Part shown: piece by piece, positions 1 to 64,000 of the stretch
How the letters are laid out: each line of letters opens with the position of its first letter
Position numbering within the stretch: the stretch's first letter is position 1
Assembly: GCA_020073305.1 (NCBI GenBank)
Contig: JAIQFK010000002.1
Location: 186,001 to 250,000, forward strand
DNA: 64,000 bases
Direction of reading: 5' to 3'
DNA from: Terriglobia bacterium
GTDB lineage: Bacteria; Acidobacteriota; Terriglobia; Bryobacterales; Bryobacteraceae
Notes under the pieces: model-generated
What the model saw: only the letters and a program-made list of their open reading frames with translations
What the model was told of the DNA's origin: nothing
Databases searched by the model: none
Translations under genes and position numbers: made by a program

Positions 1-615
1 CAGCTCGCCCAACCCTATCCACTGGCGCTCACTTGCACCATAACGCTTACGTTCGCATCATCGGCTGGCGAAGTAGATGATCCTGCCATCCAGTTTTCAG
101 GCGGCGGGCGGACGGCACAGGTCACGATTCCGGCGGGAACCACCGCGTCCCCCAGTGTTTCGTTCTCCACCGGCACCGTTGCCGGGACCATCACGCTAAC
201 GCTCGCGTGTCAGGCCGGCGGGCAGGACGTAACCCCGACGCCTGCGCCCACGCGCGTCATCCAGATTCCGGCCGCGGCTCCGGTCATCACAGCCGTAACG
301 GCGCACAACACCTCTTCCGGCCTGGAAGTGGATGTCACCGGGTTCTCCAACACGCGCGACATGGCCAGCGCCAACTTCCAGTTCCAGGCCGCTGCGGGCA
401 CGAATCTGCAGACCGCGCAATCAACGATTACGGCGGATCAGCTGTTTGCGACGTGGTTTAGTGATCCCACCTCGCAGCAATACGGCAGCCGGTTCACCTT
501 TGCGCAGCAGTTCACCATCAGCGGCAATATGACGGGAATCAGCGGCGTGACGGTGACGCTCACCAACAAACAGGGAACATCGAACGCGGTCACCGCAAGC
601 GTAGCCGCGCAGTGA
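1..615 (+). CDS. Partial secreted/structural beta-sandwich-like protein (C-terminal part)
   Basis: The reading frame is open from the first base of the window to a TGA at 613-615, giving 204 residues with no internal stop, so the gene begins upstream. The translated part is rich in Thr, Ser, Ala, Val and Gly with alternating hydrophobic residues, as in Ig-like or choice-of-anchor extracellular domains; it ends in a segment of the type GVTVTLTNKQGTSNAVTAS. No catalytic motif or membrane anchor is visible in this part. It faces the convergent gene at 649 with a 33-nt gap. Function is not recognisable; an exported beta-sandwich protein is the most I can infer. Confidence 0.6.
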   Translation, partial: QLAQPYPLALTCTITLTFASSAGEVDDPAIQFSGGGRTAQVTIPAGTTASPSVSFSTGTVAGTITLTLACQAGGQDVTPTPAPTRVIQIPAAAPVITAVTAHNTSSGLEVDVTGFSNTRDMASANFQFQAAAGTNLQTAQSTITADQLFATWFSDPTSQQYGSRFTFAQQFTISGNMTGISGVTVTLTNKQGTSNAVTASVAAQ

Positions 616-648
616 TTTTCGGCATTCGCAGGCGGCGCGCCAGCCTCA

Positions 649-1476
649 TTATGGCTTGGGCGCGGGGCTTTCGCCGGGCGGTGCGTCGGGCCCGAAAGTA
701 ATCACCGAGTCCGCCTCAAATTTTCGGTAGCCTTGAAACGCCATCTCGTTCCGCACTTTCTTGGTCTCCAGCAGCAGCGATACGGTCGCTTCCACCGGCA
801 ACAGGTATTTCTTCTCGCCGATGAGCACTTCGCCGTAGTCGATGGTCGTGGCGATCTGGCGCGTCAGCAGCGCAGGCGGAATTTCCGTCGCGGTATCTGT
901 AATCCGCCAGACTGCGCCCGTGGCCGGGTCTCCCCAAACAGAGCCCGTGTAAGGCACGGTGGCCTTGGCTAAATCGCTCAGGCTGAGCGTCAGAGTCGAC
1001 TGTTGTTTATCGACCGAGTAGTCAAAGACGGCCAGACGTTTCCCGCGCAGCGTCTCCCAACGGCTCCACGTGAAGTAGGCCTTGCTGTCCGCTCCCAGGA
1101 CGCGGCTGAGCAGGATGCCGAACTCGCCTTCCGTGGTCAGGGGCCCGTGCCGGCGCGCCTGGCCAGGTTCAACCGCCTTTCCGTTGACCAGTGCCAGTTT
1201 TCGCTGCTCGCGGCCTCGATGAAAAGTCAATGTGGTGGTGAGAGTGTCTCCTTTATGCCAGCGATTGGACTTCTTGCCGGCCTCGAACTGGCGCGTTACC
1301 TGCTCGCAGAGGAAATTGGGCAGATTGGAAACGTACTGATCGGCATACTGGTGCATCGCGGTGAGCAGCCTGTCCTGTTCAGCGGGATCGGGAGGCGCCT
1401 CGGATCGAGCGCCGGTCACGGCCAACGCCAGCAATACACCCACCCGGCAAGAGGCGAGGCGCGGCGCAGGCGTCAT
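649..1476 (-). CDS. Secreted protein of unknown function (acidobacterial 'NLPNF' family)
   Basis: The product is 275 residues. The ATG at 1476 is chosen because it shares one base with the TAA of the upstream gene and is followed by a signal peptide (MTPAPRLASCRVGVLLALAV, cleavage near ARSEA); longer in-frame starts lie inside the upstream coding region. The mature part starts with a helix containing YVSNLPNFLCEQVTR, a phrase I associate with a large paralogous family in Acidobacteriota, and continues as predominantly beta structure ending in a Pro-rich tail. No catalytic residues stand out. It is translationally coupled to the PHP-like hydrolase, so they probably share a transcript. Role unknown, probably periplasmic or secreted. 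Confidence 0.8.
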   Translation of the reverse strand: MTPAPRLASCRVGVLLALAVTGARSEAPPDPAEQDRLLTAMHQYADQYVSNLPNFLCEQVTRQFEAGKKSNRWHKGDTLTTTLTFHRGREQRKLALVNGKAVEPGQARRHGPLTTEGEFGILLSRVLGADSKAYFTWSRWETLRGKRLAVFDYSVDKQQSTLTLSLSDLAKATVPYTGSVWGDPATGAVWRITDTATEIPPALLTRQIATTIDYGEVLIGEKKYLLPVEATVSLLLETKKVRNEMAFQGYRKFEADSVITFGPDAPPGESPAPKP

Positions 1477-2342
1477 TACGCCAGTGTACGAACCTCGATG
1501 GGCTTTTTGCCAGGCATCGCCGGTTGGAAGAACCGATCCAGGGTCAGCTCGAGCTTGCGGTACATCGCGACGCCGTAATCGATGTCCCCCATGGCGTCCG
1601 TGGTGTGCCCGTTGGAGCCGAACGAAAACTTCACGCGCGCGGCCTTGGCCATCTCCAGAAAGGCGAGACGAGGCACCTTGTAGCGGGAGTTGATTTCGAT
1701 CGCCACGTGGTGGCGCGCCGCCGACTCGATGATTTTGCGCATCCGCTTCTCGGTCCAAAGCTTGTCGTAATCCGGTTCGAGGGCCTCCGGCAGATAGGTC
1801 GGGTTGGCGATGATGTCGATGGGCTCTTTGGCCATCACCTCTTCGTGGAAATCGACGTAGCGGTCCATGAAGTCCTGCGCATCATGGCATTGGAACGCGG
1901 GCGTCCAGAGCTTGATCATCTTGCCCGATTTGTCCGGCATGGTGAGCGCGTCGGAGAGCACGTAGTCGAGCCGGGCCACGGTTTCTTTGGAAAACGCGGA
2001 CATCCAATTCAGCAGCTCTGCCTGCACACCTTTGAAGACCGGTTTACCTTCAAGCTGGTGGATCCAGGCCTTGAGTTCGTCATCGTTCGAGACCAGGTCC
2101 GGGTAATCGCTTTCCTTGATGCCTGCGTGCTGGAGCAGCCCGAACTTTACGCCGCGCTCTTTCGAGATGGCAACGGCTCGGTCGACGGTCATCCCAATCT
2201 CTGGGTGCGCGTGATAATCCACGCGAGGCACGCCGTCGCGCATGGGAACGGTATCCGGGAGCGCAGATCCTTTGAGCCAGGGCGAGAACGTACCGGCAGC
2301 GCCGAGTGCAAGAATGTCGCGGCGGGAGAACGCAGGTTTCAT
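1476..2342 (-). CDS. Tat-exported PHP/amidohydrolase-like metal-dependent hydrolase
   Basis: This 288-residue protein begins with a twin-arginine type leader (SRRDILALGAAG) followed by a segment VDYHAHPEIG, a His-x-His metal-binding signature typical of the PHP and amidohydrolase superfamilies at the start of the barrel. A later EINSRYKVPR stretch and the FGSNGHTTDAMG segment resemble the second half of PHP phosphoesterase folds. Expected to bind metal in the periplasm and hydrolyse a phosphoester or amide; the substrate cannot be told from sequence. It overlaps the next gene by one base (TAATG), suggesting a two-gene operon. The family call is fairly safe; PHP versus amidohydrolase is not settled. 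Confidence 0.8.
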   Translation of the reverse strand: MKPAFSRRDILALGAAGTFSPWLKGSALPDTVPMRDGVPRVDYHAHPEIGMTVDRAVAISKERGVKFGLLQHAGIKESDYPDLVSNDDELKAWIHQLEGKPVFKGVQAELLNWMSAFSKETVARLDYVLSDALTMPDKSGKMIKLWTPAFQCHDAQDFMDRYVDFHEEVMAKEPIDIIANPTYLPEALEPDYDKLWTEKRMRKIIESAARHHVAIEINSRYKVPRLAFLEMAKAARVKFSFGSNGHTTDAMGDIDYGVAMYRKLELTLDRFFQPAMPGKKPIEVRTLA

Positions 2343-2361
2343 TAGAAGACCTCTGGAGCCG

Positions 2362-2367
2362 ATTATA
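2362..2367 (-). promoter_or_regulatory. Probable -10 box for the PHP-like hydrolase operon
   Basis: On the minus strand a perfect TATAAT lies about 20 nt before the ATG at 2342. It would place the transcript start near 2355, leaving a short leader that contains AGAGG about 8 nt before the start. No good -35 hexamer is seen at 16-18 nt. Confidence 0.45.
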
Positions 2368-2419
2368 TCGAAAAGAGGCCGCGCTTGTTCTGTGAGATTC
2401 TCTCAGGGGAGGGAGAGAC

Positions 2420-2869
2420 ATGCCCGCACTGAAGAAGAATCGCGGCGCCAGCCCGGCCTCGGCGCTCACGTTCAATCACGCCATGGTGTATTCGCGCGAT
2501 GTGCCCGCGGCCGTTCGCTTCTACGCCGGCGTACTGGGTTTCAAAGTGCTTGAGGAGTATCAGGGGCACAACACGGTGGTGTACGCACGGTTGAAATCGC
2601 CCCGCGGCAATACCACCATCGCGGTGCACATGGTCGCTCCGGGGCAGGAGCTGCACACGGGCGGCGTGCGGCTATATTTCGAAACGAAAGATCTGGACCG
2701 TTTCTGCAAACGCCTGGAAGCCGCGGGCGTGAAATTTTCCGAGGCGCCAAAGGTCATGCCGTGGGGATGGAAACACGCGTACCTGGATGATCCGGACGGG
2801 CATGAAGTCAGCCTGTATTGGGCCGGCGCAAAGCGGATCCAAAAGACCGGCCCGATGAAAGCTCGATGA
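2420..2869 (+). CDS. VOC-family (glyoxalase/bleomycin-resistance/dioxygenase) protein
   Basis: The 149-residue product is a single vicinal-oxygen-chelate module: FNHAMVYSRDVPAAVRFYAGVLGF at the start, a central GGVRLYFETKDLDRF, and a C-terminal YLDDPDGHEVSLYW strand. These are the paired beta-alpha-beta-beta-beta units of the superfamily, with a metal-ligand-like His in the first unit and Glu in the last. The GGGAGGGAG ribosome-binding site just before ATG 2420 supports this start. Enzymatic role (glyoxalase-like, dioxygenase or resistance binding protein) cannot be assigned. Its last 62 bases overlap the convergent phosphoesterase gene. Confidence 0.85.
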   Translation: MPALKKNRGASPASALTFNHAMVYSRDVPAAVRFYAGVLGFKVLEEYQGHNTVVYARLKSPRGNTTIAVHMVAPGQELHTGGVRLYFETKDLDRFCKRLEAAGVKFSEAPKVMPWGWKHAYLDDPDGHEVSLYWAGAKRIQKTGPMKAR

Positions 2870-3323
2870 ACTCAACGTTCCAGGGTTTTTGTGCGAGATG
2901 GAGCCGCGCCACGGTAATGGGCAATTGAAACCGCTGCGGTCCGGCACTGCCAGGGTTGATGTAAAGCACTCCGCCCCGTTCCTCGCGCGCCGGTTTGTGC
3001 GAATGCCCGCTGACGACGATCTGGAAACCGGCAGCGGCCGGATCCAGATCCAGCTCATGAACATCGTGGAGCACATAGATGGTTGCGGGTCCCGCTTCAG
3101 CCACAGCCGTCAACGGCAGCTTCGAGGCCCAGGCTCCCCGGTCAATATTTCCTCTGACGGCGACAACAGGAGCCACAGCTTCGAGCGCGCCGATGATCTC
3201 GAGTTTCCCGACATCGCCCGCATGGACGATGAGATCGGAGCCTTCGAGCGCGCGCAGCGCCTCGTCCCGCAGCAGTCCGTGCGTGTCAGAGATTAGGCCG
3301 ATGAGGGTGGGATGCATAGTCAA
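2808..3323 (-). CDS. YfcE/MJ0936-type metallophosphoesterase
   Basis: The product (171 residues) carries the calcineurin-like motif series in order: LISDTHG near residue 10 (D-x-H), VHAGDVGK (GD), VRGNID (GN), VLHDVHE and VSGHSH (GH-x-H), then YINPGSAGPQR. This is the full two-metal phosphodiesterase signature of the short YfcE/Vps29-like family, so it should be active on phosphodiesters such as cyclic nucleotides. The family normally ends soon after the INPGS strand region; here about 30 further residues (SSGRSFGSALRR...) run into the 3' end of the convergent VOC gene. The start at 3323 is preceded by no strong ribosome-binding site. Confidence 0.85.
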   Translation of the reverse strand: MTMHPTLIGLISDTHGLLRDEALRALEGSDLIVHAGDVGKLEIIGALEAVAPVVAVRGNIDRGAWASKLPLTAVAEAGPATIYVLHDVHELDLDPAAAGFQIVVSGHSHKPAREERGGVLYINPGSAGPQRFQLPITVARLHLAQKPWNVEFIELSSGRSFGSALRRPNTG

Positions 3324-3421
3324 GGGCCGCGGCGTGGCCCCGGGGGCTTGTGCCGAGCAACCGCTCCCTTCGGTCGGACAAATGCGCCTGATCGAGCCGT
3401 GTCACCGCGTCGGCCCCTCGC

Positions 3422-5353
3422 CTACTCGTCGTCCGTCTGCGCTGACAGGCGCGTCACCACTGACAAATCCTCGAGGGTTGTCACATCGCCGACCACGGTG
3501 TTCGAAGTCACGATTTCACGCAATAGGCGGCGCATGATTTTGCCGCTGCGGGTTTTGGGCAGCGCTTCGGAAAAGCGAATCTGCTCGGGCTTGGCGAAGC
3601 TGCCGATCTCGTGAGCCACCCAGAGGCGCAGGTCCTGGGCGAGCTGCTCGGTATCCCACTTGCCCTCCTTCAGCGTCACGAAGCACACCATCGCCTGGCC
3701 GGTAATCTCGTGCGGCTTGCCAACCACCGCCGCTTCCGCCACCGCCGGATGGCGCACCAGCGCCGATTCCAGCTCCATGGTGCTCAAGCGGTGGCCGCTG
3801 ATGTTCATCACGTCGTCCACGCGGCCGAGCACCCAGAGATAGCCGTCGGCATCGCGGCGCGCGGCGTCTCCGGTCAGATAATTTCCCGGAATGCGCCGCC
3901 AGTACTGATCCTCGTACCGCTGCGGGTCGCGCCAGATGGTGCGCAGCATGCTGGGCCAAGGCCGCTGGATGACAAGTAAACCCTCGCAATTTGGCTCCAC
4001 GGGCTTCCCGTTGAGATCCACCACTTCAGGCAGGATGCCGGGAAGCGGCAGCGTGGCCGATCCGGGTTTGGCGGGCACCGCGCCGGGGATGGGCGAAATC
4101 ATGATGGCGCCGGTCTCGGTCTGCCACCACGTATCCACGATGGGGCAACGCTCTTTGCCAATGGTCTTGTGATACCACTCCCAGGCCGCGGGATTGATGG
4201 GCTCGCCGACCGAACCCAGCAGGCGCAGGCTCGAGAGATCGTGCGCGTTGGGCCACTGGTCGCCCTGGCGGACGAAGGAGCGGATGGCGGTTGGCGAGGT
4301 GTAGAGAATGTTGACGCGATATTTTTCGATGAGCCGCCAGAAGCGGTCGGGCTGGGGACAGTCGGGTGCGCCTTCGTACATCACGGTAGTCGCGCCAGCC
4401 GAAAGCGGGCCGTACACGATGTAGCTGTGCCCGGTCACCCAGCCGATGTCAGCGGTGCACCAGTAGGTGTCTTCATCGTGCAAATCGAACACCCACTTCA
4501 TGGTCATGGTGGCCTGCAGCAGATAGCCGCCGGTCGTGTGCACGATGCCCTTGGGTTTCCCGGTGGTTCCCGAGGTGTACAGCACGTAGAGAGGCGCTTC
4601 GGAATCGAGCGGCACGGCGTCGCACGTCTCGGCGGCCGTTTCATCGAGTTCGTGCCACCACAGATCGCGTCCGGCTTTCATCTCGAGCGGGCTGCCGGTG
4701 CGGCGGTAAACGATCACGTCGCGCACGGTAGGGCACTCCGGCAGCGCTTCATCCACCGCCGGCTTCAGCTTGACTTCCTTGCCGCGGCGCCAGCCGCCAT
4801 CCGCGGTGATCACCACCTGAGCTTCCAGATCCTGGATGCGCGCTTTGAGCGCTTCCGCCGAGAATCCGCCGAACACCACACTGTGGATGATGCCCAGCCG
4901 CGCACACGCCAGCATGGCCACGGGCAGCTCCGGAATCATGGGCATGTAGATGACGGCGCGATCGCCGATCTTGAGGCCGCGCGATTTGAGCACGTTGGCG
5001 AAGCGCGCCACCAGGCGGTACAGCTCCTGGTAAGTGATCATGCGCTGATCACCTGGCTCGCCCTCCCAAAGGATGGCGACTTTATTCTTCCGGTGCGTAG
5101 CCAGGTGGCGGTCGATGCAGTTGTACGAGACGTTGGTCTTGCCGCCCACGAACCATTTCACGAACGGCGGGTTCCACTCGAAGGCTTTCGACCATTTCTC
5201 GAACCAGAACAGTTCCTTGTCCGCCAGTTCACCCCAAAATTCGGCGGGCTGCTCCAAGGCGCGTTTGTAGAGCGCGCGATAGCCCTCCATGCCCTTCACG
5301 TTGGCATGCTCAACGAATTCCCGACTTGGGGAGTAGCTGCGATCCTCGGCCAT
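3422..5353 (-). CDS. acs: Acetyl-CoA synthetase (AMP-forming)
   Basis: The enzyme makes acetyl-CoA from acetate, ATP and CoA via acetyl-AMP. From the ATG at 5353 it has 643 residues, close to the usual 650. It shows the adenylation P-loop [10 protein letters not shown] (about residues 260-269), the DTWWQTETG core motif, the hinge and [14 protein letters not shown] region, and [11 protein letters not shown] with the catalytic lysine (about K605) that is acetylated in homologues. Identity to the E. coli enzyme pattern is evident throughout. An alternative TTG at 5440, preceded by AGGACC, would add 29 basic residues that look unlike the family. The gene stands alone between a 98-nt gap on one side and a divergent HDOD gene on the other. 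Confidence 0.96.
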
Positions 5354-5491
5354 AGCCAGAACATTATCGTACACGGAGGGCGCAGAACGTCGACTGACTG
5401 CTCCTTTCCGTCGCGGCTCGGTTCGAAGCGTTTTCGGCAAGGTCCTAAAGGGTTCGCCGCCCGCCTCCGATAAACCTCTTAGGAGCCCTCT

Positions 5492-6325
5492 TTGGCGACC
5501 CGAGATCTACGCATCCGTCTGGACACACTTAGGCCTTTTCCCGCAGCAGCCTGCAAGCTGATCCGGCTCATCCACAACGAGAGAGTGGACTTTCGCGAGG
5601 TGTCCGGAGTGATTGCGGTGGATGCGGCCTTCTCCGGCCAGGTGCTGAAGCTGGCAAACTCGGCGTTGCTCGGCGGCCGGTACGAAATCGCGAGCATCCT
5701 CCACGCGCTGAGCGTGGTGGGGGTCGACCGGCTGCGCGACGTCGTCGTCACCGTCGCGTTGAGGAATTTCATGGGGGATACGGACAACGCATTCCTGCAC
5801 CGTTGCTGGCGGCACAACCTGGCTACAGCGCTCTGGTGCGAGAAGTTTGCGGAGCGCTTCGATATCGAGATCCCGCTAGGCTATACGGCGGGCATCCTGC
5901 ACGACATCGGGCGCATCGCGCTGCTGATGCTGCTGCCTAACGACTACGCCACATTTCTGGAGAGCGCCCTTCCAGGCGCGGCAGATCCGTTGGAAGTGGA
6001 GCGCAAACATTGGACAACCGACCATTGCCAGGTGGGGCACGACCTGGCCGCGGCATGGAATTTTCCCGCCGTGCTCAGAGACGTGATTGCCCATCATCAC
6101 GACGCCATCGGTCACCGGACGCCACGCGTGCGGCGGCTCGTACAGGCAGCCTGCACGGCGGCCAGTATGAGCGGCTTCTATACGACGGGCCGGGAGCAAA
6201 CCTGGGAACCGGCGCGGCTCGAAGACGTGTTGCCGCCCGCAGAACCGGCCGTGGTCTTGCCGTATGAAGATCTGATGCATGCGGTGATGCGGAAATTGAA
6301 TGAGACGGAATGCAGCCTGGTTTGA
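5492..6325 (+). CDS. HDOD-domain signalling protein
   Basis: This 277-residue protein is almost entirely one HDOD domain. Residues about 10-200 read [33 protein letters not shown], then [16 protein letters not shown] and the HD-like [16 protein letters not shown], followed by a second His cluster (HHHD). HDOD proteins act in regulatory and chemotaxis-linked pathways, often without demonstrable phosphodiesterase activity. The TTG start at 5492 is chosen because AGGAG sits six bases upstream (5481-5485). There is no receiver or GGDEF partner domain. It is divergent from acs with a short shared region. A role in motility or stress signalling is possible, but nothing in the immediate context proves it. 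Confidence 0.88.
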
Positions 6326-6340
6326 CGCTGCAAGGCGAGG

Positions 6341-7030
6341 CTAGTTCTTAGTAGCTTGGGGACTGGGGAACTCGACCCGCAGCAGATGCGCCACCGACGC
6401 CCCAGCGTTCTCCACTCCTTGTGTGTGACCCGGTGCGAGCCAGTAGACCTCGCCTCTGTGCAAAGACGCCGCCGGGAGCCGGGCGTCCGAGAATGCAATC
6501 AGCAGTGAAGGAATCGCAGGATCATCCAGCTCGACGGGATTGCCGCCGGCCGCCACTATGCGCTCGATGACGAGCTGAGGGCGAACGTACTGCCTCGACA
6601 AGCCAGTGATTGAGAGATCGGCCGGCGCCGGTCCCCGCTGAAACAGCCTCGGTTGGCCGAGAGGAATTTGTTTGAGTTCCACGCGCAGGAACTCAGACGG
6701 CGCGTCGCCCAGGTTCTCGACTTCGTGCGTCTCGATTCGCCCCGGGCTCACGCGGAAGGAGCCGAGCTTGAGCGGAGGCCGGATCAACGTGAAAGGCGGG
6801 TCTTCGATGTGGCTAAATCGCACAGGCGGCGAGTCGGTCAGATACACGTAAACCGTCGCCCGGGCGGAATGATCGTGGACCGGCAGCTTCTCCCGGGGAC
6901 CGTAGCGGACACGGACCACGCGGACCCAGTCATTTTCAAATGCCAGTTGGTAATTGGAAGGAAGATGCGGATCCTGGCTGCCCGGCTGGGCAGCCAGAGC
7001 CGTCATGAGGAACAGGCAAACCGCTCGCAA
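6341..7030 (-). CDS. Exported cupin-like protein
   Basis: The product has 229 residues with a short signal peptide (MRAVCLFLMTALAAQPG). Two similar halves follow: the first contains VRYGPREKLPVHDHSARATVYVYL, a cupin-type pattern with a PxHDH metal-binding-like cluster, then FRVSPGRIETHEVENLGDAPSEFLRVELK; the second contains LHRGEVYWLAPGHTQGVENAG. The arrangement suggests a bicupin in the periplasm. Substrate unknown. It is followed closely upstream on the same strand by erpA with 14 nt between them, so the two may be cotranscribed, though their functions look unrelated. Confidence 0.7.
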   Translation of the reverse strand: MRAVCLFLMTALAAQPGSQDPHLPSNYQLAFENDWVRVVRVRYGPREKLPVHDHSARATVYVYLTDSPPVRFSHIEDPPFTLIRPPLKLGSFRVSPGRIETHEVENLGDAPSEFLRVELKQIPLGQPRLFQRGPAPADLSITGLSRQYVRPQLVIERIVAAGGNPVELDDPAIPSLLIAFSDARLPAASLHRGEVYWLAPGHTQGVENAGASVAHLLRVEFPSPQATKN

Positions 7031-7044
7031 ACGCCTGAACCGGG

Positions 7045-7368
7045 TTAAGCGCTAAACGAGCTGCCGCAACCGCAGGTAGACTTTACGTTCGGATTCGAGA
7101 ATTTGAAGCCGGAACCTTCCAGCGTCTCGACGTAATCCACTTCGGCGCCATCGAGATAGAGCAGGCTGGCCTGATCGACGAACACCTTCAGACCGTCATA
7201 ACTGTATGTCTTGTCGAGCATGTTGGGCTGGTTTTCAAAAGCCATCGAGTAGCTAAAGCCCGAGCATCCACCACCCACCACCGAGATACGCAACCCGGCC
7301 GGCTTGGGATCCTGGGACGTCAGGATCTCCTTTACCTTGTCCACGGCTTTTTCAGTCAATTGCACCAT
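7045..7368 (-). CDS. erpA: Iron-sulfur cluster carrier/assembly protein, A-type (ErpA/IscA family)
   Basis: This 107-residue protein is a complete A-type carrier that delivers Fe-S clusters to apo-proteins in the cytosol. It has GGGCSGFSY (C35) and the C-terminal STCGCGSSF with C99 and C101, the three cluster-ligating cysteines of the family, at normal spacing. Length is typical. The gene sits alone rather than in an isc or suf operon, which in A-type carriers favours ErpA, although the sequence cannot strictly separate ErpA from IscA or SufA. A TATAAT box lies 26-31 nt upstream and an AAGGGG-like ribosome-binding site precedes the ATG. Confidence 0.93.
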   Translation of the reverse strand: MVQLTEKAVDKVKEILTSQDPKPAGLRISVVGGGCSGFSYSMAFENQPNMLDKTYSYDGLKVFVDQASLLYLDGAEVDYVETLEGSGFKFSNPNVKSTCGCGSSFSA

Positions 7369-7393
7369 GTTTGAAGAAATCCCCTTCTACGTG

Positions 7394-7399
7394 ATTATA
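7394..7399 (-). promoter_or_regulatory. Probable -10 box of erpA
   Basis: A perfect TATAAT on the minus strand about 26 nt before the erpA ATG would give a leader of roughly 18-20 nt. The candidate -35 (TTTCGG, 16-nt spacer) is weak. Confidence 0.5.
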
Positions 7400-7548
7400 C
7401 AAAAGTTACGGCTTCCCGAAACGGGGCCGGACCCAGTCCGAGCCAAAATATCAGAATCACCGTTCCTAACTCATTGGATGGGGCTTAGGCCCCGAAGTTG
7501 CAAGGATTTGCTATGCCATAATCGGGTTATCCATGTGGTAAGCCAGCA

Positions 7549-7561
7549 AGGAGAAATGTAA
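7549..7561 (+). promoter_or_regulatory. Start-stop element (AAGGAG-N1-ATG-TAA) ahead of the ECF sigma gene
   Basis: A strong ribosome-binding site AAGGAG (7549-7554) is followed at once by ATG-TAA (7556-7561). The ATG is in the same frame as the sigma factor, whose first usable ATG lies 39 nt downstream and has no good ribosome-binding site of its own. It may act as a minimal ORF controlling reinitiation, or the ribosome-binding site may be a relic of an earlier start. Confidence 0.4.
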
Positions 7562-7594
7562 CCGCGGCAACACGGGGCACGTCCGAAGCGGTGT

Positions 7595-8260
7595 ATGGGA
7601 ACACTGACGGGCACCCTCCCACTCCCGGCGTTCGGCAGCCGGGTAGCGGTCAAAACGAGAGTGGACTATCAGAACAGCCAGGAAGGTGCGCTCGTACGCC
7701 GGGCCCAGTCCGGCGATGAGGCGGCGTTCCGCGAGATTGTCGAGCACTACCAGTCGAAGGTGTTCTCCATCATTCACGGCATCGTGCGGCAGCGTAATGA
7801 CGTGGAAGACATTGCACAGCAAGTGTTTGCGAAGGTTTACTTCTCCATCCGCAACTTCGATTTCCGCAGCTCTCTGATCACCTGGATCTACAAAATTACG
7901 GTGAATGAGTGCTTTGACTACCTGCGCAAGAAGAAGGTCCGCAAGCTGGTGTACGAGAGCGACCTAAGCGAAGACGAGGTTCGCAGGGTGGAGAATACCG
8001 AGCCCTCGGTCGACCGGCAGGCGCCCGCCGACGAAACTCTGGCGCGGCGCGACTACGTGTTGAAGCTCCTGAGCCGGGTTTCCGAGGAAGAGCGGACCCT
8101 GCTCCTGCTCAAAGAGGTCGAGGGCCGTTCGGTGGAAGAATTGGCGCAAATGACAGGCATGAACGAGAATACAATTAAAGTAAAATTGTTTCGTGCCCGT
8201 CAGAAGCTGGTGAAGGCGGCGCAGCGGTTGGATCGCGCTCCCGGCCTGGTGGCGGGATGA
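7595..8260 (+). CDS. ECF-type RNA polymerase sigma factor
   Basis: The product (221 residues) has sigma region 2 (LVRRAQSGDEAAFREIVEHY, then DVEDIAQQVFAKVY and the WIYKITVNECFDYLRKKK recognition helix for the -10) and region 4 (LLLLKEVEGRSVEELAQMTGMNENTIKVKLFRARQKL for the -35), with no region 3, so it is a group 4 (ECF) sigma. It is followed after 84 nt by its probable anti-sigma factor and then a Spy-like protein. The annotated ATG at 7595 lacks a ribosome-binding site; a GTG at 7661 giving MDYQNSQEGALVRRA is a credible alternative because family homology begins there. Confidence 0.92.
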   Translation: MGTLTGTLPLPAFGSRVAVKTRVDYQNSQEGALVRRAQSGDEAAFREIVEHYQSKVFSIIHGIVRQRNDVEDIAQQVFAKVYFSIRNFDFRSSLITWIYKITVNECFDYLRKKKVRKLVYESDLSEDEVRRVENTEPSVDRQAPADETLARRDYVLKLLSRVSEEERTLLLLKEVEGRSVEELAQMTGMNENTIKVKLFRARQKLVKAAQRLDRAPGLVAG

Positions 8261-8344
8261 TTTTGGGTGGTTCCCGACGTGGGCGGAGACCCGCGCGGGA
8301 TTGGTTCTCAGGTTAAAAATGGTCGGACTGTAAGGGAAGAAAAT

Positions 8345-8782
8345 ATGCATCAGGTGATTCTGGACCGGCTCGAGGAATATCTCTCCGGCTCGCCTAGTTC
8401 GCGAGAGTTTACGACACACCTGGAGTCCTGCGAGGAATGCCGCGCAGAAGTTCAGGAAATGAAGGAACTCTCCGGCGCTTTGTCCGCTCTGCGCGCCCCG
8501 GAGGAAATCACTCCGTCTCTCGGGTTTTATGCCCAGGTGGCACGCCGCGTGGAAGCCCAGCGCCCACGTTCGCCGTGGAGTTGGGTTTGGCTAGAGCCCG
8601 CGTTTGGCAAGCGCGTCGCATTTGCGTCGCTCATGTCGCTGGTAGTTTTGGGCAGCTATCTGATCACACGCGAGACCGAATATTCGGCCGGCCCGCCGCG
8701 GCCGGAAGCGATTATGGCCCAGCAGGCGCCCGCCGATAATCCGGACATGATCCTCGCAACGCTCGCTTCCTACGAGCCCTAA
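8345..8782 (+). CDS. Membrane anti-sigma factor with zinc-finger domain
   Basis: From the ATG at 8345, which is preceded by AGGGAAG, the protein has 145 residues. The N-terminal domain has HLESCEEC (H25, C29, C32), the His-x3-Cys-x2-Cys signature of zinc-binding anti-sigma domains that clamp ECF sigma factors. One transmembrane segment follows (about residues 90-107, VAFASLMSLVVLGSYLI), then a short periplasmic Pro/Ala-rich tail of about 38 residues. A longer ORF from 8267 adds 26 residues that look non-coding. Position immediately after an ECF sigma gene supports the pairing; it should hold that sigma at the inner membrane until an envelope signal is sensed. Confidence 0.88.
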   Translation: MHQVILDRLEEYLSGSPSSREFTTHLESCEECRAEVQEMKELSGALSALRAPEEITPSLGFYAQVARRVEAQRPRSPWSWVWLEPAFGKRVAFASLMSLVVLGSYLITRETEYSAGPPRPEAIMAQQAPADNPDMILATLASYEP

Positions 8783-8786
8783 TCCG

Positions 8787-9146
8787 ATGGGCACCTACAG
8801 CGCCGTCCGTACGCTGCAAAACCCGAAGATTGGTATCGCATTCACCCTTGTGCTGGTGTTCCTGGTGGGCGCAGTGGTGGGCGCGCTGGCCATGAATGTG
8901 GGCGTCCATAAAGGCCTGCATCGCGTCCCCTTCTGGACCGATTCAGGCAAGGAGATCTCGCTGCACCGGCTGCAGAAGGAACTCGATCTGACTCCCGAGC
9001 AAACCGAGCAGCTCAAGACCGCGCTCGACGATTTCTCCCGCTACTATCAGGACGTGCTGGCTATCGGCAAGACCAGCATTTACAAAATCCTGAACGACGA
9101 GCAAAAGCACAAGTTCGATCGGCTGATGAACGAGCCCCAGAAGTAG
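8787..9146 (+). CDS. Membrane-anchored Spy/CpxP-like periplasmic protein
   Basis: The 119-residue product has one transmembrane segment near residues 15-37 (IGIAFTLVLVFLVGAVVGALA) followed by a helical periplasmic domain with LQKELDLTPEQTEQLKTALDDF and IYKILNDEQKHKFDRL. The LTPEQ phrase and the paired helices are characteristic of the CpxP/Spy/heavy-metal-sensor group of envelope chaperones or sensors. It starts four bases after the anti-sigma gene and probably forms the third gene of the ECF operon, giving a plausible envelope-stress module. The precise ligand or client is unknown. Confidence 0.8.
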   Translation: MGTYSAVRTLQNPKIGIAFTLVLVFLVGAVVGALAMNVGVHKGLHRVPFWTDSGKEISLHRLQKELDLTPEQTEQLKTALDDFSRYYQDVLAIGKTSIYKILNDEQKHKFDRLMNEPQK

Positions 9147-9156
9147 AATAGGCTTG

Positions 9157-9993
9157 ATGCCTGTTCGCCGCATCTTTCTGCTTTTCGCAGCCTCGGTTCT
9201 CCTGGACGCAGCCCCCACGCCCTTCGCCATTCTCAAACCCACCATCAGCGACATGGAAGATGGTCCCGGCGTGCCTCCGAGCTTCACTTTTGTTCCCGGC
9301 CAGTTTGTTTTCCTGAGCTTCGAAGTGGGCGGCTATCAGGTTTCTCCCGAACGGAAGTTACACCTCTCTTACAAGGTGGACGCCCTCGATCCCAAAGGCG
9401 TGCCGCTGATGGAAACCATTGCCAACACCCTGGACACGACGCTTTCGGACGAGGACAAGAACTGGAGACCGAAAATGCGGCAGCAGATGCTCCTGCCGCC
9501 GCTGGCCGGCTCCGGCGCGTACAAGATTGCCATCCAGGTGACGGACGATCTTGCCAAAGCGAAGGCTTCCCAGGAAATCAGTTTGCAGGTGCGCGGACAT
9601 GATGTCGCTCCAAGCGACACGCTCGCCATCCGCAATTTCCATTTCTATCGCGGCGAAGAGGACCGCGACCCGCTGGCGGTGGCCGCTTACAAGCCGGGCG
9701 ATACGCTGTTTGCGCGGTTCGATATCATTGGCTACAAATTCGGCCCTCACAATAGCGTGGATGTGGACTACGGAATTTCAATTCTGGCGCCTGGCGGCAG
9801 GGTTCTGTTTAAACAGGAAAAAGCCGCGGAAGAGAAAAGCTCTTCGTTTTATCCCAAGGCGTACGTGCCGGGCTCGATGAACCTGAATATCTACAAGGAC
9901 ACCAAGCCCGGACAATACACCGTTGTCTGCACCGCCCGTGATCACACCGGCAACCAGACGTACGAGGCCAAAGAGACCTTCACCGTAGAATAG
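9157..9993 (+). CDS. Exported protein of unknown function, beta-rich
   Basis: The product has 278 residues from the ATG at 9157; a TTG one codon earlier is also possible. A signal peptide (MPVRRIFLLFAASVLLDAAP) leads a protein rich in beta strands. It has two related halves, each with a phrase such as FLSFEVGGYQVSPERKLHLSY or FARFDIIGYKFGPHNSVDVDY, so it may contain an internal duplication of an Ig-like fold. It ends YEAKETFTVE. The gene is 10 nt from the Spy-like gene and may belong to the ECF operon. Its last 30 bases are the left copy of a direct repeat that recurs before the ammonia-lyase gene. Function not recognised. Confidence 0.75.
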   Translation: MPVRRIFLLFAASVLLDAAPTPFAILKPTISDMEDGPGVPPSFTFVPGQFVFLSFEVGGYQVSPERKLHLSYKVDALDPKGVPLMETIANTLDTTLSDEDKNWRPKMRQQMLLPPLAGSGAYKIAIQVTDDLAKAKASQEISLQVRGHDVAPSDTLAIRNFHFYRGEEDRDPLAVAAYKPGDTLFARFDIIGYKFGPHNSVDVDYGISILAPGGRVLFKQEKAAEEKSSSFYPKAYVPGSMNLNIYKDTKPGQYTVVCTARDHTGNQTYEAKETFTVE

Positions 9994-10004
9994 GCATTCA
10001 TGCC
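9964..10004 (+). repeat. Left copy of 41-bp imperfect direct repeat
   Basis: This stretch covers the last nine sense codons, the stop of the 9157-9993 gene and the following TAGGCATTCATGCC. It matches 10261-10301 at 36 of 41 positions. The spacing between copies is 297 bases, and a metallo-hydrolase gene fragment lies exactly between them. Confidence 0.85.
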
Positions 10005-10005
10005 A

Positions 10006-10254
10006 GACGCCCGGCGCCGGGACGTGAATGGTCTGCCAATTAGCGAGACCCGTCGCATTTGCACCCAGACGAACCGCTCCCTCCGCCGTAGTGAAGACGT
10101 GTTTCGGCCGCTGAAGCAGGGCCCGGCCGGCATGATCTAGATTATCGAAATGATGATCGTGGCTGAGTAGCACAATATCAACTCGACCGACATCTTGCAG
10201 GCCGAGTGCCGGCCCCTGGGTCTTGTGAAGAGTGACAGGACCCAGGGGTGAAAC
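10006..10254 (-). pseudogene. Fragment of an MBL-fold metallo-hydrolase gene
   Basis: The minus strand encodes about 83 residues that read as an internal piece of a UlaG-like metallo-beta-lactamase-fold hydrolase: LGPVTLHKTQGPALG, then VDIVLLSHDHHFDNLDHAGR with the metal-binding SHDHHFD signature, then VFTTAEGAVRLGANATGL and NWQTIHVPAPG. There is no start codon or ribosome-binding site at its beginning, the N-terminal strands and the later metal ligands are missing, and both ends fall within 2-7 bases of the 41-bp direct repeats. It is a gene remnant placed antisense between its neighbours. The frame is intact over its whole length, so the event may be fairly recent or the piece may have been spared by chance. 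Confidence 0.75.
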
Positions 10255-10260
10255 GTTAAC

Positions 10261-10301
10261 GAAGCCAAAGTGACGTTCACAGTAGAATAGGCACTCATGC
10301 C
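10261..10301 (+). repeat. Right copy of 41-bp imperfect direct repeat
   Basis: This copy carries a short open frame NEAKVTFTVE followed by a stop at 10288-10290, which mimics the C-terminus YEAKETFTVE of the upstream gene, and it includes the ATG (10297) of the ammonia-lyase. It therefore looks like the tail of a lost paralogue or a duplicated gene end that now serves as the leader of the next gene. Confidence 0.85.
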
Positions 10302-11802
10302 TGTCTCTGTTTCCGGGCTGGTCGTCGGCGCACGCCCCCTTTCCATCGAAGATGTCGTCGAGACCGCACGCCAGGGCCGCACGGTGGATCTGGCGGCGCC
10401 TTCGCGCGCGCTCATCGTGAAAGGACGCGTGGCGCTGGAAGAGCAGCTTGCGCGCGGCGAGCGCATCTACGGCGTCAACACCGGCGTGGGCGGCAACATC
10501 AAGTTCGCGCTGACGGCCGATCAAGCGGAACTTCTGCAGCACAACATCATGCGCCACCTCTCGTGCGCCACCGGAGCGCCGCTCCCCAACGACGTGGTGC
10601 GCGCCGCGATGTTGCTGCGCGTGGCCACGTTCTCGACCGGCACTTCGGCCGTGCGGCCTGAGCTGGTCGAGGCGCTCATCGAACTGCTGAACCGCGGCAT
10701 CACGCCCGTGGTTCCCCGCTACGGTTCGGTGGGAGCGAGCGGCGATCTCATGCCTTCGGCGTACGTCGCGCGCGCGCTCGTGGGCATGGGTGGCGTCGAG
10801 TACCAGGGCCGTCATATGTCCGCGCTGGATGCGATGAAGCTGGCCGATCTCGAGCCCATTCGGTTCGCGCCCAAAGAAGGCCTGGCGCTCATCAACGGCA
10901 CCACGATGATGACGGCGGTGGCGGCGCTCGTGTGGGTGGATGCGCGGCGCGTGCTGCGCGCGCTGCTCTCCGCGGTCGCCTTATCGGTGGAAGCACTCGA
11001 AGCCGGCAGCGAACCCTTTGCATCGTGGGTACAGGATATGAAAGGCCATCCGGGCCAGGCCGCAGTAGCAGAATTTATCCGCGAGCGCCTCGCCGGCAGT
11101 AAATTGACGGGTGATTCCGGCCGCCAAAGCTGCTATTCGCTGCGCTGTCCGCCGCAGGGCCTCGGTCCCGCGTGGGAAGCTCTGGAGACGGCGCGGCCGG
11201 TGATCGAACGCGAAATCAACTCCGCCAATGACAACCCGCTCGTCGATCCCGAAACCGGCACGCTCTACCGCGCCGGCAACTTCTACGGCGGCCATATCGC
11301 GCGCCTGCTCGACACCTGGAAGATCGACTTCGCGATCATGGGCAATTGGGCGAATGCGCTAATGGCTGTGCTCGTGGATGACAAATTCAACGGCGGCCTG
11401 CCGGCAAGCCTGGTGCCCGAGCCTGGCGTCAACTCCGGATTCAAGGGGATGCAGTTGAGCGTGACGAGCCTGGCCTGCGCGATCCGCCAGATGGCGGGCC
11501 CCAGCTCGATTCATTCGCTGCCCACCGAGGCCTACAACCAGGACGTGGTGAGCCTCGGCATGCACGCCGCCGTCACCGCGCTCGATGCACTCGAGTGTCT
11601 GCGGAACCAAACCGCTATGCTGCTGCTCGCCGCCGCCCAAGCCGCCGACCTGCGCGGCGCCGCCGGCAAACTCGGCATGCGCAACCAGCACGCCCACGCC
11701 GCTATTCGCCAGGTCTCCGATTTTCTCGATCGAGACCGCGCCATGGAACAGGACGTAGCCGACGTGGCGGCCCTGATCGCCGCCGGCAAGCTGACGGATT
11801 AG
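10297..11802 (+). CDS. MIO-type aromatic amino-acid ammonia-lyase (HAL/PAL/TAL family, possibly tyrosine-specific)
   Basis: The 501-residue enzyme builds the MIO electrophile from Ala147-Ser148-Gly149 in GSVGASGDLMP and has the catalytic Tyr58 loop YGVNTGVGG. Such enzymes deaminate His, Phe or Tyr, or act as aminomutases. The selectivity pair at the ring-binding position is His87-Leu88 (NIMRHLSCATG), the pair of tyrosine ammonia-lyases; histidase has Ser-His there. The later YNQDVVSLG also follows the PAL/TAL pattern rather than histidase NQEDHVSM. No hutU, hutI or hutG is nearby. A generic homology pipeline would call this hutH; I infer a tyrosine lyase or aminomutase. The start ATG lies within the right copy of the direct repeat, and the 3' end overlaps the convergent gene by four bases. 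Confidence 0.9.
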   Translation: MPVSVSGLVVGARPLSIEDVVETARQGRTVDLAAPSRALIVKGRVALEEQLARGERIYGVNTGVGGNIKFALTADQAELLQHNIMRHLSCATGAPLPNDVVRAAMLLRVATFSTGTSAVRPELVEALIELLNRGITPVVPRYGSVGASGDLMPSAYVARALVGMGGVEYQGRHMSALDAMKLADLEPIRFAPKEGLALINGTTMMTAVAALVWVDARRVLRALLSAVALSVEALEAGSEPFASWVQDMKGHPGQAAVAEFIRERLAGSKLTGDSGRQSCYSLRCPPQGLGPAWEALETARPVIEREINSANDNPLVDPETGTLYRAGNFYGGHIARLLDTWKIDFAIMGNWANALMAVLVDDKFNGGLPASLVPEPGVNSGFKGMQLSVTSLACAIRQMAGPSSIHSLPTEAYNQDVVSLGMHAAVTALDALECLRNQTAMLLLAAAQAADLRGAAGKLGMRNQHAHAAIRQVSDFLDRDRAMEQDVADVAALIAAGKLTD

Positions 11803-12245
11803 GTTTGCGCCGTGGTTCGCAGCCGAAACAGCAGATAGATGGACGCCGCCAGCAACGCCGGCGAAGAGTAGAAGCCCGGCATCGGCCGCGCAAAGTGCAC
11901 CGATGCCACCGTCCGCCCCGCTATGGTTCCGAGCGTGTGCCCCAGACCGTTCAGGAGCATGATCACAGCAAATACGTAAGCGAGGGGCTTCAGCCAGCGT
12001 GATCCACGGAAGGCAAACACCGACAAAGACAGCAGCAGCAAGTTCGCGACAATCAGCCCCGCCAGCCATACTCCGAACTCAAAGATCGGCATCGGAAACC
12101 ACGCCACCTGTTCGCTTATGGCGACCACGGTTGGATTGTAAACGGAGAGAAAGCCCGTCAGCGATTCATCGACGATATGCAACGCGAGCGCCAGGCACAG
12201 CGCGATCCACGCGATGCCAAGCTTCGTGTCACCCGCCGTATTCAT
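11799..12245 (-). CDS. Small integral membrane protein, HXXEE-like family
   Basis: The 148-residue product has about four hydrophobic segments. It carries a degenerate form of the family signature: HIVDE (residues 23-27) in the first helix where HxxEE is usual, NGLGH in the third, and a PGFYSSP turn before the last helix. These conserved polar residues inside membrane helices suggest a metal-binding or enzymatic role, but the family has no established function to my knowledge. The gene lies convergent to the ammonia-lyase, sharing TTAG at the stops, and ten bases downstream of ADOP permease 1 on the same strand is not coupled because it is transcribed first. Confidence in the family is moderate. 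Confidence 0.7.
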   Translation of the reverse strand: MNTAGDTKLGIAWIALCLALALHIVDESLTGFLSVYNPTVVAISEQVAWFPMPIFEFGVWLAGLIVANLLLLSLSVFAFRGSRWLKPLAYVFAVIMLLNGLGHTLGTIAGRTVASVHFARPMPGFYSSPALLAASIYLLFRLRTTAQT

Positions 12246-12254
12246 AATCGCCGA

Positions 12255-15002
12255 TTATTCGTATCTTAGGGCGGTCATCGGATCCACGCGCGCCGCTCTC
12301 CTCGCCGGCAGATATCCCGCGAGCATCGCGATCGCCGCCAATATCAAAGCGGCGCCGGCGATAGTTGCCGGATCCGTCGCCTTCAGCTCGAACAGGTAAT
12401 CCTGAAGGAATCTCGTGGCCGCCAGCGCTACCGGCAGTCCGATCGCAACACCCAGCACCACAAGCCGCGAGGTTTCGCGCAGCACCATCCACAGCATTTC
12501 TCCGCTCCGCGCGCCCAGCGCCATGCGAATCCCGATCTCACTGGTCCGGCGCGCTACGGCATACGACATCGTCCCGTACAGTCCCACGCACGCCAGCACC
12601 AGCGCAAGAACGCCGAAAACTCCTGAAAGTTCCGCCAGCATCCTCTCGCGGATTACGGTACTGTCCACTCGCTGCGCCAGCGTAGTTACCTCGCTGATCA
12701 TCAAATCACGATGCATCTCGCGCAGTAAGCGCCTCACCTGCGAAGCCATCGCCAGCGGGTCTCCCGCGGTTTGCACCTCAACGGACTGGATCGGGTACGG
12801 CGCCTGCGCGAGCGGCAGATAGAACATCGGCTCCACCGGAGCCCGCAGGTCGTTATACTTCGCGTCCCGCAATATTCCGACAATCTCGAACGGCGTGCCC
12901 TTCAATTCATCGACGTTCGGGACTGCCAGTTTCCCCAGCGGGTTCTGACCCGGCAGGTACTTCCGCGCCAGCGCCTCGTTGATCACCAGGACCCTGTGCG
13001 CTCGCTCATCATCGCTCGCCTTGAACCCGCGGCCCATGACAACCTGCATCCCCACCGTTTCAAAATACCGGCTCGAAACCATGTTGAGGTGCGCAGGCGC
13101 CCCCTCGCGGGTCGCGCCTCGAATGACGAGCGATGTATAAAGATCGTTTTCGCTGAACAGCCCGAGCCACGAAACACTGGCCGAGCGCACTCCGGCGAGA
13201 GCGTTCAGCCGCTCCTCCAGGTCGCGGAACACACCGGGCAGCCGCCTTTGTGCGACGGCAAAATCCGGCTTGCCCTGAACCCGCTCGACGTCCTCCATTT
13301 GCACTTCCAGCATCAAGACATTCTGCAGCCGGAATCCCGGATCGAGACGATGCAGATTGGCGAGGCTGTGCGCCAGCAGCCCGGCGCCAATGAGCAGCAC
13401 TAGCGAAAGAGCGACCTGAGAAACCAGCAGCACGCGGCTGAGACGCTGGCGAGGGCGGCCGCCGGTTTGAGTACGTGAGGATCCTTTCAATGCTGTTGCG
13501 ATTTCGAGCTGGGTGGCCTGCCAGGCAGGCACAAGCCCGAACAGAAATGCGGACGCGAAACAAACCGCCGTGGTGAAGGCAAGCACGCGCGTATCGGGTG
13601 AGATCTGAAGCGATAGCATCCCGCCAGTGGCAATGAAAGTCGCCAGAGCGTCGGCCAGCCAGTAAGCGACCAGCAACCCTGCCGCGCCGCCCATCAGTGC
13701 CAGCAGGACACTTTCAGTGAGCAACTGCCGCATCAGCCGGTAACGCCCCGAACCAAGCGCCAGCCGCAGTCCGATCTCGCTACGCCGCGACGTGGCCCTC
13801 GCCAGCAGCAGATTTGCGACGTTCGAGCACGCAATCAACAGCACCAGTCCGACCACAGCCATGATGATGCGAAGGCTCTGCGCGTACTTCTCGCGTAACA
13901 TTCCCAGTCCGCCGCCGCCGGGTTTCAAAGTGATGTGGTAATCCGAAATTTTCCTGTCGACCGGTTGCGACGGCCCCGGAGACCTCAGCGATTCTTCGAT
14001 TCCTCGCCCCACTTCCCCGGCCAGGACCTGCCGATACGCTGCCGTCATAGCCGCCTCAGCCTGACGGACGCTCACGCCCGGCTTGAGGCGCGCCATCACG
14101 CCCGAGAAGAACGCCCAATTGCGCTGGTTCAGTTCCTCCGGGCTCTTCGCCTGATTCATCGGCGCCCAGATATCCGGTGCGTATCCGGTCCGGTGTCCTC
14201 GAAACTCGCGCGGCGTGACGCCGATGATCGTATACATTTCGTGGTTGATCGAAATTTTCTTGCGCGAGACTGCCGCATCCCCGCCGTACTGCCGCTGCCA
14301 CAATCCATAGCTGATCACGGCCACGCGATCTTGAACGCCGCCCGTGCCCGGCAGCCGGTCATCTGCTTCGTTGAACATTCTTCCCATCAATGGCCGAACA
14401 CCCAGCACGGAAAAGTAATTGCCGGAAACAATCGTGCCCGGAACATAAGCGGCCTCCAGCTGCGGCGCCCCAGGAATGGTTACCATCATCCGAGGGCTAT
14501 CCGAGATCGCCGAAATCCCTGAGAAGACCTGCTGTTGATCGCGCACATCACGGAAGGTCGGATACATGAAAATCCAGCTCGCCCCCTTGCATTCGGCGCC
14601 AACCAGGACCAGCCTGTCGGGGTCTTCTACCGGCATGCTCTTGAGAAGCACCGTATCCATCACGCTGAACACCGCCGTGTTCGCCCCAATGCCCAGAGCC
14701 AGGGACAGTACCGCAACCGCTGTAAATCCAGGGCTGCGGCGCAGCATGCGCAGCGCATAGCGCAAATCCTGCGCGATCTCCTCGACCGGCCGCCACTGCC
14801 AGACTTCTCGGCTGTTTTCTTCGAGCAGCAGCGTATTTCCGAACTCCCTCTGGGCCCGGTATCGCGCTTCCTCCGGCGCAACGCCGCTTTCCACCAGCTT
14901 CTGCACTTTCATTTCGAGGTGCTGCCGCATCTCGTCGCCAAGCTCGCGATCGAATTTTCGATGCCCAAAAATAAACCGCAGCCCGCGCCAAAGTCTACTC
15001 AT
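12255..15002 (-). CDS. ADOP-type MacB-like ABC permease 1
   Basis: The 915-residue protein has the layout of acidobacterial duplicated orphan permeases: a short cytoplasmic prefix (LWRGLRFIFGHRKFDRELGDEM), a first transmembrane helix ([21 protein letters not shown]), a MacB periplasmic core domain, an FtsX triple-helix block, a second periplasmic core domain and a final FtsX block ending LPARRAARVDPMTALRYE. It has no ATPase domain, so it needs a partner encoded elsewhere or acts as a mechanotransmission component. GAGGAAAGAC lies just before the ATG. It is the last of three tandem paralogues behind padR. Substrate unknown; macrolide or peptide efflux is only a family-level guess. Confidence 0.9.
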   Translation of the reverse strand: MSRLWRGLRFIFGHRKFDRELGDEMRQHLEMKVQKLVESGVAPEEARYRAQREFGNTLLLEENSREVWQWRPVEEIAQDLRYALRMLRRSPGFTAVAVLSLALGIGANTAVFSVMDTVLLKSMPVEDPDRLVLVGAECKGASWIFMYPTFRDVRDQQQVFSGISAISDSPRMMVTIPGAPQLEAAYVPGTIVSGNYFSVLGVRPLMGRMFNEADDRLPGTGGVQDRVAVISYGLWQRQYGGDAAVSRKKISINHEMYTIIGVTPREFRGHRTGYAPDIWAPMNQAKSPEELNQRNWAFFSGVMARLKPGVSVRQAEAAMTAAYRQVLAGEVGRGIEESLRSPGPSQPVDRKISDYHITLKPGGGGLGMLREKYAQSLRIIMAVVGLVLLIACSNVANLLLARATSRRSEIGLRLALGSGRYRLMRQLLTESVLLALMGGAAGLLVAYWLADALATFIATGGMLSLQISPDTRVLAFTTAVCFASAFLFGLVPAWQATQLEIATALKGSSRTQTGGRPRQRLSRVLLVSQVALSLVLLIGAGLLAHSLANLHRLDPGFRLQNVLMLEVQMEDVERVQGKPDFAVAQRRLPGVFRDLEERLNALAGVRSASVSWLGLFSENDLYTSLVIRGATREGAPAHLNMVSSRYFETVGMQVVMGRGFKASDDERAHRVLVINEALARKYLPGQNPLGKLAVPNVDELKGTPFEIVGILRDAKYNDLRAPVEPMFYLPLAQAPYPIQSVEVQTAGDPLAMASQVRRLLREMHRDLMISEVTTLAQRVDSTVIRERMLAELSGVFGVLALVLACVGLYGTMSYAVARRTSEIGIRMALGARSGEMLWMVLRETSRLVVLGVAIGLPVALAATRFLQDYLFELKATDPATIAGAALILAAIAMLAGYLPARRAARVDPMTALRYE

Positions 15003-15026
15003 GTCTTTCCTCGTCGCGTCTCCGCG

Positions 15027-17660
15027 TCATTCATAACGGAGGGCCTCCATGGGATCGATCCGCGCCGCGCGCGATGCCGGAATGTAAATCGCGATCAACA
15101 CGACAGACAGCAGTAGCAGAGGGACGCAGAGGAAGATCGCCAGGCTGTGCACTCTGAATCCCTGCAATATCGCGGCGAAGAGCCCGGGTAGAGGCGCGGC
15201 GGCCGCCAGACCCACGGCTGCGCTCACCAGCGCGAGCAGCATGCCCTTGCCCATCACCAATCGCAGCACATCGGCGCGGTGCGCTCCGAGCGCCATACGG
15301 ATGCCGATCTCGTGCGTGCGCTGCGCGACGGAATACGAAATGACGCCGTAGATCCCGACGGCGGCGAGCAACAGGGCCATGACTCCGAATATTCCGAGCA
15401 AGGCGTCGAACTGGTAGTCACCGCCTTCCAGGTCGTCGATCAGACGAGAGATCGTTCGCACACTGGCGATAGGCTGATCGGGATCGACCGACCACACGGC
15501 GCTCCGGAGCGCACGCGCCATCAGATTCGGATCACCGGCCGCGCGCACGGCCAGCCACATTTCCGGTTCCGTAGGAGTCTGCAAGTACGGCTCATACACT
15601 TGCGCATCGTCTTCTTTCGGACCGAAAAACGCCTTGATGTTCCCAACGATCCCCACAATCTGGCTCCAGTCCGGCGCATCAAGGTCGATACGGATGTACC
15701 GCCCCAGCGGGTTCTGTCCCGGAAAGAAGCGTTCCACAAATACGCGGTTGACAATGGCCACTCGAGGGGCGCGTGCGTTATCGGATTCGCGAATTGCGCG
15801 GCCCCGAATCAGCGGAATGCTCAGGACACGGAACTGGCCGGGACTCACCCGGAAATATCGCGCCTTCGGCCGTTCTGCCGCGGGCACAGCCGGCTGACCC
15901 TGGATGCTGAAGGTTCGCTTTTCGGCGTTGAACGGCATGGCATTCGCAATCCCCGCGGCTTCGACGCCGGGCAGTCCCTGGAGCCTCTCGAGCACGCTTT
16001 GAAAGAAAGCGGTCCGCCGAGCCGGCTCATGATATCGGGCATTCGTCAGAGACACAGCGGCTGTCAGTACCTGCTTCGGGTCATACCCGAAATCGGCGCG
16101 CAGTTCTTCAGCCGTGGCCTTGATGATGAGACCCGCGCCGGTCACCAGCACCATGGCGAGCGCGATTTCGCCGCCGACCAGCACGTTACGGCCCCAACCG
16201 CGACTGAGATCGCCAGTGCGGCCTCCCTGGCGCAGCGTGCTTTGCGGATCAGTGCGTGAAACCCGGATCGCCGGCGCCAGCCCGAACAACAGGGCCGCAC
16301 CCATCGAAGCCAGGCAGGTGAAGGCCAGCACGTTCTGGTCGAGCGTGACGTTAGTGGCAATCGCGCCGACGTACTCATTGAAGTTGAGCATGCCGCGCAG
16401 AATAGAAATGCCCCAGTACGCGGCAACCAGACCGCAGCCCCCGCCGATCAGCGCAATCAAAAGGCTCTCCACCAGCAACTGGCGGATCACACGCACGCGC
16501 CCGGCGCCCAGCGCGGTTCGAATCGCGATCTCCTGCTGGCGCTTCGCGGCTCGCGCGAGCAGCAAATTCGCGATATTCGCGCACGCGATCACCAAAACCA
16601 GCGCAACTGCAGTCATGAGCAACATCAGGCCCGGCCGAATGACGTCTTCCTCGATGCCGTATTCCTGAAGCGTCATGACGTTTGCGCCCCAGCCTTTTTC
16701 GGACGCCGGATAGCTTTGCTCCGCGCGATGTGCCAGGGTGCTCATCTCTGCCCGCGCACGCTGAAGATCGATGCCGGACCTCAACCGGCCGAAAAGCACG
16801 AAGTCACGAGCGTCGCGAGCGTGCGGCCCGGGATTTTCTGACGCAAGCACCAACGGGGTCCACAGGCGCGGCAGAAAGGCCACTTGCCGGAAGGACGCCG
16901 GCATCACCCCGATGACCACATACTCCTCGCCATCGAGCGCTACCGTTCTTCCAATGACGTTCGGATCGGACGCAAACCGCCGCTGCCAAAGGCCGTAAGT
17001 CAGAATCACAACGTGATCGCGGCCCGCCTGATCTTCACCTGGCAGGAATGTTCGCCCCAGAAATGCCGAAACCCCGAGCACTCGGAAATAGGTCGCGGTC
17101 ACTCGCATTCCCGTGAGGCGCTCCGGTTCTCCGGCGCCCGTGAGGCTGAAGTCGTGATAGGGATCCGCGGCAGCCAGGTCCGCAAACGCGTGGTTCGCCT
17201 CCCGCCACGCCAGAAAATCAACCGCCGAAATCCGTCCCCGCTCGAGCGCTCTCGCCGGGTTTGTGGCGACCACCGCAACCGCGCGATCTGGATCCGCCAC
17301 CGCAGGCTTCTTCAGCAGCCAGCCGCTGATCAGGCTAAAAATGCTCGAATTGACCGCGATCCCCAGCGCTAGCGTGGCCGTCACGACGAAAGTAAATCCC
17401 GGATTCTTGCGCAGCATTCGCGCGCCATAGCGCAGATCCTGCAACAGTGTTTCCAGCCAAACCCATCCCCACACTTCGCGACTGGTCTCGCGTAACAACA
17501 GCGTGTTCCCGAACTGCCGGCGCGCCGCGTACCGGGCATCATCTGTCCCGCCACCGGCTTCCGTTTTCATATCCACATGAAGCCGGATCTCATCTTCCAG
17601 ATCGCGCTCAAACCGCCCGCGCCGCATCACGAATAGCAACTTGCGCCAGAGCTTGCTCAT
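15027..17660 (-). CDS. ADOP-type MacB-like ABC permease 2
   Basis: The product is 877 residues from the ATG at 17660, which has GAGGAAAG upstream and begins [24 protein letters not shown] like its paralogue; a longer ORF from 17723 would run into the preceding gene. It repeats the architecture of prefix, helix, periplasmic core domain, FtsX, core domain, FtsX and the terminal IPASRAARIDPMEALRYE. Gaps to neighbours are 24 and 19 nt, so the three permeases form one transcript. The two FtsX blocks contain the conserved NIANLLLARAAKRQQEIAIRTA type loop. It is clearly closer in its first 100 residues to permease 3 than to permease 1, indicating successive tandem duplication. Confidence 0.9.
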   Translation of the reverse strand: MSKLWRKLLFVMRRGRFERDLEDEIRLHVDMKTEAGGGTDDARYAARRQFGNTLLLRETSREVWGWVWLETLLQDLRYGARMLRKNPGFTFVVTATLALGIAVNSSIFSLISGWLLKKPAVADPDRAVAVVATNPARALERGRISAVDFLAWREANHAFADLAAADPYHDFSLTGAGEPERLTGMRVTATYFRVLGVSAFLGRTFLPGEDQAGRDHVVILTYGLWQRRFASDPNVIGRTVALDGEEYVVIGVMPASFRQVAFLPRLWTPLVLASENPGPHARDARDFVLFGRLRSGIDLQRARAEMSTLAHRAEQSYPASEKGWGANVMTLQEYGIEEDVIRPGLMLLMTAVALVLVIACANIANLLLARAAKRQQEIAIRTALGAGRVRVIRQLLVESLLIALIGGGCGLVAAYWGISILRGMLNFNEYVGAIATNVTLDQNVLAFTCLASMGAALLFGLAPAIRVSRTDPQSTLRQGGRTGDLSRGWGRNVLVGGEIALAMVLVTGAGLIIKATAEELRADFGYDPKQVLTAAVSLTNARYHEPARRTAFFQSVLERLQGLPGVEAAGIANAMPFNAEKRTFSIQGQPAVPAAERPKARYFRVSPGQFRVLSIPLIRGRAIRESDNARAPRVAIVNRVFVERFFPGQNPLGRYIRIDLDAPDWSQIVGIVGNIKAFFGPKEDDAQVYEPYLQTPTEPEMWLAVRAAGDPNLMARALRSAVWSVDPDQPIASVRTISRLIDDLEGGDYQFDALLGIFGVMALLLAAVGIYGVISYSVAQRTHEIGIRMALGAHRADVLRLVMGKGMLLALVSAAVGLAAAAPLPGLFAAILQGFRVHSLAIFLCVPLLLLSVVLIAIYIPASRAARIDPMEALRYE

Positions 17661-17679
17661 GTCTTTCCTCCCCGCGTCG

Positions 17680-20310
17680 TCACTCGTACCTGAGCGCCAC
17701 CATCGGATCGACCCTGCCCGCACGCCTCGCCGGCAGATACGCCGCCGCAGCAGCGACTACACACAACAGCAGTGGCACGAAGATGAACGTCGCCCCATCC
17801 GTTGGACTGATGTCCACCAGCAGACTTCCCATAAAGCGCGTCGCGCCCACTGCCGCAAACAACCCGATGACCACGCCCACCAGCGCCAGCAGCAATGCTC
17901 TACCCAGCACCATGCCGGTCACCTGCCGCCCGCGCGCTCCCAGCGCCATGCGGATACCCATTTCCTGTGTCCGCCGGCTCACCGAATACGCAATTACGCC
18001 ATAGATTCCGACCGCGGCCAGAAGCAGAGCGATCCCCGCGAACAGAGAAAGGAGAATCACGTTGGCGCGCCGCGGAGCCAGCGAAGCCGCAGCCCGCTCT
18101 TCCAACGTCATCACGGAGTCAATAGGCTGCTCCTTACTCACCGACCAGATTGCCGAGCGCACTGCCGCTGCCAGTGCTGTTGGGTCGCCCGAAGTCCGGA
18201 CGGCAATTCCGGCAAACGGCCAGTCCGCTTGGCCAAACGGACGGTAGATCTCCGGATCAGGCGCATCGGCAAGCTGTTCATGCCGGGTATCGCCCACGAC
18301 GCCCACAATCTCACGGATCGCGGGCGTATCGCCGTCAGCCACGCTGATTCCTTTTCCAATGGCGTCTTGGTTGGGAAAAAATCGCCGCGCGAGGGTCTCG
18401 TTGACGATGATCACGCCCGGCCCGCCGTCGCGATCGCGCGTATCGAAATAGCGCCCCCGCGACAGATGGATGCCCATCGCCCGGAAATAATGTGGCGTCA
18501 CCACGTGAAACCCGGCCGTGCTTTGTTCGCCGAATGGCAGCGGCGGCTGACCCGGAATGGTAAAGTTTCGTTGCGCCGACCAGCCGGTCAGCGGCGGAGC
18601 ATTGATGGCGCCCGCGGCCACCACGCCCGGCAACACCTCAATTCGCTCGATGGCCGACTGCAACAATTTCCCCATGGCAGCGTGGCCGTCGGCTCCGCTC
18701 GACCCACCCATCAGTTGCAGCGTCAGCACGTGCTCCGTACGGAAACCGTAGTCGCGCGCCTGCAAACGCAGGAAGCTGCGGATCAGCAATCCAGCCGCAA
18801 TCAGCAGTACTAACGACAAAGCCATCTGCGAAACGACCAACCCGCTCCGCAGCCGCGCTTTTCCACGTGCTTCGGTGAAGGTCCTTCCTCCCGCCTTCAG
18901 CGTGTCATTGGGTGAAGCCGATGAGCGAAAGGCCGGTGTCGTGCCAAAAACCGCGCCCGAGACCAGCGAAAGCAACAGCGTGAATAACAGGACTGGCATG
19001 TTGATCCAGGCCTGTGGATGCGATGTGTCCACTACGTCGGTGAGGTTGCCGGGAATAAGTGAAGTCAATGCGCCAACGCCCCAGAATGCGAGCGCCAAAC
19101 CCGCGGTGCCGCCAAGCATCGCCAGCACGAGGCCCTCGGTAAGGAACTGCCGGAACAGCCGCGCGCTTCCCGCACCCAGCGCCAGCCGGAGGGCGACCTC
19201 GCGCTCCCGGGCGCTGCCGCGCGCCAGCAACAGGTTCGCCACATTGACGCAAGCGATCAGCAGCATCCCCAAAACGGTCGTCTGCAGCAGCACCAAAGAC
19301 GTCTTACGATCGCCCACGTAAAAATCGCGGATCGGCCACAGCTCGACTCCCATGCCTGCGTCGTTATCCGGATATTCCCGGGCAAGCTGTTTCGCGATGG
19401 CGTCCATTTCGGCCTCTGCGCGCCGAAAAGAGATGCCGGCCTTCAGCCGCCCGAACACGCGCAGGGCATGGTCTTTGCGGTCGGAGAAGAAATCAGGTGG
19501 AAGCGCCAGCGGCGTCCACAGAACCGTCCGGCTGGATGGATGCGCAAACTCGGGCGGCATCACTCCCGCTACGGTGTAGAGCTGATGGTTGAGTTGGATG
19601 GAGCGTCCGATCACTTGGCGATCCGATCCGAAGCGCCGCTGCCACAGCGGGTAACTCAAAACAACCACGTGATCCTTGCCTGGCTGGCACTCTTCCGTCA
19701 GAAACGTTCGTCCAAGAAACGGCTTGGCGCCCAACATCGGAAAGATATTGCAGGAGAACATGTAGCCGGCAACGGCTTCCGGATTCGTCGCGCCGGTGAA
19801 CGTGTAGACTTCGTCCCAGGAGTACCCCATGTCTTCGAATACGTGGTTGCGGGCCCTCCAATCGGCGAAGTCGGCCGCCGTTACGGTGTTGATGTGCGCC
19901 TCGCGAATGTTCCATTCCCAGACCGCCGCCAAACGGCCCGCGTCGCGGTAGGGGAGAGGACGCAACAAGACGGCGTTCACCAGGCTGAAGATCGCCGTGT
20001 TGGCGCCAATGCCCAGCGCCAGTGACAGTACAGCCGCTGTGGTGAATCCCGGATTCTTGCGCAGCATCCGCGCGCCGTAACGCAGATCTTGCAGGAGGGT
20101 CTCGAGCCGGACCCATCCCCACATATCGCGGCTGGTCTCGCGTAACAACAGCGTGTTCCCGAACTGCCTTTTCGCCGTGTAACGATCGTCTTCTGTTCCG
20201 CCGCCTGCTTCGGCTTTCATCTCCAGATGAACGCGCATCTCGTCTTCAAGATCGCGGTCGAACCGTGAGCGCCGGATCCCGAACAGCAGCTTCCGCCAGA
20301 GCTTGCCCAT
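17680..20310 (-). CDS. ADOP-type MacB-like ABC permease 3
   Basis: This first permease of the operon has 876 residues and starts [20 protein letters not shown] after a GAGGAAAA ribosome-binding site. It has the same two-fold MacB core plus FtsX design, including [24 protein letters not shown] in the first FtsX block and [20 protein letters not shown] in the second, and ends [18 protein letters not shown]. It lies 84 nt downstream of padR; the intervening DNA carries two back-to-back hairpins that could attenuate or differentially stabilise the message. No ATPase gene accompanies it in this window. Confidence 0.9.
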
Positions 20311-20360
20311 ATTTTCCTCGCCGTCGAAGACCCGTGCTTCATCCGGGCGTCCCCCCGTCC

Positions 20361-20395
20361 GCGATGCGCCAGCATCGCCCGGCGCAGCGCCGGGC
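20361..20395. repeat. Two abutting perfect hairpins between padR and ADOP permease 3
   Basis: The first hairpin (20361-20378) has a 7-bp stem GCGATGC with a GCCA loop. The second (20377-20395) is a 9-bp stem GCCCGGCGC around a single A and reaches the padR stop codon. They share two bases. No U-tract follows in either direction, so a simple rho-independent terminator is unlikely; a REP-like element or mRNA-processing hairpin fits better. Confidence 0.7.
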
Positions 20396-20727
20396 TAGGC
20401 CGTCTGGATCACCCGCCCGATCGCTCGGATGACGCGATTGAACTCCGAGAGTTCCCGGTCCAGTTGCTTGCGGCCGGCCTTAGTGAGCTGATAAAAGCGC
20501 GCTCGCCGATTGTTCGCGGATTGCCCCCATTCCGCCGACACCCATCCCTGAATCAGCAGCCGCTGCAGCGCCGGATAAAGCGAGCCTTCCTCCACATCCA
20601 GCACGTCTTCCGACATTTGGTGGATATGCTCCGCGATGCCATAACCATGCGCTGGGCCTCGCGACAGCGTCTTTAAAATCAACATATCCAGCGTGCCGGG
20701 TGGAATTTCGGTCCGTCGTGTTCCCAT
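20395..20727 (-). CDS. PadR-family transcriptional regulator
   Basis: The 110-residue protein is a typical short PadR: a winged-helix domain with GTLDMLILKTLSRGPAHGYGIAEHI, SLYPALQRLLIQGWVSAEWG and RRARFYQLTKAGRKQL, followed by a single C-terminal dimerisation helix. It should repress its own operon and release DNA upon binding a ligand. In Acidobacteriota PadR genes commonly precede ADOP permeases, as here. A cluster of TAGACT half-sites overlaps its start and upstream region and is the obvious candidate operator. Confidence 0.92.
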   Translation of the reverse strand: MGTRRTEIPPGTLDMLILKTLSRGPAHGYGIAEHIHQMSEDVLDVEEGSLYPALQRLLIQGWVSAEWGQSANNRRARFYQLTKAGRKQLDRELSEFNRVIRAIGRVIQTA

Positions 20728-20764
20728 AGACTGTCTTTCCTATAGATAGACTATGGAGAGTCTA
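20726..20764. promoter_or_regulatory. Candidate PadR operator (TAGACT/AGTCTA half-sites)
   Basis: The inverted pair TAGACT-N6-AGTCTA occupies 20747-20764, and another ATAGACT lies at 20726-20732, 20 bp from the one at 20746-20752, on the same DNA face. The cluster sits directly upstream of padR, partly over its start codon, as expected of autorepression. Confidence 0.55.
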
Positions 20765-20820
20765 GAGGGTTAGCAGGACGATGTCAATTATTTTTGGAGG
20801 GTGGTACTGGGAAAAACAGG

Positions 20821-21147
20821 CTAGATCTGGAAGTACGTGACCAGTGCGCCTTCTCCGCTGACGGAAGCGTCAAGAAAGTAGTCCGACACCTGCAGCGAAT
20901 TGTGCCCGCCTCGCGCTTCCACCATGAAGCTGTCCGGTGGACCGAACACGCTCGGCGCGTTGAACTTGATCATCGCGCTGGCAAGCGAGTTTTGGTCCAG
21001 ACCGGCGCCGCCGAGATAAAGATTGCCGGCCAGGCCGGGAATGGTGGCCACCAGGATCGCGCAGGCGCGCACGGTGGGATCGGTACTGAGCGGAACGGGC
21101 GTGCCCGCGGTGACTACCGTCACTTTTCCCAGGAAGGTCGGCTGCAT
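20821..21147 (-). CDS. Small hypothetical protein, last gene of phage-like cassette
   Basis: The 108-residue product starts at the ATG at 21147, two bases after the stop of the preceding gene; a longer frame runs through that gene and is rejected. It begins MQPTFLGKVTVVTAGTPVPL, contains VRACAILVATIPGLAGNLYLGGAGLDQNSL and ends ALVTYFQI, a compact beta-rich fold with no signal peptide. Many tailed-phage and virome accessory structural proteins have this kind of 'add-on' domain describing a per-site value, but I do not recognise a named family. Expression is presumably coupled to the four upstream genes. Confidence 0.6.
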   Translation of the reverse strand: MQPTFLGKVTVVTAGTPVPLSTDPTVRACAILVATIPGLAGNLYLGGAGLDQNSLASAMIKFNAPSVFGPPDSFMVEARGGHNSLQVSDYFLDASVSGEGALVTYFQI

Positions 21148-21149
21148 CG

Positions 21150-21980
21150 CTAGTCGAAAATTACCACGATGTTGGTGGCGCCAGAGGTGACGACGCAGAT
21201 TCCGGCGCTGAAGATTTGATTGAATTCCAGGCTGAAGGGATTGGTGAGCGTCGAGGGCAGCGTGATCACTCCCGCGGCTCCGGAACCGGGCGTGCCGCTG
21301 CATGAGGCGGCCGCCACGTTGAATAGTTTCACGGTGGCGCTTGCCACGCCTGTGCCCACAATCATGCGGCGCAGAATGCCCGCCGTGGCCTTTACGGAGG
21401 TGGTTGCCGCGGCGGTGATGTTGCTCGCCGACGAGCCCGCCAGCACCAGCCGCCCCGATGAATCCGTCGAGAGGGCGCGCAGGTTGGCGCCGTCGGACCC
21501 GCCGACCTGCGAGGTCGTCGGAGGAACCGCGCTTCCCGCCGGCCCCGCGAACAAGACCGGCAGATCGCTCACCTGGCCCCCGCGCAGGAGCGCCGTGATG
21601 GTGCCGCTGGTGAATGCACTGGCCCGCAAGCGCGCGTGCGAGGCTCCGGTCGCGCAAACGATGGCGTACGATCCGTTTGCCGACACCGTCGCCACGTATT
21701 GAGCTGTGTTGGGAATCTTGAAAAACGTCGCCACCCACGTGGCGCCGCCATCAAAGGAAAGTTCAGGAGTGAGGGTTGCCGTCCAGGCCCCCGAAACCGT
21801 GACCCCCGCGCCCGCTTGGCCCGCGAGAGCGACTTGCGCCGTCCCGTTCAGCGCCGTGATCGACTGGGACGTGGGCGCCGTATCCAGCGTCGCCACGGGG
21901 AAATTGCCCGAGACGTTGAGTTGCGCGAACGCCGTTAGAGCGCAGAACTGCGCGGTGAAGAGCGCGGTGACTGGTTTCAC
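21150..21980 (-). CDS. Exported Ser/Thr/Ala-rich protein of phage-structural appearance
   Basis: The 276-residue product has a weak signal peptide (MKPVTALFTAQFCALTAFAQ) followed by LNVSGNFPVATLDTAPTSQS, a repeated beta-sandwich region (VSGAWTATLTPELSFDGGATWV) and a long low-complexity Gly/Ser/Thr segment ending TSGATNIVVIFD. The 'SFDGGATWV...FFKIPNTAQYVATV' phrase resembles carbohydrate-binding-like modules in phage tail or baseplate accessory proteins. It is 3 nt downstream of the previous gene and 2 nt upstream of the next, so it belongs to one tight operon. Function is inferred only at the level of secreted or virion-like structural protein. Confidence 0.6.
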   Translation of the reverse strand: MKPVTALFTAQFCALTAFAQLNVSGNFPVATLDTAPTSQSITALNGTAQVALAGQAGAGVTVSGAWTATLTPELSFDGGATWVATFFKIPNTAQYVATVSANGSYAIVCATGASHARLRASAFTSGTITALLRGGQVSDLPVLFAGPAGSAVPPTTSQVGGSDGANLRALSTDSSGRLVLAGSSASNITAAATTSVKATAGILRRMIVGTGVASATVKLFNVAAASCSGTPGSGAAGVITLPSTLTNPFSLEFNQIFSAGICVVTSGATNIVVIFD

Positions 21981-21983
21981 AAT

Positions 21984-22688
21984 TCACTGATAAGCGACGA
22001 CCGTCCCGGTCATTCCCGTGCCGCCGGCCGACCACTTGATACCGCTAGTCATCTGCGATCCGAACAGCGGGAAGGTCACTTGCGAGTTCGCGGGAACCGA
22101 GAAGGCATTGATGACAGTCACTGGCGCTCCCTGGCCATCCGTGATCGTCACCGTCTGTGCCGCCGCATTCGTGTTGGTGATGATCACGGCGATCACGCAG
22201 GAAGTCGTCGCGGTCAGCGAAGTCGTGCTGGTGGGCACGGCCTGCCACGCGGGCGTGAAGGCCGTGGTGCCGCAGGCGGTCTTGGGAATCGTCTGCACCT
22301 GCCCGATGACGTTCGCTCCGGCGGGCAGCGAGCCAGTGACGTTGAACCCGGTATTGGAAATCGAGCCCGTGATGGGGAAGCTCCCGCCGGTTCCGTCCAC
22401 TTTGAGGGCGGTCATGGAAGCTACGCCCTGCACCGTGATCACGTCCGCTGATGGCGTCCCTGCCGTTCCCAACGCGGGCTGCTTGGCAGCGGTTGAAGCG
22501 CCGGTGGGCAGCGTTTGGGTCCCGGTGATGTTGTTGATGTTCCAGGTGCCGGCCTGGGTAGCGGTAACGGCGCTGCCGGGACCGCCGGATTGCTGGAGCT
22601 GGCCGTAGAGCGGACCCAAAACGCCGGCCGCCACCAGGAGCAGGAACAGCGTCGCGGTCATATACACGGAAGTCGAGTGTTTGTTCAT
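21984..22688 (-). CDS. Membrane-anchored or exported phage-like structural protein
   Basis: From the ATG at 22688, preceded by AGGA, the protein has 234 residues. An N-terminal hydrophobic helix (MTATLFLLLVAAGVLGPLYG) precedes low-complexity sequence including GTQTLPTGASTAAKQPALG and then TPSADVITVQG. This STAAKQP-x-LGTAGT-x-SADVITVQG style is one I associate with structural proteins of tailed phages and their metagenomic relatives. The C-terminal third is a beta-sandwich with AAQTVTITDGQGAPVTVINAF. Its ATG overlaps the stop of the preceding gene by four bases. The longer frame from 22721 only adds residues inside the upstream gene. Confidence 0.6.
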   Translation of the reverse strand: MNKHSTSVYMTATLFLLLVAAGVLGPLYGQLQQSGGPGSAVTATQAGTWNINNITGTQTLPTGASTAAKQPALGTAGTPSADVITVQGVASMTALKVDGTGGSFPITGSISNTGFNVTGSLPAGANVIGQVQTIPKTACGTTAFTPAWQAVPTSTTSLTATTSCVIAVIITNTNAAAQTVTITDGQGAPVTVINAFSVPANSQVTFPLFGSQMTSGIKWSAGGTGMTGTVVAYQ

Positions 22689-23074
22689 TGGGTTTTCCTG
22701 GGAATCAGAGCCTGCCACCACGGGCGCTTTTCGCGCTGTCGCGAGATTTCGAGCAGGGCCCGGAACACGCTGATTTCGACGGCGCGCCGCTCGGTTTCGT
22801 TCGGCGGCACGACGATGCGCACGGCGCGGTCGCTCTCGGCGCCGCTCCCGGTGTGAATCTCGAGGGGAGTGGGCATCTGTTTGCGAAGATGCCGCAGAAT
22901 GGCTTGCTCAAGTTCGCCGGGAACGCCGTCGACGAGCGGGCGGACGGCGCCGGACTGCTCCTCGATGCGTACCGTCAGATCCGGAGCGTGGGTGGTCAGA
23001 TGGAAGTCGTGGCGCGCCAGATAACCGCGTAACGCTTTTGCCGTGGGACAATCGCCCGCGATGAGTACCCGCAT
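22685..23074 (-). CDS. Small alpha/beta hypothetical protein in phage-like cassette
   Basis: The 129-residue product starts at ATG 23074, two bases beyond the previous stop: MRVLIAGDCPTAKALRGYLARHDFHLTTHA, a Rossmann-like beta-alpha-beta opening reminiscent of N-terminal domains in TrkA or dehydrogenase-like proteins, then DLTVRIEEQSGAVRPLVDGVPGELEQAILRHLRKQ and a C-terminal basic helix (SRQREKRPWWQALIPRKTQ). It has no signal peptide. I do not recognise the family; context places it with the structural-looking genes downstream, with which it overlaps by four bases. Confidence 0.55.
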   Translation of the reverse strand: MRVLIAGDCPTAKALRGYLARHDFHLTTHAPDLTVRIEEQSGAVRPLVDGVPGELEQAILRHLRKQMPTPLEIHTGSGAESDRAVRIVVPPNETERRAVEISVFRALLEISRQREKRPWWQALIPRKTQ

Positions 23075-23076
23075 CC

Positions 23077-23394
23077 TTACCTCACGAAGCGCACTTTGAC
23101 GGTGCCTGTCCCGGAAGCGGTCTGCAAATAAGCCACGGTGCTGCCGGGCAGGAACCGGTATGGGCTTGTAGTTGCGTCCCTCCAAAAGGGAGCTCCGGAA
23201 AGGGGCGCCACGATGGCTTCTTGAACCAGAGAGGAGATGATGTCCTGGTCGGGCCGCGAAAGATCGGTGCGAATCTTGAGGTCCGAAGAAAGAGTATTTT
23301 TGATGGCGACGTTGTTACAGCCGAACGGCGCAACCACGGGCGTCCAATTCTGCGGATCTACATCCACGTCGAGGATCTCAAAGGGAGCGGGCAT
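23077..23394 (-). CDS. Small beta-rich hypothetical protein, first gene of phage-like cassette
   Basis: The 105-residue protein MPAPFEILDVDVDPQNWTPV... contains FGCNNVAIKNTLSSDLKIRTDLSRPDQDIISSLVQEAIVAP and ends FLPGSTVAYLQTASGTGTVKVRFVR. It reads as a single beta-sandwich describing an interface domain, similar in size and style to small phage virion accessory proteins. It is the promoter-proximal gene of five closely packed minus-strand genes (gaps 2, -4, 3 and 2 nt). The 130 nt upstream (23395-23524) contain nothing else that I can recognise. Confidence 0.55.
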   Translation of the reverse strand: MPAPFEILDVDVDPQNWTPVVAPFGCNNVAIKNTLSSDLKIRTDLSRPDQDIISSLVQEAIVAPLSGAPFWRDATTSPYRFLPGSTVAYLQTASGTGTVKVRFVR

Positions 23395-23524
23395 GTGTGG
23401 CTAACCTCATGCTAATGATGAGGGGCCCGATCCGATGGCTGGCTATTCGGCTTCAGGTGCCGCAAGTGTTGATGAATGAGGCACTAAGAAAATTGCCTGC
23501 AAGCTGTGAACGGGGATCGCCGTC

Positions 23525-24334
23525 TCAGCCGAGCAGGACCCGCACGCCTTGCTGGAGCGCCGCGGCTCCTGCCGCCCCGGTCAGTGCAGGCATGAAGGCC
23601 GGCAGCGCGCCGCGCCGCTTCCATTCGCCGTGCACGGCGTGGAATCCAAGATAGAAAAAGAATCCGCCCGCTATCGCGAGGGGATAGCTGAGCCATGCCT
23701 GCCCGAGTAAGGGCTCGAGTTCAAGGCCCGCGGCAGCGCCGATCAGGGTGACGCCTTCGGCGAGCAGGCACCAGAGCATCGCGGCGCCGCGCGAGGCGAC
23801 CGCGGCCCGCAGGATCGCGCCCAACGCGATGCCTTCGGGGATCTTGTGCAGGACGACCGCCAGGGGCAGGGCCAAGCGAACGCCAAGTGGCGCGGCAAAT
23901 TGTGCGGTCACGATGCTCCAGCCATCCAGGCTGCTATGAACCGCCGCGGCCACAACCAGCGGCGCGGCGAACCCGTGCAAAGCAGTGTCGCAGGCCTCGT
24001 GATTGTGATCGTGGGCACACGCCGGGCAGACGGGGACGATGTACCGGTTAATACCCCGCAGAACCACATATCCGGCGGCGAACAGCACCAGTCCGGCCGC
24101 CCACCCGATTTCCCGAATCAGCTCAGGAAACAGCCCGAAAACCGAGACGCCCACCAGCAGCCCGCCGGCAAAGGGCACAAGGTACCGCGCCTTGAGATGC
24201 GCGCCTCGGAGAAAGACGCCGATCGCCGCGCCGAGGAGGGCGGCGGCGGTTGCGAGAAGCGAAATTCCGATTCCGCCGGATGAGACCAGGTGATTCAGAA
24301 TTCCACTGTAGCGGGTTCGCGCCGGCGGCGACAA
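23525..24334 (-). CDS. ZIP-family divalent metal transporter
   Basis: The 269-residue protein has about eight membrane helices with both ZIP signatures: HSSLDGW in helix IV and HKIPEGIALG in helix V, which form the metal-conducting site. The loop between helices III and IV carries CPACAHDHNHEAC, a Cys/His-rich cytoplasmic metal sensor typical of the family. Import of zinc, or possibly iron or manganese, into the cytosol is expected. The start is uncertain: TTG at 24334 gives MSPPARTRYSGILNHLV, but no strong ribosome-binding site is seen and the first true helix begins about 20 residues later. No metal regulator is adjacent. Confidence 0.88.
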   Translation of the reverse strand: MSPPARTRYSGILNHLVSSGGIGISLLATAAALLGAAIGVFLRGAHLKARYLVPFAGGLLVGVSVFGLFPELIREIGWAAGLVLFAAGYVVLRGINRYIVPVCPACAHDHNHEACDTALHGFAAPLVVAAAVHSSLDGWSIVTAQFAAPLGVRLALPLAVVLHKIPEGIALGAILRAAVASRGAAMLWCLLAEGVTLIGAAAGLELEPLLGQAWLSYPLAIAGGFFFYLGFHAVHGEWKRRGALPAFMPALTGAAGAAALQQGVRVLLG

Positions 24335-24370
24335 CCTGGGAGCCGGCAGGCGGACGAAGGTGGCGGGGCG

Positions 24371-25312
24371 TCACTCGATGCGAAAGGCCTTCTTGAAGGC
24401 CAGTGAGACCACCTGCCCTTTGAACTTCAACTTCCCGTTCACCAGGCAATCGAGCGAACGCTCCAGGGGGTGATCAAACTCGAGCAGGTCCCCTTCCTGA
24501 AGACTGAGAAAGTCCTCAATGGTGAGCGAAGCGCCTTCCAGCCGGCCGTCCAGTTCCACGCTGGCGCCTTCCAGAACGTGCAGCATTCGCTCCTGCTCAC
24601 TCTCGCTCGACTCGGCTCTGCGCACTGACCATTGCTGCTCGAACTTCTGGCGCATCATTTTGATGACAATGGCCGGCATGGCCATATTCATCATGCCCGT
24701 GCAATCCCCCGTGCGCATTTCCACGCCGACGGCGACCACAGCCTCGTTGGGCGCCAGGACTTGCAGCAACTGCGGTTCCTTCTCCATGGCTTCGATGTTG
24801 AAGTCGATGGTGGTGACGCCCTTCCATGCCTCCTTCAGATCGTGCAGGATGATGCGAAACAGACCGTCCAGCAGGTTCTGCTCGATCTCGGTAATCTCGC
24901 GCTGGACCACGGCGGGACTCTTGCCGTTGCCGCCGAGCAGCACCTCGAGGATGGGGAAGATGATGGACGGATTGAGCTCCAGCACGGCATTGCCTTCGTA
25001 CGGTTTGAGACCGAGCGAGGTAATGCACGTGGGCGAGGGCAGTCCCTCCAGAAACTCGGCGTAGGAAAGCTGTTCCACGCTGACCAGGTTGACCGTGAGA
25101 TAGGAGCGCAGGTAAGCCGAAAGGCTTGAACCCAGGTTGCGCACGAAGGTGTCATGGAGCAGGTGGATGGCGCGAAGCTGGGATTTCGCGATGCGGTCGA
25201 GCCGGCGGAAATCAAAGCGGACGCCCTTCTGGGCGGCGGATGTTTTGGTATTCCGGTCCTCCAGATTTTCAAATACGGCGTCGATTTCCTGTTGCGAGAG
25301 CTGGCGGTTCAA
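24371..25312 (-). CDS. fliM: Flagellar motor switch protein FliM
   Basis: The 313-residue protein starts LSQQEIDAVFENL, the EIDA peptide that binds phosphorylated CheY. The middle domain includes LLGGNGK, the GGxG loop that contacts FliG, and the C-terminal SpoA domain has VNGKLKFKGQVVSL. It builds the C-ring and couples chemotaxis to rotor direction. The TTG start is supported by AAGGGA upstream. It is the last gene of the long minus-strand arm, separated by flgM, flgN, flgK and flgL from fliN, which is an unusual position because fliM normally sits beside fliN. Confidence 0.95.
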   Translation of the reverse strand: MNRQLSQQEIDAVFENLEDRNTKTSAAQKGVRFDFRRLDRIAKSQLRAIHLLHDTFVRNLGSSLSAYLRSYLTVNLVSVEQLSYAEFLEGLPSPTCITSLGLKPYEGNAVLELNPSIIFPILEVLLGGNGKSPAVVQREITEIEQNLLDGLFRIILHDLKEAWKGVTTIDFNIEAMEKEPQLLQVLAPNEAVVAVGVEMRTGDCTGMMNMAMPAIVIKMMRQKFEQQWSVRRAESSESEQERMLHVLEGASVELDGRLEGASLTIEDFLSLQEGDLLEFDHPLERSLDCLVNGKLKFKGQVVSLAFKKAFRIE

Positions 25313-25372
25313 CCGAATCCCTTCTGCTTATGTATCGCTTGTCCGGCCCGGATTCTTTAGGCCCGGCCGGGA

Positions 25373-26302
25373 TCAGCGCAAGTAGTCAAACAAGCTGGTC
25401 TTGGGCATCTGCGCCCTGGCCTGTAAGGACGCCTGTTCCTGGATCTGGCTCTGGTTGAGTTCCAGAATTGCCTGCGTCAGGTCGGCGTCCTGCTTATCAC
25501 TGAGAGCAGTCTGGTAATCGAGAGCGAGCTTTTGCGCCAGGTCGGTCGCGGCGCTGACGCGGTTCTGAGCGGCGCCGTAAGCCCCTAGCTGGCGGTTGAG
25601 GAAATCTCCGGCTTGGGTGACGGCGGCGACCGAGTTCTGGATCGCGGCGTCATCGTTGTTCTGCAGGGCGATACGGAGCTGGTTGATGGCCACGAACACG
25701 TTGTCGGAGGCGGGCGTGCCGTCCGGGTTCTGATGGTCGAAGATCTGCTGAGCGGTGAGGTCGACGGGAAAGGTGTTGCCGAGTGGATCCTCGATCTGGC
25801 GGGTGGCCTGCACGGTGGTTTGCTGAACCACGCCGCCCCCTGTATCCGGGTCCTCTGTGTCGGCAGCGTAGGGCGCCGACTGTGGCGCATCGCCGCCGAA
25901 CACGTAGGTGTTCCCCACCTGGGTGTTGACCAGCGAGATCAATTGATCGTGAATGGATTGGACCTGTTGCGCGAGAGCCGCGCGCGATTGGGCAGTCTGA
26001 GTTCCGTTGACGCCCTGCGCACCCAGGGTCCGGGCCTGTTCGACGAGCTGTTCGGCGTTCGACACGGCCTGCTCCGCGGCATCCACCTGGGTTTTGACAT
26101 TGCTCAAGTTGGATTCGACCTGCGCGTTGCGGCTGATGTCGGCGCGCAACTTCAGGATGTCGCTCACCTGGTCGGGCGCATCCGACGCATCCTGGAACTT
26201 GAGCCCGGAAGAGAGTTCGCGCTGGGCGTGCGCCATTTTCGCCTGGGTCTGTGACAGGTCGGCCAGGAATTGTGCTGCCGAAGGATCGATGCCGGAAATC
26301 AT
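25373..26302 (-). CDS. flgL: Flagellar hook-filament junction protein FlgL
   Basis: The 309-residue product shows the flagellin-like D0/D1 pattern of FlgL: an N-terminal coiled region (SQTQAKMAHAQRELSSGLKFQDASDAPD) and a C-terminal coil ending in AQMPKTSLFDYLR. The loop domain between is Thr/Gly-rich. It forms the second junction ring between hook and filament and is exported by the flagellar secretion system. It follows flgK by 40 nt, in the order flgN-flgK-flgL. A distant GGAGGAAG lies upstream of the ATG. Confidence 0.93.
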   Translation of the reverse strand: MISGIDPSAAQFLADLSQTQAKMAHAQRELSSGLKFQDASDAPDQVSDILKLRADISRNAQVESNLSNVKTQVDAAEQAVSNAEQLVEQARTLGAQGVNGTQTAQSRAALAQQVQSIHDQLISLVNTQVGNTYVFGGDAPQSAPYAADTEDPDTGGGVVQQTTVQATRQIEDPLGNTFPVDLTAQQIFDHQNPDGTPASDNVFVAINQLRIALQNNDDAAIQNSVAAVTQAGDFLNRQLGAYGAAQNRVSAATDLAQKLALDYQTALSDKQDADLTQAILELNQSQIQEQASLQARAQMPKTSLFDYLR

Positions 26303-26342
26303 ATCGTTTGGTCTTCCTCCATTCCCCCCGTTTCCGGCAGGA

Positions 26343-27782
26343 TCAGGTCTGCAGCATGTTCACGACCGTTGCGGTCAGGCTGTTCAAAACCGAAAAAAGT
26401 TGCGCGTTCGCCTGGTACGCCCGCTGGTACTCGACCAGCCGCGCGGCTTGTTCGTCGAGCGACACGCCCGAAAGCTGCTGGCGCAGGCTCTGGGCCTGTG
26501 TCAACACCTGCTGCTGAATGGTCTGCTCGTCGTTCGCTGCCGCGAGTTGCCGGCCGACGCCGGCCGCCAGGTTGCCAAAAAACTCTACATAGCTGCTGTT
26601 GCTAATCTCATCGGCGGGGTCCTGCGGGTTAGCCAGCGCCGCCAGCTTGAGCGCGGTCCCATTGCTGGCGTAAGGCGGCCCGGGATCGATGGCGGCGAGC
26701 TGGTCCCCGGTGACTCCAGGCGTGAGCGCCAGCGTGGCAGCCGCGTTGGTGGCATTGCTGGTGTCGTAGGAGAACAAGGGCACTCCCCCTGCCGGGGGCG
26801 GACCGTCGGAGACGTAGCCTGCCGTAAGAAGTTCGTTCACGCGATCGGCGAAAGTCTGTGCCAACTGATTCAGGGCGCCGGGCTGGCTGGCATCTCCCAG
26901 CAGCGATGCCAGCACCTGGTTGTTTGTCTCGAGCAGCGCACCCAAGTTGCCGCCCGTGATCTGTGCGGTGACGTCGCGGCCTGCCCCGTCGAGAATGCTC
27001 GCCGAAGGGGGAACGCCCGGATTGCCCGGCGGCAGGCTGGCGGGATCCGCGATTTGGGAGGTGATGCTAAACGCGTGATCTGCGACGACCAGCGGCGTCT
27101 GGCCGCCGACCAGAACCGTGACCGTGCCGTCCTCCTGCATGGCAGCCGTGAAGTTCACGATTTGGCCGAGGCTTTCGAGAGTATTGTGAATCTGGGCGTC
27201 GAGCGCGGCATCGCTGCGGTCTCCACTCCGAATCTGGGCGTTAAAGCTGGCCAGTTGCTGGGCGTAGGCGTTGATTTGATTCACCGACTGGCCGATCTGG
27301 GTCTCGGTATCCTGCTCGACCTGCTGCAGATTCGTCACCGTCGTTCTGAAACTATCCACCACTTGTTGTGCGCTGGTCATGACGCTCTGGCGGTTCGTCG
27401 CGCTCGTCGGATCCTGGCTCCATGCGGAGAAGCTCTGGAACAAGGCGCCGAGCGTGGCCGGGATCCCGTTGGCCGCCGACAGATTCAGCGCGTTCTGTAC
27501 CGCCGTCAGGCTGGAGGATTGCTGGGTGGCCAGGCCCAGTGAGGTTTGCGCGCGGTCGACCGCCGCCTCACCGTAGGCATTGCGCGAGCTTTGGGTATCG
27601 CCCGCCCTGACTCCGCCAGCGAGGCCCTCGGCCGGATCGAACGGCTGGGCGCTCATATCGAGCCGCTGGGTAGCGTAGCCCGGGGTATCGGCGTTGTTCA
27701 CGTTGTTTTGAGTGACGGTAATCGCGCGGTCGAAGGCACTCAACGCGTTGGAGGAATTGGTGAGAGAGGCCAGCAGTGACAT
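26343..27782 (-). CDS. flgK: Flagellar hook-associated protein FlgK
   Basis: The 479-residue protein has the FlgK N-terminus with the rod/hook signature TVTQNNVNNADTPGYATQRLDMSA and the family C-terminus ARLVEYQRAYQANAQLFSVLNSLTATVVNML. It makes the first junction zone above the hook. A GGGGAGGAAAA ribosome-binding site precedes the ATG at 27782. The middle is typical low-complexity junction domain. It follows flgM and flgN, so expression of filament-stage proteins is grouped with the anti-sigma-28 factor. Confidence 0.95.
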   Translation of the reverse strand: MSLLASLTNSSNALSAFDRAITVTQNNVNNADTPGYATQRLDMSAQPFDPAEGLAGGVRAGDTQSSRNAYGEAAVDRAQTSLGLATQQSSSLTAVQNALNLSAANGIPATLGALFQSFSAWSQDPTSATNRQSVMTSAQQVVDSFRTTVTNLQQVEQDTETQIGQSVNQINAYAQQLASFNAQIRSGDRSDAALDAQIHNTLESLGQIVNFTAAMQEDGTVTVLVGGQTPLVVADHAFSITSQIADPASLPPGNPGVPPSASILDGAGRDVTAQITGGNLGALLETNNQVLASLLGDASQPGALNQLAQTFADRVNELLTAGYVSDGPPPAGGVPLFSYDTSNATNAAATLALTPGVTGDQLAAIDPGPPYASNGTALKLAALANPQDPADEISNSSYVEFFGNLAAGVGRQLAAANDEQTIQQQVLTQAQSLRQQLSGVSLDEQAARLVEYQRAYQANAQLFSVLNSLTATVVNMLQT

Positions 27783-27794
27783 CGTTTTCCTCCC

Positions 27795-28175
27795 CTAGGC
27801 TTCCACCGAGACGCGGCGCCCTGGGCGGACCAGTCTCGGCAGTTGTTCTTCTCCCCGCGGCGAATAGCCTGACGCCAAGCCGGGCGCCAGCATGCGCATT
27901 AAGCCGCCGTAGAACCCGCCGGCGTGCTCATGGAGCGCGCGGGCTTTCCGGAATTCGCGGCGGAAGCGATCGAGAGCATTCTTGCCGGCGGGATCTCGAC
28001 CCCTTTCATTGAGCATGGCCGCCAAGGCTCGCTCCAACAGCCGTGCCGCCTGCTCCAGATGAGGCCGGCAGGCCTGAAGGTCCTCGGCGCGGCCATCCCC
28101 CATCAACCGGCTCACGGATTCGAGAGCGGTGCGCGCCTGGTCGATCACGGCCGGCGCGTCTGCCGTGGGCTTCAT
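27795..28175 (-). CDS. flgN: FlgN-like flagellar chaperone
   Basis: The product has 126 residues from the ATG at 28175, which overlaps the flgM stop; a longer ORF runs inside flgM. It is almost all helix: VIDQARTALESVSRLMGDGRAEDLQACRPHLEQAARLLERALAAM and a second helix pair RREFRKARALHEHAGGFYGGLM. Size, helical content and the place between flgM and flgK identify it as the FlgN chaperone for the junction proteins, although sequence identity to model FlgN is too low for a motif-based call. Confidence 0.7.
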   Translation of the reverse strand: MKPTADAPAVIDQARTALESVSRLMGDGRAEDLQACRPHLEQAARLLERALAAMLNERGRDPAGKNALDRFRREFRKARALHEHAGGFYGGLMRMLAPGLASGYSPRGEEQLPRLVRPGRRVSVEA

Positions 28176-28489
28176 GTGCCCGCCTGCCCGCCCGGTTCGG
28201 CTGCGCTGGCACTCAGGGTTTCGTTGACCAGGGCGCGGCTGGTCTGGCGGGAGTCCCACGCCAGGCGACCGGACTGGAAGTCTCGCGCCAGCGCGGCCAC
28301 GCGTTGGGCCCGCGCCTGCGCGTCGGATCGCAGCGCGCTCCCCAGCCGCCCGGCGAAACCCGATAGCTCCACGCGGTCGTTCGCTCCCGGACGCTCCGAG
28401 GTACTTCCTGCCGCGCTGCCGGGCGCGGGCGCCGCGGCGGGCGTGGTGGCGATCGAGGCTGCCGTCAGATTGGGATCTTCGACTCTCAT
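28172..28489 (-). CDS. flgM: Anti-sigma-28 factor FlgM-like protein
   Basis: The 105-residue product has an Ala/Pro/Ser-rich disordered N-terminus followed by NDRVELSGFAGRLGS and the C-terminal helices RAQRVAALARDFQSGRLAWDSRQTSRALVNETL, matching the FlgM pattern (DRVELS...; RV..L...V..G.Y.vd...vA..li). FlgM binds sigma-28 until the hook is finished and is then exported. The start ATG lies four bases into the upstream TM/HTH gene and the stop overlaps flgN by four. A strong sigma-28 promoter match lies about 45-75 nt upstream. Confidence 0.8.
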   Translation of the reverse strand: MRVEDPNLTAASIATTPAAAPAPGSAAGSTSERPGANDRVELSGFAGRLGSALRSDAQARAQRVAALARDFQSGRLAWDSRQTSRALVNETLSASAAEPGGQAGT

Positions 28490-28986
28490 ATGGGTTCCGA
28501 TGAGTGCCGGGAGGCGGTTCCGGCGCTACTCCGCTTATCGGCCGATTCTCTCCCGGACTTTAGGCCGGGTTGGAGCGGACCGGCCACCGCCTGTTCCATC
28601 ACCATGCGGTGCACCTTCAGGAGCAGACGCACTTCGCCGCTGGGCACCCGCAGCGACGAAGCGATCTGTTCCGGTGTCTCTCCCCTGCGGAATAGCCGCA
28701 GCGCCTGGCTGCGGCGGCTCAGGTTCATTCCCGGGCGCACCTCGGCGGGGCCCGGAAGAAGACCCGGTTCCTCCGCCGTGGCCGCATGCGGCGCGGCGGC
28801 CGGTGGACGCGCGGCCAGTTCGTCCAGCCGCCGCTTGAGTTCGCCGATCTCGGAAGCAAGAAGGCGCCCGGTTCCGGGCGCGGACGAACGCACCCGGACC
28901 TTCACGGTGCGAATCAGATGGAGCGCAAACCCCAGCGCGACCACCACCAGGGCGCACTGCGCAATCGGATGAACCATCCAGGTCAT
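28486..28986 (-). CDS. Transmembrane helix-turn-helix protein in the flagellar operon
   Basis: The 166-residue product has one N-terminal transmembrane helix (IAQCALVVVALGFALHLI), an acidic/Ala-Pro linker with a coiled coil (SEIGELKRRLDELAARPP), then a clear helix-turn-helix QALRLFRRGETPEQIASSLRVPSGEVRLLLKVHRMV, and a Ser/Arg-rich tail. The layout resembles small membrane HTH proteins found in some flagellar clusters of Firmicutes and Acidobacteriota, but it has no named role. It overlaps flgM by four bases, and the sigma-28 promoter for flgM lies inside its 3' end. It may regulate, or anchor, late flagellar genes. Confidence 0.6.
   Translation of the reverse strand: MTWMVHPIAQCALVVVALGFALHLIRTVKVRVRSSAPGTGRLLASEIGELKRRLDELAARPPAAAPHAATAEEPGLLPGPAEVRPGMNLSRRSQALRLFRRGETPEQIASSLRVPSGEVRLLLKVHRMVMEQAVAGPLQPGLKSGRESADKRSSAGTASRHSSEPI
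28535..28562 (-). promoter_or_regulatory. Sigma-28 promoter upstream of flgM
   Basis: On the minus strand TAAA is followed after 16 bases by a perfect GCCGATAA (-10 at 28535-28542, -35 at 28559-28562). Transcription would start near 28528, 38 nt ahead of flgM. Class-3 promoters of this kind before flgM are known in enteric flagellar systems. Confidence 0.65.
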
Positions 28987-29010
28987 ATCGTTACGCCACG
29001 CTCGCCGGTA

Positions 29011-29847
29011 TCACCGCAGGCTCCGCAGCCGGTCCTGCCGGCTCATGATCTGGTGGATGCGCACCCCGTAGTTGCCTTCGATCACCACCACCTCGCCGCG
29101 CGCCACGATGCAGTTGTTGACGATCACTTCGACCGGCTCGCTCACCGCGCGATTCAACTCGACAATGGAGCCGGTGGTCAGCTTCAGGATCTCTTTGATG
29201 GGGATGCGCGTGCGACCGAACGACACGCTGACGGGCAGGTCCACATCGAGCAACAGTTCCAGGGTCTTGGACGGCGGAGCGCCAGGCCTGCTGGATGCCG
29301 CCAGAACCGCAGGCGGGCCACTCGGATCGCTCGCGCCGGGCGGACCCGGTTCGAGCGCCGCAACCAGCGAAACGGCGAGAGCCGCCTCGAGCACCAGTTC
29401 CCCGTCGCGAAAACGCAGCGTGACCGAGAAGCGCACGGCGCCCGGATCCGCGGGTTCCCGCTCGCATCCCCGCTCGCAGACGACTTCCTTCGCCAACCGC
29501 GCACTCAGATTCTGCGCCAGACCCGAGAGCGACTGGCTCAGGATCTCCAGATAGGTGTTACGCTCGTCGGCGGGCTCGGCGGTTTCAATCCCCGCGGCGC
29601 GCAGCGTGCGGCGACCCAGTTCCTGCCACGTCTTCTCCGGGGCCGTTACCCACAGGCCGGGCTGGGGGATCTCCTGAAAGCTCTGCTCCCAGCAAAGAGG
29701 TTTGCCTTCGGCCGGCTTGGCGGAGTCGGTCGCCTGCGTAAACGACGCGTCCGGCTGCTCGTCGGTCATCGAGCCCAGGGCCGCGGCCAAGGCCGTGGTC
29801 CATTGTTCCATGAGCCAGCGTGCGTTCTCTTCCAGTGTCTGGGGCAT
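29011..29847 (-). CDS. fliN: Flagellar switch protein, long FliN/FliY-like form
   Basis: The 278-residue protein ends with a complete SpoA (FliN) domain: LELLLDVDLPVSVSFGRTRIPIKEILKLTTGSIVELNRAVSEPVEVIVNNCIVARGEVVVIEGNYGVRIHQI. In front is an unrelated N-terminal region of about 180 residues without the CheC-type phosphatase motif of true FliY, so it is a distinct long-FliN type. It should join FliM in the C-ring. A second, short FliN (37003-37248) is also present, so the cluster encodes two FliN paralogues. It lies 14 nt downstream of fliA. Confidence 0.85.
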   Translation of the reverse strand: MPQTLEENARWLMEQWTTALAAALGSMTDEQPDASFTQATDSAKPAEGKPLCWEQSFQEIPQPGLWVTAPEKTWQELGRRTLRAAGIETAEPADERNTYLEILSQSLSGLAQNLSARLAKEVVCERGCEREPADPGAVRFSVTLRFRDGELVLEAALAVSLVAALEPGPPGASDPSGPPAVLAASSRPGAPPSKTLELLLDVDLPVSVSFGRTRIPIKEILKLTTGSIVELNRAVSEPVEVIVNNCIVARGEVVVIEGNYGVRIHQIMSRQDRLRSLR

Positions 29848-29861
29848 ATTCGTTCCCGGCT

Positions 29862-30605
29862 TTAGATTCCCCGCTCCATGGGCCAGCGCTTGGCCATGTA
29901 GGCACGCAGCCGCAGGATGGCCTGCGATTTGAGTTGCGAGATACGGGACTGGTGCAAATGAACGACTTCAGAAATCTCGCGCAAGGTGAGCTCTTCCAGG
30001 TAATACAAGCTGATCACCGTGCGATCCATCGACGGCATCTGTTCGATGGCTTCGGCCAGCAGTTTCTCGAGCTCGCTGCGCTCCAGAAGGCGCAAGGGCA
30101 GCTTCTCTTCATCGTCGGGCGTGTAGGCCAGCAGGTCGCGGCCCTCCTCCGCGGAGCACTCGAGCGTGCCCATCCCCAACCCCTGCAAGTCGGCCAGCCA
30201 CTGGTGATACTCCTCCAAGTCCAGCTCCAGTTCGCCGGCGATCTCTTCTTCGGTGGGATCGCGATGCAGCCGCTGGCTGGCGGCCAGGATGGCGGATTCC
30301 ACCTGCCGGGCCATGCGGCGCTTCTGCCGCGGCGCCCAATCGAGGCCGCGCAGGCTATCCAGAATGGCGCCGCGAATCTTGTACTCGGCATAGGTCTTGA
30401 GCTTGACGTTGTGTTTGGGATCGAAGTGATCGATGGCGGAAATCAACCCCACCACTCCCGCCGAGATCAGGTCGTCGAGGGTGACATTGCCAGGCACCCG
30501 CTCGTGAATGCGCCGGGCAATCAACCGGACCTGCGGCAGGTGCTCGAGAATCAGCCGCTCGCGCTCCTCGGCGCTGATTTTTTCGGGGATGGAATAAGGG
30601 GTCAT
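29862..30605 (-). CDS. fliA: Flagellar sigma factor FliA/WhiG (sigma-28)
   Basis: From the ATG at 30605 (a longer ORF to 30848 overlaps flhF) the product has 247 residues. Region 1.2/2 reads LPQVRLIARRIHERVPGNVTLDDLISAGVVGLISAIDHFDPKHNVKLKTYAEYKIRGAILDSLRGLDW, typical of FliA/WhiG, with region 3 (DPTEEEIAGELELDLEEYHQ) and region 4 (ISLYYLEELTLREISEVVHLHQSRISQLKSQAILRLR). It directs RNA polymerase to late flagellar promoters; sites with its consensus lie before flgM and flaG in this window. It is 17 nt downstream of flhF. Confidence 0.94.
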   Translation of the reverse strand: MTPYSIPEKISAEERERLILEHLPQVRLIARRIHERVPGNVTLDDLISAGVVGLISAIDHFDPKHNVKLKTYAEYKIRGAILDSLRGLDWAPRQKRRMARQVESAILAASQRLHRDPTEEEIAGELELDLEEYHQWLADLQGLGMGTLECSAEEGRDLLAYTPDDEEKLPLRLLERSELEKLLAEAIEQMPSMDRTVISLYYLEELTLREISEVVHLHQSRISQLKSQAILRLRAYMAKRWPMERGI

Positions 30606-30621
30606 GCGCGTTCGCCGGCCC

Positions 30622-31725
30622 TCATGCGGCCGCCCGGGAACGGTCCTCGCGCGGAAGCACCAGGTCCACGATCCGCCGCTGCGTCGCCGGCTCCAGGTCT
30701 TCCGGGATCGACTGGCCCGCGGACAGGAAGGACAGGGGCTTGCCGGTGCGTGCCGCCTCGCTCCAAACCGGCCCCAGCGCTCCGGTTTCGTCCAGCCGGG
30801 TAAACAGCAGTTTGGCGGGTTTAAAAATCTCGAATCGATCCACCGCACGGGTAATATCGGCGGATTTCATAGAAGCCGATAGGACCAGGTGGGTATCGAT
30901 TTCCGGGTGCGTGGCGAGGTACGCCGCCAGGTCGGCTCCCTGATCCATCTCCGCAACGGCCAGACCCGGGGTGTCGATGAGAATCAGCCCCTTGGCGCGG
31001 TGCAGATCGAGCGCCTGATCGAGGGCGCGCGGGGTCTCGACCAGCTCGAAGCCCACACCCAGAATCGCGGCGTAGGAGCGCAACTGGTCGGCCGCGGCAA
31101 TGCGGTAGGTGTCCGCCGAAATCAACACCGCCGGCCGCCGCGCCGCCAGACCATGGACGACCGCCAGCTTGACCAGCGTCGCCGTCTTCCCCGATCCGGG
31201 AGGCCCCACCAGCGCCGCGATGCGGCGGGCAGCGCCTTCCCGGCCGAGCGTGGCGTCGACCGTGAACCGGCTCTCGATCTCCGCGATGGCAGCGTCACGT
31301 GCGAGGGTGGTCTTCCCGGAGTCCGGGCCCGCTTGTGCGGCCGCGGCCTGGGCGATCTCGCTCGCCAGGCCTGTTTCCGTCTCGCTCTCCACCAGCGCTT
31401 CAAAAATCTCCGCGGCCTCGAACGAAAGAGCCGCCGGCGCCGCGGGGTGCGACAAGGACCGCCGCAGGCTGTCCAGCTGGCGGCGCATGCGGGCGATCTC
31501 GCGCGCCAGCGGCTCGCCCGTTCCTGCCGGTCCGCCGGCATCCGCGCGCGCCGCCGCCTTCCCGGGGGGTTGGGCAGCCGCCAGCACCACTTCGTATCGT
31601 CCCAGGTGCTGCGCTTCGGGAAGCGCTTTCCTCGATTGCACGATCAGAGCCTCGGGGCCCAGTTCCCGGCTGCCTTCGGCCAGCGCGGCTTCCACCGTGG
31701 CGGCGAAAAATGACTTCACAAGCAT
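30622..31725 (-). CDS. flhF: Flagellar biosynthesis GTPase FlhF
   Basis: The 367-residue product begins at ATG 31725 with AGGAGG upstream. It has an N-terminal basic B domain with heptad-like repeats, then the SRP-type NG GTPase: GPPGSGKT (174-181), SADTYRIAAADQLRSYA, LILIDTPGLA, and TRLDETGALG. FlhF positions the flagellum and helps the export gate insert. In most species flhG follows flhF, but here fliA follows directly, so the partner ATPase is absent from this cluster. Ala/Arg-rich insertions near residues 45-75 are noteworthy. Confidence 0.93.
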   Translation of the reverse strand: MLVKSFFAATVEAALAEGSRELGPEALIVQSRKALPEAQHLGRYEVVLAAAQPPGKAAARADAGGPAGTGEPLAREIARMRRQLDSLRRSLSHPAAPAALSFEAAEIFEALVESETETGLASEIAQAAAAQAGPDSGKTTLARDAAIAEIESRFTVDATLGREGAARRIAALVGPPGSGKTATLVKLAVVHGLAARRPAVLISADTYRIAAADQLRSYAAILGVGFELVETPRALDQALDLHRAKGLILIDTPGLAVAEMDQGADLAAYLATHPEIDTHLVLSASMKSADITRAVDRFEIFKPAKLLFTRLDETGALGPVWSEAARTGKPLSFLSAGQSIPEDLEPATQRRIVDLVLPREDRSRAAA

Positions 31726-31795
31726 CCGTCGATCCTCCTGACGCCGCATCCCGCGGCACGATGTCTTGGTTCGAACGCTCCATCCCTGCGGCTCA

Positions 31796-33862
31796 TTACC
31801 CGACCCCTCCCAGCGAGACCACCCTCACCCCGGGCGGCACTTCGCTATGAGACAGCACGAATACGCTGGGCAGCGCGGCTTCGAGCACCTGGCGCAGGAA
31901 ATAGCGCGCGCCGGCGCTCGTGATCACGACCACGGGCGAATCCGGATTGCCGGTCTTCTGCGAAATACGGTGAATGATGTCGCGCAGGGCCTGGGGGTCG
32001 AGCCCCAGCGCGCTCGCCTGCTCCCCATGCTCCACGGCCTTCTCCACCATCTGCTCGATAGGGCTCTCGATAAAGTAGGCAGGCAACTCGCCCGAGGCGT
32101 TGAGGTATGGCTTCACCACCGCCCGCCGGATGGCCTGCCGCACGTACTCGGTGAGCAGCACGGGATTGCGGGTCGAGCCCGCGGCCTCGCCCAGCGCTTC
32201 GAGGATGGTGGCCGCATCGCGAATCGAGACCCGCTCGCGCAATAGATTCTGCAGCACGCGCTGCACCGTCGACAGCGGCAGCAGCTTGGGCACGAGGTCT
32301 TCGATCAGCCGCGGGTTCTCGAGGGCCACGCGGTCGGTCAGTTTTTTCGCGTCCTGCCGCGAGAACAGTTCGTAGGCATAGCGCCGCGAGATCTCGGAAA
32401 GATGCGTGCCCAGCACGCTGACTGCGTCCACCACCGTATAGCCGGCGCTGCGCGCCTTCTCCGCGGCTTCGGCGGGAATCCAGAAAGCCGGCAGGCCAAA
32501 GGCGGGCTCGCGCGTCGGCTGGCCCTCGAGGGCCTGCTCGGTGCGCCCGGCGGCGATGGCGAGTTCCGAGCCCTGCGGCAGCTCATAGCGTGCGATCTCA
32601 CTGCCTTTGAGCGAGATCATATACTCGCGCGCGCGCAGCGCCAGGTTGTCGGTCACGCGCACGGGCGGCAACAAATACCCGAGATCGGTGGCCAGCTGGC
32701 GGCGGATCCCGGCGATGCGGCGCAACAACGGCGAATGAGCACCGCCTTCGGCTAATCCCACCAGGCCCAGGCCGACCTCGACCGCCAGGGGCTCGACCTT
32801 GAGCAGGGACTCCAGGTTCTCCTTGGTCGGCTCGCGCTCGTCTCGGGTGGCGGCTTGGGCCTCGACCGCCTGGGTCTGGCGCATGCGCCAGGCCACCACC
32901 CCCAGGCCCGCTCCCAGCAGCAGGAAGGGAGGCCGGGGAAGACCGGGGAACGCGGCCATGGCCACCAGCACGCCGCTCGCCAGCAGCAGGGGCTGCGCCG
33001 AGCCGAAGACCTGGCGGCGGAATTCCACGCCCAGCCGGGCGTCCGCGCCCGCGCGCGTAACGATCAGGGCGCCGGAGATCGAGATCATGAGAGCCGGAAC
33101 CACGGTCACCAGACCGTCGCCGATGGTCAGCACCGTGTAGGTCTCGATGGCGCGGCGGAAATCCATGCCGTTCTGGAAGACGCCAATCAGCAGGCCGGCG
33201 ATGATGTTGATGCCGGTGATCAGCACGCTGGCCACGGCGTCGCGTTGCGTGAAGCGCGAGGCTCCGTCCATGGCGCCGTAGAACTCGGCTTCCTGGGCCA
33301 GCTGTTTGCGCCGCCTCCGCGCCTCGGCTTCGTCGATCAGCCCGCCGTTCAGGTCCGAATCGATGGACATCTGCTTGCCGGGCAGCGCGTCGAGGGTGAA
33401 GCGCGCGGTGACTTCCGAGATGCGCACCGCGCCGTGATTGATGACTACGTACTGGATGGCAATGAGCACCAGAAAAATCACCGCGCCCACGATGTAGTTG
33501 CCGCCTACCACAAAGTTGCCGAACGCCTGGATGACATCGCCTGCGGCGCCGGTGCCGGTGTTGCCGTTGAGCAGGATCAGCCGGGAGGACGAGATGTTCA
33601 GAGCCAGGCGGAACAAAGTCATGAGCAGCAGCGTGGTGGGAAACACGCTGAACTCGACCGGGCGCATGATGTACATCGAAACCATCATCACGATCACCGA
33701 CATCATGATGTCGGCGACCAGCAGGACATCCAGGAGAAAGGCGGGGATGGGAGCGATCAGCGCCAGGATGATGGCCAGTACGGCCATGGGGACCGCCATC
33801 TCGCTCCAGCTGAAGCGGGATGCGCCCATCACGGGCATGGCGAGGGCTTTGGCTTCCGCCAT
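31796..33862 (-). CDS. flhA: Flagellar export gate protein FlhA
   Basis: The 688-residue product has eight membrane helices in the first half (including MMVSMYIMRPVEFSVFPTTLLLMTLFRLALNISSSRLI and the FHIPEP-like loop RFTLDALPGKQMSIDSDLNGGLIDEAEARRRR) and the large cytoplasmic domain that docks chaperone-substrate complexes. It is the major export-gate component using the proton motive force. Stop-start contact with flhB is one base apart at 33862/33863. Length and order are typical; nothing odd was noticed. Confidence 0.96.
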   Translation of the reverse strand: MAEAKALAMPVMGASRFSWSEMAVPMAVLAIILALIAPIPAFLLDVLLVADIMMSVIVMMVSMYIMRPVEFSVFPTTLLLMTLFRLALNISSSRLILLNGNTGTGAAGDVIQAFGNFVVGGNYIVGAVIFLVLIAIQYVVINHGAVRISEVTARFTLDALPGKQMSIDSDLNGGLIDEAEARRRRKQLAQEAEFYGAMDGASRFTQRDAVASVLITGINIIAGLLIGVFQNGMDFRRAIETYTVLTIGDGLVTVVPALMISISGALIVTRAGADARLGVEFRRQVFGSAQPLLLASGVLVAMAAFPGLPRPPFLLLGAGLGVVAWRMRQTQAVEAQAATRDEREPTKENLESLLKVEPLAVEVGLGLVGLAEGGAHSPLLRRIAGIRRQLATDLGYLLPPVRVTDNLALRAREYMISLKGSEIARYELPQGSELAIAAGRTEQALEGQPTREPAFGLPAFWIPAEAAEKARSAGYTVVDAVSVLGTHLSEISRRYAYELFSRQDAKKLTDRVALENPRLIEDLVPKLLPLSTVQRVLQNLLRERVSIRDAATILEALGEAAGSTRNPVLLTEYVRQAIRRAVVKPYLNASGELPAYFIESPIEQMVEKAVEHGEQASALGLDPQALRDIIHRISQKTGNPDSPVVVITSAGARYFLRQVLEAALPSVFVLSHSEVPPGVRVVSLGGVG

Positions 33863-34933
33863 CTACGCCATCCCCGGCAGGCGCCGGTGCATCAGGCGGT
33901 AGAGGTAGGCCAGGATCTCGGCCACGGCGCGATAGAGGTGGGCCGGAATCTCCTGCCCCACCGAGGCGGAGCGGTAGAGCGCCTGCGCCAATAGCGCGTT
34001 CTCGATCACCGGCACCTGGTGGTACACGGCCTTGGCGCGGATACGCAGCGCCAGATAGTTTTTGCCTTTCGCCACCACCACCGGAGCCGCCATCGAGTCC
34101 GAGCGGTAGCGCAGGGCTACGGCATAGTGCGTGGGATTCATGATGACGGCGGTGGCGGTGGGGATCTCCTTCATCATCTGCCGGCGCAGCATATCGCGCT
34201 GCAGCCGGCGGATGCGCTGCTTGATATGCGGGTTGCCCTCGGAATCCTTGGCTTCGTCGCGCACCTCCTGGCGGCTCATGCGCAGATCCTGCTGGTAACG
34301 CCGCTTCTGGCGCACCAGATCCACGGCGCCGAAAACCAGAAACACGGCTGCCGCCTTCCACAGGAGCCGCAGGATCGACGTGCCGAGCTGGCCGGCGCCG
34401 ATCTCGACGCCCGCGAGCGGCAGCAGAAAGAACGCTTCGTAGTTGTCGCGCGCAATCCCGTACACCGCATAGCCGAAGAGCGGAATCAGCACTGCCGCCT
34501 GAACCAGCGAGGGCAGGTTCTGGCGCGGCAGCTCGCGCAATTTGCGCAGCGGGTTGAGGCGTTTGAAGTCCGGTGCGGCTTTCCGCAAGCTCACTCCCAT
34601 TTGGGTCGCGGCCAGTTGGACGGCCAGCGTCAGCCCGAGGAGCAGCCCGCCAGCCAGACCCAACGGAAGACCCACGCGGCGGGAAATGTCGGCGGCCCAG
34701 CGGACCACGTCCACGTCGCTGACGCCGGAACGGAACGCCCGCGCGAGCAGCCAGCGCATGGTTTGCCGCATTTGAGCCATCCATCCTGCGCCCCAGCCCG
34801 CCAGCATGGCGGCGAAGGCCAGAAACTGGAGCGCGCTCACCATCTCGCGCGCCGCCGGGAAATTGCCCTCGCGGCGGGCTTTTTCCAGACGCTTGGGCGT
34901 GGGTTTTTCGGTTTGTTGTCCCCGCTCCGCCAT
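33863..34933 (-). CDS. flhB: Flagellar export apparatus protein FlhB
   Basis: The 356-residue product has four membrane helices in the N-terminal half and a cytoplasmic domain with the autocleavage motif NPTH (266-269, in TAVIMNPTHYAVAL). It switches the export gate from rod/hook to filament substrates after self-cleavage at the Asn-Pro bond. It lies between fliR and flhA as in most flhB-flhA clusters. The basic linker (RQKRRYQQDLRMSRQEVRDEAKDSEGNP) is normal for the family. Confidence 0.96.
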   Translation of the reverse strand: MAERGQQTEKPTPKRLEKARREGNFPAAREMVSALQFLAFAAMLAGWGAGWMAQMRQTMRWLLARAFRSGVSDVDVVRWAADISRRVGLPLGLAGGLLLGLTLAVQLAATQMGVSLRKAAPDFKRLNPLRKLRELPRQNLPSLVQAAVLIPLFGYAVYGIARDNYEAFFLLPLAGVEIGAGQLGTSILRLLWKAAAVFLVFGAVDLVRQKRRYQQDLRMSRQEVRDEAKDSEGNPHIKQRIRRLQRDMLRRQMMKEIPTATAVIMNPTHYAVALRYRSDSMAAPVVVAKGKNYLALRIRAKAVYHQVPVIENALLAQALYRSASVGQEIPAHLYRAVAEILAYLYRLMHRRLPGMA

Positions 34934-34939
34934 GATGGG

Positions 34940-35692
34940 TCAGCCTCCCAGAAGGTGCGCGATCGCGCTCAAAGTATGGCGGGCGGCGGAGGCGTACATG
35001 CGCGGAACCAGTACGGCGAGAGCCGCGAGCGCCGCCAGGGTGGCCAGCATCTTGACGGGAAAGGCCAGCAGAACGAGCTGCAGGTGCGCGTTCAATCTCC
35101 CCACCAGGGCCAGCGCCAGGTCGACCAGCATCAGCAGCGCCACCACCGGCAACGCCAGACGAATGCCGGAAGAGAAAATCTCCGCCGTCAGGCGGGCCAT
35201 CAACGCCGCCAGAGGCTCGGTGACGGCAAAGCTTCCGGCCGGATGGCTTTCTAAACTGCGGGCGAAACCGCGCAGAGTCTCGCGGTCAAGGCCGAAAGCG
35301 AAGAACAAGAGCCCGGCCACCAGTTGCGCGATCACCAGCAGAATCGAGGCATCCGCCTGGGTGGTGGGATCGATGGTGGAGGCGTAGCCGTATCCGGCTT
35401 CGAGACCCACGATCTGCATGGTCATGAGCAGCGCCTCCGCCAGGCACGCAACCATGAGCCCGACGGTGATGCCCAGGGCCAGTTCCGACAGCAGGGTCGC
35501 AACCAGCCAGCCCAACGAAGGTTCGGCAGCGAGAGCGGGCCAGTGAGGAAAAAGGGCCAGGGTGAATCCCAACGCGAGCACCAGGCGCGGAACCGCCGGT
35601 GCTTCCTTGCCGCCGGGCAAGGGAAGAAAGGCGAAGAATCCCAGCACGCGGCTGAGCACCAGGAGGAACGGGAGTAGGATCGCGGGCTCCAT
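34940..35692 (-). CDS. fliR: Flagellar export gate protein FliR
   Basis: The 250-residue polytopic protein has six hydrophobic segments beginning MEPAILLPFLLVLSRVLGFFAFLPLPG and contains the family GYGYASTIDPTTQADASILLVIAQLVAGLLFFAFGLD pattern. It assembles with FliP and FliQ into the helical core of the export gate. Its ATG shares one base with the fliQ stop. Nothing unusual. Confidence 0.93.
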   Translation of the reverse strand: MEPAILLPFLLVLSRVLGFFAFLPLPGGKEAPAVPRLVLALGFTLALFPHWPALAAEPSLGWLVATLLSELALGITVGLMVACLAEALLMTMQIVGLEAGYGYASTIDPTTQADASILLVIAQLVAGLLFFAFGLDRETLRGFARSLESHPAGSFAVTEPLAALMARLTAEIFSSGIRLALPVVALLMLVDLALALVGRLNAHLQLVLLAFPVKMLATLAALAALAVLVPRMYASAARHTLSAIAHLLGG

Positions 35693-35961
35693 CAGTGCGC
35701 GTACCGGCCAAGATCACCCAGCACCGCGACGGTGTAAGCGGTGATTTGCTTGATCATCCAGGGCATGAGGAGCAGCGTGCTGACCAGAAACACGGCCAGC
35801 CGGGGAATGGTGCTGAAGGCGGCGTCCTGGATCGAAGTGACAATCTGCACCAGGCTCATTACAATTCCGGCCGCGAAGCCGATAAGCAATAAGGGAGCGC
35901 TCAGCCATAGCGCGGTGATGAGCGTCTGCCGGAGAATCTGCACCACGAAGTCGGGGGTCAT
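35692..35961 (-). CDS. fliQ: Flagellar export gate protein FliQ
   Basis: This 89-residue protein has two membrane helices with the family pattern ILRQTLITALWLSAPLLLIGFAAGIVMSLVQIVTSIQDAAFSTIPRL and then FLVSTLLLMPWMIKQITAY. It belongs to the FliPQR gate complex. It is flanked by fliP (10 nt) and fliR (one-base overlap). Confidence 0.95.
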   Translation of the reverse strand: MTPDFVVQILRQTLITALWLSAPLLLIGFAAGIVMSLVQIVTSIQDAAFSTIPRLAVFLVSTLLLMPWMIKQITAYTVAVLGDLGRYAH

Positions 35962-35971
35962 GGATGCGGTC

Positions 35972-36715
35972 TCATACCGGAGAATAAAAACTCCTGAGCA
36001 GTGAGCCCACCACCAGGTTCCAGCCGTCGACCAGCACGAACAGCAGGATCTTTAAGGGCGCTGACACCATGACCGGCGGGAGTTGCATCATGCCCAGCGA
36101 CAGGGTCACCGACGCCACCACCAGATCGATGATCAGAAACGGCAGGAACAGCACGGCGCCGATCTGGAAGCCGGTTTTCAGCTCGGAAAGAGTGTAGGCG
36201 GGGATGAGGACGGCGAGTTCCACGTCGGCGGGCGTTCGCGGCCGAGGCCGGTGCGAAGCTTCGAGAAACAACCGGATGTCCTTCTCCCGCGCGAAGCGCA
36301 GCAGAAACGTGCGCAGGGGCTGGGAGCCGGCGTCCAAGGCCTGCTGCCAGGTGATCTGCCCTTTGTCCAGAGGTTCCCAGGCCTTCTGATAGATTTCCGA
36401 TCCCACCGGCTGCATGATCAGCATCGTCAGGAACAGCGAGAGTCCGATCAGCACCTGGTTGGAGGGGGTGGATTGCGTACCCAGCGCCTGGCGCAGAAAA
36501 TGCAGCACGATGGTGAGCCGCAGAAACGGAGTTACCGACATGATGGCCGCCGGCAGCAAGGTGAGGGCGGTGAGCAGCAGAATGATCTGCATGGACACGC
36601 CGGGTCCGCCCGAAGCAGGAAAGGTAAGGCCCAGAGCCGACGCCGGCGGGTGCGCGGCTGCCCGCGCCGCAACCGGCAGCAAAGCCGCCACCGCCATTGC
36701 ATTCCGCGTGTTCAT
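35972..36715 (-). CDS. fliP: Flagellar export gate protein FliP
   Basis: The 247-residue product has a cleavable-like N-terminal segment and four membrane helices, with LLTALTLLPAAIMSVTPFLRLTIVLHFLRQALGTQSTPSNQVLIGLSLFLTM and the DLVVASVTLSLGMMQLPPVMVSAPLKILLFVLVDGWNL stretch, both diagnostic for FliP. It forms a five-subunit part of the export channel. Its start overlaps the fliO stop by four bases. Confidence 0.95.
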   Translation of the reverse strand: MNTRNAMAVAALLPVAARAAAHPPASALGLTFPASGGPGVSMQIILLLTALTLLPAAIMSVTPFLRLTIVLHFLRQALGTQSTPSNQVLIGLSLFLTMLIMQPVGSEIYQKAWEPLDKGQITWQQALDAGSQPLRTFLLRFAREKDIRLFLEASHRPRPRTPADVELAVLIPAYTLSELKTGFQIGAVLFLPFLIIDLVVASVTLSLGMMQLPPVMVSAPLKILLFVLVDGWNLVVGSLLRSFYSPV

Positions 36716-36999
36716 GCATGTTCCGCCGCGGCCCGCAGGGCCGGAGTTCCCGCGCCGTCAAGGACCGCCAGCCCCGAGGGCGATTGCGCCACGAGAATAG
36801 TGCGGTCATCCAGCCGCACCAGATGCAGCGTGTGATGGGGAGACAGCGCCAGCCGCTCGATTGACTCCAGGCGCCGTGCACGGGAGCGCACACGCGGACG
36901 AAAGAACCGCACCGCCCCTTTTTTGCGAAGCCACCATAAGGCCGCCGCCACCGCGGCCAGAACGCCGAGCACCGCCGGCATGGGATCCGTCATCTCCAC
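36712..36999 (-). CDS. fliO: Flagellar protein FliO
   Basis: The short 95-residue product has one N-terminal membrane helix (PAVLGVLAAVAAALWWL) followed by a basic cytoplasmic part with LESIERLALSPHHTLHLVRLDDRTILVAQSPSGLAVL, the beta-strand pattern of FliO that stabilises FliP during gate assembly. It sits in the expected fliN-fliO-fliP order, three bases after fliN. Length is near the lower limit of the family. Confidence 0.8.
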   Translation of the reverse strand: MEMTDPMPAVLGVLAAVAAALWWLRKKGAVRFFRPRVRSRARRLESIERLALSPHHTLHLVRLDDRTILVAQSPSGLAVLDGAGTPALRAAAEHA

Positions 37000-37002
37000 A
37001 GC

Positions 37003-37248
37003 TCAATCCTCGATGTTGAAATCGGTAATGCGGACGCCGATGCGGCTCTCGATGAGAACAATCTCGCCGTAGCCCACCAGCTTGCCGCCCACATAGAGAT
37101 CGATGTTCTCCCCCGCCGACCGCGTCATGCCAATCACGCTGCCTTCCTCCAGTTCCAGAATCTCGCGAACCGAAAGCACCCGGCGGTCAAGCTCAACCTC
37201 GACCTCAATGGGTACATCGGCAAAACGCGTCATCTCGTTTAGGGCCAT
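37003..37248 (-). CDS. fliN: Flagellar switch protein FliN (short form)
   Basis: The 81-residue protein is a bare SpoA domain: DVPIEVEVELDRRVLSVREILELEEGSVIGMTRSAGENIDLYVGGKLVGYGEIVLIESRIGVRITDF, complete with no N-terminal extension. It would form the lower C-ring. The 29011-29847 gene has a second SpoA domain with a long extension, so the two probably form a hetero-oligomer as in other species with paired FliN-like proteins. It lies 27 nt downstream of flgE. Confidence 0.95.
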   Translation of the reverse strand: MALNEMTRFADVPIEVEVELDRRVLSVREILELEEGSVIGMTRSAGENIDLYVGGKLVGYGEIVLIESRIGVRITDFNIED

Positions 37249-37275
37249 CGCCTGATATCCCGGCTGCGTACCGAG

Positions 37276-38541
37276 CTAGCGGATCAGGTTCATGGTGTCC
37301 TGGCTCAGCTGATCTGCGGTGTTCACTACCTTTCCGTTGGCTTCGTAGCCACGCTGGTAGACGATCATGTTGGTGAACTCCTTGGCGATGTCCACGGTCG
37401 AAGCTTCCAGCTCGCCGCCCAGGATCTTGCCGCGACCTCCGGTATTGGGTACGCCGACCGCCGGCGTGGCCGTGAGCGAACTCGATTCGAAGTTGTTGTC
37501 GCCCACCGCGATCAGGGACTCGGGGTTGCGGATTCCCGCCATGGCAACTTGCGCCACGACGGTTTGCTGGCCGTTGGAATACTGCGCCAGGATCTTGCCG
37601 CCGTCGGAGAGTCCCACGCGCACCAGTTGCGCGGCCGGCTGGCCATCCTGACCGTTGGCGGAGACCGCAGAGAGCTGCGCGAACTGCGTCAGGCGGGGTG
37701 CGTTGTTGGCATTGTACAGGTCCCAGTTCACGTTCAAATCCGCCGCGCCGTCGACCAAACCGGCGGCCGGGATGTTGATCAGCCGGCCGGTGACATCCGG
37801 AGAGGTGAGCTTGCCCGAAGAATCGAAGGTCAGCTGGCCGGTGGCCAGCACCGAGGGCGTGCCGGGGGTGCCGCCCGACAGGTCTTCACCAGGGATGCTC
37901 ACCGAGTAGTCCCAGGCGCCGCCGCCCGTTTTGTTAAACGTGAGGGTGAGCACGTGCGAAGTGCCCAGAGAATCATCCACCTCCATGGGATAAGAAAACG
38001 TTCCATCGGTTGAACCTACCGTGGCCGCGGCGTTCAGGTTCATGTCCAGCGAAAAGTTCTGCGTGGCGCGGGGCGCCTGCAAGGTGCCTACCGGCACGCT
38101 GATCGGGCCGACGGGGCCGTTGGTATTGACGATCCCGGTGGCATCCTGGGTCCAGCCCTGCACGGCGTCCCCCGCCGCGCTCAACAAGTGGCCTGTCGCG
38201 TCCACGTGGAAATTGCCCGCGCGCGAGAACAATTGCGCCCCGGCAGAGTCCTGCAACACGAAAAACCCGTCACCTTGAATGGCGGCGTCGAGGACTCCGG
38301 AGGTGGCCTGCAGAGCGCCCTGGGTGAACTGGCGCGTGGTCAACGGCACGCCGGTTCCGAAGCCCACCTGGGTCTCGCCCAGGCCGGCGCCCAGGGATTG
38401 CGTGACCAGATCGCGAAACGCGCAGGCGCTGGCCTTGAATCCGGTGGTGCTCAGGTTGGCGAGGTTGTTGCCGACCACGTCGATGGCCGTGGTGTTGGCG
38501 TTGAGGGCGGACAGGGCGGATGAAAACGAAGTAAATGGCAT
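37276..38541 (-). CDS. flgE: Flagellar hook protein FlgE
   Basis: The 421-residue product begins MPFTSFSSALSALNANTTAIDVVGNNLANLSTTGFKAS and ends EFTNMIVYQRGYEANGKVVNTADQLSQDTMNLIR, the conserved terminal helices of hook/rod axial proteins, with hook D1/D2 domains between (FVLQDSAGAQLFSRAGNFHVDATGHLLSAAG). It polymerises into the hook. An AAGGAG lies 14 nt upstream. Gene order fliK-flgD-flgE is classic. Confidence 0.95.
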   Translation of the reverse strand: MPFTSFSSALSALNANTTAIDVVGNNLANLSTTGFKASACAFRDLVTQSLGAGLGETQVGFGTGVPLTTRQFTQGALQATSGVLDAAIQGDGFFVLQDSAGAQLFSRAGNFHVDATGHLLSAAGDAVQGWTQDATGIVNTNGPVGPISVPVGTLQAPRATQNFSLDMNLNAAATVGSTDGTFSYPMEVDDSLGTSHVLTLTFNKTGGGAWDYSVSIPGEDLSGGTPGTPSVLATGQLTFDSSGKLTSPDVTGRLINIPAAGLVDGAADLNVNWDLYNANNAPRLTQFAQLSAVSANGQDGQPAAQLVRVGLSDGGKILAQYSNGQQTVVAQVAMAGIRNPESLIAVGDNNFESSSLTATPAVGVPNTGGRGKILGGELEASTVDIAKEFTNMIVYQRGYEANGKVVNTADQLSQDTMNLIR

Positions 38542-38578
38542 GAAATATGGGTCTCCTTTATGTTTGGTTATGCAACGG

Positions 38579-38926
38579 CTACGGCACCGGCGTGGCGGGC
38601 GCTGGCGTGCCGTTTTGTGCGTTCAGGTCGAGATCCTGCTTGATCCCGTCCAGATCCTGTTTCATGGACAGGGTCTGTTCGAGCTGGGTAAACTGCGCCA
38701 GCTGGGTCACAAACTGCGTTCCGTCCGCGGGGTTCAGCGGATCCTGGTTCTTGAGCTGCGCGACGAGCAGGTTGAGAAACGTATTCTTGTTGGCCAGGGG
38801 ATCGACGCCGGCGGTCTGCCCGAGCGTGATTCCGTTGCGGTAGGAGGGGTCCGTCCCCACCGTGGGATCAAACGGCAGCGTAGGATCATACGGCGGCAAC
38901 GAGCTGACATCGGTGACGGTAGACAT
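38579..38926 (-). CDS. flgD: Flagellar hook cap/scaffolding protein FlgD (short)
   Basis: The product is only 115 residues from the ATG at 38926; the longer frame to 39337 is inside fliK. It contains the diagnostic LANKNTFLNLLVAQLKNQDPLNPADGTQFVTQLAQFTQLEQTLSMKQDL, so it is the FlgD N-terminal region. The usual C-terminal Tudor-like and FnIII domains (total 220 or more residues) are absent, the stop being TAG followed by a normal gap to flgE, so this is a short FlgD, not a frameshift. It nucleates hook assembly. It starts four bases after fliK. Confidence 0.9.
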   Translation of the reverse strand: MSTVTDVSSLPPYDPTLPFDPTVGTDPSYRNGITLGQTAGVDPLANKNTFLNLLVAQLKNQDPLNPADGTQFVTQLAQFTQLEQTLSMKQDLDGIKQDLDLNAQNGTPAPATPVP

Positions 38927-38930
38927 GTGA

Positions 38931-40832
38931 TTAGGCTCCTGTTCCTTCGGGCGTAAAACTGGCTTCAAATTCTTCCCACCATGCAGGTTGGTTTTCCCGT
39001 TGCGGGTGGCGGCGCTGCGGGTCGCCGCCCGGTTGCTCGTGACCGCCGCGGCCGAACGCGCCGCCGGGATCGCGCTGCGCACTCGAGGAGGACGGCTGCG
39101 GCGCGGCGGGGCCGCGCCAGATCTCCGTTTCAAAACCGCGCTGGCCGAGCCGCGCCACCAGATCCGGCAGGCCGGCGCGGAGCGATTCGGAGGTGGCGGA
39201 GTCGGGCGAGTGTACGGCAACGCGTACTTCCCCTCCGCGTTCCATGACACGCACTTCGATCGCCGGATTCTGGTCCGTGGAAAGCCGGACGGAGATGTTG
39301 TGCGCAGATCCAGGGGCCGCCGGCTCGCGAGGGTCACCGCCGCTCAGGATTTGCGCCACGGTGTCCGCCTTGCCCGGTTCCACGGAGGCGACTTGAGCGC
39401 CTCGCGCAGGCGTCTGCGGCGTCTCGAACCCCGCCGTGTGCGGCGCGGTGTCGCCCGCCGGGGCCGGCGGGGCCCCGACTGTTGCGGGATTCAACAACGG
39501 GCTGTCCCGCCGCACGACTCTCGGCGGCACTGACAGGTTGTCCGCGTCCTCGCGCTGCTGCGTTGGCGTACGGACTCCGGCGGGCGGGTTGACCGCAAGG
39601 TCAGGATGTTCCGGTCCCGCCGTTTGCTGGGGAGAGAGCGGCGCAGCATCCCTGGAGACAGGCGGCCGAGCGGAATCGGCAGCGTCTGGGGTTTCCACTG
39701 GAAGCGTGACGGGAGCCAGGGTTTTGGGCTCCACCAGACGGTCGGTCCCTGTTGGCGACGCCAGCGCGTAAGTGCGGATTGCGCCGGGCCCAGGGTCGCT
39801 GGCGGGCTCGTCGACCCATCGCGCCGCGAATGCGACGGAGTTGGGCGTCGCCAGCGGTCGGATCGGTTGGTTTGCGGCGGATGGCACCGGCAGAGTCGGC
39901 GCGTGGATCTCTTCTGGCCCGGCTTCACGGGCGGGCTGCTCGACCAGTCGCGCCGCGAATGCGAGGAAGTCCGGCTTCGGGAGCGGGCGAATCCCTTGGT
40001 TTGCGCCGGATGGCGTCAGCGGCGGCGGAATTGGGTTCGGTAACTCGGGAGGCCGGTTCACGGCCTCCGCGGGCGGTGCTTCCGCTGCCAATGCCGTGGT
40101 CGCCAGGAGGCCCGTGATGCTGGTGGCGGGCGGGGCTGCATCGCCGGCAGGAAGCGAAACCCGAGCCTGCTTTTCGGCGGCAAGGGTCGGCGGGCCCGGA
40201 TGGAGAGTGGAAGGGGGCAAGAGCGGAGCTGGCAGCGGCGGCGCGGTACTCATCCGGAACGTAGCAGGCGCGTCAGGGCGGGCTGGTGAGGTCGGGGCAG
40301 GAAACGCCGGGGTTGGAGATGCCGGCAGGATGTGCTGCGACCCGACGGGTGCCGGTTCCTGGCTCACGTCCGGCAATCGCGGCCCAAAAATCGATACCTC
40401 AATACCGGAGGGTGATGGCGGCCCCGCTGCGCGAATCACGACCGTGCTCTGGATGGCTGTTTCTGCAGCCGGCGCATCCGGCAGGGCAGGCGGGACCGGC
40501 GTGGAGGATAACTCCTTGAGGCTGCGGCTTGCCTGTTTCTGGCCGACCTCGGCTGGGGGCGCCGGTTTCGAGAGGCTTTCCAGCACGGCGGAGAATGCGT
40601 CGGCGGAAAAATCACTCGCGGGCTCCGGCACGGGCGGCACGAAGGCCGTTGAGCCGGGCGCGGCAGCCGGATCGCGCGTAGCGCTCGCAGGCGGCCTCGG
40701 TCGAGTCGCAGAGGATGGCGTGGCCCGGCGAAGGCCCGGAGCCGACAGATTAGAATCTGGTGCAGCACCTGCCGGCGGATGGGACGCCGGGGAAATGGGA
40801 AGGACAGTGGAAGGAGGCGCCGAGACGTTCAC
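38931..40832 (-). CDS. fliK: FliK-like hook-length control protein
   Basis: The 633-residue product is dominated by a Pro/Ala/Thr-rich disordered ruler, then a C-terminal flg_hook domain (SVRLSTDQNPAIEVRVMERGGEVRVAVHSPDSATSESLRAGLPDLVARLGQRGFETEIW) that contacts FlhB to end hook export. It starts at a GTG (40832) without a visible ribosome-binding site; no ATG, GTG or TTG in frame offers a better start nearby. The last 60 residues are charged and unlike the family. Position before flgD confirms the identity. Confidence 0.85.
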   Translation of the reverse strand: MNVSAPPSTVLPISPASHPPAGAAPDSNLSAPGLRRATPSSATRPRPPASATRDPAAAPGSTAFVPPVPEPASDFSADAFSAVLESLSKPAPPAEVGQKQASRSLKELSSTPVPPALPDAPAAETAIQSTVVIRAAGPPSPSGIEVSIFGPRLPDVSQEPAPVGSQHILPASPTPAFPAPTSPARPDAPATFRMSTAPPLPAPLLPPSTLHPGPPTLAAEKQARVSLPAGDAAPPATSITGLLATTALAAEAPPAEAVNRPPELPNPIPPPLTPSGANQGIRPLPKPDFLAFAARLVEQPAREAGPEEIHAPTLPVPSAANQPIRPLATPNSVAFAARWVDEPASDPGPGAIRTYALASPTGTDRLVEPKTLAPVTLPVETPDAADSARPPVSRDAAPLSPQQTAGPEHPDLAVNPPAGVRTPTQQREDADNLSVPPRVVRRDSPLLNPATVGAPPAPAGDTAPHTAGFETPQTPARGAQVASVEPGKADTVAQILSGGDPREPAAPGSAHNISVRLSTDQNPAIEVRVMERGGEVRVAVHSPDSATSESLRAGLPDLVARLGQRGFETEIWRGPAAPQPSSSSAQRDPGGAFGRGGHEQPGGDPQRRHPQRENQPAWWEEFEASFTPEGTGA

Positions 40833-40843
40833 GCCGGGGGTAG

Positions 40844-40859
40844 TGCAGATGGCAAGCCA
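40844..40859 (-). promoter_or_regulatory. Sigma-54-like promoter before fliK
   Basis: On the minus strand TGGCTTGCCATCTGCA fits TGGCAC-N5-TTGC with the invariant GG-N10-GC spacing. A start about 12 nt after the GC would fall next to the fliK GTG, so the message would be almost leaderless. Sequence match only; no regulator gene is in the window. Confidence 0.4.
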
Positions 40860-41015
40860 AAGGGGTGGGACCCCTTTTTCATCTGGTTAGACCAGGGGGG
40901 CGCGCGGCAAGATAATGCCGCTGGCGCCGGTTCGACAGGATCTTGGCGCCTCGATCTAGGGTGCTCATCGGCCGCGGACCGTGAATTTTTAGACAGTTAT
41001 CACCGGGCGGCCGTT

Positions 41016-41031
41016 CGGTCCGACATTTGCT
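41016..41031 (+). promoter_or_regulatory. Sigma-54-like promoter before flgF
   Basis: CGGTCCGACATTTGCT keeps the GG-N10-GC spacing and TTGC. Transcription would start near 41042, with the GGGAG ribosome-binding site at 41043-41047 just inside the message and ATG at 41053. It occupies the 220-nt region divergent from fliK. Confidence 0.35.
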
Positions 41032-41052
41032 CACTCCCCGGCGGGAGCAGTC

Positions 41053-41784
41053 ATGGACCCACTCACCATTTCGGCCGCGGGCGGCATGAGGTCGCGCATG
41101 GAATCGCTCGACATGCTGGCCAATAACATCGCCAACACGTCCACCGGCGGATACAAGGCCGACCGCGAGTTCTACAGCTTATATGCGGCGCCGGAAGCCG
41201 CAGGGGCGATTTCCGGCCCCGACACCCTGCCGGTAATCGAGCGGCCGTGGACGGATTTCTCACAAGGCGAACTGCGGCCGACCGGCAACCCGCTCGATCT
41301 TGCGCTGGCGGGCAAGGGGTTTTTCTCCGTGAACGGAGCAGACGGCCCGCTCTACACGCGCGACGGCAGCTTCCGGGTTTCGGCGGCGGGTCAACTCGTC
41401 ACCGCGGACGGATACGCGGTGCGCGGAGTCGATGGTGACCCCATCGCGTTATCTTCGGCGTCGCCGGTTGAGATCTCACCCGACGGCACGGTGCTCCAGG
41501 ACGGCCAGACCACCGGGCAACTTGCGATCGTCGACTTCGCCAACCCGGCGGTGCTCCGCAAACAAGGCCACAATTATTTCCAGCCAGCGGCAGACGGGAG
41601 CGCGGTTCCCGCCGCCGGGTACGCGGTGCAACAAGGAAAGCTCGAGAACTCCAACGCTTCGAGCGCCGAAGCCGCCGTGCGCCTGGTCAGCGTGATGCGC
41701 CAGTTCGAGATGCTGCAAAAAGCGGCGGCGTTGGGCGGCGAGATGAATCGCAAAGCCGTAGAGGAAGTGGCGCGCGTGTCCTAG
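41053..41784 (+). CDS. flgF: Flagellar proximal rod protein FlgF
   Basis: The 243-residue product begins MDPLTISAAGGMRSRMESLDMLANNIANTSTGGYKADREF, the rod signature, includes FFSVNGADGPLYTRDGSF, and ends VSVMRQFEMLQKAAALGGEMNRKAVEEVARVS. Short length and absence of a hook-type D2 domain identify FlgF rather than FlgG. It opens the flgF-flgG-flgA-flgH-flgI-flgJ arm and starts after GGGAG. It is part of the proximal rod. Confidence 0.93.
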   Translation: MDPLTISAAGGMRSRMESLDMLANNIANTSTGGYKADREFYSLYAAPEAAGAISGPDTLPVIERPWTDFSQGELRPTGNPLDLALAGKGFFSVNGADGPLYTRDGSFRVSAAGQLVTADGYAVRGVDGDPIALSSASPVEISPDGTVLQDGQTTGQLAIVDFANPAVLRKQGHNYFQPAADGSAVPAAGYAVQQGKLENSNASSAEAAVRLVSVMRQFEMLQKAAALGGEMNRKAVEEVARVS

Positions 41785-41820
41785 GCGACCCGCGCGCAAC
41801 GATTTTCAGGAGGGATTCTC

Positions 41821-42612
41821 ATGATCCGAGCACTCTTTAGCGCCGCCAGCGGGATGACGGCGCAACAGTTGAACGTAGACAGCATCGCCAACAACCTGGC
41901 CAATTCCAACACCACGGGCTTCAAGGCGCGGCACGCGCAGTTTCAGGATCTGCTCTATCAAAACTTGGTTCAACCGGGCGCATCGGCGGGACAGCAGACG
42001 GTGGTGCCCACGGGCCTGCAGGTGGGCCTGGGGACACGCACGTCCTCGAACGAAGTGATCTTCACGCAGGGCAACTTCCAGCAAACCGACAACCCGCTCG
42101 ACCTGGTGATCCAGGGCTCGGGATTTTTCCAGATCCGCCGCCCCTCGGGTGACCTGGCCTACACGCGGGCAGGCTCGTTCCAGATGGACCGGGACGGCAA
42201 CCTGGTGACCGGCGACGGCGACCCGCTCGAGCCGCAGATCACGCTGCCGGCCGGCGCGCAGAACATCGCCATCGCCACCGACGGCACGGTCAGCTACTCC
42301 CAGCCCGGCCAGACGGCGGCGCAGCTCGCCGGACAGATCCAGCTCGCCAATTTCCCCAACCCCTCCGGACTGAACAGCATCGGGCACAACCTGTATCTGC
42401 CGACCGACGCTTCCGGCGATCCGACCGTGGGCAACCCCGGCGGGCAGGAAGGCATGGGCACGCTGCAGCAGGGATACCTCGAGCAATCCAACGTGAGCGT
42501 AGTCGAGGAGTTTATCAGCATGATCGTGGCGCAGCGAGCCTATGAGGCCAACTCGAAAGTCGTGAAGGCCTCCGATGAAATGTATCAGATGGTCAACAAC
42601 CTCCGGCAATGA
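41821..42612 (+). CDS. flgG: Flagellar distal rod protein FlgG
   Basis: The 263-residue product has MIRALFSAASGMTAQQLNVDSIANNLANSNTTGFKARHAQFQDLLYQNL at the start, the FlgG-specific DLLYQN phrase, and ends NVSVVEEFISMIVAQRAYEANSKVVKASDEMYQMVNNLRQ. Length matches FlgG exactly. It forms most of the distal rod. AGGAGGG lies before the ATG; the stop overlaps flgA's start by four bases. Confidence 0.96.
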   Translation: MIRALFSAASGMTAQQLNVDSIANNLANSNTTGFKARHAQFQDLLYQNLVQPGASAGQQTVVPTGLQVGLGTRTSSNEVIFTQGNFQQTDNPLDLVIQGSGFFQIRRPSGDLAYTRAGSFQMDRDGNLVTGDGDPLEPQITLPAGAQNIAIATDGTVSYSQPGQTAAQLAGQIQLANFPNPSGLNSIGHNLYLPTDASGDPTVGNPGGQEGMGTLQQGYLEQSNVSVVEEFISMIVAQRAYEANSKVVKASDEMYQMVNNLRQ

Positions 42613-43484
42613 TGGCGATCCTGTTGGCGGCCGCTTCCTGCGTGGCGGTGGATGGGGACCGTATTTTGGCGCGCGATCTGGCAAGCGCCGCAGCGGCGTT
42701 CACCACGGTGGAGCCGGATACGGAATTGGGATATGCGCCCGCGCCGGGTGCCATCCGCACCCTTCACGCCGCGGAGCTCAAGCGCATGATCGCACGCCAC
42801 GGCGGCACGCCCGGCGGCGAAGTAGGCCCCCTCTGCATCGAACGCGCCACCCTACCGCTCACACCCGTATCGCTCGAGGCCGCGTTACGCACCGCTGTCG
42901 GCAATCCGGAGGCGCGTATCGAACTGCTGGACTGGAGCCGCGAGGCGGCCCCGCGCGGCGAGATTCAATTCCCCCAGGGCGGGTTGGCGGCGTTTCGTGG
43001 CGGCGAAGGGATCTGGCGCGGTTACGTGCGGTATGGATCGAGCCGGCGCTTCGGGATCTGGGCGCGCGTGCGCGTCTCGGTCCGGCAGCAGCGCGTGGTG
43101 GCGCGTGTCGGGTTGCCCGCGGGAAAACCCATCGGGCCCGAGCAGCTGGCTGTCGAGGAAGTGGACGCGTTTCCTTTTGGCGCGCAGCCGGCGGCCTCGC
43201 CGGATGACGTCGTCGGGCGCGTGGCACGCCGCTCGATGCTTGCAGGAGCACTCATCTTTCCGGGATGGCTGGAAGCTCCTCAAGAAATTCACAGCGGGGA
43301 TACGGTCGTGGTTGAGGTCTCGAGCGGCCAGGCGCGGTTGAGCTTTGAAGCCCGGGCCGCGGCCGGCGGACGCCGCGGAGACTGGATTCCGGTGCGCAAT
43401 CCGGCAACGGGAAAGACATTTCGTGCGCGCGTGGAAAGCGCGGGCAAAGTGGCCATCGGGGTCAGGGAGCGAGGAGAAAAATAG
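42609..43484 (+). CDS. flgA: Flagellar P-ring assembly chaperone FlgA
   Basis: The 291-residue product has a short signal peptide (MMAILLAAASCVAVDGDRIL) and, in its C-terminal half, an SAF-type domain: RVSVRQQRVVARVGLPAGKPIGPEQLAVEEVDAFPF and WIPVRNPATGKTFRARVESAGKVAI, the conserved FlgA end. It helps FlgI polymerise in the periplasm. Position between flgG and flgH is classic. The first 130 residues are not similar to model FlgA and are less conserved in general. Confidence 0.85.
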   Translation: MMAILLAAASCVAVDGDRILARDLASAAAAFTTVEPDTELGYAPAPGAIRTLHAAELKRMIARHGGTPGGEVGPLCIERATLPLTPVSLEAALRTAVGNPEARIELLDWSREAAPRGEIQFPQGGLAAFRGGEGIWRGYVRYGSSRRFGIWARVRVSVRQQRVVARVGLPAGKPIGPEQLAVEEVDAFPFGAQPAASPDDVVGRVARRSMLAGALIFPGWLEAPQEIHSGDTVVVEVSSGQARLSFEARAAAGGRRGDWIPVRNPATGKTFRARVESAGKVAIGVRERGEK

Positions 43485-43485
43485 C

Positions 43486-44178
43486 ATGTCGAAGCTCATC
43501 ATTCTGGGGACGTTCACGGCTCTGGCAGCTTGGGGCGCCGCCCACAAGCCCAAGGCGCCGGAACCGACCGCGCTCGACCGCTTTGTGGAAGAGGCCACAC
43601 GGGCCCGTTCGGGTGCGGCCGCCGAAGCCTCGCCCGGTTCGATCTGGTCGCCCGAGGCCGCGCTTCTTGATCTGACACGCGAACTGCGCGCCAGCCGCGT
43701 GAATGACATGGTGACCATCCTGGTGGCCGAGCAGGCTTCGGCGGTGGCGACCGGCGCCACCAAGACGTCGCGCGCTTCCGCCGCTTCCGCCTCGATCGAC
43801 GCGCTGGCAGGCAAGATGAAAGCGGGTGGCCCCTGGGCCAATCTGGCGAACCTGAGCGGAAAATCGACGCTCGATGGATCGGGCACCACCAGCCGGAATA
43901 TGACCCTCACCACCACGCTGACGGCGCGCGTGACGCACGTGCTGCCCAACGGTTACCTGGTCATCGAGGGATCCAAGGACATCCAAGTGAATGCCGAGCA
44001 TCAGGCGGTCACCGTGCGCGGCGTGCTGCGGCCGGCCGATCTATCGACCGGTAACGTGGTACGGAGCGATCACCTGGGCCAGATGGAGATCCGGCTGAAC
44101 GGCAAGGGCGTGGTGAATGATGCCGTACGCCGGCCGTTCTTCCTTTATCGCCTGCTGACGGGACTATTGCCCTTCTGA
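43486..44178 (+). CDS. flgH: Flagellar L-ring protein FlgH (no lipobox cysteine)
   Basis: From the ATG at 43486, preceded by GAGGAG, the product has 230 residues. The C-terminal part LSGKSTLDGSGTTSRNMTLTTTLTARVTHVLPNGYLVIEGSKDIQVNAEHQAVTVRGVLRPADL with SRVNDMVTILVAEQASA is a complete FlgH L-ring domain. FlgH is normally a lipoprotein, but this signal region (MSKLIILGTFTALAAWGAAHK) has no cysteine, so it is not lipidated in the ordinary way; it may be held by a type-I signal peptide or by FlgI. It lies after flgA and before flgI as expected. Confidence 0.93.
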   Translation: MSKLIILGTFTALAAWGAAHKPKAPEPTALDRFVEEATRARSGAAAEASPGSIWSPEAALLDLTRELRASRVNDMVTILVAEQASAVATGATKTSRASAASASIDALAGKMKAGGPWANLANLSGKSTLDGSGTTSRNMTLTTTLTARVTHVLPNGYLVIEGSKDIQVNAEHQAVTVRGVLRPADLSTGNVVRSDHLGQMEIRLNGKGVVNDAVRRPFFLYRLLTGLLPF

Positions 44179-44182
44179 AGCC

Positions 44183-45304
44183 ATGCGATCTCTTGCTGCC
44201 GTTTCGGTTCTGTTGTTTCTTCCGATTGGATTGCTGCGTTCGGCCGACCCCGAGGCGCCTGCAGCTGCCCGTCTCAAAAACCTGGTGACGCTCGAAGGCG
44301 TACGGGAGAATCAGTTGATCGGCTATGGGCTGGTAGCAGGCCTGGCGGGTCAGGGCGACCGGCAGCAGACCGTCTTCTCCCTGCAAAGCCTGACGAACAT
44401 GTTGGAACGTATGGGAGTGTCGGTTTCGCCCACGGCGATTCAGGTGAAGAACACGGCGGCGGTTATGGTCACCGCAACGTTACCTCCCTTTGCCCAGCCG
44501 GGTACGCACATTGACATCACTGCGTCGTCGATCGGTGATGCGCGGACTCTGCAGGGCGGGCTGCTGCTGCTGACTTCGCTCAAAGGAGTGGACGGCCAGA
44601 CGTACGCCGTGGCACAGGGGCCGCTCGTGACCGGCGGTTTTGTGGCGGGCAAAGGCGGCACCAGCCAGACCGTGAATCATCCGACGGTGGGCCGCGTGCC
44701 CAATGGAGCCATCGTGGAACGGCCGGCGCCCTCGCGGGCGCCGGACACCCAGATCCGGCTGCAACTGCGCCAGGCGGATTTCACCACATCAGCGCGCATC
44801 GCCAGGGCGGTGAACGGCAGGTTCGCCCCGGCGGCGGCGCCAGTGGCACGCGCGGACAACGCGGGGATGGTCAGCGTGAAGGTGCCGGCGGAGTATGCGG
44901 TCCGACCGACCGAATTCGTGGCGGAACTGGAAATGCTGTCCGTCCCGGTCGACCGCGCGGCGCGTGTGGTCATCAACGAACGCACCGGGACCATCGTGAT
45001 GGGCAAAGACGTGCGGATCGGTCCTGTGGCCATCCTGCAGGGCAATCTGACAGTGGAGATTCAAACCGCCTTCGCCGTCTCGCAGCCGGCGCCGCTAGCG
45101 GGCGGAACCACCCAGGTTGTGCCTCAAGTCGGAGTGACCGCGAAGGAGGAGAAGGCGCGCAACGTGGTGCTCAAGCAGGGTGCCACGGTGGAAGAACTGG
45201 TGCGCGCGCTGAATGCCATTGGCGCGACAGCGCGCGATGTCATCGTGATTCTGCAGAACCTGCGAGCCGCCGGCGCCCTCGAAGCCGAGCTGGAGGTGAT
45301 CTGA
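44183..45304 (+). CDS. flgI: Flagellar P-ring protein FlgI
   Basis: The 373-residue product has a Sec signal peptide (MRSLAAVSVLLFLPIGLLRSADP) and the highly conserved RLKNLVTLEGVRENQLIGYGLVAGLAGQGD, TLPPFAQPGTHIDITASSIGDARTLQGG and VVINERTGTIVMGKDVRIGPVAI blocks of FlgI. It polymerises in the peptidoglycan layer as the P-ring. It follows flgH by four bases and shares one base with flgJ. Confidence 0.97.
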   Translation: MRSLAAVSVLLFLPIGLLRSADPEAPAAARLKNLVTLEGVRENQLIGYGLVAGLAGQGDRQQTVFSLQSLTNMLERMGVSVSPTAIQVKNTAAVMVTATLPPFAQPGTHIDITASSIGDARTLQGGLLLLTSLKGVDGQTYAVAQGPLVTGGFVAGKGGTSQTVNHPTVGRVPNGAIVERPAPSRAPDTQIRLQLRQADFTTSARIARAVNGRFAPAAAPVARADNAGMVSVKVPAEYAVRPTEFVAELEMLSVPVDRAARVVINERTGTIVMGKDVRIGPVAILQGNLTVEIQTAFAVSQPAPLAGGTTQVVPQVGVTAKEEKARNVVLKQGATVEELVRALNAIGATARDVIVILQNLRAAGALEAELEVI

Positions 45305-45672
45305 TGGACAGGATCACCGGGGCCATGCCGCTGCTCTCTGGCGCTGCCGCCCACCGGGACGAGCCGAAGCGCATCGCCGAGGCTGCCAAGCAGTTTGAGT
45401 CGCTGCTGATCGCCCAGCTTCTGAAATCCACGCACGACTCCGGAGCCGGCGGATGGCTGGGCACAGGAGACGATCAAGCTGGCGCTCAGGCCGTAGAGCT
45501 GGCGGAAGAACAAATGGCGCAAGCCCTGGCGCAACAGGGCGGCTTAGGCTTGGCCCGTTTGGTGGTGAGCGGTTTACAGAGAGAATCGAAACCGGCGGAT
45601 CCCGCGTCTCCAACCCCCGCCGCAGGCAGAGATGGCACTCGTTCGCACCCCGCTCAGAAACTCCAGCCCTGA
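45304..45672 (+). CDS. flgJ: FlgJ rod-cap domain protein (no muramidase domain)
   Basis: The 122-residue product has RIAEAAKQFESLLIAQLLKSTHDSG and VELAEEQMAQALAQQGGLGLARLVV, the rod-binding half of FlgJ. The peptidoglycan-hydrolase half of enteric FlgJ is missing. An SLT-fold gene on the opposite strand at 46524-47123 may have supplied that function, but its catalytic residue is altered. FlgJ caps the growing rod. It ends inside the 3' part of the convergent fliS gene (19-base overlap). Confidence 0.9.
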   Translation: MDRITGAMPLLSGAAAHRDEPKRIAEAAKQFESLLIAQLLKSTHDSGAGGWLGTGDDQAGAQAVELAEEQMAQALAQQGGLGLARLVVSGLQRESKPADPASPTPAAGRDGTRSHPAQKLQP

Positions 45673-46112
45673 GCAGCGGGTGCAGGCTCGGTGGCCGGCG
45701 GATTCCAGGCCCGCGCGATAGGGGCGGTCGCCGTTGTGGAGGGCTTCGGAGCGGGCACCTGATTCCAGACTTCGGCCAGGGTCTCAAGGAGACTCAACAC
45801 TTCGGCCAGCGGGGCATCGGCCTGTTCGAAGTTGGCCGCAAGCAGCCGGCGCTGCATGTAATCGTAGAGCTCGGCCAAACGACGGCTCACTTCGGGGGCG
45901 CGGTCATGATCGAGCGACACGGTGAGTTCCCCCAGAATCTCGAACGCTTTGGAAATGGCCGCGGAACGGCCGCGGATGTCTGCCGCTGCGAGAGAAAGTC
46001 GCGCCGCTTCGACCGCTCCCATGGCACCCTTGTAGAGCAGGCGTACCAGCTCCATGGGATCCGCCGAGAGAATCTTTTCCGTCCGGTATGCTTCTTGCGC
46101 GCGCATCGACAT
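45654..46112 (-). CDS. fliS: Flagellin chaperone FliS
   Basis: From the ATG at 46112, after AAGGAAGGAAAC, the product has 152 residues. MSMRAQEAYRTEKILSADPMELVRLLYKGAMGAVEAARLSL and ISKAFEILGELTVSLDHDRAPEVSRRLAELYDYMQRRLL form the FliS four-helix bundle that prevents premature flagellin polymerisation. The C-terminal 40 residues are Pro-rich and variable. It is transcribed with flaG from a sigma-28 promoter, while flagellin itself is not in this window. Confidence 0.93.
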   Translation of the reverse strand: MSMRAQEAYRTEKILSADPMELVRLLYKGAMGAVEAARLSLAAADIRGRSAAISKAFEILGELTVSLDHDRAPEVSRRLAELYDYMQRRLLAANFEQADAPLAEVLSLLETLAEVWNQVPAPKPSTTATAPIARAWNPPATEPAPAAQGWSF

Positions 46113-46168
46113 CGCGTTTCCTTCCTTCCACACCACATATCGGTCAACGGGGAGAGCGCTTGAAGGAA

Positions 46169-46453
46169 TTATCCGGCGTCGCACTCGGGACCGGCCGCCC
46201 GGCCCAGTACTTCCTCCGGGGGGACTTGCCGGATCAGTTCCCGGGACTTGCGCCTGACCAGTCGAACGATGGCGCGCCCTGTGCGGCGCTCCAGGACGAA
46301 AGCGAGCTCGCTGTCTTCGCCGAACAGTTCCGCCGCGTTGACGGCGTGGACGGCCTGGATCAACTGCCGGTTTTGGGCCTGCAGTTCCGCAGAGCCGGAT
46401 ACGGGAGCCGGCGCCGCGGCCAGGGGCGCGGTATGCAAAGGTGCGACGTCCAT
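46169..46453 (-). CDS. flaG: FlaG-family flagellar protein
   Basis: The start is uncertain between ATG 46459 and 46453; 46453 has GAGG six bases upstream and gives 94 residues. The second half reads LQAQNRQLIQAVHAVNAAELFGEDSELAFVLERRTGRAIVRLVRRKSRELIRQVPPEEVL, the FlaG domain that affects filament length in several bacteria. It lies between the SLT-fold gene and fliS, with a sigma-28 promoter just upstream. Confidence 0.85.
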   Translation of the reverse strand: MDVAPLHTAPLAAAPAPVSGSAELQAQNRQLIQAVHAVNAAELFGEDSELAFVLERRTGRAIVRLVRRKSRELIRQVPPEEVLGRAAGPECDAG

Positions 46454-46523
46454 TGGCATCCTCGTCCGCCACGGCGACCGGTGCCGCGGCATGGCGGATC
46501 TACGGCCCCCTCGGAGAAGGCCC

Positions 46524-47123
46524 TTATGGGTTCTTATCGGCCGGGGCCGGAGCAATTTGAGCAGGCGGCGCCGGGGTTTGAGCCGCGGAAGACCCGGCCG
46601 GAACGGCGGCCGGTTGACCGTCGTAAGCGGCGATCGCCCGATCCCAGTCTCCGTGGTTGGCGTCGAGGAGCTGTTTCAGAAGGCGCGCGCCGGCCGCCAG
46701 GTTTTGCCGGGGGTCGAAGGCATCGGTCACACCAAGCGCTTCCAGGGTTTGGGGCATCAACTGCATCAACCCCTGGGCGCCGCTGGGGGAGACCGCGCAG
46801 GGGCGCGCGCCGGATTTTTGACGGACGATGGCGCCGAGCGCATCGGTCTTGAGCCCATTGGCGCGCGCCGCTTCTTCGAGCAGAGGTTGCAGGTCCGGCT
46901 CGCTGAGGGCGGGGCAGTCGGTGAGATCGGCGCGCCTGGCAGGAGGCGATAGCGGCGCGGGCGGAGGCAGGATAAAGAACGACCCGGTGGCCTGGCCCAT
47001 CGAAACCTGCTTGCGGACGGCGGAGAGCTGGCGTTCAACCGAAACGTTCATTACGGCGGATAGCTTGTCCGCTGGGGGCGGCGTCTCGCCCGCGAACATG
47101 ACAAAGACCAGGATCCAGACCAT
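46524..47123 (-). CDS. SLT-fold lytic transglycosylase homologue, probably inactive
   Basis: From ATG 47123 (GAGG five bases upstream; an in-frame ATG at 47138 is less likely) the product has 199 residues with a signal-like start (MVWILVFVMFAGE). The SLT fold is clear: LLEEAARANGLKTDALGAIVRQKSG then AVSPSGAQGLMQLMPQTLEALGV and the AAGARLLKQLLDANHGDWDRAIAAYDGQPAAV end. The catalytic Glu expected in the 'RQES' motif is Lys103 (codon AAA at 46815-46817), and AYNAGP is AYDGQP. It likely binds but does not cut peptidoglycan, possibly a rod-stage helper. Confidence 0.85.
   Translation of the reverse strand: MVWILVFVMFAGETPPPADKLSAVMNVSVERQLSAVRKQVSMGQATGSFFILPPPAPLSPPARRADLTDCPALSEPDLQPLLEEAARANGLKTDALGAIVRQKSGARPCAVSPSGAQGLMQLMPQTLEALGVTDAFDPRQNLAAGARLLKQLLDANHGDWDRAIAAYDGQPAAVPAGSSAAQTPAPPAQIAPAPADKNP
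46534..46560 (-). promoter_or_regulatory. Sigma-28 promoter upstream of flaG-fliS
   Basis: On the minus strand TCAA-N15-GCCGATAA matches the FliA consensus with a perfect -10 (46534-46541) and optimal spacing. It lies at the 3' end of the SLT-fold gene and about 80 nt before flaG; a start near 46527 is expected. Confidence 0.7.
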
Positions 47124-47269
47124 GGGCGCCTCTCGCATCCATCGGTATTTTTGAGCGCCAATGCGCTACTCTCCGCAAAAGAAAATGGCTCAAAGATCCA
47201 CGGGGCGGGCCGAAACAGGATGGTGGGAGGCATACGCACTTGAACGCCACAAAGGCCGGCCGCTGTTCC

Positions 47270-47428
47270 ATGATTGGGTTGAGGCCCGATGAGATCGAGT
47301 GGGTACGTATGCTGGTCACGCTGCTTCGGCACCCGGACCCGCTAGCGCCCGAGCTGGCGCGACAGGCGCTCGAGTACGTCCACACCGTCGTCTCCGGCAG
47401 CGTTCGGGAACAACGCATGAACGGTTAG
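47270..47428 (+). CDS. Possible small helical protein upstream of flgB
   Basis: A 52-residue frame from the ATG at 47270 (or 62 residues from TTG 47240, which has GGGAGG upstream) reads IGLRPDEIEWVRMLVTLLRHPDPLAPELARQALEYVHTVV, a plausible two-helix protein with a coding-like third-position GC bias. It has no relative that I recognise. The rest of the 456-nt interval between the SLT-fold gene and flgB contains the operator-like palindrome and sigma-54-like site described separately; nothing else is seen there. Confidence 0.4.
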   Translation: MIGLRPDEIEWVRMLVTLLRHPDPLAPELARQALEYVHTVVSGSVREQRMNG

Positions 47429-47488
47429 TCTGTGCGCATGCAGGCGGGGACCGGCGCGGACCTCAGCCTAACAGCGGCGAAATTCTGG

Positions 47489-47510
47489 CGGCGGCAAATC
47501 TTTGCCGCCG
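47489..47510. promoter_or_regulatory. Perfect 22-bp palindrome upstream of flgB
   Basis: A 10-bp half-site CGGCGGCAAA is repeated exactly in inverted orientation with a 2-bp centre. It is about 70 bp upstream of the inferred sigma-54-like promoter start of flgB, the distance at which enhancer-binding activators usually sit. Confidence 0.55.
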
Positions 47511-47549
47511 GCGTGCGCGTGCATCCTATGTACAATCACTGCCGCTCGA

Positions 47550-47565
47550 TGGCAGGTTACGTGCA
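47550..47565 (+). promoter_or_regulatory. Sigma-54-like promoter before flgB
   Basis: TGGCAGGTTACGTGCA matches TGGCAC-N5-TTGC with the GG-N10-GC spacing intact and three of the four conserved flanks. Its expected start is near 47576, only 4 bases before the flgB ATG, so the message would be nearly leaderless. Confidence 0.5.
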
Positions 47566-47579
47566 CTCGAACGGCTGGC

Positions 47580-47927
47580 ATGCTGGACCCCGTTGCCCTA
47601 CACATCGAGCGCTACATGGACTTGCTGAGCGCGCGCCAGAAGCTGGTGGCCGCGAATATCGCCAACGCCGACACCCCCGGATACAAAACGCGAGACCTCG
47701 ACTTCCAAGCTGAATTTCAGAGCGCAACCGCTCAGATCTCGAGCGCGTCGCCGGTGGCGGTGGAAGTGCCCGGGCTCAAGGTCAAAAATGACGGCAACAA
47801 CGTAAGCGTCGATCGCGAGGCGCGGCTGCTGGCGGAAAACGCTTTGCGTTTCCACATGGCCTCGGAGCTGATGCGTTCCGAGCTGCGCATGGTGCGGTCG
47901 GCCGTCACCGAAGGGAAGAACGGATGA
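47580..47927 (+). CDS. flgB: Flagellar basal-body rod protein FlgB
   Basis: The ATG at 47580 is preferred because it gives 25 residues before NIANADTPGYKTRDLDF, as in model FlgB; longer frames from 47502 or the next ATG at 47616 do not. The 115-residue product ends ASELMRSELRMVRSAVTEGK, as expected for a proximal rod protein. It opens the flgB-flgC-fliE-fliF-fliG-fliH-fliI-fliJ arm and overlaps flgC by four bases. No Shine-Dalgarno sequence is visible, in keeping with a near-leaderless message. Confidence 0.93.
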   Translation: MLDPVALHIERYMDLLSARQKLVAANIANADTPGYKTRDLDFQAEFQSATAQISSASPVAVEVPGLKVKNDGNNVSVDREARLLAENALRFHMASELMRSELRMVRSAVTEGKNG

Positions 47928-48373
47928 GCCTGTTCTCCGCTCTTTCCGTCAGCGCCTCGGGGATGACTGCCCAGCGGACCCGCGCAGAGCTGCTGGCGGA
48001 GAACCTGGCCAATGCGGAAACCACCCGGACCCCGGAAGGAGGCCCGTACCGCCGCAAAGACGCCGTGTTCGCGACCGATTACACCGAATCGCCCTTCGCA
48101 TCGGTCTTCGAAGCGCAAATGAGCGCGGTGGCGGGCGGGGGGCCGGAGGGCGTGGGCGTGGCCGACATCGTGGTGGACGACCGCGAGCCCGAGCGGCGCT
48201 ATCTCCCCGGCCATCCTGACGCCGATGCGCAGGGTTACGTGGCCTTCCCGCGCGTGAATCCGGCCGAAGACATGGTGGACCTGATGGGCTCGGCGCAAAA
48301 CTACGAGGCCAACGTGGCCGCCATCTCGGCCGTTAAGGACATGATCCAGCGCTCGCTCGATCTGTTCCGCTGA
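47924..48373 (+). CDS. flgC: Flagellar basal-body rod protein FlgC
   Basis: The 149-residue product has LFSALSVSASGMTAQRTRAELLAENLANAETTRTPEGGPYRRKDAVF and the C-terminal RVNPAEDMVDLMGSAQNYEANVAAISAVKDMIQRSLDLF, the FlgC rod signature at usual length. It is a proximal rod component. Overlap with flgB by four bases indicates translational coupling. Confidence 0.95.
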   Translation: MSLFSALSVSASGMTAQRTRAELLAENLANAETTRTPEGGPYRRKDAVFATDYTESPFASVFEAQMSAVAGGGPEGVGVADIVVDDREPERRYLPGHPDADAQGYVAFPRVNPAEDMVDLMGSAQNYEANVAAISAVKDMIQRSLDLFR

Positions 48374-48377
48374 TCCC

Positions 48378-48683
48378 ATGTCCACGCCTCTCGCACCCGT
48401 CTCGAACGTAGCCCCGGCGCCGCTGGCGACGCCACTCCCCGGATCGCGCGCGCCGGGCCCCGCGGCTGGTTTCGGAGCGTTGTTCGAGAACGCCGTTCGC
48501 GGCGTCGAAAACGTGCGCCAGGAAAGCACGCAGGCCGTGGAAAAATTTCTCACCGGCGAAGGCGGAGAGCTGCACACAACCGTGCTGGCCACGCAACGAG
48601 CCGAACTGGCCTTTCAACTTTTTCTGCAGGTGCGCAACAAGGTAGTGGAAGCCTATCAGGAGATCATGCGCATGCAGACCTAA
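48378..48683 (+). CDS. fliE: Flagellar hook-basal-body protein FliE
   Basis: The 101-residue product ends GELHTTVLATQRAELAFQLFLQVRNKVVEAYQEIMRMQ, the diagnostic FliE C-terminal helix that links the MS-ring to the rod. The N-terminus is Ala/Pro-rich. It follows flgC by four bases and precedes fliF by 24. Confidence 0.94.
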   Translation: MSTPLAPVSNVAPAPLATPLPGSRAPGPAAGFGALFENAVRGVENVRQESTQAVEKFLTGEGGELHTTVLATQRAELAFQLFLQVRNKVVEAYQEIMRMQT

Positions 48684-48707
48684 CGTCCCGTCTGACGCGG
48701 GCCGCTC

Positions 48708-50390
48708 ATGAATCAACTTACGAACCTGGTTAACAGTCTCTCGGCGCGGCAGCGCGTCACCATCCTGCTCGTCGCCGCAGCCGTGGTGGCCGGGCTGGTC
48801 AGCTTTTCGCACTGGCGGCGGGAAAGTGATTTCCGCCCGCTCTACGAGTCGCTCGCGGCCGAAGATGCCGGAGCGGTGGTTCAGAAACTGAAGGAGTCGG
48901 GGGTGGAATACCGTCTGGCGGAGAACGGCGGCACGGTGCTGGTCCCCTCGGCCCGGGTAGCGGAATCCCGCCTGGGGCTGGCCGTAGCAGGCCTGCCCAA
49001 GAGCGGCCGCATCGGATTTGAGCTGTTCGACAAGACCAATCTGGGCGCCACCGAGTTCGCCGAGCACATCAATTATCATCGCGCTCTCGAAGGGGAACTG
49101 GAGCGCTCGGTGATGTGCCTGGGCGAGGTCGAGCAGGCACGGGTGCATGTCACCTTTCCCAAGGAGTCTCTTTACACGGAAGAGCGCCAGCCGGCCAAAG
49201 CCAGCGTGCTGGTGCGGCTCAGGCCGGGGGCGCGGATGTCGCCGGCCAACGTGACGGCCATTAGTTACCTGGTCTCGAGCGCGGTCGAGGGACTGGCGCC
49301 CGAAGCCATCTCGGTCCTGGACATGCAAGGCAACCTGCTGAGCCGGCCCCGGCGCTCCGGCAACCCCGGAGATGAACCTTCGGAGGTGCTGCTGGATTTC
49401 CGCCACGGCATCGAGCGCGACCTGCTCAACAAGATCAACGCCACGCTCGAGCCGCTGGTGGGAGCCGACAAATTCCACGCCGGCGTCTCGGTGGATTGCG
49501 ACTTTTCGAGTGTAGAACAGAGCGAAGAGATTCTCGATCCCAGCCGCTCGGTGATGATCAGCTCGCAAAAGAGCGAAGACATCAGCGGCGGCACCGGCGC
49601 CTCCGGGGTGCCGGGCACGGCGTCCAATCTGCCACGGCCCACGTCCCGGCCGGGAACGATGCTCGCCGGGGTCTCGCGCCGCACGGAAAATATCGCCTAT
49701 CAATCCACCCGCACCGTGCGGCATACGCGCCTGCCTCAGGGCACGGTCCGGCGGCTGTCGCTCGCGGTGCTGGTCGATCAGGCGGTGCGTTGGGAAGGCG
49801 AGGGAGCCAAGCGCAAGCGCGTGCTGGTTCCGCCCGCGCCCGAAACGCTGAAGGCGATCCACGACCTGGTGGCGGGTGTGGCGGGCTTCACGCCGGACCG
49901 CGGCGATCAGCTCATCGTGGAGACGCTGCCATTTGAAACCACGCTGCACCCTGAAACCGACACCGGACTGCCGGCGCCGCCGCCGTCCGCCAACCGGCCT
50001 CTGCCGCGCTGGTTCGACGCCTTGCGCGATCCCAAGATCGGCGGCGCCGCTGCCGGCGGAGCGGTGGTGGTGCTCCTGGTGCTGTTCCTGATGTCGCGGC
50101 GCGGCCGCAAGCGCGGTGCGAGCGCATCCATGCCGGCGGCTTTCGAAGGAGCGGAAGCCCTGCCCTCGCTTGAAGAACGGGTGCAAGCGCGGCTCGCCGA
50201 GCAAGCCCAGCTCGAGCAAAAGCTCGAGCAGGAAGCGCTGAGCTCCATCAAGATGCCGAAAGTCACCAGCAAGAAGGCCGACGTGCTGGCCAGGCAAATC
50301 AAAGAAAGCTCCAAAAAGGATGCGTCAGTAGGAGCGCATGTGCTGCGCGAATGGATTGGGGAGCAGATGCCGAAAAAGAAGCCGTACTGA
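48708..50390 (+). CDS. fliF: Flagellar MS-ring protein FliF
   Basis: The 560-residue product has an N-terminal membrane helix (VTILLVAAAVVAGLVSF), ring-building motifs (DFRPLYESLAAEDAGAVVQKLKESGVEYRLAENGGTVLVP and VEQARVHVTFPKESLY), a periplasmic domain, a second helix near residue 450 (GGAVVVLLVLFLMS) and a cytoplasmic tail that binds FliG. Length is normal for FliF. It forms the MS-ring. Confidence 0.96.
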   Translation: MNQLTNLVNSLSARQRVTILLVAAAVVAGLVSFSHWRRESDFRPLYESLAAEDAGAVVQKLKESGVEYRLAENGGTVLVPSARVAESRLGLAVAGLPKSGRIGFELFDKTNLGATEFAEHINYHRALEGELERSVMCLGEVEQARVHVTFPKESLYTEERQPAKASVLVRLRPGARMSPANVTAISYLVSSAVEGLAPEAISVLDMQGNLLSRPRRSGNPGDEPSEVLLDFRHGIERDLLNKINATLEPLVGADKFHAGVSVDCDFSSVEQSEEILDPSRSVMISSQKSEDISGGTGASGVPGTASNLPRPTSRPGTMLAGVSRRTENIAYQSTRTVRHTRLPQGTVRRLSLAVLVDQAVRWEGEGAKRKRVLVPPAPETLKAIHDLVAGVAGFTPDRGDQLIVETLPFETTLHPETDTGLPAPPPSANRPLPRWFDALRDPKIGGAAAGGAVVVLLVLFLMSRRGRKRGASASMPAAFEGAEALPSLEERVQARLAEQAQLEQKLEQEALSSIKMPKVTSKKADVLARQIKESSKKDASVGAHVLREWIGEQMPKKKPY

Positions 50391-50405
50391 CGAATCGTCC
50401 AAGCC

Positions 50406-51440
50406 ATGATTGCCAATGTCGAAAAATCCTCCGACCTGCTCCTGCCCGGCCTGCGCAAGGCGGCGATTCTGCTGGTGGTCCTGGGAGACCAGGCCGGGGC
50501 GGAGTTCGTCCGCCAGCTCTCGGAAGAAGAGGTCCAGCAGGTGAGCAAGGAGGTGGCGCGCATCAACGCCATCACGCCGGATCAGGCAGAAGCGGTGCTG
50601 GAAGAGTTTTACCAGACCACCATCGCGCGCGACTTCGTGGTCAAAGGTGGTATGGACTACGCGCGCAACATGCTGGTCAGCGCCTTCGGCCCGGAAAGCG
50701 CGAAGAAGATCATCGACCGCTTGACCAAAGCCCTGGGCAACGAGGCCATCAGCCTGGATGCGCTCCAGAAGGCGGATCCGCAGCAGCTCGCCAAGTTTGT
50801 GCACAGCGAGCATCCGCAGACCATTGCCCTGGTCCTCTCCCACCTGGACACGACGCAGGCCGCGGCGCTACTGGTTTCCCTGCCCGCCAACCTGAGAGCC
50901 GACGTCGCCATGCGCATGGCCAATCTCGACCAGATTTCGCCGGAGATCATCCACAAGATCGCTGCGGTGATCGGACAGAAGCTCAAGGCGCTCGGGGAAT
51001 TCAGCCGCGAGTCCTACGGCGGGGTGCGCGCGGTGGCCGAGTTGCTCAACCGCCTGGACTCGAGCACCAGCAAGGAAATCCTGGAACACGTCGAACAGCA
51101 GGACACCACGCTGGGAGAGACCATCCGGCACCTCATGTTCGTGTTTGAGGACATGCTCATGATCGACCCCAACGGCATGAAAGAAGTGCTGTCCAAGATC
51201 GACCGCAAGGTGATGACCGTGGCCCTCAAGGGAACCAGCGAGCCCCTGAAGAATCACTTCCTGCAGGCTATGTCGCAGCGCGGCGCCGAGATGCTGCGTG
51301 AGGACATGGACGCGCTCGGTCCCACCAAGATCAAGGACGTCGAGGCCTCCCAGCAGCAGATCATCGCGGTGGTGCGGCAACTGGAAGCCGAGGGTGTGCT
51401 GAGCCTCAAGGGAGCGGTGGGCGAGCAATATGTCGTCTAG
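50406..51440 (+). CDS. fliG: Flagellar motor switch protein FliG
   Basis: The 344-residue product has the N domain (LRKAAILLVVLGDQAGAEFVRQLSEEEVQQV), the middle domain with KFVHSEHPQTIALVLSHLDTTQAAALLVSLP, and the C-terminal torque helix VLSKIDRKVMTVALKGTSEPLKNHFLQAMSQRGAEMLREDMDALGP with the charged residues that meet the stator. It links the MS-ring with FliM/FliN. It overlaps fliH by 11 bases. Confidence 0.97.
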   Translation: MIANVEKSSDLLLPGLRKAAILLVVLGDQAGAEFVRQLSEEEVQQVSKEVARINAITPDQAEAVLEEFYQTTIARDFVVKGGMDYARNMLVSAFGPESAKKIIDRLTKALGNEAISLDALQKADPQQLAKFVHSEHPQTIALVLSHLDTTQAAALLVSLPANLRADVAMRMANLDQISPEIIHKIAAVIGQKLKALGEFSRESYGGVRAVAELLNRLDSSTSKEILEHVEQQDTTLGETIRHLMFVFEDMLMIDPNGMKEVLSKIDRKVMTVALKGTSEPLKNHFLQAMSQRGAEMLREDMDALGPTKIKDVEASQQQIIAVVRQLEAEGVLSLKGAVGEQYVV

Positions 51441-52059
51441 AGTGCTGGTCAGACGCAAGGGCGCCGCAGGACAACCCATCGCCTGGCAGGAGGCGGGCGC
51501 GTCGTACGCCGCGGCTGGGCGGGCGCGCTGGGTAGCGGAGACCTCCGCGCCACCCAGCCCGGAATTGCCGCCGGACGCGCGGCAAGCGGCCTTCCGCGAA
51601 GGAGAAGCGGCCGGGCGGGCGGCGGCTCAGAACGAAATACGCCCGCTGCTGGAACGCTTCGCGCACACCATCGAGGAGCTGGCCGCGCTGCGGCCCCGTT
51701 TGCGGGAACAGGCGGAACGAGATGTGGTGCGGCTGGCGGTAGCCATCGCGCGGCGGGTCGTGCGGCGCGAGCTGACCATCGATCCGCAAGCCGTTGCGGG
51801 CCTGGCCAAGGCCGCGCTCGAGCAGCTCGCGGCCGAGGAGCGGATTCGCGTGCGCGTGCACCCTGAGGACGAAGCCGCGGTGCGCAGCTCGCTCGCGCAG
51901 ACGCGGCGGGCGGACGCTATCGAAGTCACCGGCGACGCGGCTCTCGAGCGCGGCAGCGCCGTTTTTGAAACGGGGCGGGGAAACCTGGATGCCTCGGCGG
52001 AGACGCAACTGGCGGAGATTGAGCGCGGCTTGACGGACCGCTTGCGGGGCCGCGAGTGA
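51430..52059 (+). CDS. fliH: FliH-like export ATPase regulator
   Basis: The 209-residue product starts inside the fliG end and reads AFREGEAAGRAAAQNEIRPLLERFAHTIEELAALRPRLREQAERDVVRLAVAIARRVVRRELTIDPQ, the helical stalk of the FliH/V-ATPase E-subunit family, followed by a C-terminal globular part. It regulates FliI and delivers it to the export gate. The identity rests on order (fliG-fliH-fliI) and on the stalk pattern; a 4-base overlap with fliI follows. Confidence 0.88.
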   Translation: MSSRVLVRRKGAAGQPIAWQEAGASYAAAGRARWVAETSAPPSPELPPDARQAAFREGEAAGRAAAQNEIRPLLERFAHTIEELAALRPRLREQAERDVVRLAVAIARRVVRRELTIDPQAVAGLAKAALEQLAAEERIRVRVHPEDEAAVRSSLAQTRRADAIEVTGDAALERGSAVFETGRGNLDASAETQLAEIERGLTDRLRGRE

Positions 52060-53375
52060 GGCCCCTCGATCTCGAGCCGTATTTCACGCGCCTGGCGGCG
52101 CTCGATCCCATGCGCCGCTCGGGGGTGGTGGTGGGCCTCACCGGACTGCTGGTCGAGTCGGAGGGTCCGGCTGCGGCGATTGGCGATTTCTGCGAGATTC
52201 AGGTGGCCGGCGGCGGGCCCGTGCGCACGCAGGTCATCGGGTTTCGCGAAGGAAAGGTGCTGTCGATCCCGCTCGAAGAGACCGGCGGACTGCGGCTGGG
52301 CGATCGGGTGGTGGCGCGCCGCGAGGATGCGCGCATGGAGGTGGGCGACGGGCTGCTCGGCCGGGTGCTGGATGGTTTCGGCCGGCCGATGGACGGCGGG
52401 CCGCCGGTCCAAGCGGCGGCCTATTACGACCTCTTCCGAACACCGCCCAACGCTCTGGAGCGCGAGCACATCACCGAGCCCCTGACCACGGGCATCCGGG
52501 CCATCGACAGCCTGCTGGCCTGCGGCGCGGGGCAGAGGGTCGGGATTTTCGGCGGCAGCGGAGTGGGCAAGAGCACGCTGCTGGCCTCGATGGCGCGCAA
52601 CCATGCCGCCGATGTCACCGTCATCGCCATGATCGGCGAGCGCAACCGTGAGGTGCGCGCGTTCCTCGAACAGGAACTAGGCGCGGAGGGCCGCCGCCGG
52701 GCTGTGGTGGTGACGGCGACCTCTGACCAGCCGGCCCCGCTGCGCGTGCGCGCCTGCTTCGTCGCCCTGGCGGTCGCCGAATACTTTCGAGATGCCGGCG
52801 CCAAGGTCCTGCTGGTTCTCGACTCGGTCACGCGCCTGGCCATGGCGCAGCGCGAGATCGGTCTCGCGGCGGGCGAGCCGCCCAGCCAGAAGGGCTATAC
52901 GCCGTCGGTCTTTCATCTGCTCCCCAAGGTGTTCGAGCGTGCCGGAAACTTCAAGAGCGGTTCCATCACCGGGTTCTTCACCGTGCTGGTCGAGGGGGAC
53001 GATTTCAACGAGCCCATCTGCGACGCCGTTCGCGGCATCCTGGACGGGCACATCGTACTCTCCCGCCGGCTGGCAGATGCCGGGCACTATCCCGCCATCG
53101 ACGTCCTGCAGTCGGTCAGCCGGCTCATCGGGCGCGTGGCGACTGCGGAGCAACTGGAGTCGGCCCGGAAAATCCGCGAGGCCATGGCCATTTACCAGCA
53201 GTCCGAGGACCTGATCCAACTGGGCGCCTATGCCGCGGGGTCCAACCCGCGGCTGGATGCCAGCATTCGAGTGCGCAACGGGCTGATGGACTTTCTGCGC
53301 CAGGACGCGCACACCAGTTCGCCCGCCGGCGAGACTCTCGACCGGCTGAAGGCGCTGGCGGCCGCGCTGGCCTGA
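52056..53375 (+). CDS. fliI: Flagellum-specific export ATPase FliI
   Basis: The 439-residue product starts at GTG 52056, overlapping the fliH stop. Walker A GGSGVGKS (166-173) and the later LLVLDSVTRLAMAQREIGLAAGEPPSQKGYTPSVF, with the family GSITGFFTVLVEGDDFNEPICDAVRGILDGHIVL, are all present. It energises unfolding and export of flagellar proteins. The N-terminal beta-barrel is complete. Length equals the usual 440. Confidence 0.97.
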   Translation: MRPLDLEPYFTRLAALDPMRRSGVVVGLTGLLVESEGPAAAIGDFCEIQVAGGGPVRTQVIGFREGKVLSIPLEETGGLRLGDRVVARREDARMEVGDGLLGRVLDGFGRPMDGGPPVQAAAYYDLFRTPPNALEREHITEPLTTGIRAIDSLLACGAGQRVGIFGGSGVGKSTLLASMARNHAADVTVIAMIGERNREVRAFLEQELGAEGRRRAVVVTATSDQPAPLRVRACFVALAVAEYFRDAGAKVLLVLDSVTRLAMAQREIGLAAGEPPSQKGYTPSVFHLLPKVFERAGNFKSGSITGFFTVLVEGDDFNEPICDAVRGILDGHIVLSRRLADAGHYPAIDVLQSVSRLIGRVATAEQLESARKIREAMAIYQQSEDLIQLGAYAAGSNPRLDASIRVRNGLMDFLRQDAHTSSPAGETLDRLKALAAALA

Positions 53376-53383
53376 GCTCCGGC

Positions 53384-53818
53384 ATGCGGAACTTCCGGTT
53401 TTCGCTGGAACGAATCCTGAGCTGGCGGCGCTTGGAATTGCAGGCTGAGGAGGCGCGCCTGGCGGTTTTGTTTGCCGAGCGCAGCCGTCTGGACGCCGCA
53501 CGCACCGAAATACGCGCCGCACGCGAAAGCGCGGCCAGCCGGCTGTGGGCGGCCGGAACGGTCGACGGGAGCGAACTGGAGTCTTTGCAGGGCTACCGCC
53601 AGCGGCTGGAAAAGAAGATGGTCGCGATGGATCGCCGGAGGGCGCAATCCGCAGAGCAGATTGCCCTCGAGCAGGTCCGGGTGGTCGACGCCCACCGGCG
53701 CGTTCGGCTGCTCGAAAAACTGAGAGGGCGGCGGCTCGAGGAATGGCGGACGGCTGGGCAGCGCGAACTCGAGAACTTCGCCTCCGAGGCCTTTCTGGCG
53801 CGCTGGCATCGGGACTAG
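53384..53818 (+). CDS. fliJ: Flagellar export chaperone FliJ
   Basis: The 144-residue product is a pure coiled coil: FRFSLERILSWRRLELQAEEARLAVLFAERSRLDAARTEIRAARESAASRL and then LQGYRQRLEKKMVAMDRRRAQSAEQIALEQVRVVDAHRRVRLLEKLRGRRLEEWRTAGQRELENFASEAFL. This fits FliJ in length and context after fliI. It completes the export stalk. Sequence identity within FliJ is always low, so context carries much of the call. Confidence 0.85.
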   Translation: MRNFRFSLERILSWRRLELQAEEARLAVLFAERSRLDAARTEIRAARESAASRLWAAGTVDGSELESLQGYRQRLEKKMVAMDRRRAQSAEQIALEQVRVVDAHRRVRLLEKLRGRRLEEWRTAGQRELENFASEAFLARWHRD

Positions 53819-53907
53819 GGTTCGCGAAAACCGGGATCGGGCATTCACCGCAGACCTCTAATCCTTCCGACCAACTTCGCCGATCATTTATCAAGTGGGA
53901 GCATGGC

Positions 53908-54279
53908 ATGCCTTTGGACGTACTGATCGTTGATGATTCGGCCGCGATTCGCAAGATCCTGCAACGGGTCCTAGCGCAGACCAACCTCCCCTTGGGGAAA
54001 GTGTCGGAGGCCGGAGATGGCCGTGAGGCGCTGGACGCGATGAAACAGGCCAAGGTCGACCTCATCCTGTCGGACATCAATATGCCCAACATGGACGGCC
54101 TGCAATTCTTGAGCGAGCTGAAATCCAACGATCAATGGAAAGGGATCCCCGTGCTGGTGATCAGTACGGAAGGCAGCCAAGCCAAAGTCATGGAAGCGGT
54201 CCAACTGGGCGCCCGGGGATTCGTGCGAAAGCCGTTCACGCCGGATCAGATCAAGGAGAAGTTAGCCAGTATCTTCTAG
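53908..54279 (+). CDS. cheY: CheY-like single receiver protein
   Basis: From ATG 53908 the product has 123 residues, one receiver domain: D9-D10 (LIVDDSA), the phosphoacceptor D56 in LILSDINMPNMDG, T87 near the VLVIST strand and K108 in RKPFT. It should be phosphorylated by CheA encoded elsewhere and bind FliM to reverse rotation. It lies between fliJ and a CheX-like gene, so the pair is probably the motor response regulator and its phosphatase. Confidence 0.93.
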   Translation: MPLDVLIVDDSAAIRKILQRVLAQTNLPLGKVSEAGDGREALDAMKQAKVDLILSDINMPNMDGLQFLSELKSNDQWKGIPVLVISTEGSQAKVMEAVQLGARGFVRKPFTPDQIKEKLASIF

Positions 54280-54321
54280 CGGGGCCGCAGCATGCCGTGC
54301 GGACCGCAGTCAGGAAACGTG

Positions 54322-54858
54322 ATGTCAGACGAACTCGATCAAACCCGGGTAGTAGCCGCCCTCAGCCAAGCCACGGTAGAGGTCTTCTCCACTATGCTGG
54401 GCATGGAGGTGGCAGCCCAGGAGAGCTACCGCCAAGGCGGTAAGCCGGAGCCCACGAATGGAGTCGTGACGCTCATTGGCCTCGCAGGAAAATGGGTGGG
54501 CACTGGCAGTATCTGCTGCTCGGCGGAGGTCGCCCGCAAGATTTCCGGACAGCTTCTCATGTCGGAATTCGCAAACGTAGATCAGGAAGTCCTGGATGCC
54601 CTGGGCGAGGTCACAAACATGATCATCGGCAATTTCAAGAACGCCATCGAGGACCTGGCGGGGCCACTGGGACTCAGCATTCCAGTCGTGATTTACGGTC
54701 ACAATTTTACGGCCAGCAGCCTGCATGCAGCTCAGTGGACGGTGGTTCCCTTCCAGTGCCCTGACGGGAACATGGAAATCAAGATCTGCCTCTCGCTCCA
54801 ACCTGAACCGTCACAAAATCGGCGCCAAGCATACCCGAATGCGCAAGTAGCCGTTTGA
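54322..54858 (+). CDS. cheX: CheX/CheC-type chemotaxis phosphatase
   Basis: From ATG 54322, preceded by AGGAAA, the product has 178 residues. It contains the active-site helix LDALGEVTNMIIGNFK, with the E-x2-N motif of CheC/CheX/FliY phosphatases, and a second half with GPLGLSIPVVIYGHNFTASS. It dephosphorylates CheY-P. One such motif is visible, as in CheX. It follows cheY directly, supporting the assignment. The last 25 residues are Pro/Gln/Arg-rich and variable. Confidence 0.88.
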   Translation: MSDELDQTRVVAALSQATVEVFSTMLGMEVAAQESYRQGGKPEPTNGVVTLIGLAGKWVGTGSICCSAEVARKISGQLLMSEFANVDQEVLDALGEVTNMIIGNFKNAIEDLAGPLGLSIPVVIYGHNFTASSLHAAQWTVVPFQCPDGNMEIKICLSLQPEPSQNRRQAYPNAQVAV

Positions 54859-54917
54859 GGGCCACGCCGATCCGCACCCGGTTCGAGCGGTGCATGGCCA
54901 GGCCGTGCGACAGCCGA

Positions 54918-54941
54918 GGGAGAGGCCATTGAGGGCCTCCC
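54918..54941. terminator. Hairpin after cheX
   Basis: GGGAGAGGCC pairs with GGCCTCCC around a six-base loop with one bulged A. No U-run follows, so it may be a weak terminator or only a boundary element; it overlaps the -35 of the next promoter. Confidence 0.35.
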
Positions 54942-54957
54942 GTGGCTTTGATATAAT
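54929..54957 (+). promoter_or_regulatory. Sigma-70-type promoter of the phoH operon
   Basis: TTGAGG (54929) and a perfect TATAAT (54952-54957) are separated by 17 bases. Transcription near 54964 would leave a leader of about 135 nt before phoH, in which GGAGG at 55076-55080 stands 18 bases before the ATG. Apart from these elements and the hairpin, the 240-nt interval holds nothing I can recognise. Confidence 0.65.
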
Positions 54958-55098
54958 CCACGTAGATGGTAGTTGATCGAGCCCGGGATTACGGGCACCA
55001 GGTGTCATTCCCCTTGCGCCATTCCTGTGCGTTCGCGCCTGTTCTTTTTGCGTGCGCGTCCATCCATGCGTAATCGGAGGTATCCAGATACCCGCTAA

Positions 55099-56154
55099 AT
55101 GAAAGTCAGCGTATCCATCGTCCGCGGAATTGAAAGCCTGTTCGGCACTCGCGACGAAAACATTCGCCTCCTCGAAACCGGACTCAACATCAACACCCAG
55201 CTCATTGACGACTCGCTCGAAATCGAAGGCGAGCCCGTCAACGTCACGCGCGCGGAAAACATTCTTGAAGACTATGTGGCGCTGGTGAGCGAGGGCCACG
55301 TGTTCAATAACGGGGACCTCAACAGTTACCTCCGGGTGTGCACCGAAGATCCCGACGTGAGCTTGCGGGCGCTGGTTTCGAGCGGGCGGCAGCGCACATT
55401 CGGCAAGAAGGCGCTCACACCGAAAACCATCAACCAGCGCCGCTATGTGGAAGCCATTGAACGCAACGATCTGGTTTTCGGGGTCGGTCCGGCAGGCACG
55501 GGAAAGACGTATCTGGCGGTGGCCATGGGAATATCGGCGCTGCTCTCCAAAAAGGTAAGCCGCATCATTCTCACGCGGCCGGCGGTTGAGGCCGGCGAAC
55601 GGCTGGGCTTCCTTCCCGGAACCCTGCAGGAGAAGGTGGACCCCTACCTGCGGCCGCTGTACGATGCTCTGCACGACATGCTGGAACCCGAAAAGGTGGA
55701 GAAATTGCTGGAGCGCTCCATCATCGAGGTCGCTCCCATTGCGTTCATGCGCGGCCGCACACTCAACGACAGCTTCATCATCCTCGACGAGGCCCAGAAC
55801 TCGACCGCGGAGCAGATGAAGATGGTGCTCACGCGCCAGGGCTTCAATTCCAAAATGGTGGTGAACGGCGACATCACGCAGATTGACCTGCCGACGGGGA
55901 GGCGCAGCGGGCTGCTGAACGCGCTGGATGTCCTTCGCGGCATTACCGGCATCAGTTTTGTGAACTTTGACGAGCGCGACGTGGTGCGGCACAACCTGGT
56001 GCAGCGCATTGTGAAGGCATACGAAAAATACAACGAAACGGTGGGCGCCGGGCGGCAGCTCACTCTCAAACTAACCGACAACGGGGCCGAAGCGCCGGCT
56101 GAACCGGCTCCCGTGGCGGTAACCGAAAACGTCGCGGAAGTCCCCAACGCCTGA
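55099..56154 (+). CDS. phoH: PhoH-family ATPase
   Basis: The 351-residue product carries an N-terminal KH-like beta region (VNVTRAENILEDYVALVSEGHVF), then Walker A GPAGTGKT (130-137) and Walker B FIILDEAQN. It is a cytoplasmic RNA-helicase-like ATPase of the PhoH group, commonly adjacent to ybeY as here and thought to act in RNA processing. It starts the phoH-ybeY-corC-era series. Length is normal for the family; the C-terminal Ala/Glu/Pro-rich tail is variable. Confidence 0.95.
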   Translation: MKVSVSIVRGIESLFGTRDENIRLLETGLNINTQLIDDSLEIEGEPVNVTRAENILEDYVALVSEGHVFNNGDLNSYLRVCTEDPDVSLRALVSSGRQRTFGKKALTPKTINQRRYVEAIERNDLVFGVGPAGTGKTYLAVAMGISALLSKKVSRIILTRPAVEAGERLGFLPGTLQEKVDPYLRPLYDALHDMLEPEKVEKLLERSIIEVAPIAFMRGRTLNDSFIILDEAQNSTAEQMKMVLTRQGFNSKMVVNGDITQIDLPTGRRSGLLNALDVLRGITGISFVNFDERDVVRHNLVQRIVKAYEKYNETVGAGRQLTLKLTDNGAEAPAEPAPVAVTENVAEVPNA

Positions 56155-56163
56155 GGACGTTCC

Positions 56164-56619
56164 ATGTCTCGTTCCGAACCCATGGTTCTTATGCGCCGCA
56201 CTCCATCTGGATTGCGGCGGGGTCCGCTCGAGGCATTCGCGCGCCAGTTGCGCGAGCGCGTCACAGGTGGGCTCCGGTTCCAGTGCCTGATCACCGGGGA
56301 TCGCGAACTCGAAAGACTGAACCGGCAGTTTTTGGGGAAGGACTACCCGACCGATGTCCTGTCGTTTCCAGCGGCGGAGAGCGCCGGAACGTCTAAGGAA
56401 CTCGGAGAGATCGCCATCTCGTTCGAGCGAGCGCGCGAGCAAGCTCGTGCGCTGGGCCATTCGGTTAGCGACGAAATCCGCATCCTGATGCTGCATGGCG
56501 TGCTGCACCTGATGGGCATGGATCACGAGCGCGACCGTGGCGCCATGGCTCGCGCCGAGATCGCCTGGCGCCATAAGCTCGGCCTGCCCGCCAGCCTGAT
56601 CGAAAGGGTGAGCGCATGA
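56164..56619 (+). CDS. ybeY: Endoribonuclease YbeY
   Basis: The 151-residue product has the zinc motif H111-x3-H115-x5-H121 (LHGVLHLMGMDHERD), preceded by the conserved TDVLSFP strand. It is a single-strand-specific endoribonuclease that helps mature and quality-control 16S rRNA. It sits 9 nt after phoH and overlaps corC by four bases. Length is typical. Confidence 0.95.
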   Translation: MSRSEPMVLMRRTPSGLRRGPLEAFARQLRERVTGGLRFQCLITGDRELERLNRQFLGKDYPTDVLSFPAAESAGTSKELGEIAISFERAREQARALGHSVSDEIRILMLHGVLHLMGMDHERDRGAMARAEIAWRHKLGLPASLIERVSA

Positions 56620-57875
56620 GTTGGGTGCTGTTCGGCATGACCGCCATTGCCGTGTTTCTCCTGGCGCTGGCAAGTTCCGTGCAGCTTCTCTACTTGGAAA
56701 GCCTGCGGCTGCGCACGCGCGACCTGCCCGCCCTGGAATATTTCAAGAGTACGCTCGAAGAAAAGATTGGCCTCGACACCGACCAGGGTGCGCTATTGTT
56801 TTCGCTCCTCAAGCACCTGACGCTGGCACTGATGGGGGTGCTGGTCCTGGGCAACTTTCTCGGCCACACCTTCACGTGGCTGCTTCTTCTGGAAGCCGGC
56901 TCGACGTCGGTCGTGCTGATGCTGATGGCCGGCTACGCCATCCCGCAGATTTCTTATCGCCGGTCCTCCGGCACGTGGCTCGAGCCCCTGGTTCCCTTGC
57001 TGCGCGCCCTCGCCGTGGCCCTGAGGCCCGTGACTGCCGTGTTCAACTTCTTCTACTCGCTCCTGGAAATGGCGGACCAGAAGGGGGGCAGCGAGGAGCC
57101 GGCCACCCCGGCCGAAAACATCGAGGCGCTCATCTCGGCCGGAACCGAGGGAGGACTGATCGAGGAGGAGGACCGCAAACTCATCCAGTCCGTGGTGGAG
57201 TTCGGCGACAAGGTGGTTCGCGAGGTGATGACGCCGCGCCCCAACATCGTGGCCATTTCGGCCGATTCCACCCTCGAACAGCTGCGGCAGCTCGTCATCA
57301 ACGAACAGTATTCGCGGATTCCGGTTTACGAAGGGTCGATCGATCAGATCATCGGCTTCCTGCACGCGCGTGACATGTTCGAACTCGAAGAAGACGAGCG
57401 CCTGCGGCGCAACGTGCGCGACCTGATGCGGCCCATTCGATTCGTGCCCGAGACGAAACCCGTTAACGACCTGATGCGCGAGATGCAATCGGACAACACC
57501 CACATGGTCATCGTGGTGGACGAGTATGGAAATACCGCGGGGCTGGCCACCATGGAGGATTTGGTGGAAGTCATTCTAGGCGAGATCCGCGACGAGCACG
57601 AACCGGACTCCGACATCAAAGAGGATGGCTCGGGAGGCTACATCGTCTCCGGTAGTTTCGATCTCGCGCGCCTGGAAGACATGCTGGAGTTCCGGCCGCA
57701 GGGGGAGATTGAGTCGACCACGGTGGGTGGACTGGTGACGGAGTGGCTGGGGCGCGTGCCGCAGCCGGGCGAATCCGTGGAACGCGACGGGATCCGCATT
57801 GACGTGCTGGCCAGCGATCAATTGCGAGTCGAGCAGGTGCGTGTCCGGCGCTGGCAGGCCGTGGCGCATGATTGA
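56616..57875 (+). CDS. corC: CorC/TlyC-type CNNM and CBS-domain protein
   Basis: The 419-residue product has three to four N-terminal membrane helices (DUF21/CNNM core), a linker, two CBS motifs (VREVMTPRPNIVAISADSTLEQLRQLVINEQYSRIPVYEGSIDQIIGFLHARDM and MVIVVDEYGNTAGLATMEDLVEVILGEIRDEHE), and the CorC/HlyC C-terminal domain (YIVSGSFDLARLEDMLEF...VGGLVTEWLGRVPQPGE). It is proposed to take part in Mg/Co efflux or membrane homeostasis; 'hemolysin' names are historical. It overlaps era by eight bases. Confidence 0.92.
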   Translation: MSWVLFGMTAIAVFLLALASSVQLLYLESLRLRTRDLPALEYFKSTLEEKIGLDTDQGALLFSLLKHLTLALMGVLVLGNFLGHTFTWLLLLEAGSTSVVLMLMAGYAIPQISYRRSSGTWLEPLVPLLRALAVALRPVTAVFNFFYSLLEMADQKGGSEEPATPAENIEALISAGTEGGLIEEEDRKLIQSVVEFGDKVVREVMTPRPNIVAISADSTLEQLRQLVINEQYSRIPVYEGSIDQIIGFLHARDMFELEEDERLRRNVRDLMRPIRFVPETKPVNDLMREMQSDNTHMVIVVDEYGNTAGLATMEDLVEVILGEIRDEHEPDSDIKEDGSGGYIVSGSFDLARLEDMLEFRPQGEIESTTVGGLVTEWLGRVPQPGESVERDGIRIDVLASDQLRVEQVRVRRWQAVAHD

Positions 57876-58806
57876 AGGCGCGGCGCACCAGGAAGCGGGC
57901 GGTTTTCGCTCGGGTTTTGTCTCCATCCTCGGCCGGCCCAACGCAGGCAAGTCCACGCTACTCAATGCGCTGGTCGGGTCGAAGATCGCCATCGTGGCCG
58001 ATAAGCCCCAGACCACGCGCACAACCATTCAGGGCGTCGTCACCACCGAACGCGCTCAGATCGTGTTCGTCGACACGCCGGGTATTCACGAGGCCGATTC
58101 GCCAATCAACAAGCGCATGATGGAAATGGTGCGAACTGCGCTGGAGGAACGGGACCTGCTGCTCTTCGTCGCCGATGCTTCGCGGGAATTTGTATCGGCA
58201 GACGCGCAGGCCCTCCGCCTGGTCGAGAAAACTGGTACACCCGTTATTCTGCTGCTGAACAAGATCGACCTCCTCCGGGACAAATCGCGCCTGCTCGCGT
58301 TGATCGACCGGTACCGCAAGCTGCACGAGTTTGCCGAGTGTATTCCGGTGTCGGCGGAGCGCGGCGAAAATCTGGACAAGCTCAGCGATGCCATTGTGGC
58401 GCGGCTGCCCGAAGGCCCCGCCTATTTCCCTCCCGATCATATGACTGACCAGCCGGAACGTTTCCTTGCGGCTGAGCTAGTACGTGAAAAGATCCTGCGC
58501 GAAACCCGGCAAGAAGTGCCGCACTCGGTGGCGGTGCTGGTCGACAAATGGGAAGAAGAAGCCGGACTCATTCGCATTTACGCGACCATCTACGTAGAGA
58601 AGGCAGGCCAAAAAGGAATACTCATCGGGGCAAGCGGCGCACAGCTCAAGCGCATCGGCACGCTGGCTCGCGAAGAGATGGAGCGGTTCTTCGGACGGAA
58701 GATCTACCTCGATCTGCACGTCAAAGTGCAGCCAGGCTGGCGCGGGATGCCGGCCTTTCTGGACGCGCTCGACTGGCGTACAATGGCCGGGAAAGATGAA
58801 ATCTAA
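57868..58806 (+). CDS. era: GTPase Era
   Basis: From the ATG at 57868 the product has 312 residues; the longer frame from 57799 lies within corC. G1 GRPNAGKST (22-30), G3 DTPG, G4 NKID and the C-terminal KH domain (VEKAGQKGILIGASGAQLKRIGTLAREEMERFFGRKIYLDLHVKV) are all present. Era binds 16S rRNA and is essential for small-subunit assembly. Its 3' end overlaps the next gene by 11 bases. Confidence 0.97.
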   Translation: MIEGAAHQEAGGFRSGFVSILGRPNAGKSTLLNALVGSKIAIVADKPQTTRTTIQGVVTTERAQIVFVDTPGIHEADSPINKRMMEMVRTALEERDLLLFVADASREFVSADAQALRLVEKTGTPVILLLNKIDLLRDKSRLLALIDRYRKLHEFAECIPVSAERGENLDKLSDAIVARLPEGPAYFPPDHMTDQPERFLAAELVREKILRETRQEVPHSVAVLVDKWEEEAGLIRIYATIYVEKAGQKGILIGASGAQLKRIGTLAREEMERFFGRKIYLDLHVKVQPGWRGMPAFLDALDWRTMAGKDEI

Positions 58807-59125
58807 ACTCATTCTGTGCGCCGCCGCGCTGTCGGTGGCGATTACGATGCAAGTGGGCGCGGCGCCGCTCTCGCGCGCAAGCCGTCCGCTGTACTTTGCC
58901 GACAAAGCGGTGTCCGACGACTCGCTGCATGATCTCGTGATGCGCAAGCTGGCGAACGACGCCGACGTCAAGGGTGGCGGTCTCCAGGTCGAGGTCAAAG
59001 ATGGCGTGGTCACGTTGCGCGGCAAGCTGGAAACCGAGAAGCAAATTCAGAAGGCTGAAAAGCTCGCTAAAAAAGTGGGTGGCGTCAAGAAGGTGGTCAG
59101 CGAAATCACCCTCTCCAAGAAATGA
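58796..59125 (+). CDS. BON-domain periplasmic protein
   Basis: The 109-residue product has a signal peptide (MKSKLILCAAALSVAITMQVGAAP) and one BON domain (LVMRKLANDADVKGGGLQVEVKDGVVTLRGKLETEKQIQKAEKLAKKVGGVKKVVSEITL). BON domains bind phospholipid and occur in periplasmic stress proteins such as OsmY. It starts within the era gene and is followed by the SMP-30 gene after a four-base overlap, so it may share the era message. Substrate and role unknown. Confidence 0.88.
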   Translation: MKSKLILCAAALSVAITMQVGAAPLSRASRPLYFADKAVSDDSLHDLVMRKLANDADVKGGGLQVEVKDGVVTLRGKLETEKQIQKAEKLAKKVGGVKKVVSEITLSKK

Positions 59126-60009
59126 AGGGCATGCCGATCACCCGCCGGCAGCTTGGCGCCTCGGTACTGGGCGTATGGGGCTCGACGGCGCTCGCCCAGC
59201 AAGAGCACCAGATTGACCGGGTGGCAGGCGGTTTTCGTTTCACCGAAGGTCCGGTCTGGTCGCGGGAAGGCTTTCTTCTGTTCAGCGACGTGCCCAACGA
59301 CCAAATCCTGCAGTACGTGCCCGGCGAGAAGCCCACGGTCTTCCGTGACCATTCGAACGGCGCGAACGGAAACGCGTTCGATGCCCAAGGCCGTTTCTAC
59401 ACCTGCGAGAGCCGCACGCGGCGCGTGGTGCGGATGGATAAGAAGGGCAGCCTGCAGGTCCTGGCCGACAAGTGGGAAGGAAAGCGCCTGAACGCGCCCA
59501 ACGACATCGTGGTACGCAAGGACGGCCACGTGTATTTCACCGATCCCGCCTTCGGCAACCAGGAGGACACGCGCGAGCTGGATTTTTACGGCGTGTACCA
59601 CATCGCGCCCAAAGGAGAACTGCACCTGATCGCCAAGCCGGCCGGCCGGCCGAACGGGATCGCGTTCTCGCCGAACGGTCGGGTGCTCTACGTGGGCAAC
59701 TCCGACGAGCACAGCGTGCGCGCGTACGATGTGGACCACAACGGCGAGATTTCGGGCGAGCGTGTGGTCATTTCCGGACTGAGCGGCGTGCCCGACGGCG
59801 TCCGCGTCGACGAAAAGGGGAACGTGTACGTTGCCGCCAATGGGCTGGCCATCTACGATCCGCACGGCAAGCTGGCCGAAACCATCGAACTCCCCGAAAA
59901 GCCGTCTAACTTCGCGTTCGGCGATCCCGACCTGCAGACGCTCTACATCACCGCCAGAACCGCGCTCTATCGCGTACGGCGCAATGTGAAAGGGGCGTCG
60001 CAGTATTAA
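59122..60009 (+). CDS. Exported SMP-30/gluconolactonase-family protein
   Basis: The 295-residue product begins with a twin-arginine type leader ([20 protein letters not shown]) and folds as a six-bladed propeller: [74 protein letters not shown]. It retains the E-G-P-x-W and N-D-I-V-V metal-binding signatures of the family. A lactonase or sugar-hydrolase activity in the periplasm is expected. It starts four bases inside the BON-domain gene. Confidence 0.9.
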
Positions 60010-60091
60010 GCGCCGCGCCACCCAAGACCCGCGCCGCTATCCGGCACGCCCGATCCTGGGTGTCGGCGCCATCATTTTTCGGCGCGATCGC

Positions 60092-60451
60092 GTGCTGCTG
60101 GTGGAGCGCGGCAAGGCACCCTTGAAGGGGTACTGGTCGTTGCCCGGCGGCGCGCTGGAGACCGGAGAGCGCCTGGAGGACGGAATCCGGCGCGAGGTGC
60201 GCGAAGAGACAGGGCTGGTGGTCAGGCCGGTGCGAGTGTTCACCATCTTTGAACGCATCATGCGCGATGGCCGCGGCAAAGCGGAATATCACTACGTGCT
60301 GGTGGACTATCTTTGCCAGGTGACGGGCGGCTCGCTGAAAGCGGCCAGCGATGTGAGCCGTGCCGAGTGGGTGCCGCGGACCGCGCTCTCGCAGTACAAA
60401 ATCACCGAGGGCACGCGGCCGGTGATCGAGCAGGCTTTTCGGGAACGATGA
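60092..60451 (+). CDS. NUDIX hydrolase (start uncertain)
   Basis: The only canonical start in frame is GTG 60092, giving 119 residues that begin MLLVERG with the NUDIX box GGALETGERLEDGIRREVREETGLV. But the frame is coding upstream: residues YPARPILGVGAIIFRRDR precede it without a stop back to 59990, and that is exactly the first strand of NUDIX domains. The gene probably starts near 60005 with a rare ATT overlapping the upstream stop codon, or with CTG 60053. It hydrolyses nucleoside-diphosphate derivatives such as ADP-ribose or 8-oxo-dGTP-like substrates. It overlaps mutS2 by four bases. Confidence 0.8.
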   Translation: MLLVERGKAPLKGYWSLPGGALETGERLEDGIRREVREETGLVVRPVRVFTIFERIMRDGRGKAEYHYVLVDYLCQVTGGSLKAASDVSRAEWVPRTALSQYKITEGTRPVIEQAFRER

Positions 60452-62877
60452 CGATGCGGGCAACCAGCGCGGGGGTTCTGGAGTTCGAGGCGCTCCGCGA
60501 GCTGCTGGCTCGCTATATTGCCAGCCCGCTGGGCCGCGCGGAGCTGGACAAGATGCAGCCGCACGCGGATCGCGAGCGGCTTGAGGAAGAGCTGGCCGAG
60601 GCCGAGGAAGCCACTGAATACCGGCGCGCGGCGTCCCGGCCCCAACCTGCCGGGCGTGGCGCCGCCATCCGCATCAATTTCAGTTCCATCCCCGATCTGA
60701 CCGACGCCGTTCACAAGCTGCGCATCGAAGGCGCGGTGCTCGATCCCAAGGAGATTGCGGATGTGCTGGGGTTTCTGGATCGGGCAGCGGATGCCCGTTC
60801 GATCCTCCAGAGCGTGGCCGAGCGGTTCCCGCGGCTGGGCAAGCGCGCGCAAGCCATCGGCGAATTCCGGGCCTTGTTGAATGACCTCACCGGGAAAATC
60901 GCCCCGGATGGGACGGTTCCCGATCACGCCAGCGTGGCATTGGGCCGCCTGCGCCGTGACATCGAAAAACAGAAAAATGCCATCCAGGAATCCCTGGAGC
61001 GCTTTCTGCGAGCGCACCGTGAAGAAGGCGTGCTGCAGGAGGAGTTTGTCACCATCCGCAATGAACGCTTCGTGGTTCCCTTGATTGCGGGCCAGCGGCG
61101 CAAGATCGATGGCGTCATTCACGGCGCCAGCTCGAGCGGCCACACGCTTTTCGTCGAACCGCTCGAAACCATCGACCTCAACAATGAGCTGGTGCGGCTA
61201 TCTGAAGAGGAGCTGCGCGAGGTGCATCGCATCCTGCGCGAACTCACCGAGCGCCTTCGCGGCTACGCCGATTCGATCCTGAGCACGCTGTTCACTATGG
61301 GCGAGCTGGAGTGGATCTTCGCCAAAGCGAAATTTGCCGTTGAATTCGATTGTGTGCGGCCCCGATTCTCGCCGGAGAATGCGCGGCGGCTGCTGCTCAA
61401 GGATGCGCGGCACCCGCTGCTTGAAGACGTCCTGCGGCGGCAGCAGAAACGAGTCGTGCCCATCAGCCTCGAGCTCGACGCCGCGTGCCACACCCTATTG
61501 ATCAGCGGTCCAAACACCGGCGGAAAAACGGTCGCGCTGAAGACCATCGGCCTCTTGGCGCTTATGGCACAGGCCGGCCTTCCGGTTCCGTCCAGTGAAG
61601 CCGAATTTCCGATCTGCGAGCAAGTGCTCGCCGACATCGGCGACTATCAGTCCATCGAACAGAACCTGAGCACGTTTTCCGCGCACATCTCGCACATCCG
61701 GGAAATGATTCTCGACGTGACGCCGGACACGTTGGTGCTGCTGGATGAAATCGGCTCGGCTACCGATCCCGAGGAAGGCGGCGCGCTGGGTGTGGCGGTG
61801 GTGGATCATTTCCAGGCCTCCGGCGCGTTCACGCTCGCTTCCACGCATTTGGTGGCGCTGAAGATTTACGGGGCCAACACGGATGGCGTGCTCAATGCGT
61901 CCATGGGGTTCGATGAAGCCACGCTCGCGCCTACTTACAAGCTGGTGGTGGGACTGCCGGGCAAGTCAGCCGGATTGGATATCGCCGCGCGGCTGGGCAT
62001 GCCGGAATCGATCATGCGGCGCGCGCGCGAATCGATGAGCGATCGCGAGCGCGACATCGCGAGATTCTTGAGCGAACTGCATCGCAGAAGTGAAGAGGCG
62101 GCCGCGCGCGAGCGCCGGTTGGACGAGATGCAGGCCGCGCTCGCCACGCGTGAGAAGGAATTGGCGCACGAGTGGGAAAAGCGAGAGTCGGCCAAGCTGA
62201 AAGAGTTGGAGCGGCGCTGTGAGCTGGTGATCGCGAACTTCGAATCGCAGGCGCGCGACACCATCGACCGCATCGCGCAGTCGGGGGAGCGCAAGAAGGC
62301 CGTCGAACTGGGGCAGCGTAGCATCGCCAAGGCCAAACGCGAGCTGCGTGAAGAGTTCGAGACCACGGTGCTGGCCACGCACGACGACGCGCGCCAGGGC
62401 GAGCTGGGCCGGCGGCCCAAAATCGAAGAAGGCGTGCGCGTGCGTCTCAAGGGCATCCGCGATCTGGCCCGCGTGCGGCGCGTCATGGGCGAGGACCGCA
62501 TTGAGGTGGAAGCCGGATTCATGAAGTTGCAGGTGCCGGTGGATGATGTGATCGAGGTGCTGCCGGAAACCGATGCCGGCGTCAAACTACCCAAAAATGT
62601 GAGCTTCCGTCCGGCGCCGCAGCTCAATCCCATGGCGCAGGAAATCAACGTGATTGGCGAGCATGCGGATGAGGCGTGCGACCGCGTGGAAAAGTTTCTG
62701 GATAGCGCCGTGATGGCCACCGCCAGCCGCGTGCGGATCGTGCACGGCCACGGCATGGGCATTCTGCGGAAAGCCATCTCGAAGTTGCTGGCCGAAAGCC
62801 CGCACGTCGAGAAGTACTATCAGGCACCGCAAAGCGAAGGCGGCGCCGGCGCGACGATTGTTGAGCTAAAGAGCTGA
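60448..62877 (+). CDS. mutS2: MutS2-type DNA/ribosome-rescue ATPase with an altered Smr domain
   Basis: From ATG 60448 the product has 809 residues. The ABC-type ATPase has Walker A GPNTGGKT (354-361) and LVLLDEIGSATDPEEGGALGVAVVDHF, followed by a long coiled region and a C-terminal Smr domain. In Smr the usual LDLRG/DLHG start is INVIG (MAQEINVIGEHADEACDRVEKFLDSAV), whereas the HGHGMGILRKAISKLL end is normal, so nuclease function is doubtful. MutS2 acts on recombination intermediates or collided ribosomes. The gene overlaps the NUDIX stop. Confidence 0.94.
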   Translation: MTMRATSAGVLEFEALRELLARYIASPLGRAELDKMQPHADRERLEEELAEAEEATEYRRAASRPQPAGRGAAIRINFSSIPDLTDAVHKLRIEGAVLDPKEIADVLGFLDRAADARSILQSVAERFPRLGKRAQAIGEFRALLNDLTGKIAPDGTVPDHASVALGRLRRDIEKQKNAIQESLERFLRAHREEGVLQEEFVTIRNERFVVPLIAGQRRKIDGVIHGASSSGHTLFVEPLETIDLNNELVRLSEEELREVHRILRELTERLRGYADSILSTLFTMGELEWIFAKAKFAVEFDCVRPRFSPENARRLLLKDARHPLLEDVLRRQQKRVVPISLELDAACHTLLISGPNTGGKTVALKTIGLLALMAQAGLPVPSSEAEFPICEQVLADIGDYQSIEQNLSTFSAHISHIREMILDVTPDTLVLLDEIGSATDPEEGGALGVAVVDHFQASGAFTLASTHLVALKIYGANTDGVLNASMGFDEATLAPTYKLVVGLPGKSAGLDIAARLGMPESIMRRARESMSDRERDIARFLSELHRRSEEAAARERRLDEMQAALATREKELAHEWEKRESAKLKELERRCELVIANFESQARDTIDRIAQSGERKKAVELGQRSIAKAKRELREEFETTVLATHDDARQGELGRRPKIEEGVRVRLKGIRDLARVRRVMGEDRIEVEAGFMKLQVPVDDVIEVLPETDAGVKLPKNVSFRPAPQLNPMAQEINVIGEHADEACDRVEKFLDSAVMATASRVRIVHGHGMGILRKAISKLLAESPHVEKYYQAPQSEGGAGATIVELKS

Positions 62878-62898
62878 TTTTCGTGAGCCCGGTGGCGA

Positions 62899-62927
62899 TT
62901 GGCAATCTTTGCTATCCATGATACGAT
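62899..62927 (+). promoter_or_regulatory. Promoter of the parDE pair
   Basis: TTGGCA (62899-62904) and TACGAT (62922-62927) are 17 bases apart and match the sigma-70 consensus at five and four of six positions. Transcription near 62934 gives a 7-nt leader before the ATG at 62941. Confidence 0.45.
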
Positions 62928-62940
62928 GGGCCTGGATGCC

Positions 62941-63198
62941 ATGCCAACCCGCAATGTCAATTTGACCGACAAACTCGACCGCTTCGTGCTGAAAAAGGTC
63001 GCAAGCGGCCTTTACGAAAATGCCAGCGAGGTTGTACGCGCAGCGCTGCGGACATTGGAACGTGAGGAACAGGAGCAGGCGGCGAAGCTTGCCGCGCTGC
63101 GGACGGCGATCGACGACGGCGACGCCAGCGGCATCGCCAAGGGCAGGGCTTTTGAGCGTGTCCGGAAAACGCTCCATCTTCCCGCGACGCGGCGCTAG
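62941..63198 (+). CDS. parD: ParD-type antitoxin
   Basis: The 85-residue product from ATG 62941 (two earlier in-frame starts add nothing recognisable) reads MPTRNVNLTDKLDRFVLKKVASGLYENASEVVRAALRTLERE, the ribbon-helix-helix DNA-binding start of ParD antitoxins, then a toxin-binding tail (AKLAALRTAIDDGDASGIAKGRAF). It should bind the ParE toxin and repress its own promoter. It precedes parE by three bases. Confidence 0.93.
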   Translation: MPTRNVNLTDKLDRFVLKKVASGLYENASEVVRAALRTLEREEQEQAAKLAALRTAIDDGDASGIAKGRAFERVRKTLHLPATRR

Positions 63199-63201
63199 GC
63201 C

Positions 63202-63534
63202 GTGCCTTCGTTTCGTCTCTCGCGTCGCGCCGAAGTTGACCTGCTAGGCATCGGCGCTCATACCCTTCGTACCTGGGGCGAAGACCAGACAGTCCGCTAC
63301 CTTGACGATCTTGAGGCCTGTTGCCAGATGCTTGCCGATAATCCTGCGTCGGGCCGAAATTGCGATGATGTTCGCCCCGGCCTGCGTCGCGTGGAGCGCG
63401 GCCGGCATGTCATCTTTTACCGGGAGACGGCCGAGGGTATTCTGGTTTCCCGCATCCTCCACCAACGCATGCTGCCCGAAAAACACGCCATCGACGACGA
63501 TGACAATGGGCCACAGGAGAAGATCCGCTCCTAA
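63202..63534 (+). CDS. parE: ParE/RelE-superfamily toxin
   Basis: The 110-residue product (GTG start) reads FRLSRRAEVDLLGIGAHTLRTWGEDQTVRYLDDLEACCQMLADNPASGRNCDDVRPGLRRVERGRHVIFYRETAEGILVSRILHQRM, the ParE fold with the conserved 'G..C..lrpGlr' and 'h.ifyr' stretches. Such toxins usually inhibit DNA gyrase. It is coupled to parD. The stop overlaps that of the convergent peroxiredoxin gene. Confidence 0.93.
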   Translation: MPSFRLSRRAEVDLLGIGAHTLRTWGEDQTVRYLDDLEACCQMLADNPASGRNCDDVRPGLRRVERGRHVIFYRETAEGILVSRILHQRMLPEKHAIDDDDNGPQEKIRS

Positions 63535-63986
63535 TTCAGGACGGACAGCACTTCCGCGGCGTGCCCGGCGGCCTTGACGTTGGAGAAAATCTTCTCGATT
63601 TTTCCGTCCGCGCCGATCAGAAACGTGGAGCGCACGATGCCCATCACCTTTTTCCCGTACATATTCTTTTCCTTGAAGACGCCGTAGGTGTCGGCTACTT
63701 TTTTGTCGACGTCGCAAAGAAGGGTGAAGGGCAAATTGTGCTTGGCTTTGAATCGCGCCTGAGCGGACGGAGTGTCGGGTGAAATGCCAAGCACCACGAC
63801 GCCTTTCTTGCTGAACTGCTTGATCGCATCACGAAACTCGTGAGCTTCTGTGGTTCAGCCCGGGGTGTCGGCGCGCGGATAGAAATACAGCACCACCTTC
63901 TGGCCTTTTAGCTTCGAGAGCTGGAAGGGTTCGCCGGTGTCGGTCTGTAGCTTGATTTCAGGAGCTTTGTCGCCTTCTTTGAGCAT
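63531..63986 (-). CDS. bcp: Bcp/PrxQ-type peroxiredoxin with in-frame UGA (probable selenocysteine)
   Basis: Read through one TGA, the gene encodes 151 residues from ATG 63986: DKAPEIKLQTDTGEPFQL, VVLYFYPRADTPG-U-TTEAHEFRD, VLGISPDTPSAQARFKAKH and GVFKEKNMYGKKVMGIVRSTFLIGADGKIEKIF, a complete Bcp. The TGA (63855-63857) occupies residue 44, the peroxidatic Cys position (C45 in E. coli Bcp, TPGCT). The frame and conservation continue on both sides. There is no resolving Cys at +5 (His49 instead); Cys91 in LLCD is the only cysteine. A conventional gene finder would report only the downstream 88 residues. A bacterial SECIS-like hairpin follows the UGA. A nonsense mutation is the alternative, but I rate selenocysteine higher. 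The enzyme reduces peroxides. Confidence 0.85.
63826..63845 (-). promoter_or_regulatory. SECIS-like hairpin in bcp
   Basis: Seventeen bases after the UGA the message forms UCACGA-GUU-UCGUGA, six perfect pairs with a three-base loop that begins with G; two more G-C pairs (one bulged U) extend the stem. Position and G-first loop fit the bacterial SECIS model, in which the element lies inside the reading frame just after the UGA and is bound by SelB. Confidence 0.7.
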
Positions 63987-64000
63987 GGAGCTTAGATTCT

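Follow-up and report, generated by a model that had tools for sequence, protein, structure and literature searches.

We describe a flagellar SLT-domain protein in which lysine stands in place of the catalytic glutamate, and which is probably a genus-level, non-catalytic pseudo-lytic transglycosylase that occupies the SLT seat at the rod while a paralogue does the cutting. Flagellar rod assembly is thought to require a local wall-cutting enzyme. The gene (P0001) lies on the minus strand at 46524..47138 of the window, the 64,000-nucleotide stretch of Terriglobia bacterium (Bryobacteraceae) DNA analyzed here, and forms an ORF of 204 aa from its first ATG; an alternative start at 47123, the second in-frame ATG (M6), is preceded by AGAGG at a distance of five bases and could be the one actually used. 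SLT (PF01464) is the single Pfam domain of the protein, with 70.7 bits vs. a cut-off of 21.3. Sequence and alignment put K108 (codon AAA, 46815..46817, minus strand), in the context VRQKSG, where the catalytic Glu would be expected, and in a sequence alignment it pairs with the Glu of MltF's YQES. A study on Borrelia describes an ES-GLMQ-AYNAG motif in lytic transglycosylases (PMC8517470). S109 of the ES motif and GLMQ (residues 123-126) are retained in P0001 and in the second Lys-bearing protein described below, and sequence and alignment show AYDGQP (residues 171-176; 46611..46628, minus strand) for AYNAGP. The nearest named relatives of P0001 belong to Bryobacterales and other Acidobacteriota.

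The gene sits between FlaG and an FlgB-like gene within a large flagellar cluster that occupies roughly 24.4-53.8 kb of the window. Pfam matches in this cluster comprise FliM, a flagellin-like protein (taken as FlgL), FlgK, an SRP-type GTPase (taken as FlhF), a sigma factor, an FliN-type protein, FHIPEP (FlhA), FlhB, export protein family 1 (FliR), FliP, FliO, FlgE, FlgF- and FlgG-like proteins, FlgA, FlgH, FlgI, FlgJ, FliS, FlaG, rod proteins, FliE, FliF, FliG, FliH, and the export ATPase; a frame at 53384-53818 with no Pfam match is taken as FliJ. On the plus strand, the P-ring gene FlgI (44183..45304, by Pfam) is followed by FlgJ (45304..45672, 122 aa). FliS (45654..46109, start approximate, with a longer open frame at 45654-46472) and FlaG (46169..46495), both assigned by Pfam, lie on the minus strand, and flgJ and fliS share 19 bases at their ends (45654-45672). 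P0001 is opposite in direction to FlgI and FlgJ and divergent from a plus-strand rod protein gene, taken as FlgB from its Flg_bb_rod match (47502..47927, start uncertain), which is followed on the same strand by a rod protein taken as FlgC, then FliE and FliF (47924..50390, by Pfam). Because Rod-binding is the sole Pfam match of FlgJ (26.4 bits vs. a cut-off of 25.1) and the protein covers only positions 14-105 of a 294-position FlgJ model, it consists of the rod-binding part without the muramidase half, as a preliminary description of this DNA had stated.

Three genomes of the genus were compared, namely that of the window (G000), G035, and G094. Contig C443 of G035 encodes a protein 48% identical to P0001, with VAEKSQ and AYDGNP at the corresponding positions, and the order FlgI-FlgJ-FliS(-)-FlaG(-)-SLT(-)-FlgB-FlgC-FliE-FliF is common to both genomes. 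The Lys codon is AAG in G035 vs. AAA in G000. Since the congener has a syntenic gene that again carries Lys, with a different codon, and AYDGNP, a sequencing error or single-genome artifact is excluded. AAA is indeed one base from a Glu codon and the window's assembly consists of 51 contigs, yet Lys appears with another codon in another assembly, in company with eight further shared losses, and the probability that we attach to an error of sequencing or assembly is accordingly minute. A frameshift hidden after AYDGxP was also considered and rejected, as translation of the other two frames in both species yielded no IPETxxYV remnant. The preliminary description correctly read RQKS at the catalytic site and traced it to a change from GAA to AAA; the AAA codon is present, but a GAA origin is a conjecture about history, and the sister gene uses AAG. 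Similarly, AYDGQP is present where AYNAGP was expected, but to call it decayed is doubtful, as AYDGxP together with Lys is found in both species and looks fixed. In the third genome, G094, neither FlgI nor FliF nor flagellin had a match, and there is no K protein (as we call the Lys-bearing form); its best P0001 relative aligns from residue 58 only.

Lys is rare among relatives. Of the 117 loci in a first sample, 115 gave an aligned row; Glu was read in 112 and Lys in three, and these three come from two genes, since one gene was sampled twice. Among the matches listed, 192 loci, almost all of them from the family, supplied 71 distinct SLT proteins for comparison; Glu is present in 69 and Lys in the remaining two, which are those of the two congeners. 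In an alignment of 64 rows (A3), the catalytic column reads E in 62 and K in two; the proteins omitted from the 71, four of over 420 aa plus L009, L143, and L253, all have Glu. A profile built from the K pair scored the two K proteins at 390 and 366 bits, and the next best match, a protein of G072 with 162.3 bits, has Glu. This profile was searched in 237 genomes of the family and 257 of the order (the latter include the former), and among the matches listed no K form was found outside the genus. The K form is thus known from two genomes of one genus only. Variation in the third motif also occurs in a Glu-bearing protein, L250 (G073:C5, ORF 7616-8413), which has AYRIGP for AYNAGP.

How closely SLT genes of this type are tied to flagella was considered both by locus and by genome. 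Of 84 FlgI loci fetched, some on stretches that end at contig ends, 20 had an SLT match and 64 had none; an SLT gene beside FlgI is therefore not general, and the place of the gene by itself says little about what its product does. Eighteen of the 20 SLT genes encode Glu and are co-directional with FlgI, and the two that encode Lys are both opposite to it. Nevertheless, opposite direction is not special to the Lys form, since in G063, where FlaG and FlgB are on one stretch with a FliM-like gene between them, an SLT gene at the far end of the cluster runs opposite to the cluster and encodes Glu. At the genome level, strong relatives of P0001 (best E no higher than 10^-23.5; the genome of the window itself not counted) occur in 103 of 131 FlgI-bearing genomes vs. 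four of 18 genomes without FlgI, in counts uncorrected for kinship. Two other thresholds gave 97 or 106 of the 131, and still four of the 18. With 28 of the 131 FlgI-bearing genomes having no strong relative, the link of the P0001-type SLT to flagella is a correlation. Four genomes (G016, G023, G101, and G134) have a strong P0001 relative and no FlgI that we could find; they may be incomplete, or the SLT may have another role there.

The losses in the K proteins extend well beyond the catalytic Glu. Conservation among the 62 Glu rows reaches 90% or more in 33 columns, of which 23 are retained in P0001 and 19 in the G035 protein; nine are lost in both (E108, Y161, L169, N173, A174, G175, E190, T191, and Y194). 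We would assign eight of these nine, the exception being L169, to the catalytic site or the cleft. A C-terminal IPETxxY motif, defined from relatives in the present sample, and the helix that goes with it are missing in both K sequences and in the K model, and are present in the Glu-bearing (E) paralogue and its model. In the AlphaFold2 model of P0001, residues 81-170 form the SLT domain with pLDDT of 94-98. A helix at residues 23-49 (46992..47072, minus strand) precedes the domain in the model, and a similar segment is found in E-type SLTs of flagellar loci. No helix is predicted beyond residue 174, where the E paralogue model has two extra helices (219-225 and 232-246) after the AYN-bearing helix. 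The K model matches MltF with a Z of 15.7 and an rmsd of 2.4 over 102 aligned residues, and Slt, MltE, and MltC with Z of 12.2-12.8. By this modeling, the K protein is predicted to retain the lysozyme-like SLT fold of solved family 1 lytic transglycosylases.

Because the Glu is absent in two species, along with most residues of AYNAG and ET..Y, the K protein is very probably catalytically dead as judged from sequence, and the earlier suggestion of a non-catalytic protein in the flagellar cluster is very probably right. In the flagellar SLT of Borrelia, E580Q behaves like a deletion (PMC8517470), and loss of the same Glu should therefore abolish cutting. One could nonetheless imagine residual action of the K protein on glycan, with the role of the acid taken over elsewhere in the site, for example by D173 of AYDGxP, which stands for the AYN asparagine in the two K proteins; S109 and GLMQ, the retained neighbors in the active-site motif, would fit such activity. 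However, Y161, the final helices, and the conserved E, T, and Y of the C-terminal motif are missing in addition, and the lytic transglycosylase mechanism needs Glu, to go by Borrelia E580Q (PMC8517470) and by structures titled as inactive mutants E503Q and E64Q. We therefore think residual glycan activity improbable. The preliminary description also proposed a peptidoglycan-binding helper, a view that does not fare well, as the protein has also lost other conserved motif residues, together with the final two helices of its domain. We take these other residues to be glycan-cleft positions. Docking at the rod, or regulation of an active paralogue, is likelier than peptidoglycan binding.

The two K genes differ over 102 SLT codons at 37, 20, and 67% of first, second, and third codon positions, and 35 of their 58 identical residues are encoded by different codons. 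This pattern of codon-position differences (0.37/0.20/0.67) indicates that the K gene is, on sequence comparison, under purifying selection, i.e., constrained at the protein level. The corresponding figures for the E paralogue pair of the same two genomes are 21, 10, and 43% over 105 codons. A dying gene, decaying and functionless while the second-cluster SLT serves both flagellar systems, would account for the lost C-terminal motif and for the greater divergence of the K pair than the E pair (SLT-domain identity of 57 vs. 75%), a difference that relaxed selection would explain too; the six other SLT-domain matches in the window genome would also be in keeping with decay. Yet the frame is open in both species, differences at the third codon position far exceed those at the second, and the same Lys and AYDGxP occur with different Lys codons at the same cluster position, and we consider decay rather unlikely, if somewhat less so than residual activity on glycan. 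Phylogenetically, the two K proteins form a clade inside the Glu family, with a support of 100; support for its sister group is only 62, so any assignment of the K copy to a particular E lineage would be tentative. In the FlgI tree, the two K loci group together, apart from the second-cluster FlgI of G000 and G035.

Both G000 and G035 have two FlgI and two FliF genes each, and therefore two flagellar gene sets. The FlgI and FliF copies are on contigs C4 and C48 of G000 and on C443, C240, and C24 of G035. In both genomes, the second cluster includes an SLT gene whose product has the Glu, AYNAGP, and the IPET motif. The one in the window genome (C48, L135) resembles the K protein in belonging to the same family, in its similar place in the cluster, and in its N-terminal segment; it differs in having Glu, AYNAGP, IPET, the C-terminal helix, and co-direction with FlgI, none of which the K protein has. 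On its sequence, the second-cluster SLT is the foremost candidate for the cutting role, which agrees with the preliminary description's proposal that the cutting enzyme is elsewhere. Seven SLT-domain matches, P0001 included, were found in the window genome, a 51-contig assembly, and FlgJ-type glucosaminidase (PF01832) had no match in that genome.

Separate flagellar SLT proteins are known. SltF of Rhodobacter (Cereibacter) sphaeroides has a signal sequence and uses the general export pathway; rod proteins modulate it, and it docks on FlgJ via its C-terminus (PMC7277832). The K protein is like SltF in being an SLT protein in a flagellar set whose FlgJ has no muramidase domain (PMC7277832). Unlike SltF, which is described there as active and as binding FlgJ by its C-terminus, it has neither the Glu nor the C-terminal part of the domain. 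Similarly, it resembles BB0259 of Borrelia burgdorferi in being a flagellar SLT separate from FlgJ, and the NCBIfam model BB0259_flg_lyt is among the nearest models, with 36.6 bits for the K protein and 85.1 for the E paralogue vs. a cut-off of 234. In contrast to BB0259, which needs E580 and has a long N-terminal part (PMC8517470), the K protein has Lys and is without that part. In the literature searched, with most subscription papers outside it, we found no description of an inactive or pseudo lytic transglycosylase, and pseudoenzyme together with lytic transglycosylase retrieved only a paper on a putative protease, as judged by its title. The K protein is probably a conserved, non-catalytic member of the flagellar SLT group, with a function that we propose below.

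As a route to the present state, the ancestor would have been a secreted flagellar SLT enzyme of the sort seen in this bacterial family, with a signal peptide, an N-terminal helix, and an SLT domain. Within the genus, the copy in one cluster would have lost the Glu, the final two helices, and most residues of AYNAG and ET..Y, while retaining the fold and the N-terminal helix, and would since have been under purifying selection. The K protein would then be exported to the periplasm and, with no cutting of its own, fill the place of an SLT on FlgJ or a different protein of the growing rod; a catalytic SLT, most likely the second-cluster paralogue, would open the peptidoglycan. As the C-terminal part of the domain is lost, docking, if any, would use a surface other than the C-terminus used by SltF, and the N-terminal helix is a candidate.

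A more tentative possibility is that the inactive twin regulates or places the catalytic paralogue of the second system, two flagella sharing one cutter, by analogy with degenerate LytM activators. EnvC and NlpD are such factors. Degenerate LytM factors have a wall-hydrolase fold without catalytic residues and regulate active hydrolases (PMC8416486). The K protein differs from them in belonging to an unrelated fold and enzyme class, and a regulatory role would be an analogy. A conserved, apparently non-cutting SLT in a rod cluster, with an intact SLT in the second cluster of the same cell, offers a natural test of non-cutting roles such as docking, timing, or restraint of a wall-damaging enzyme.

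Elsewhere in the window, three consecutive long frames of 915, 898, and 876 aa with similar N-termini occupy 12255-20310 on the minus strand, and they presumably resemble the permease paralogues common in Acidobacteriota.
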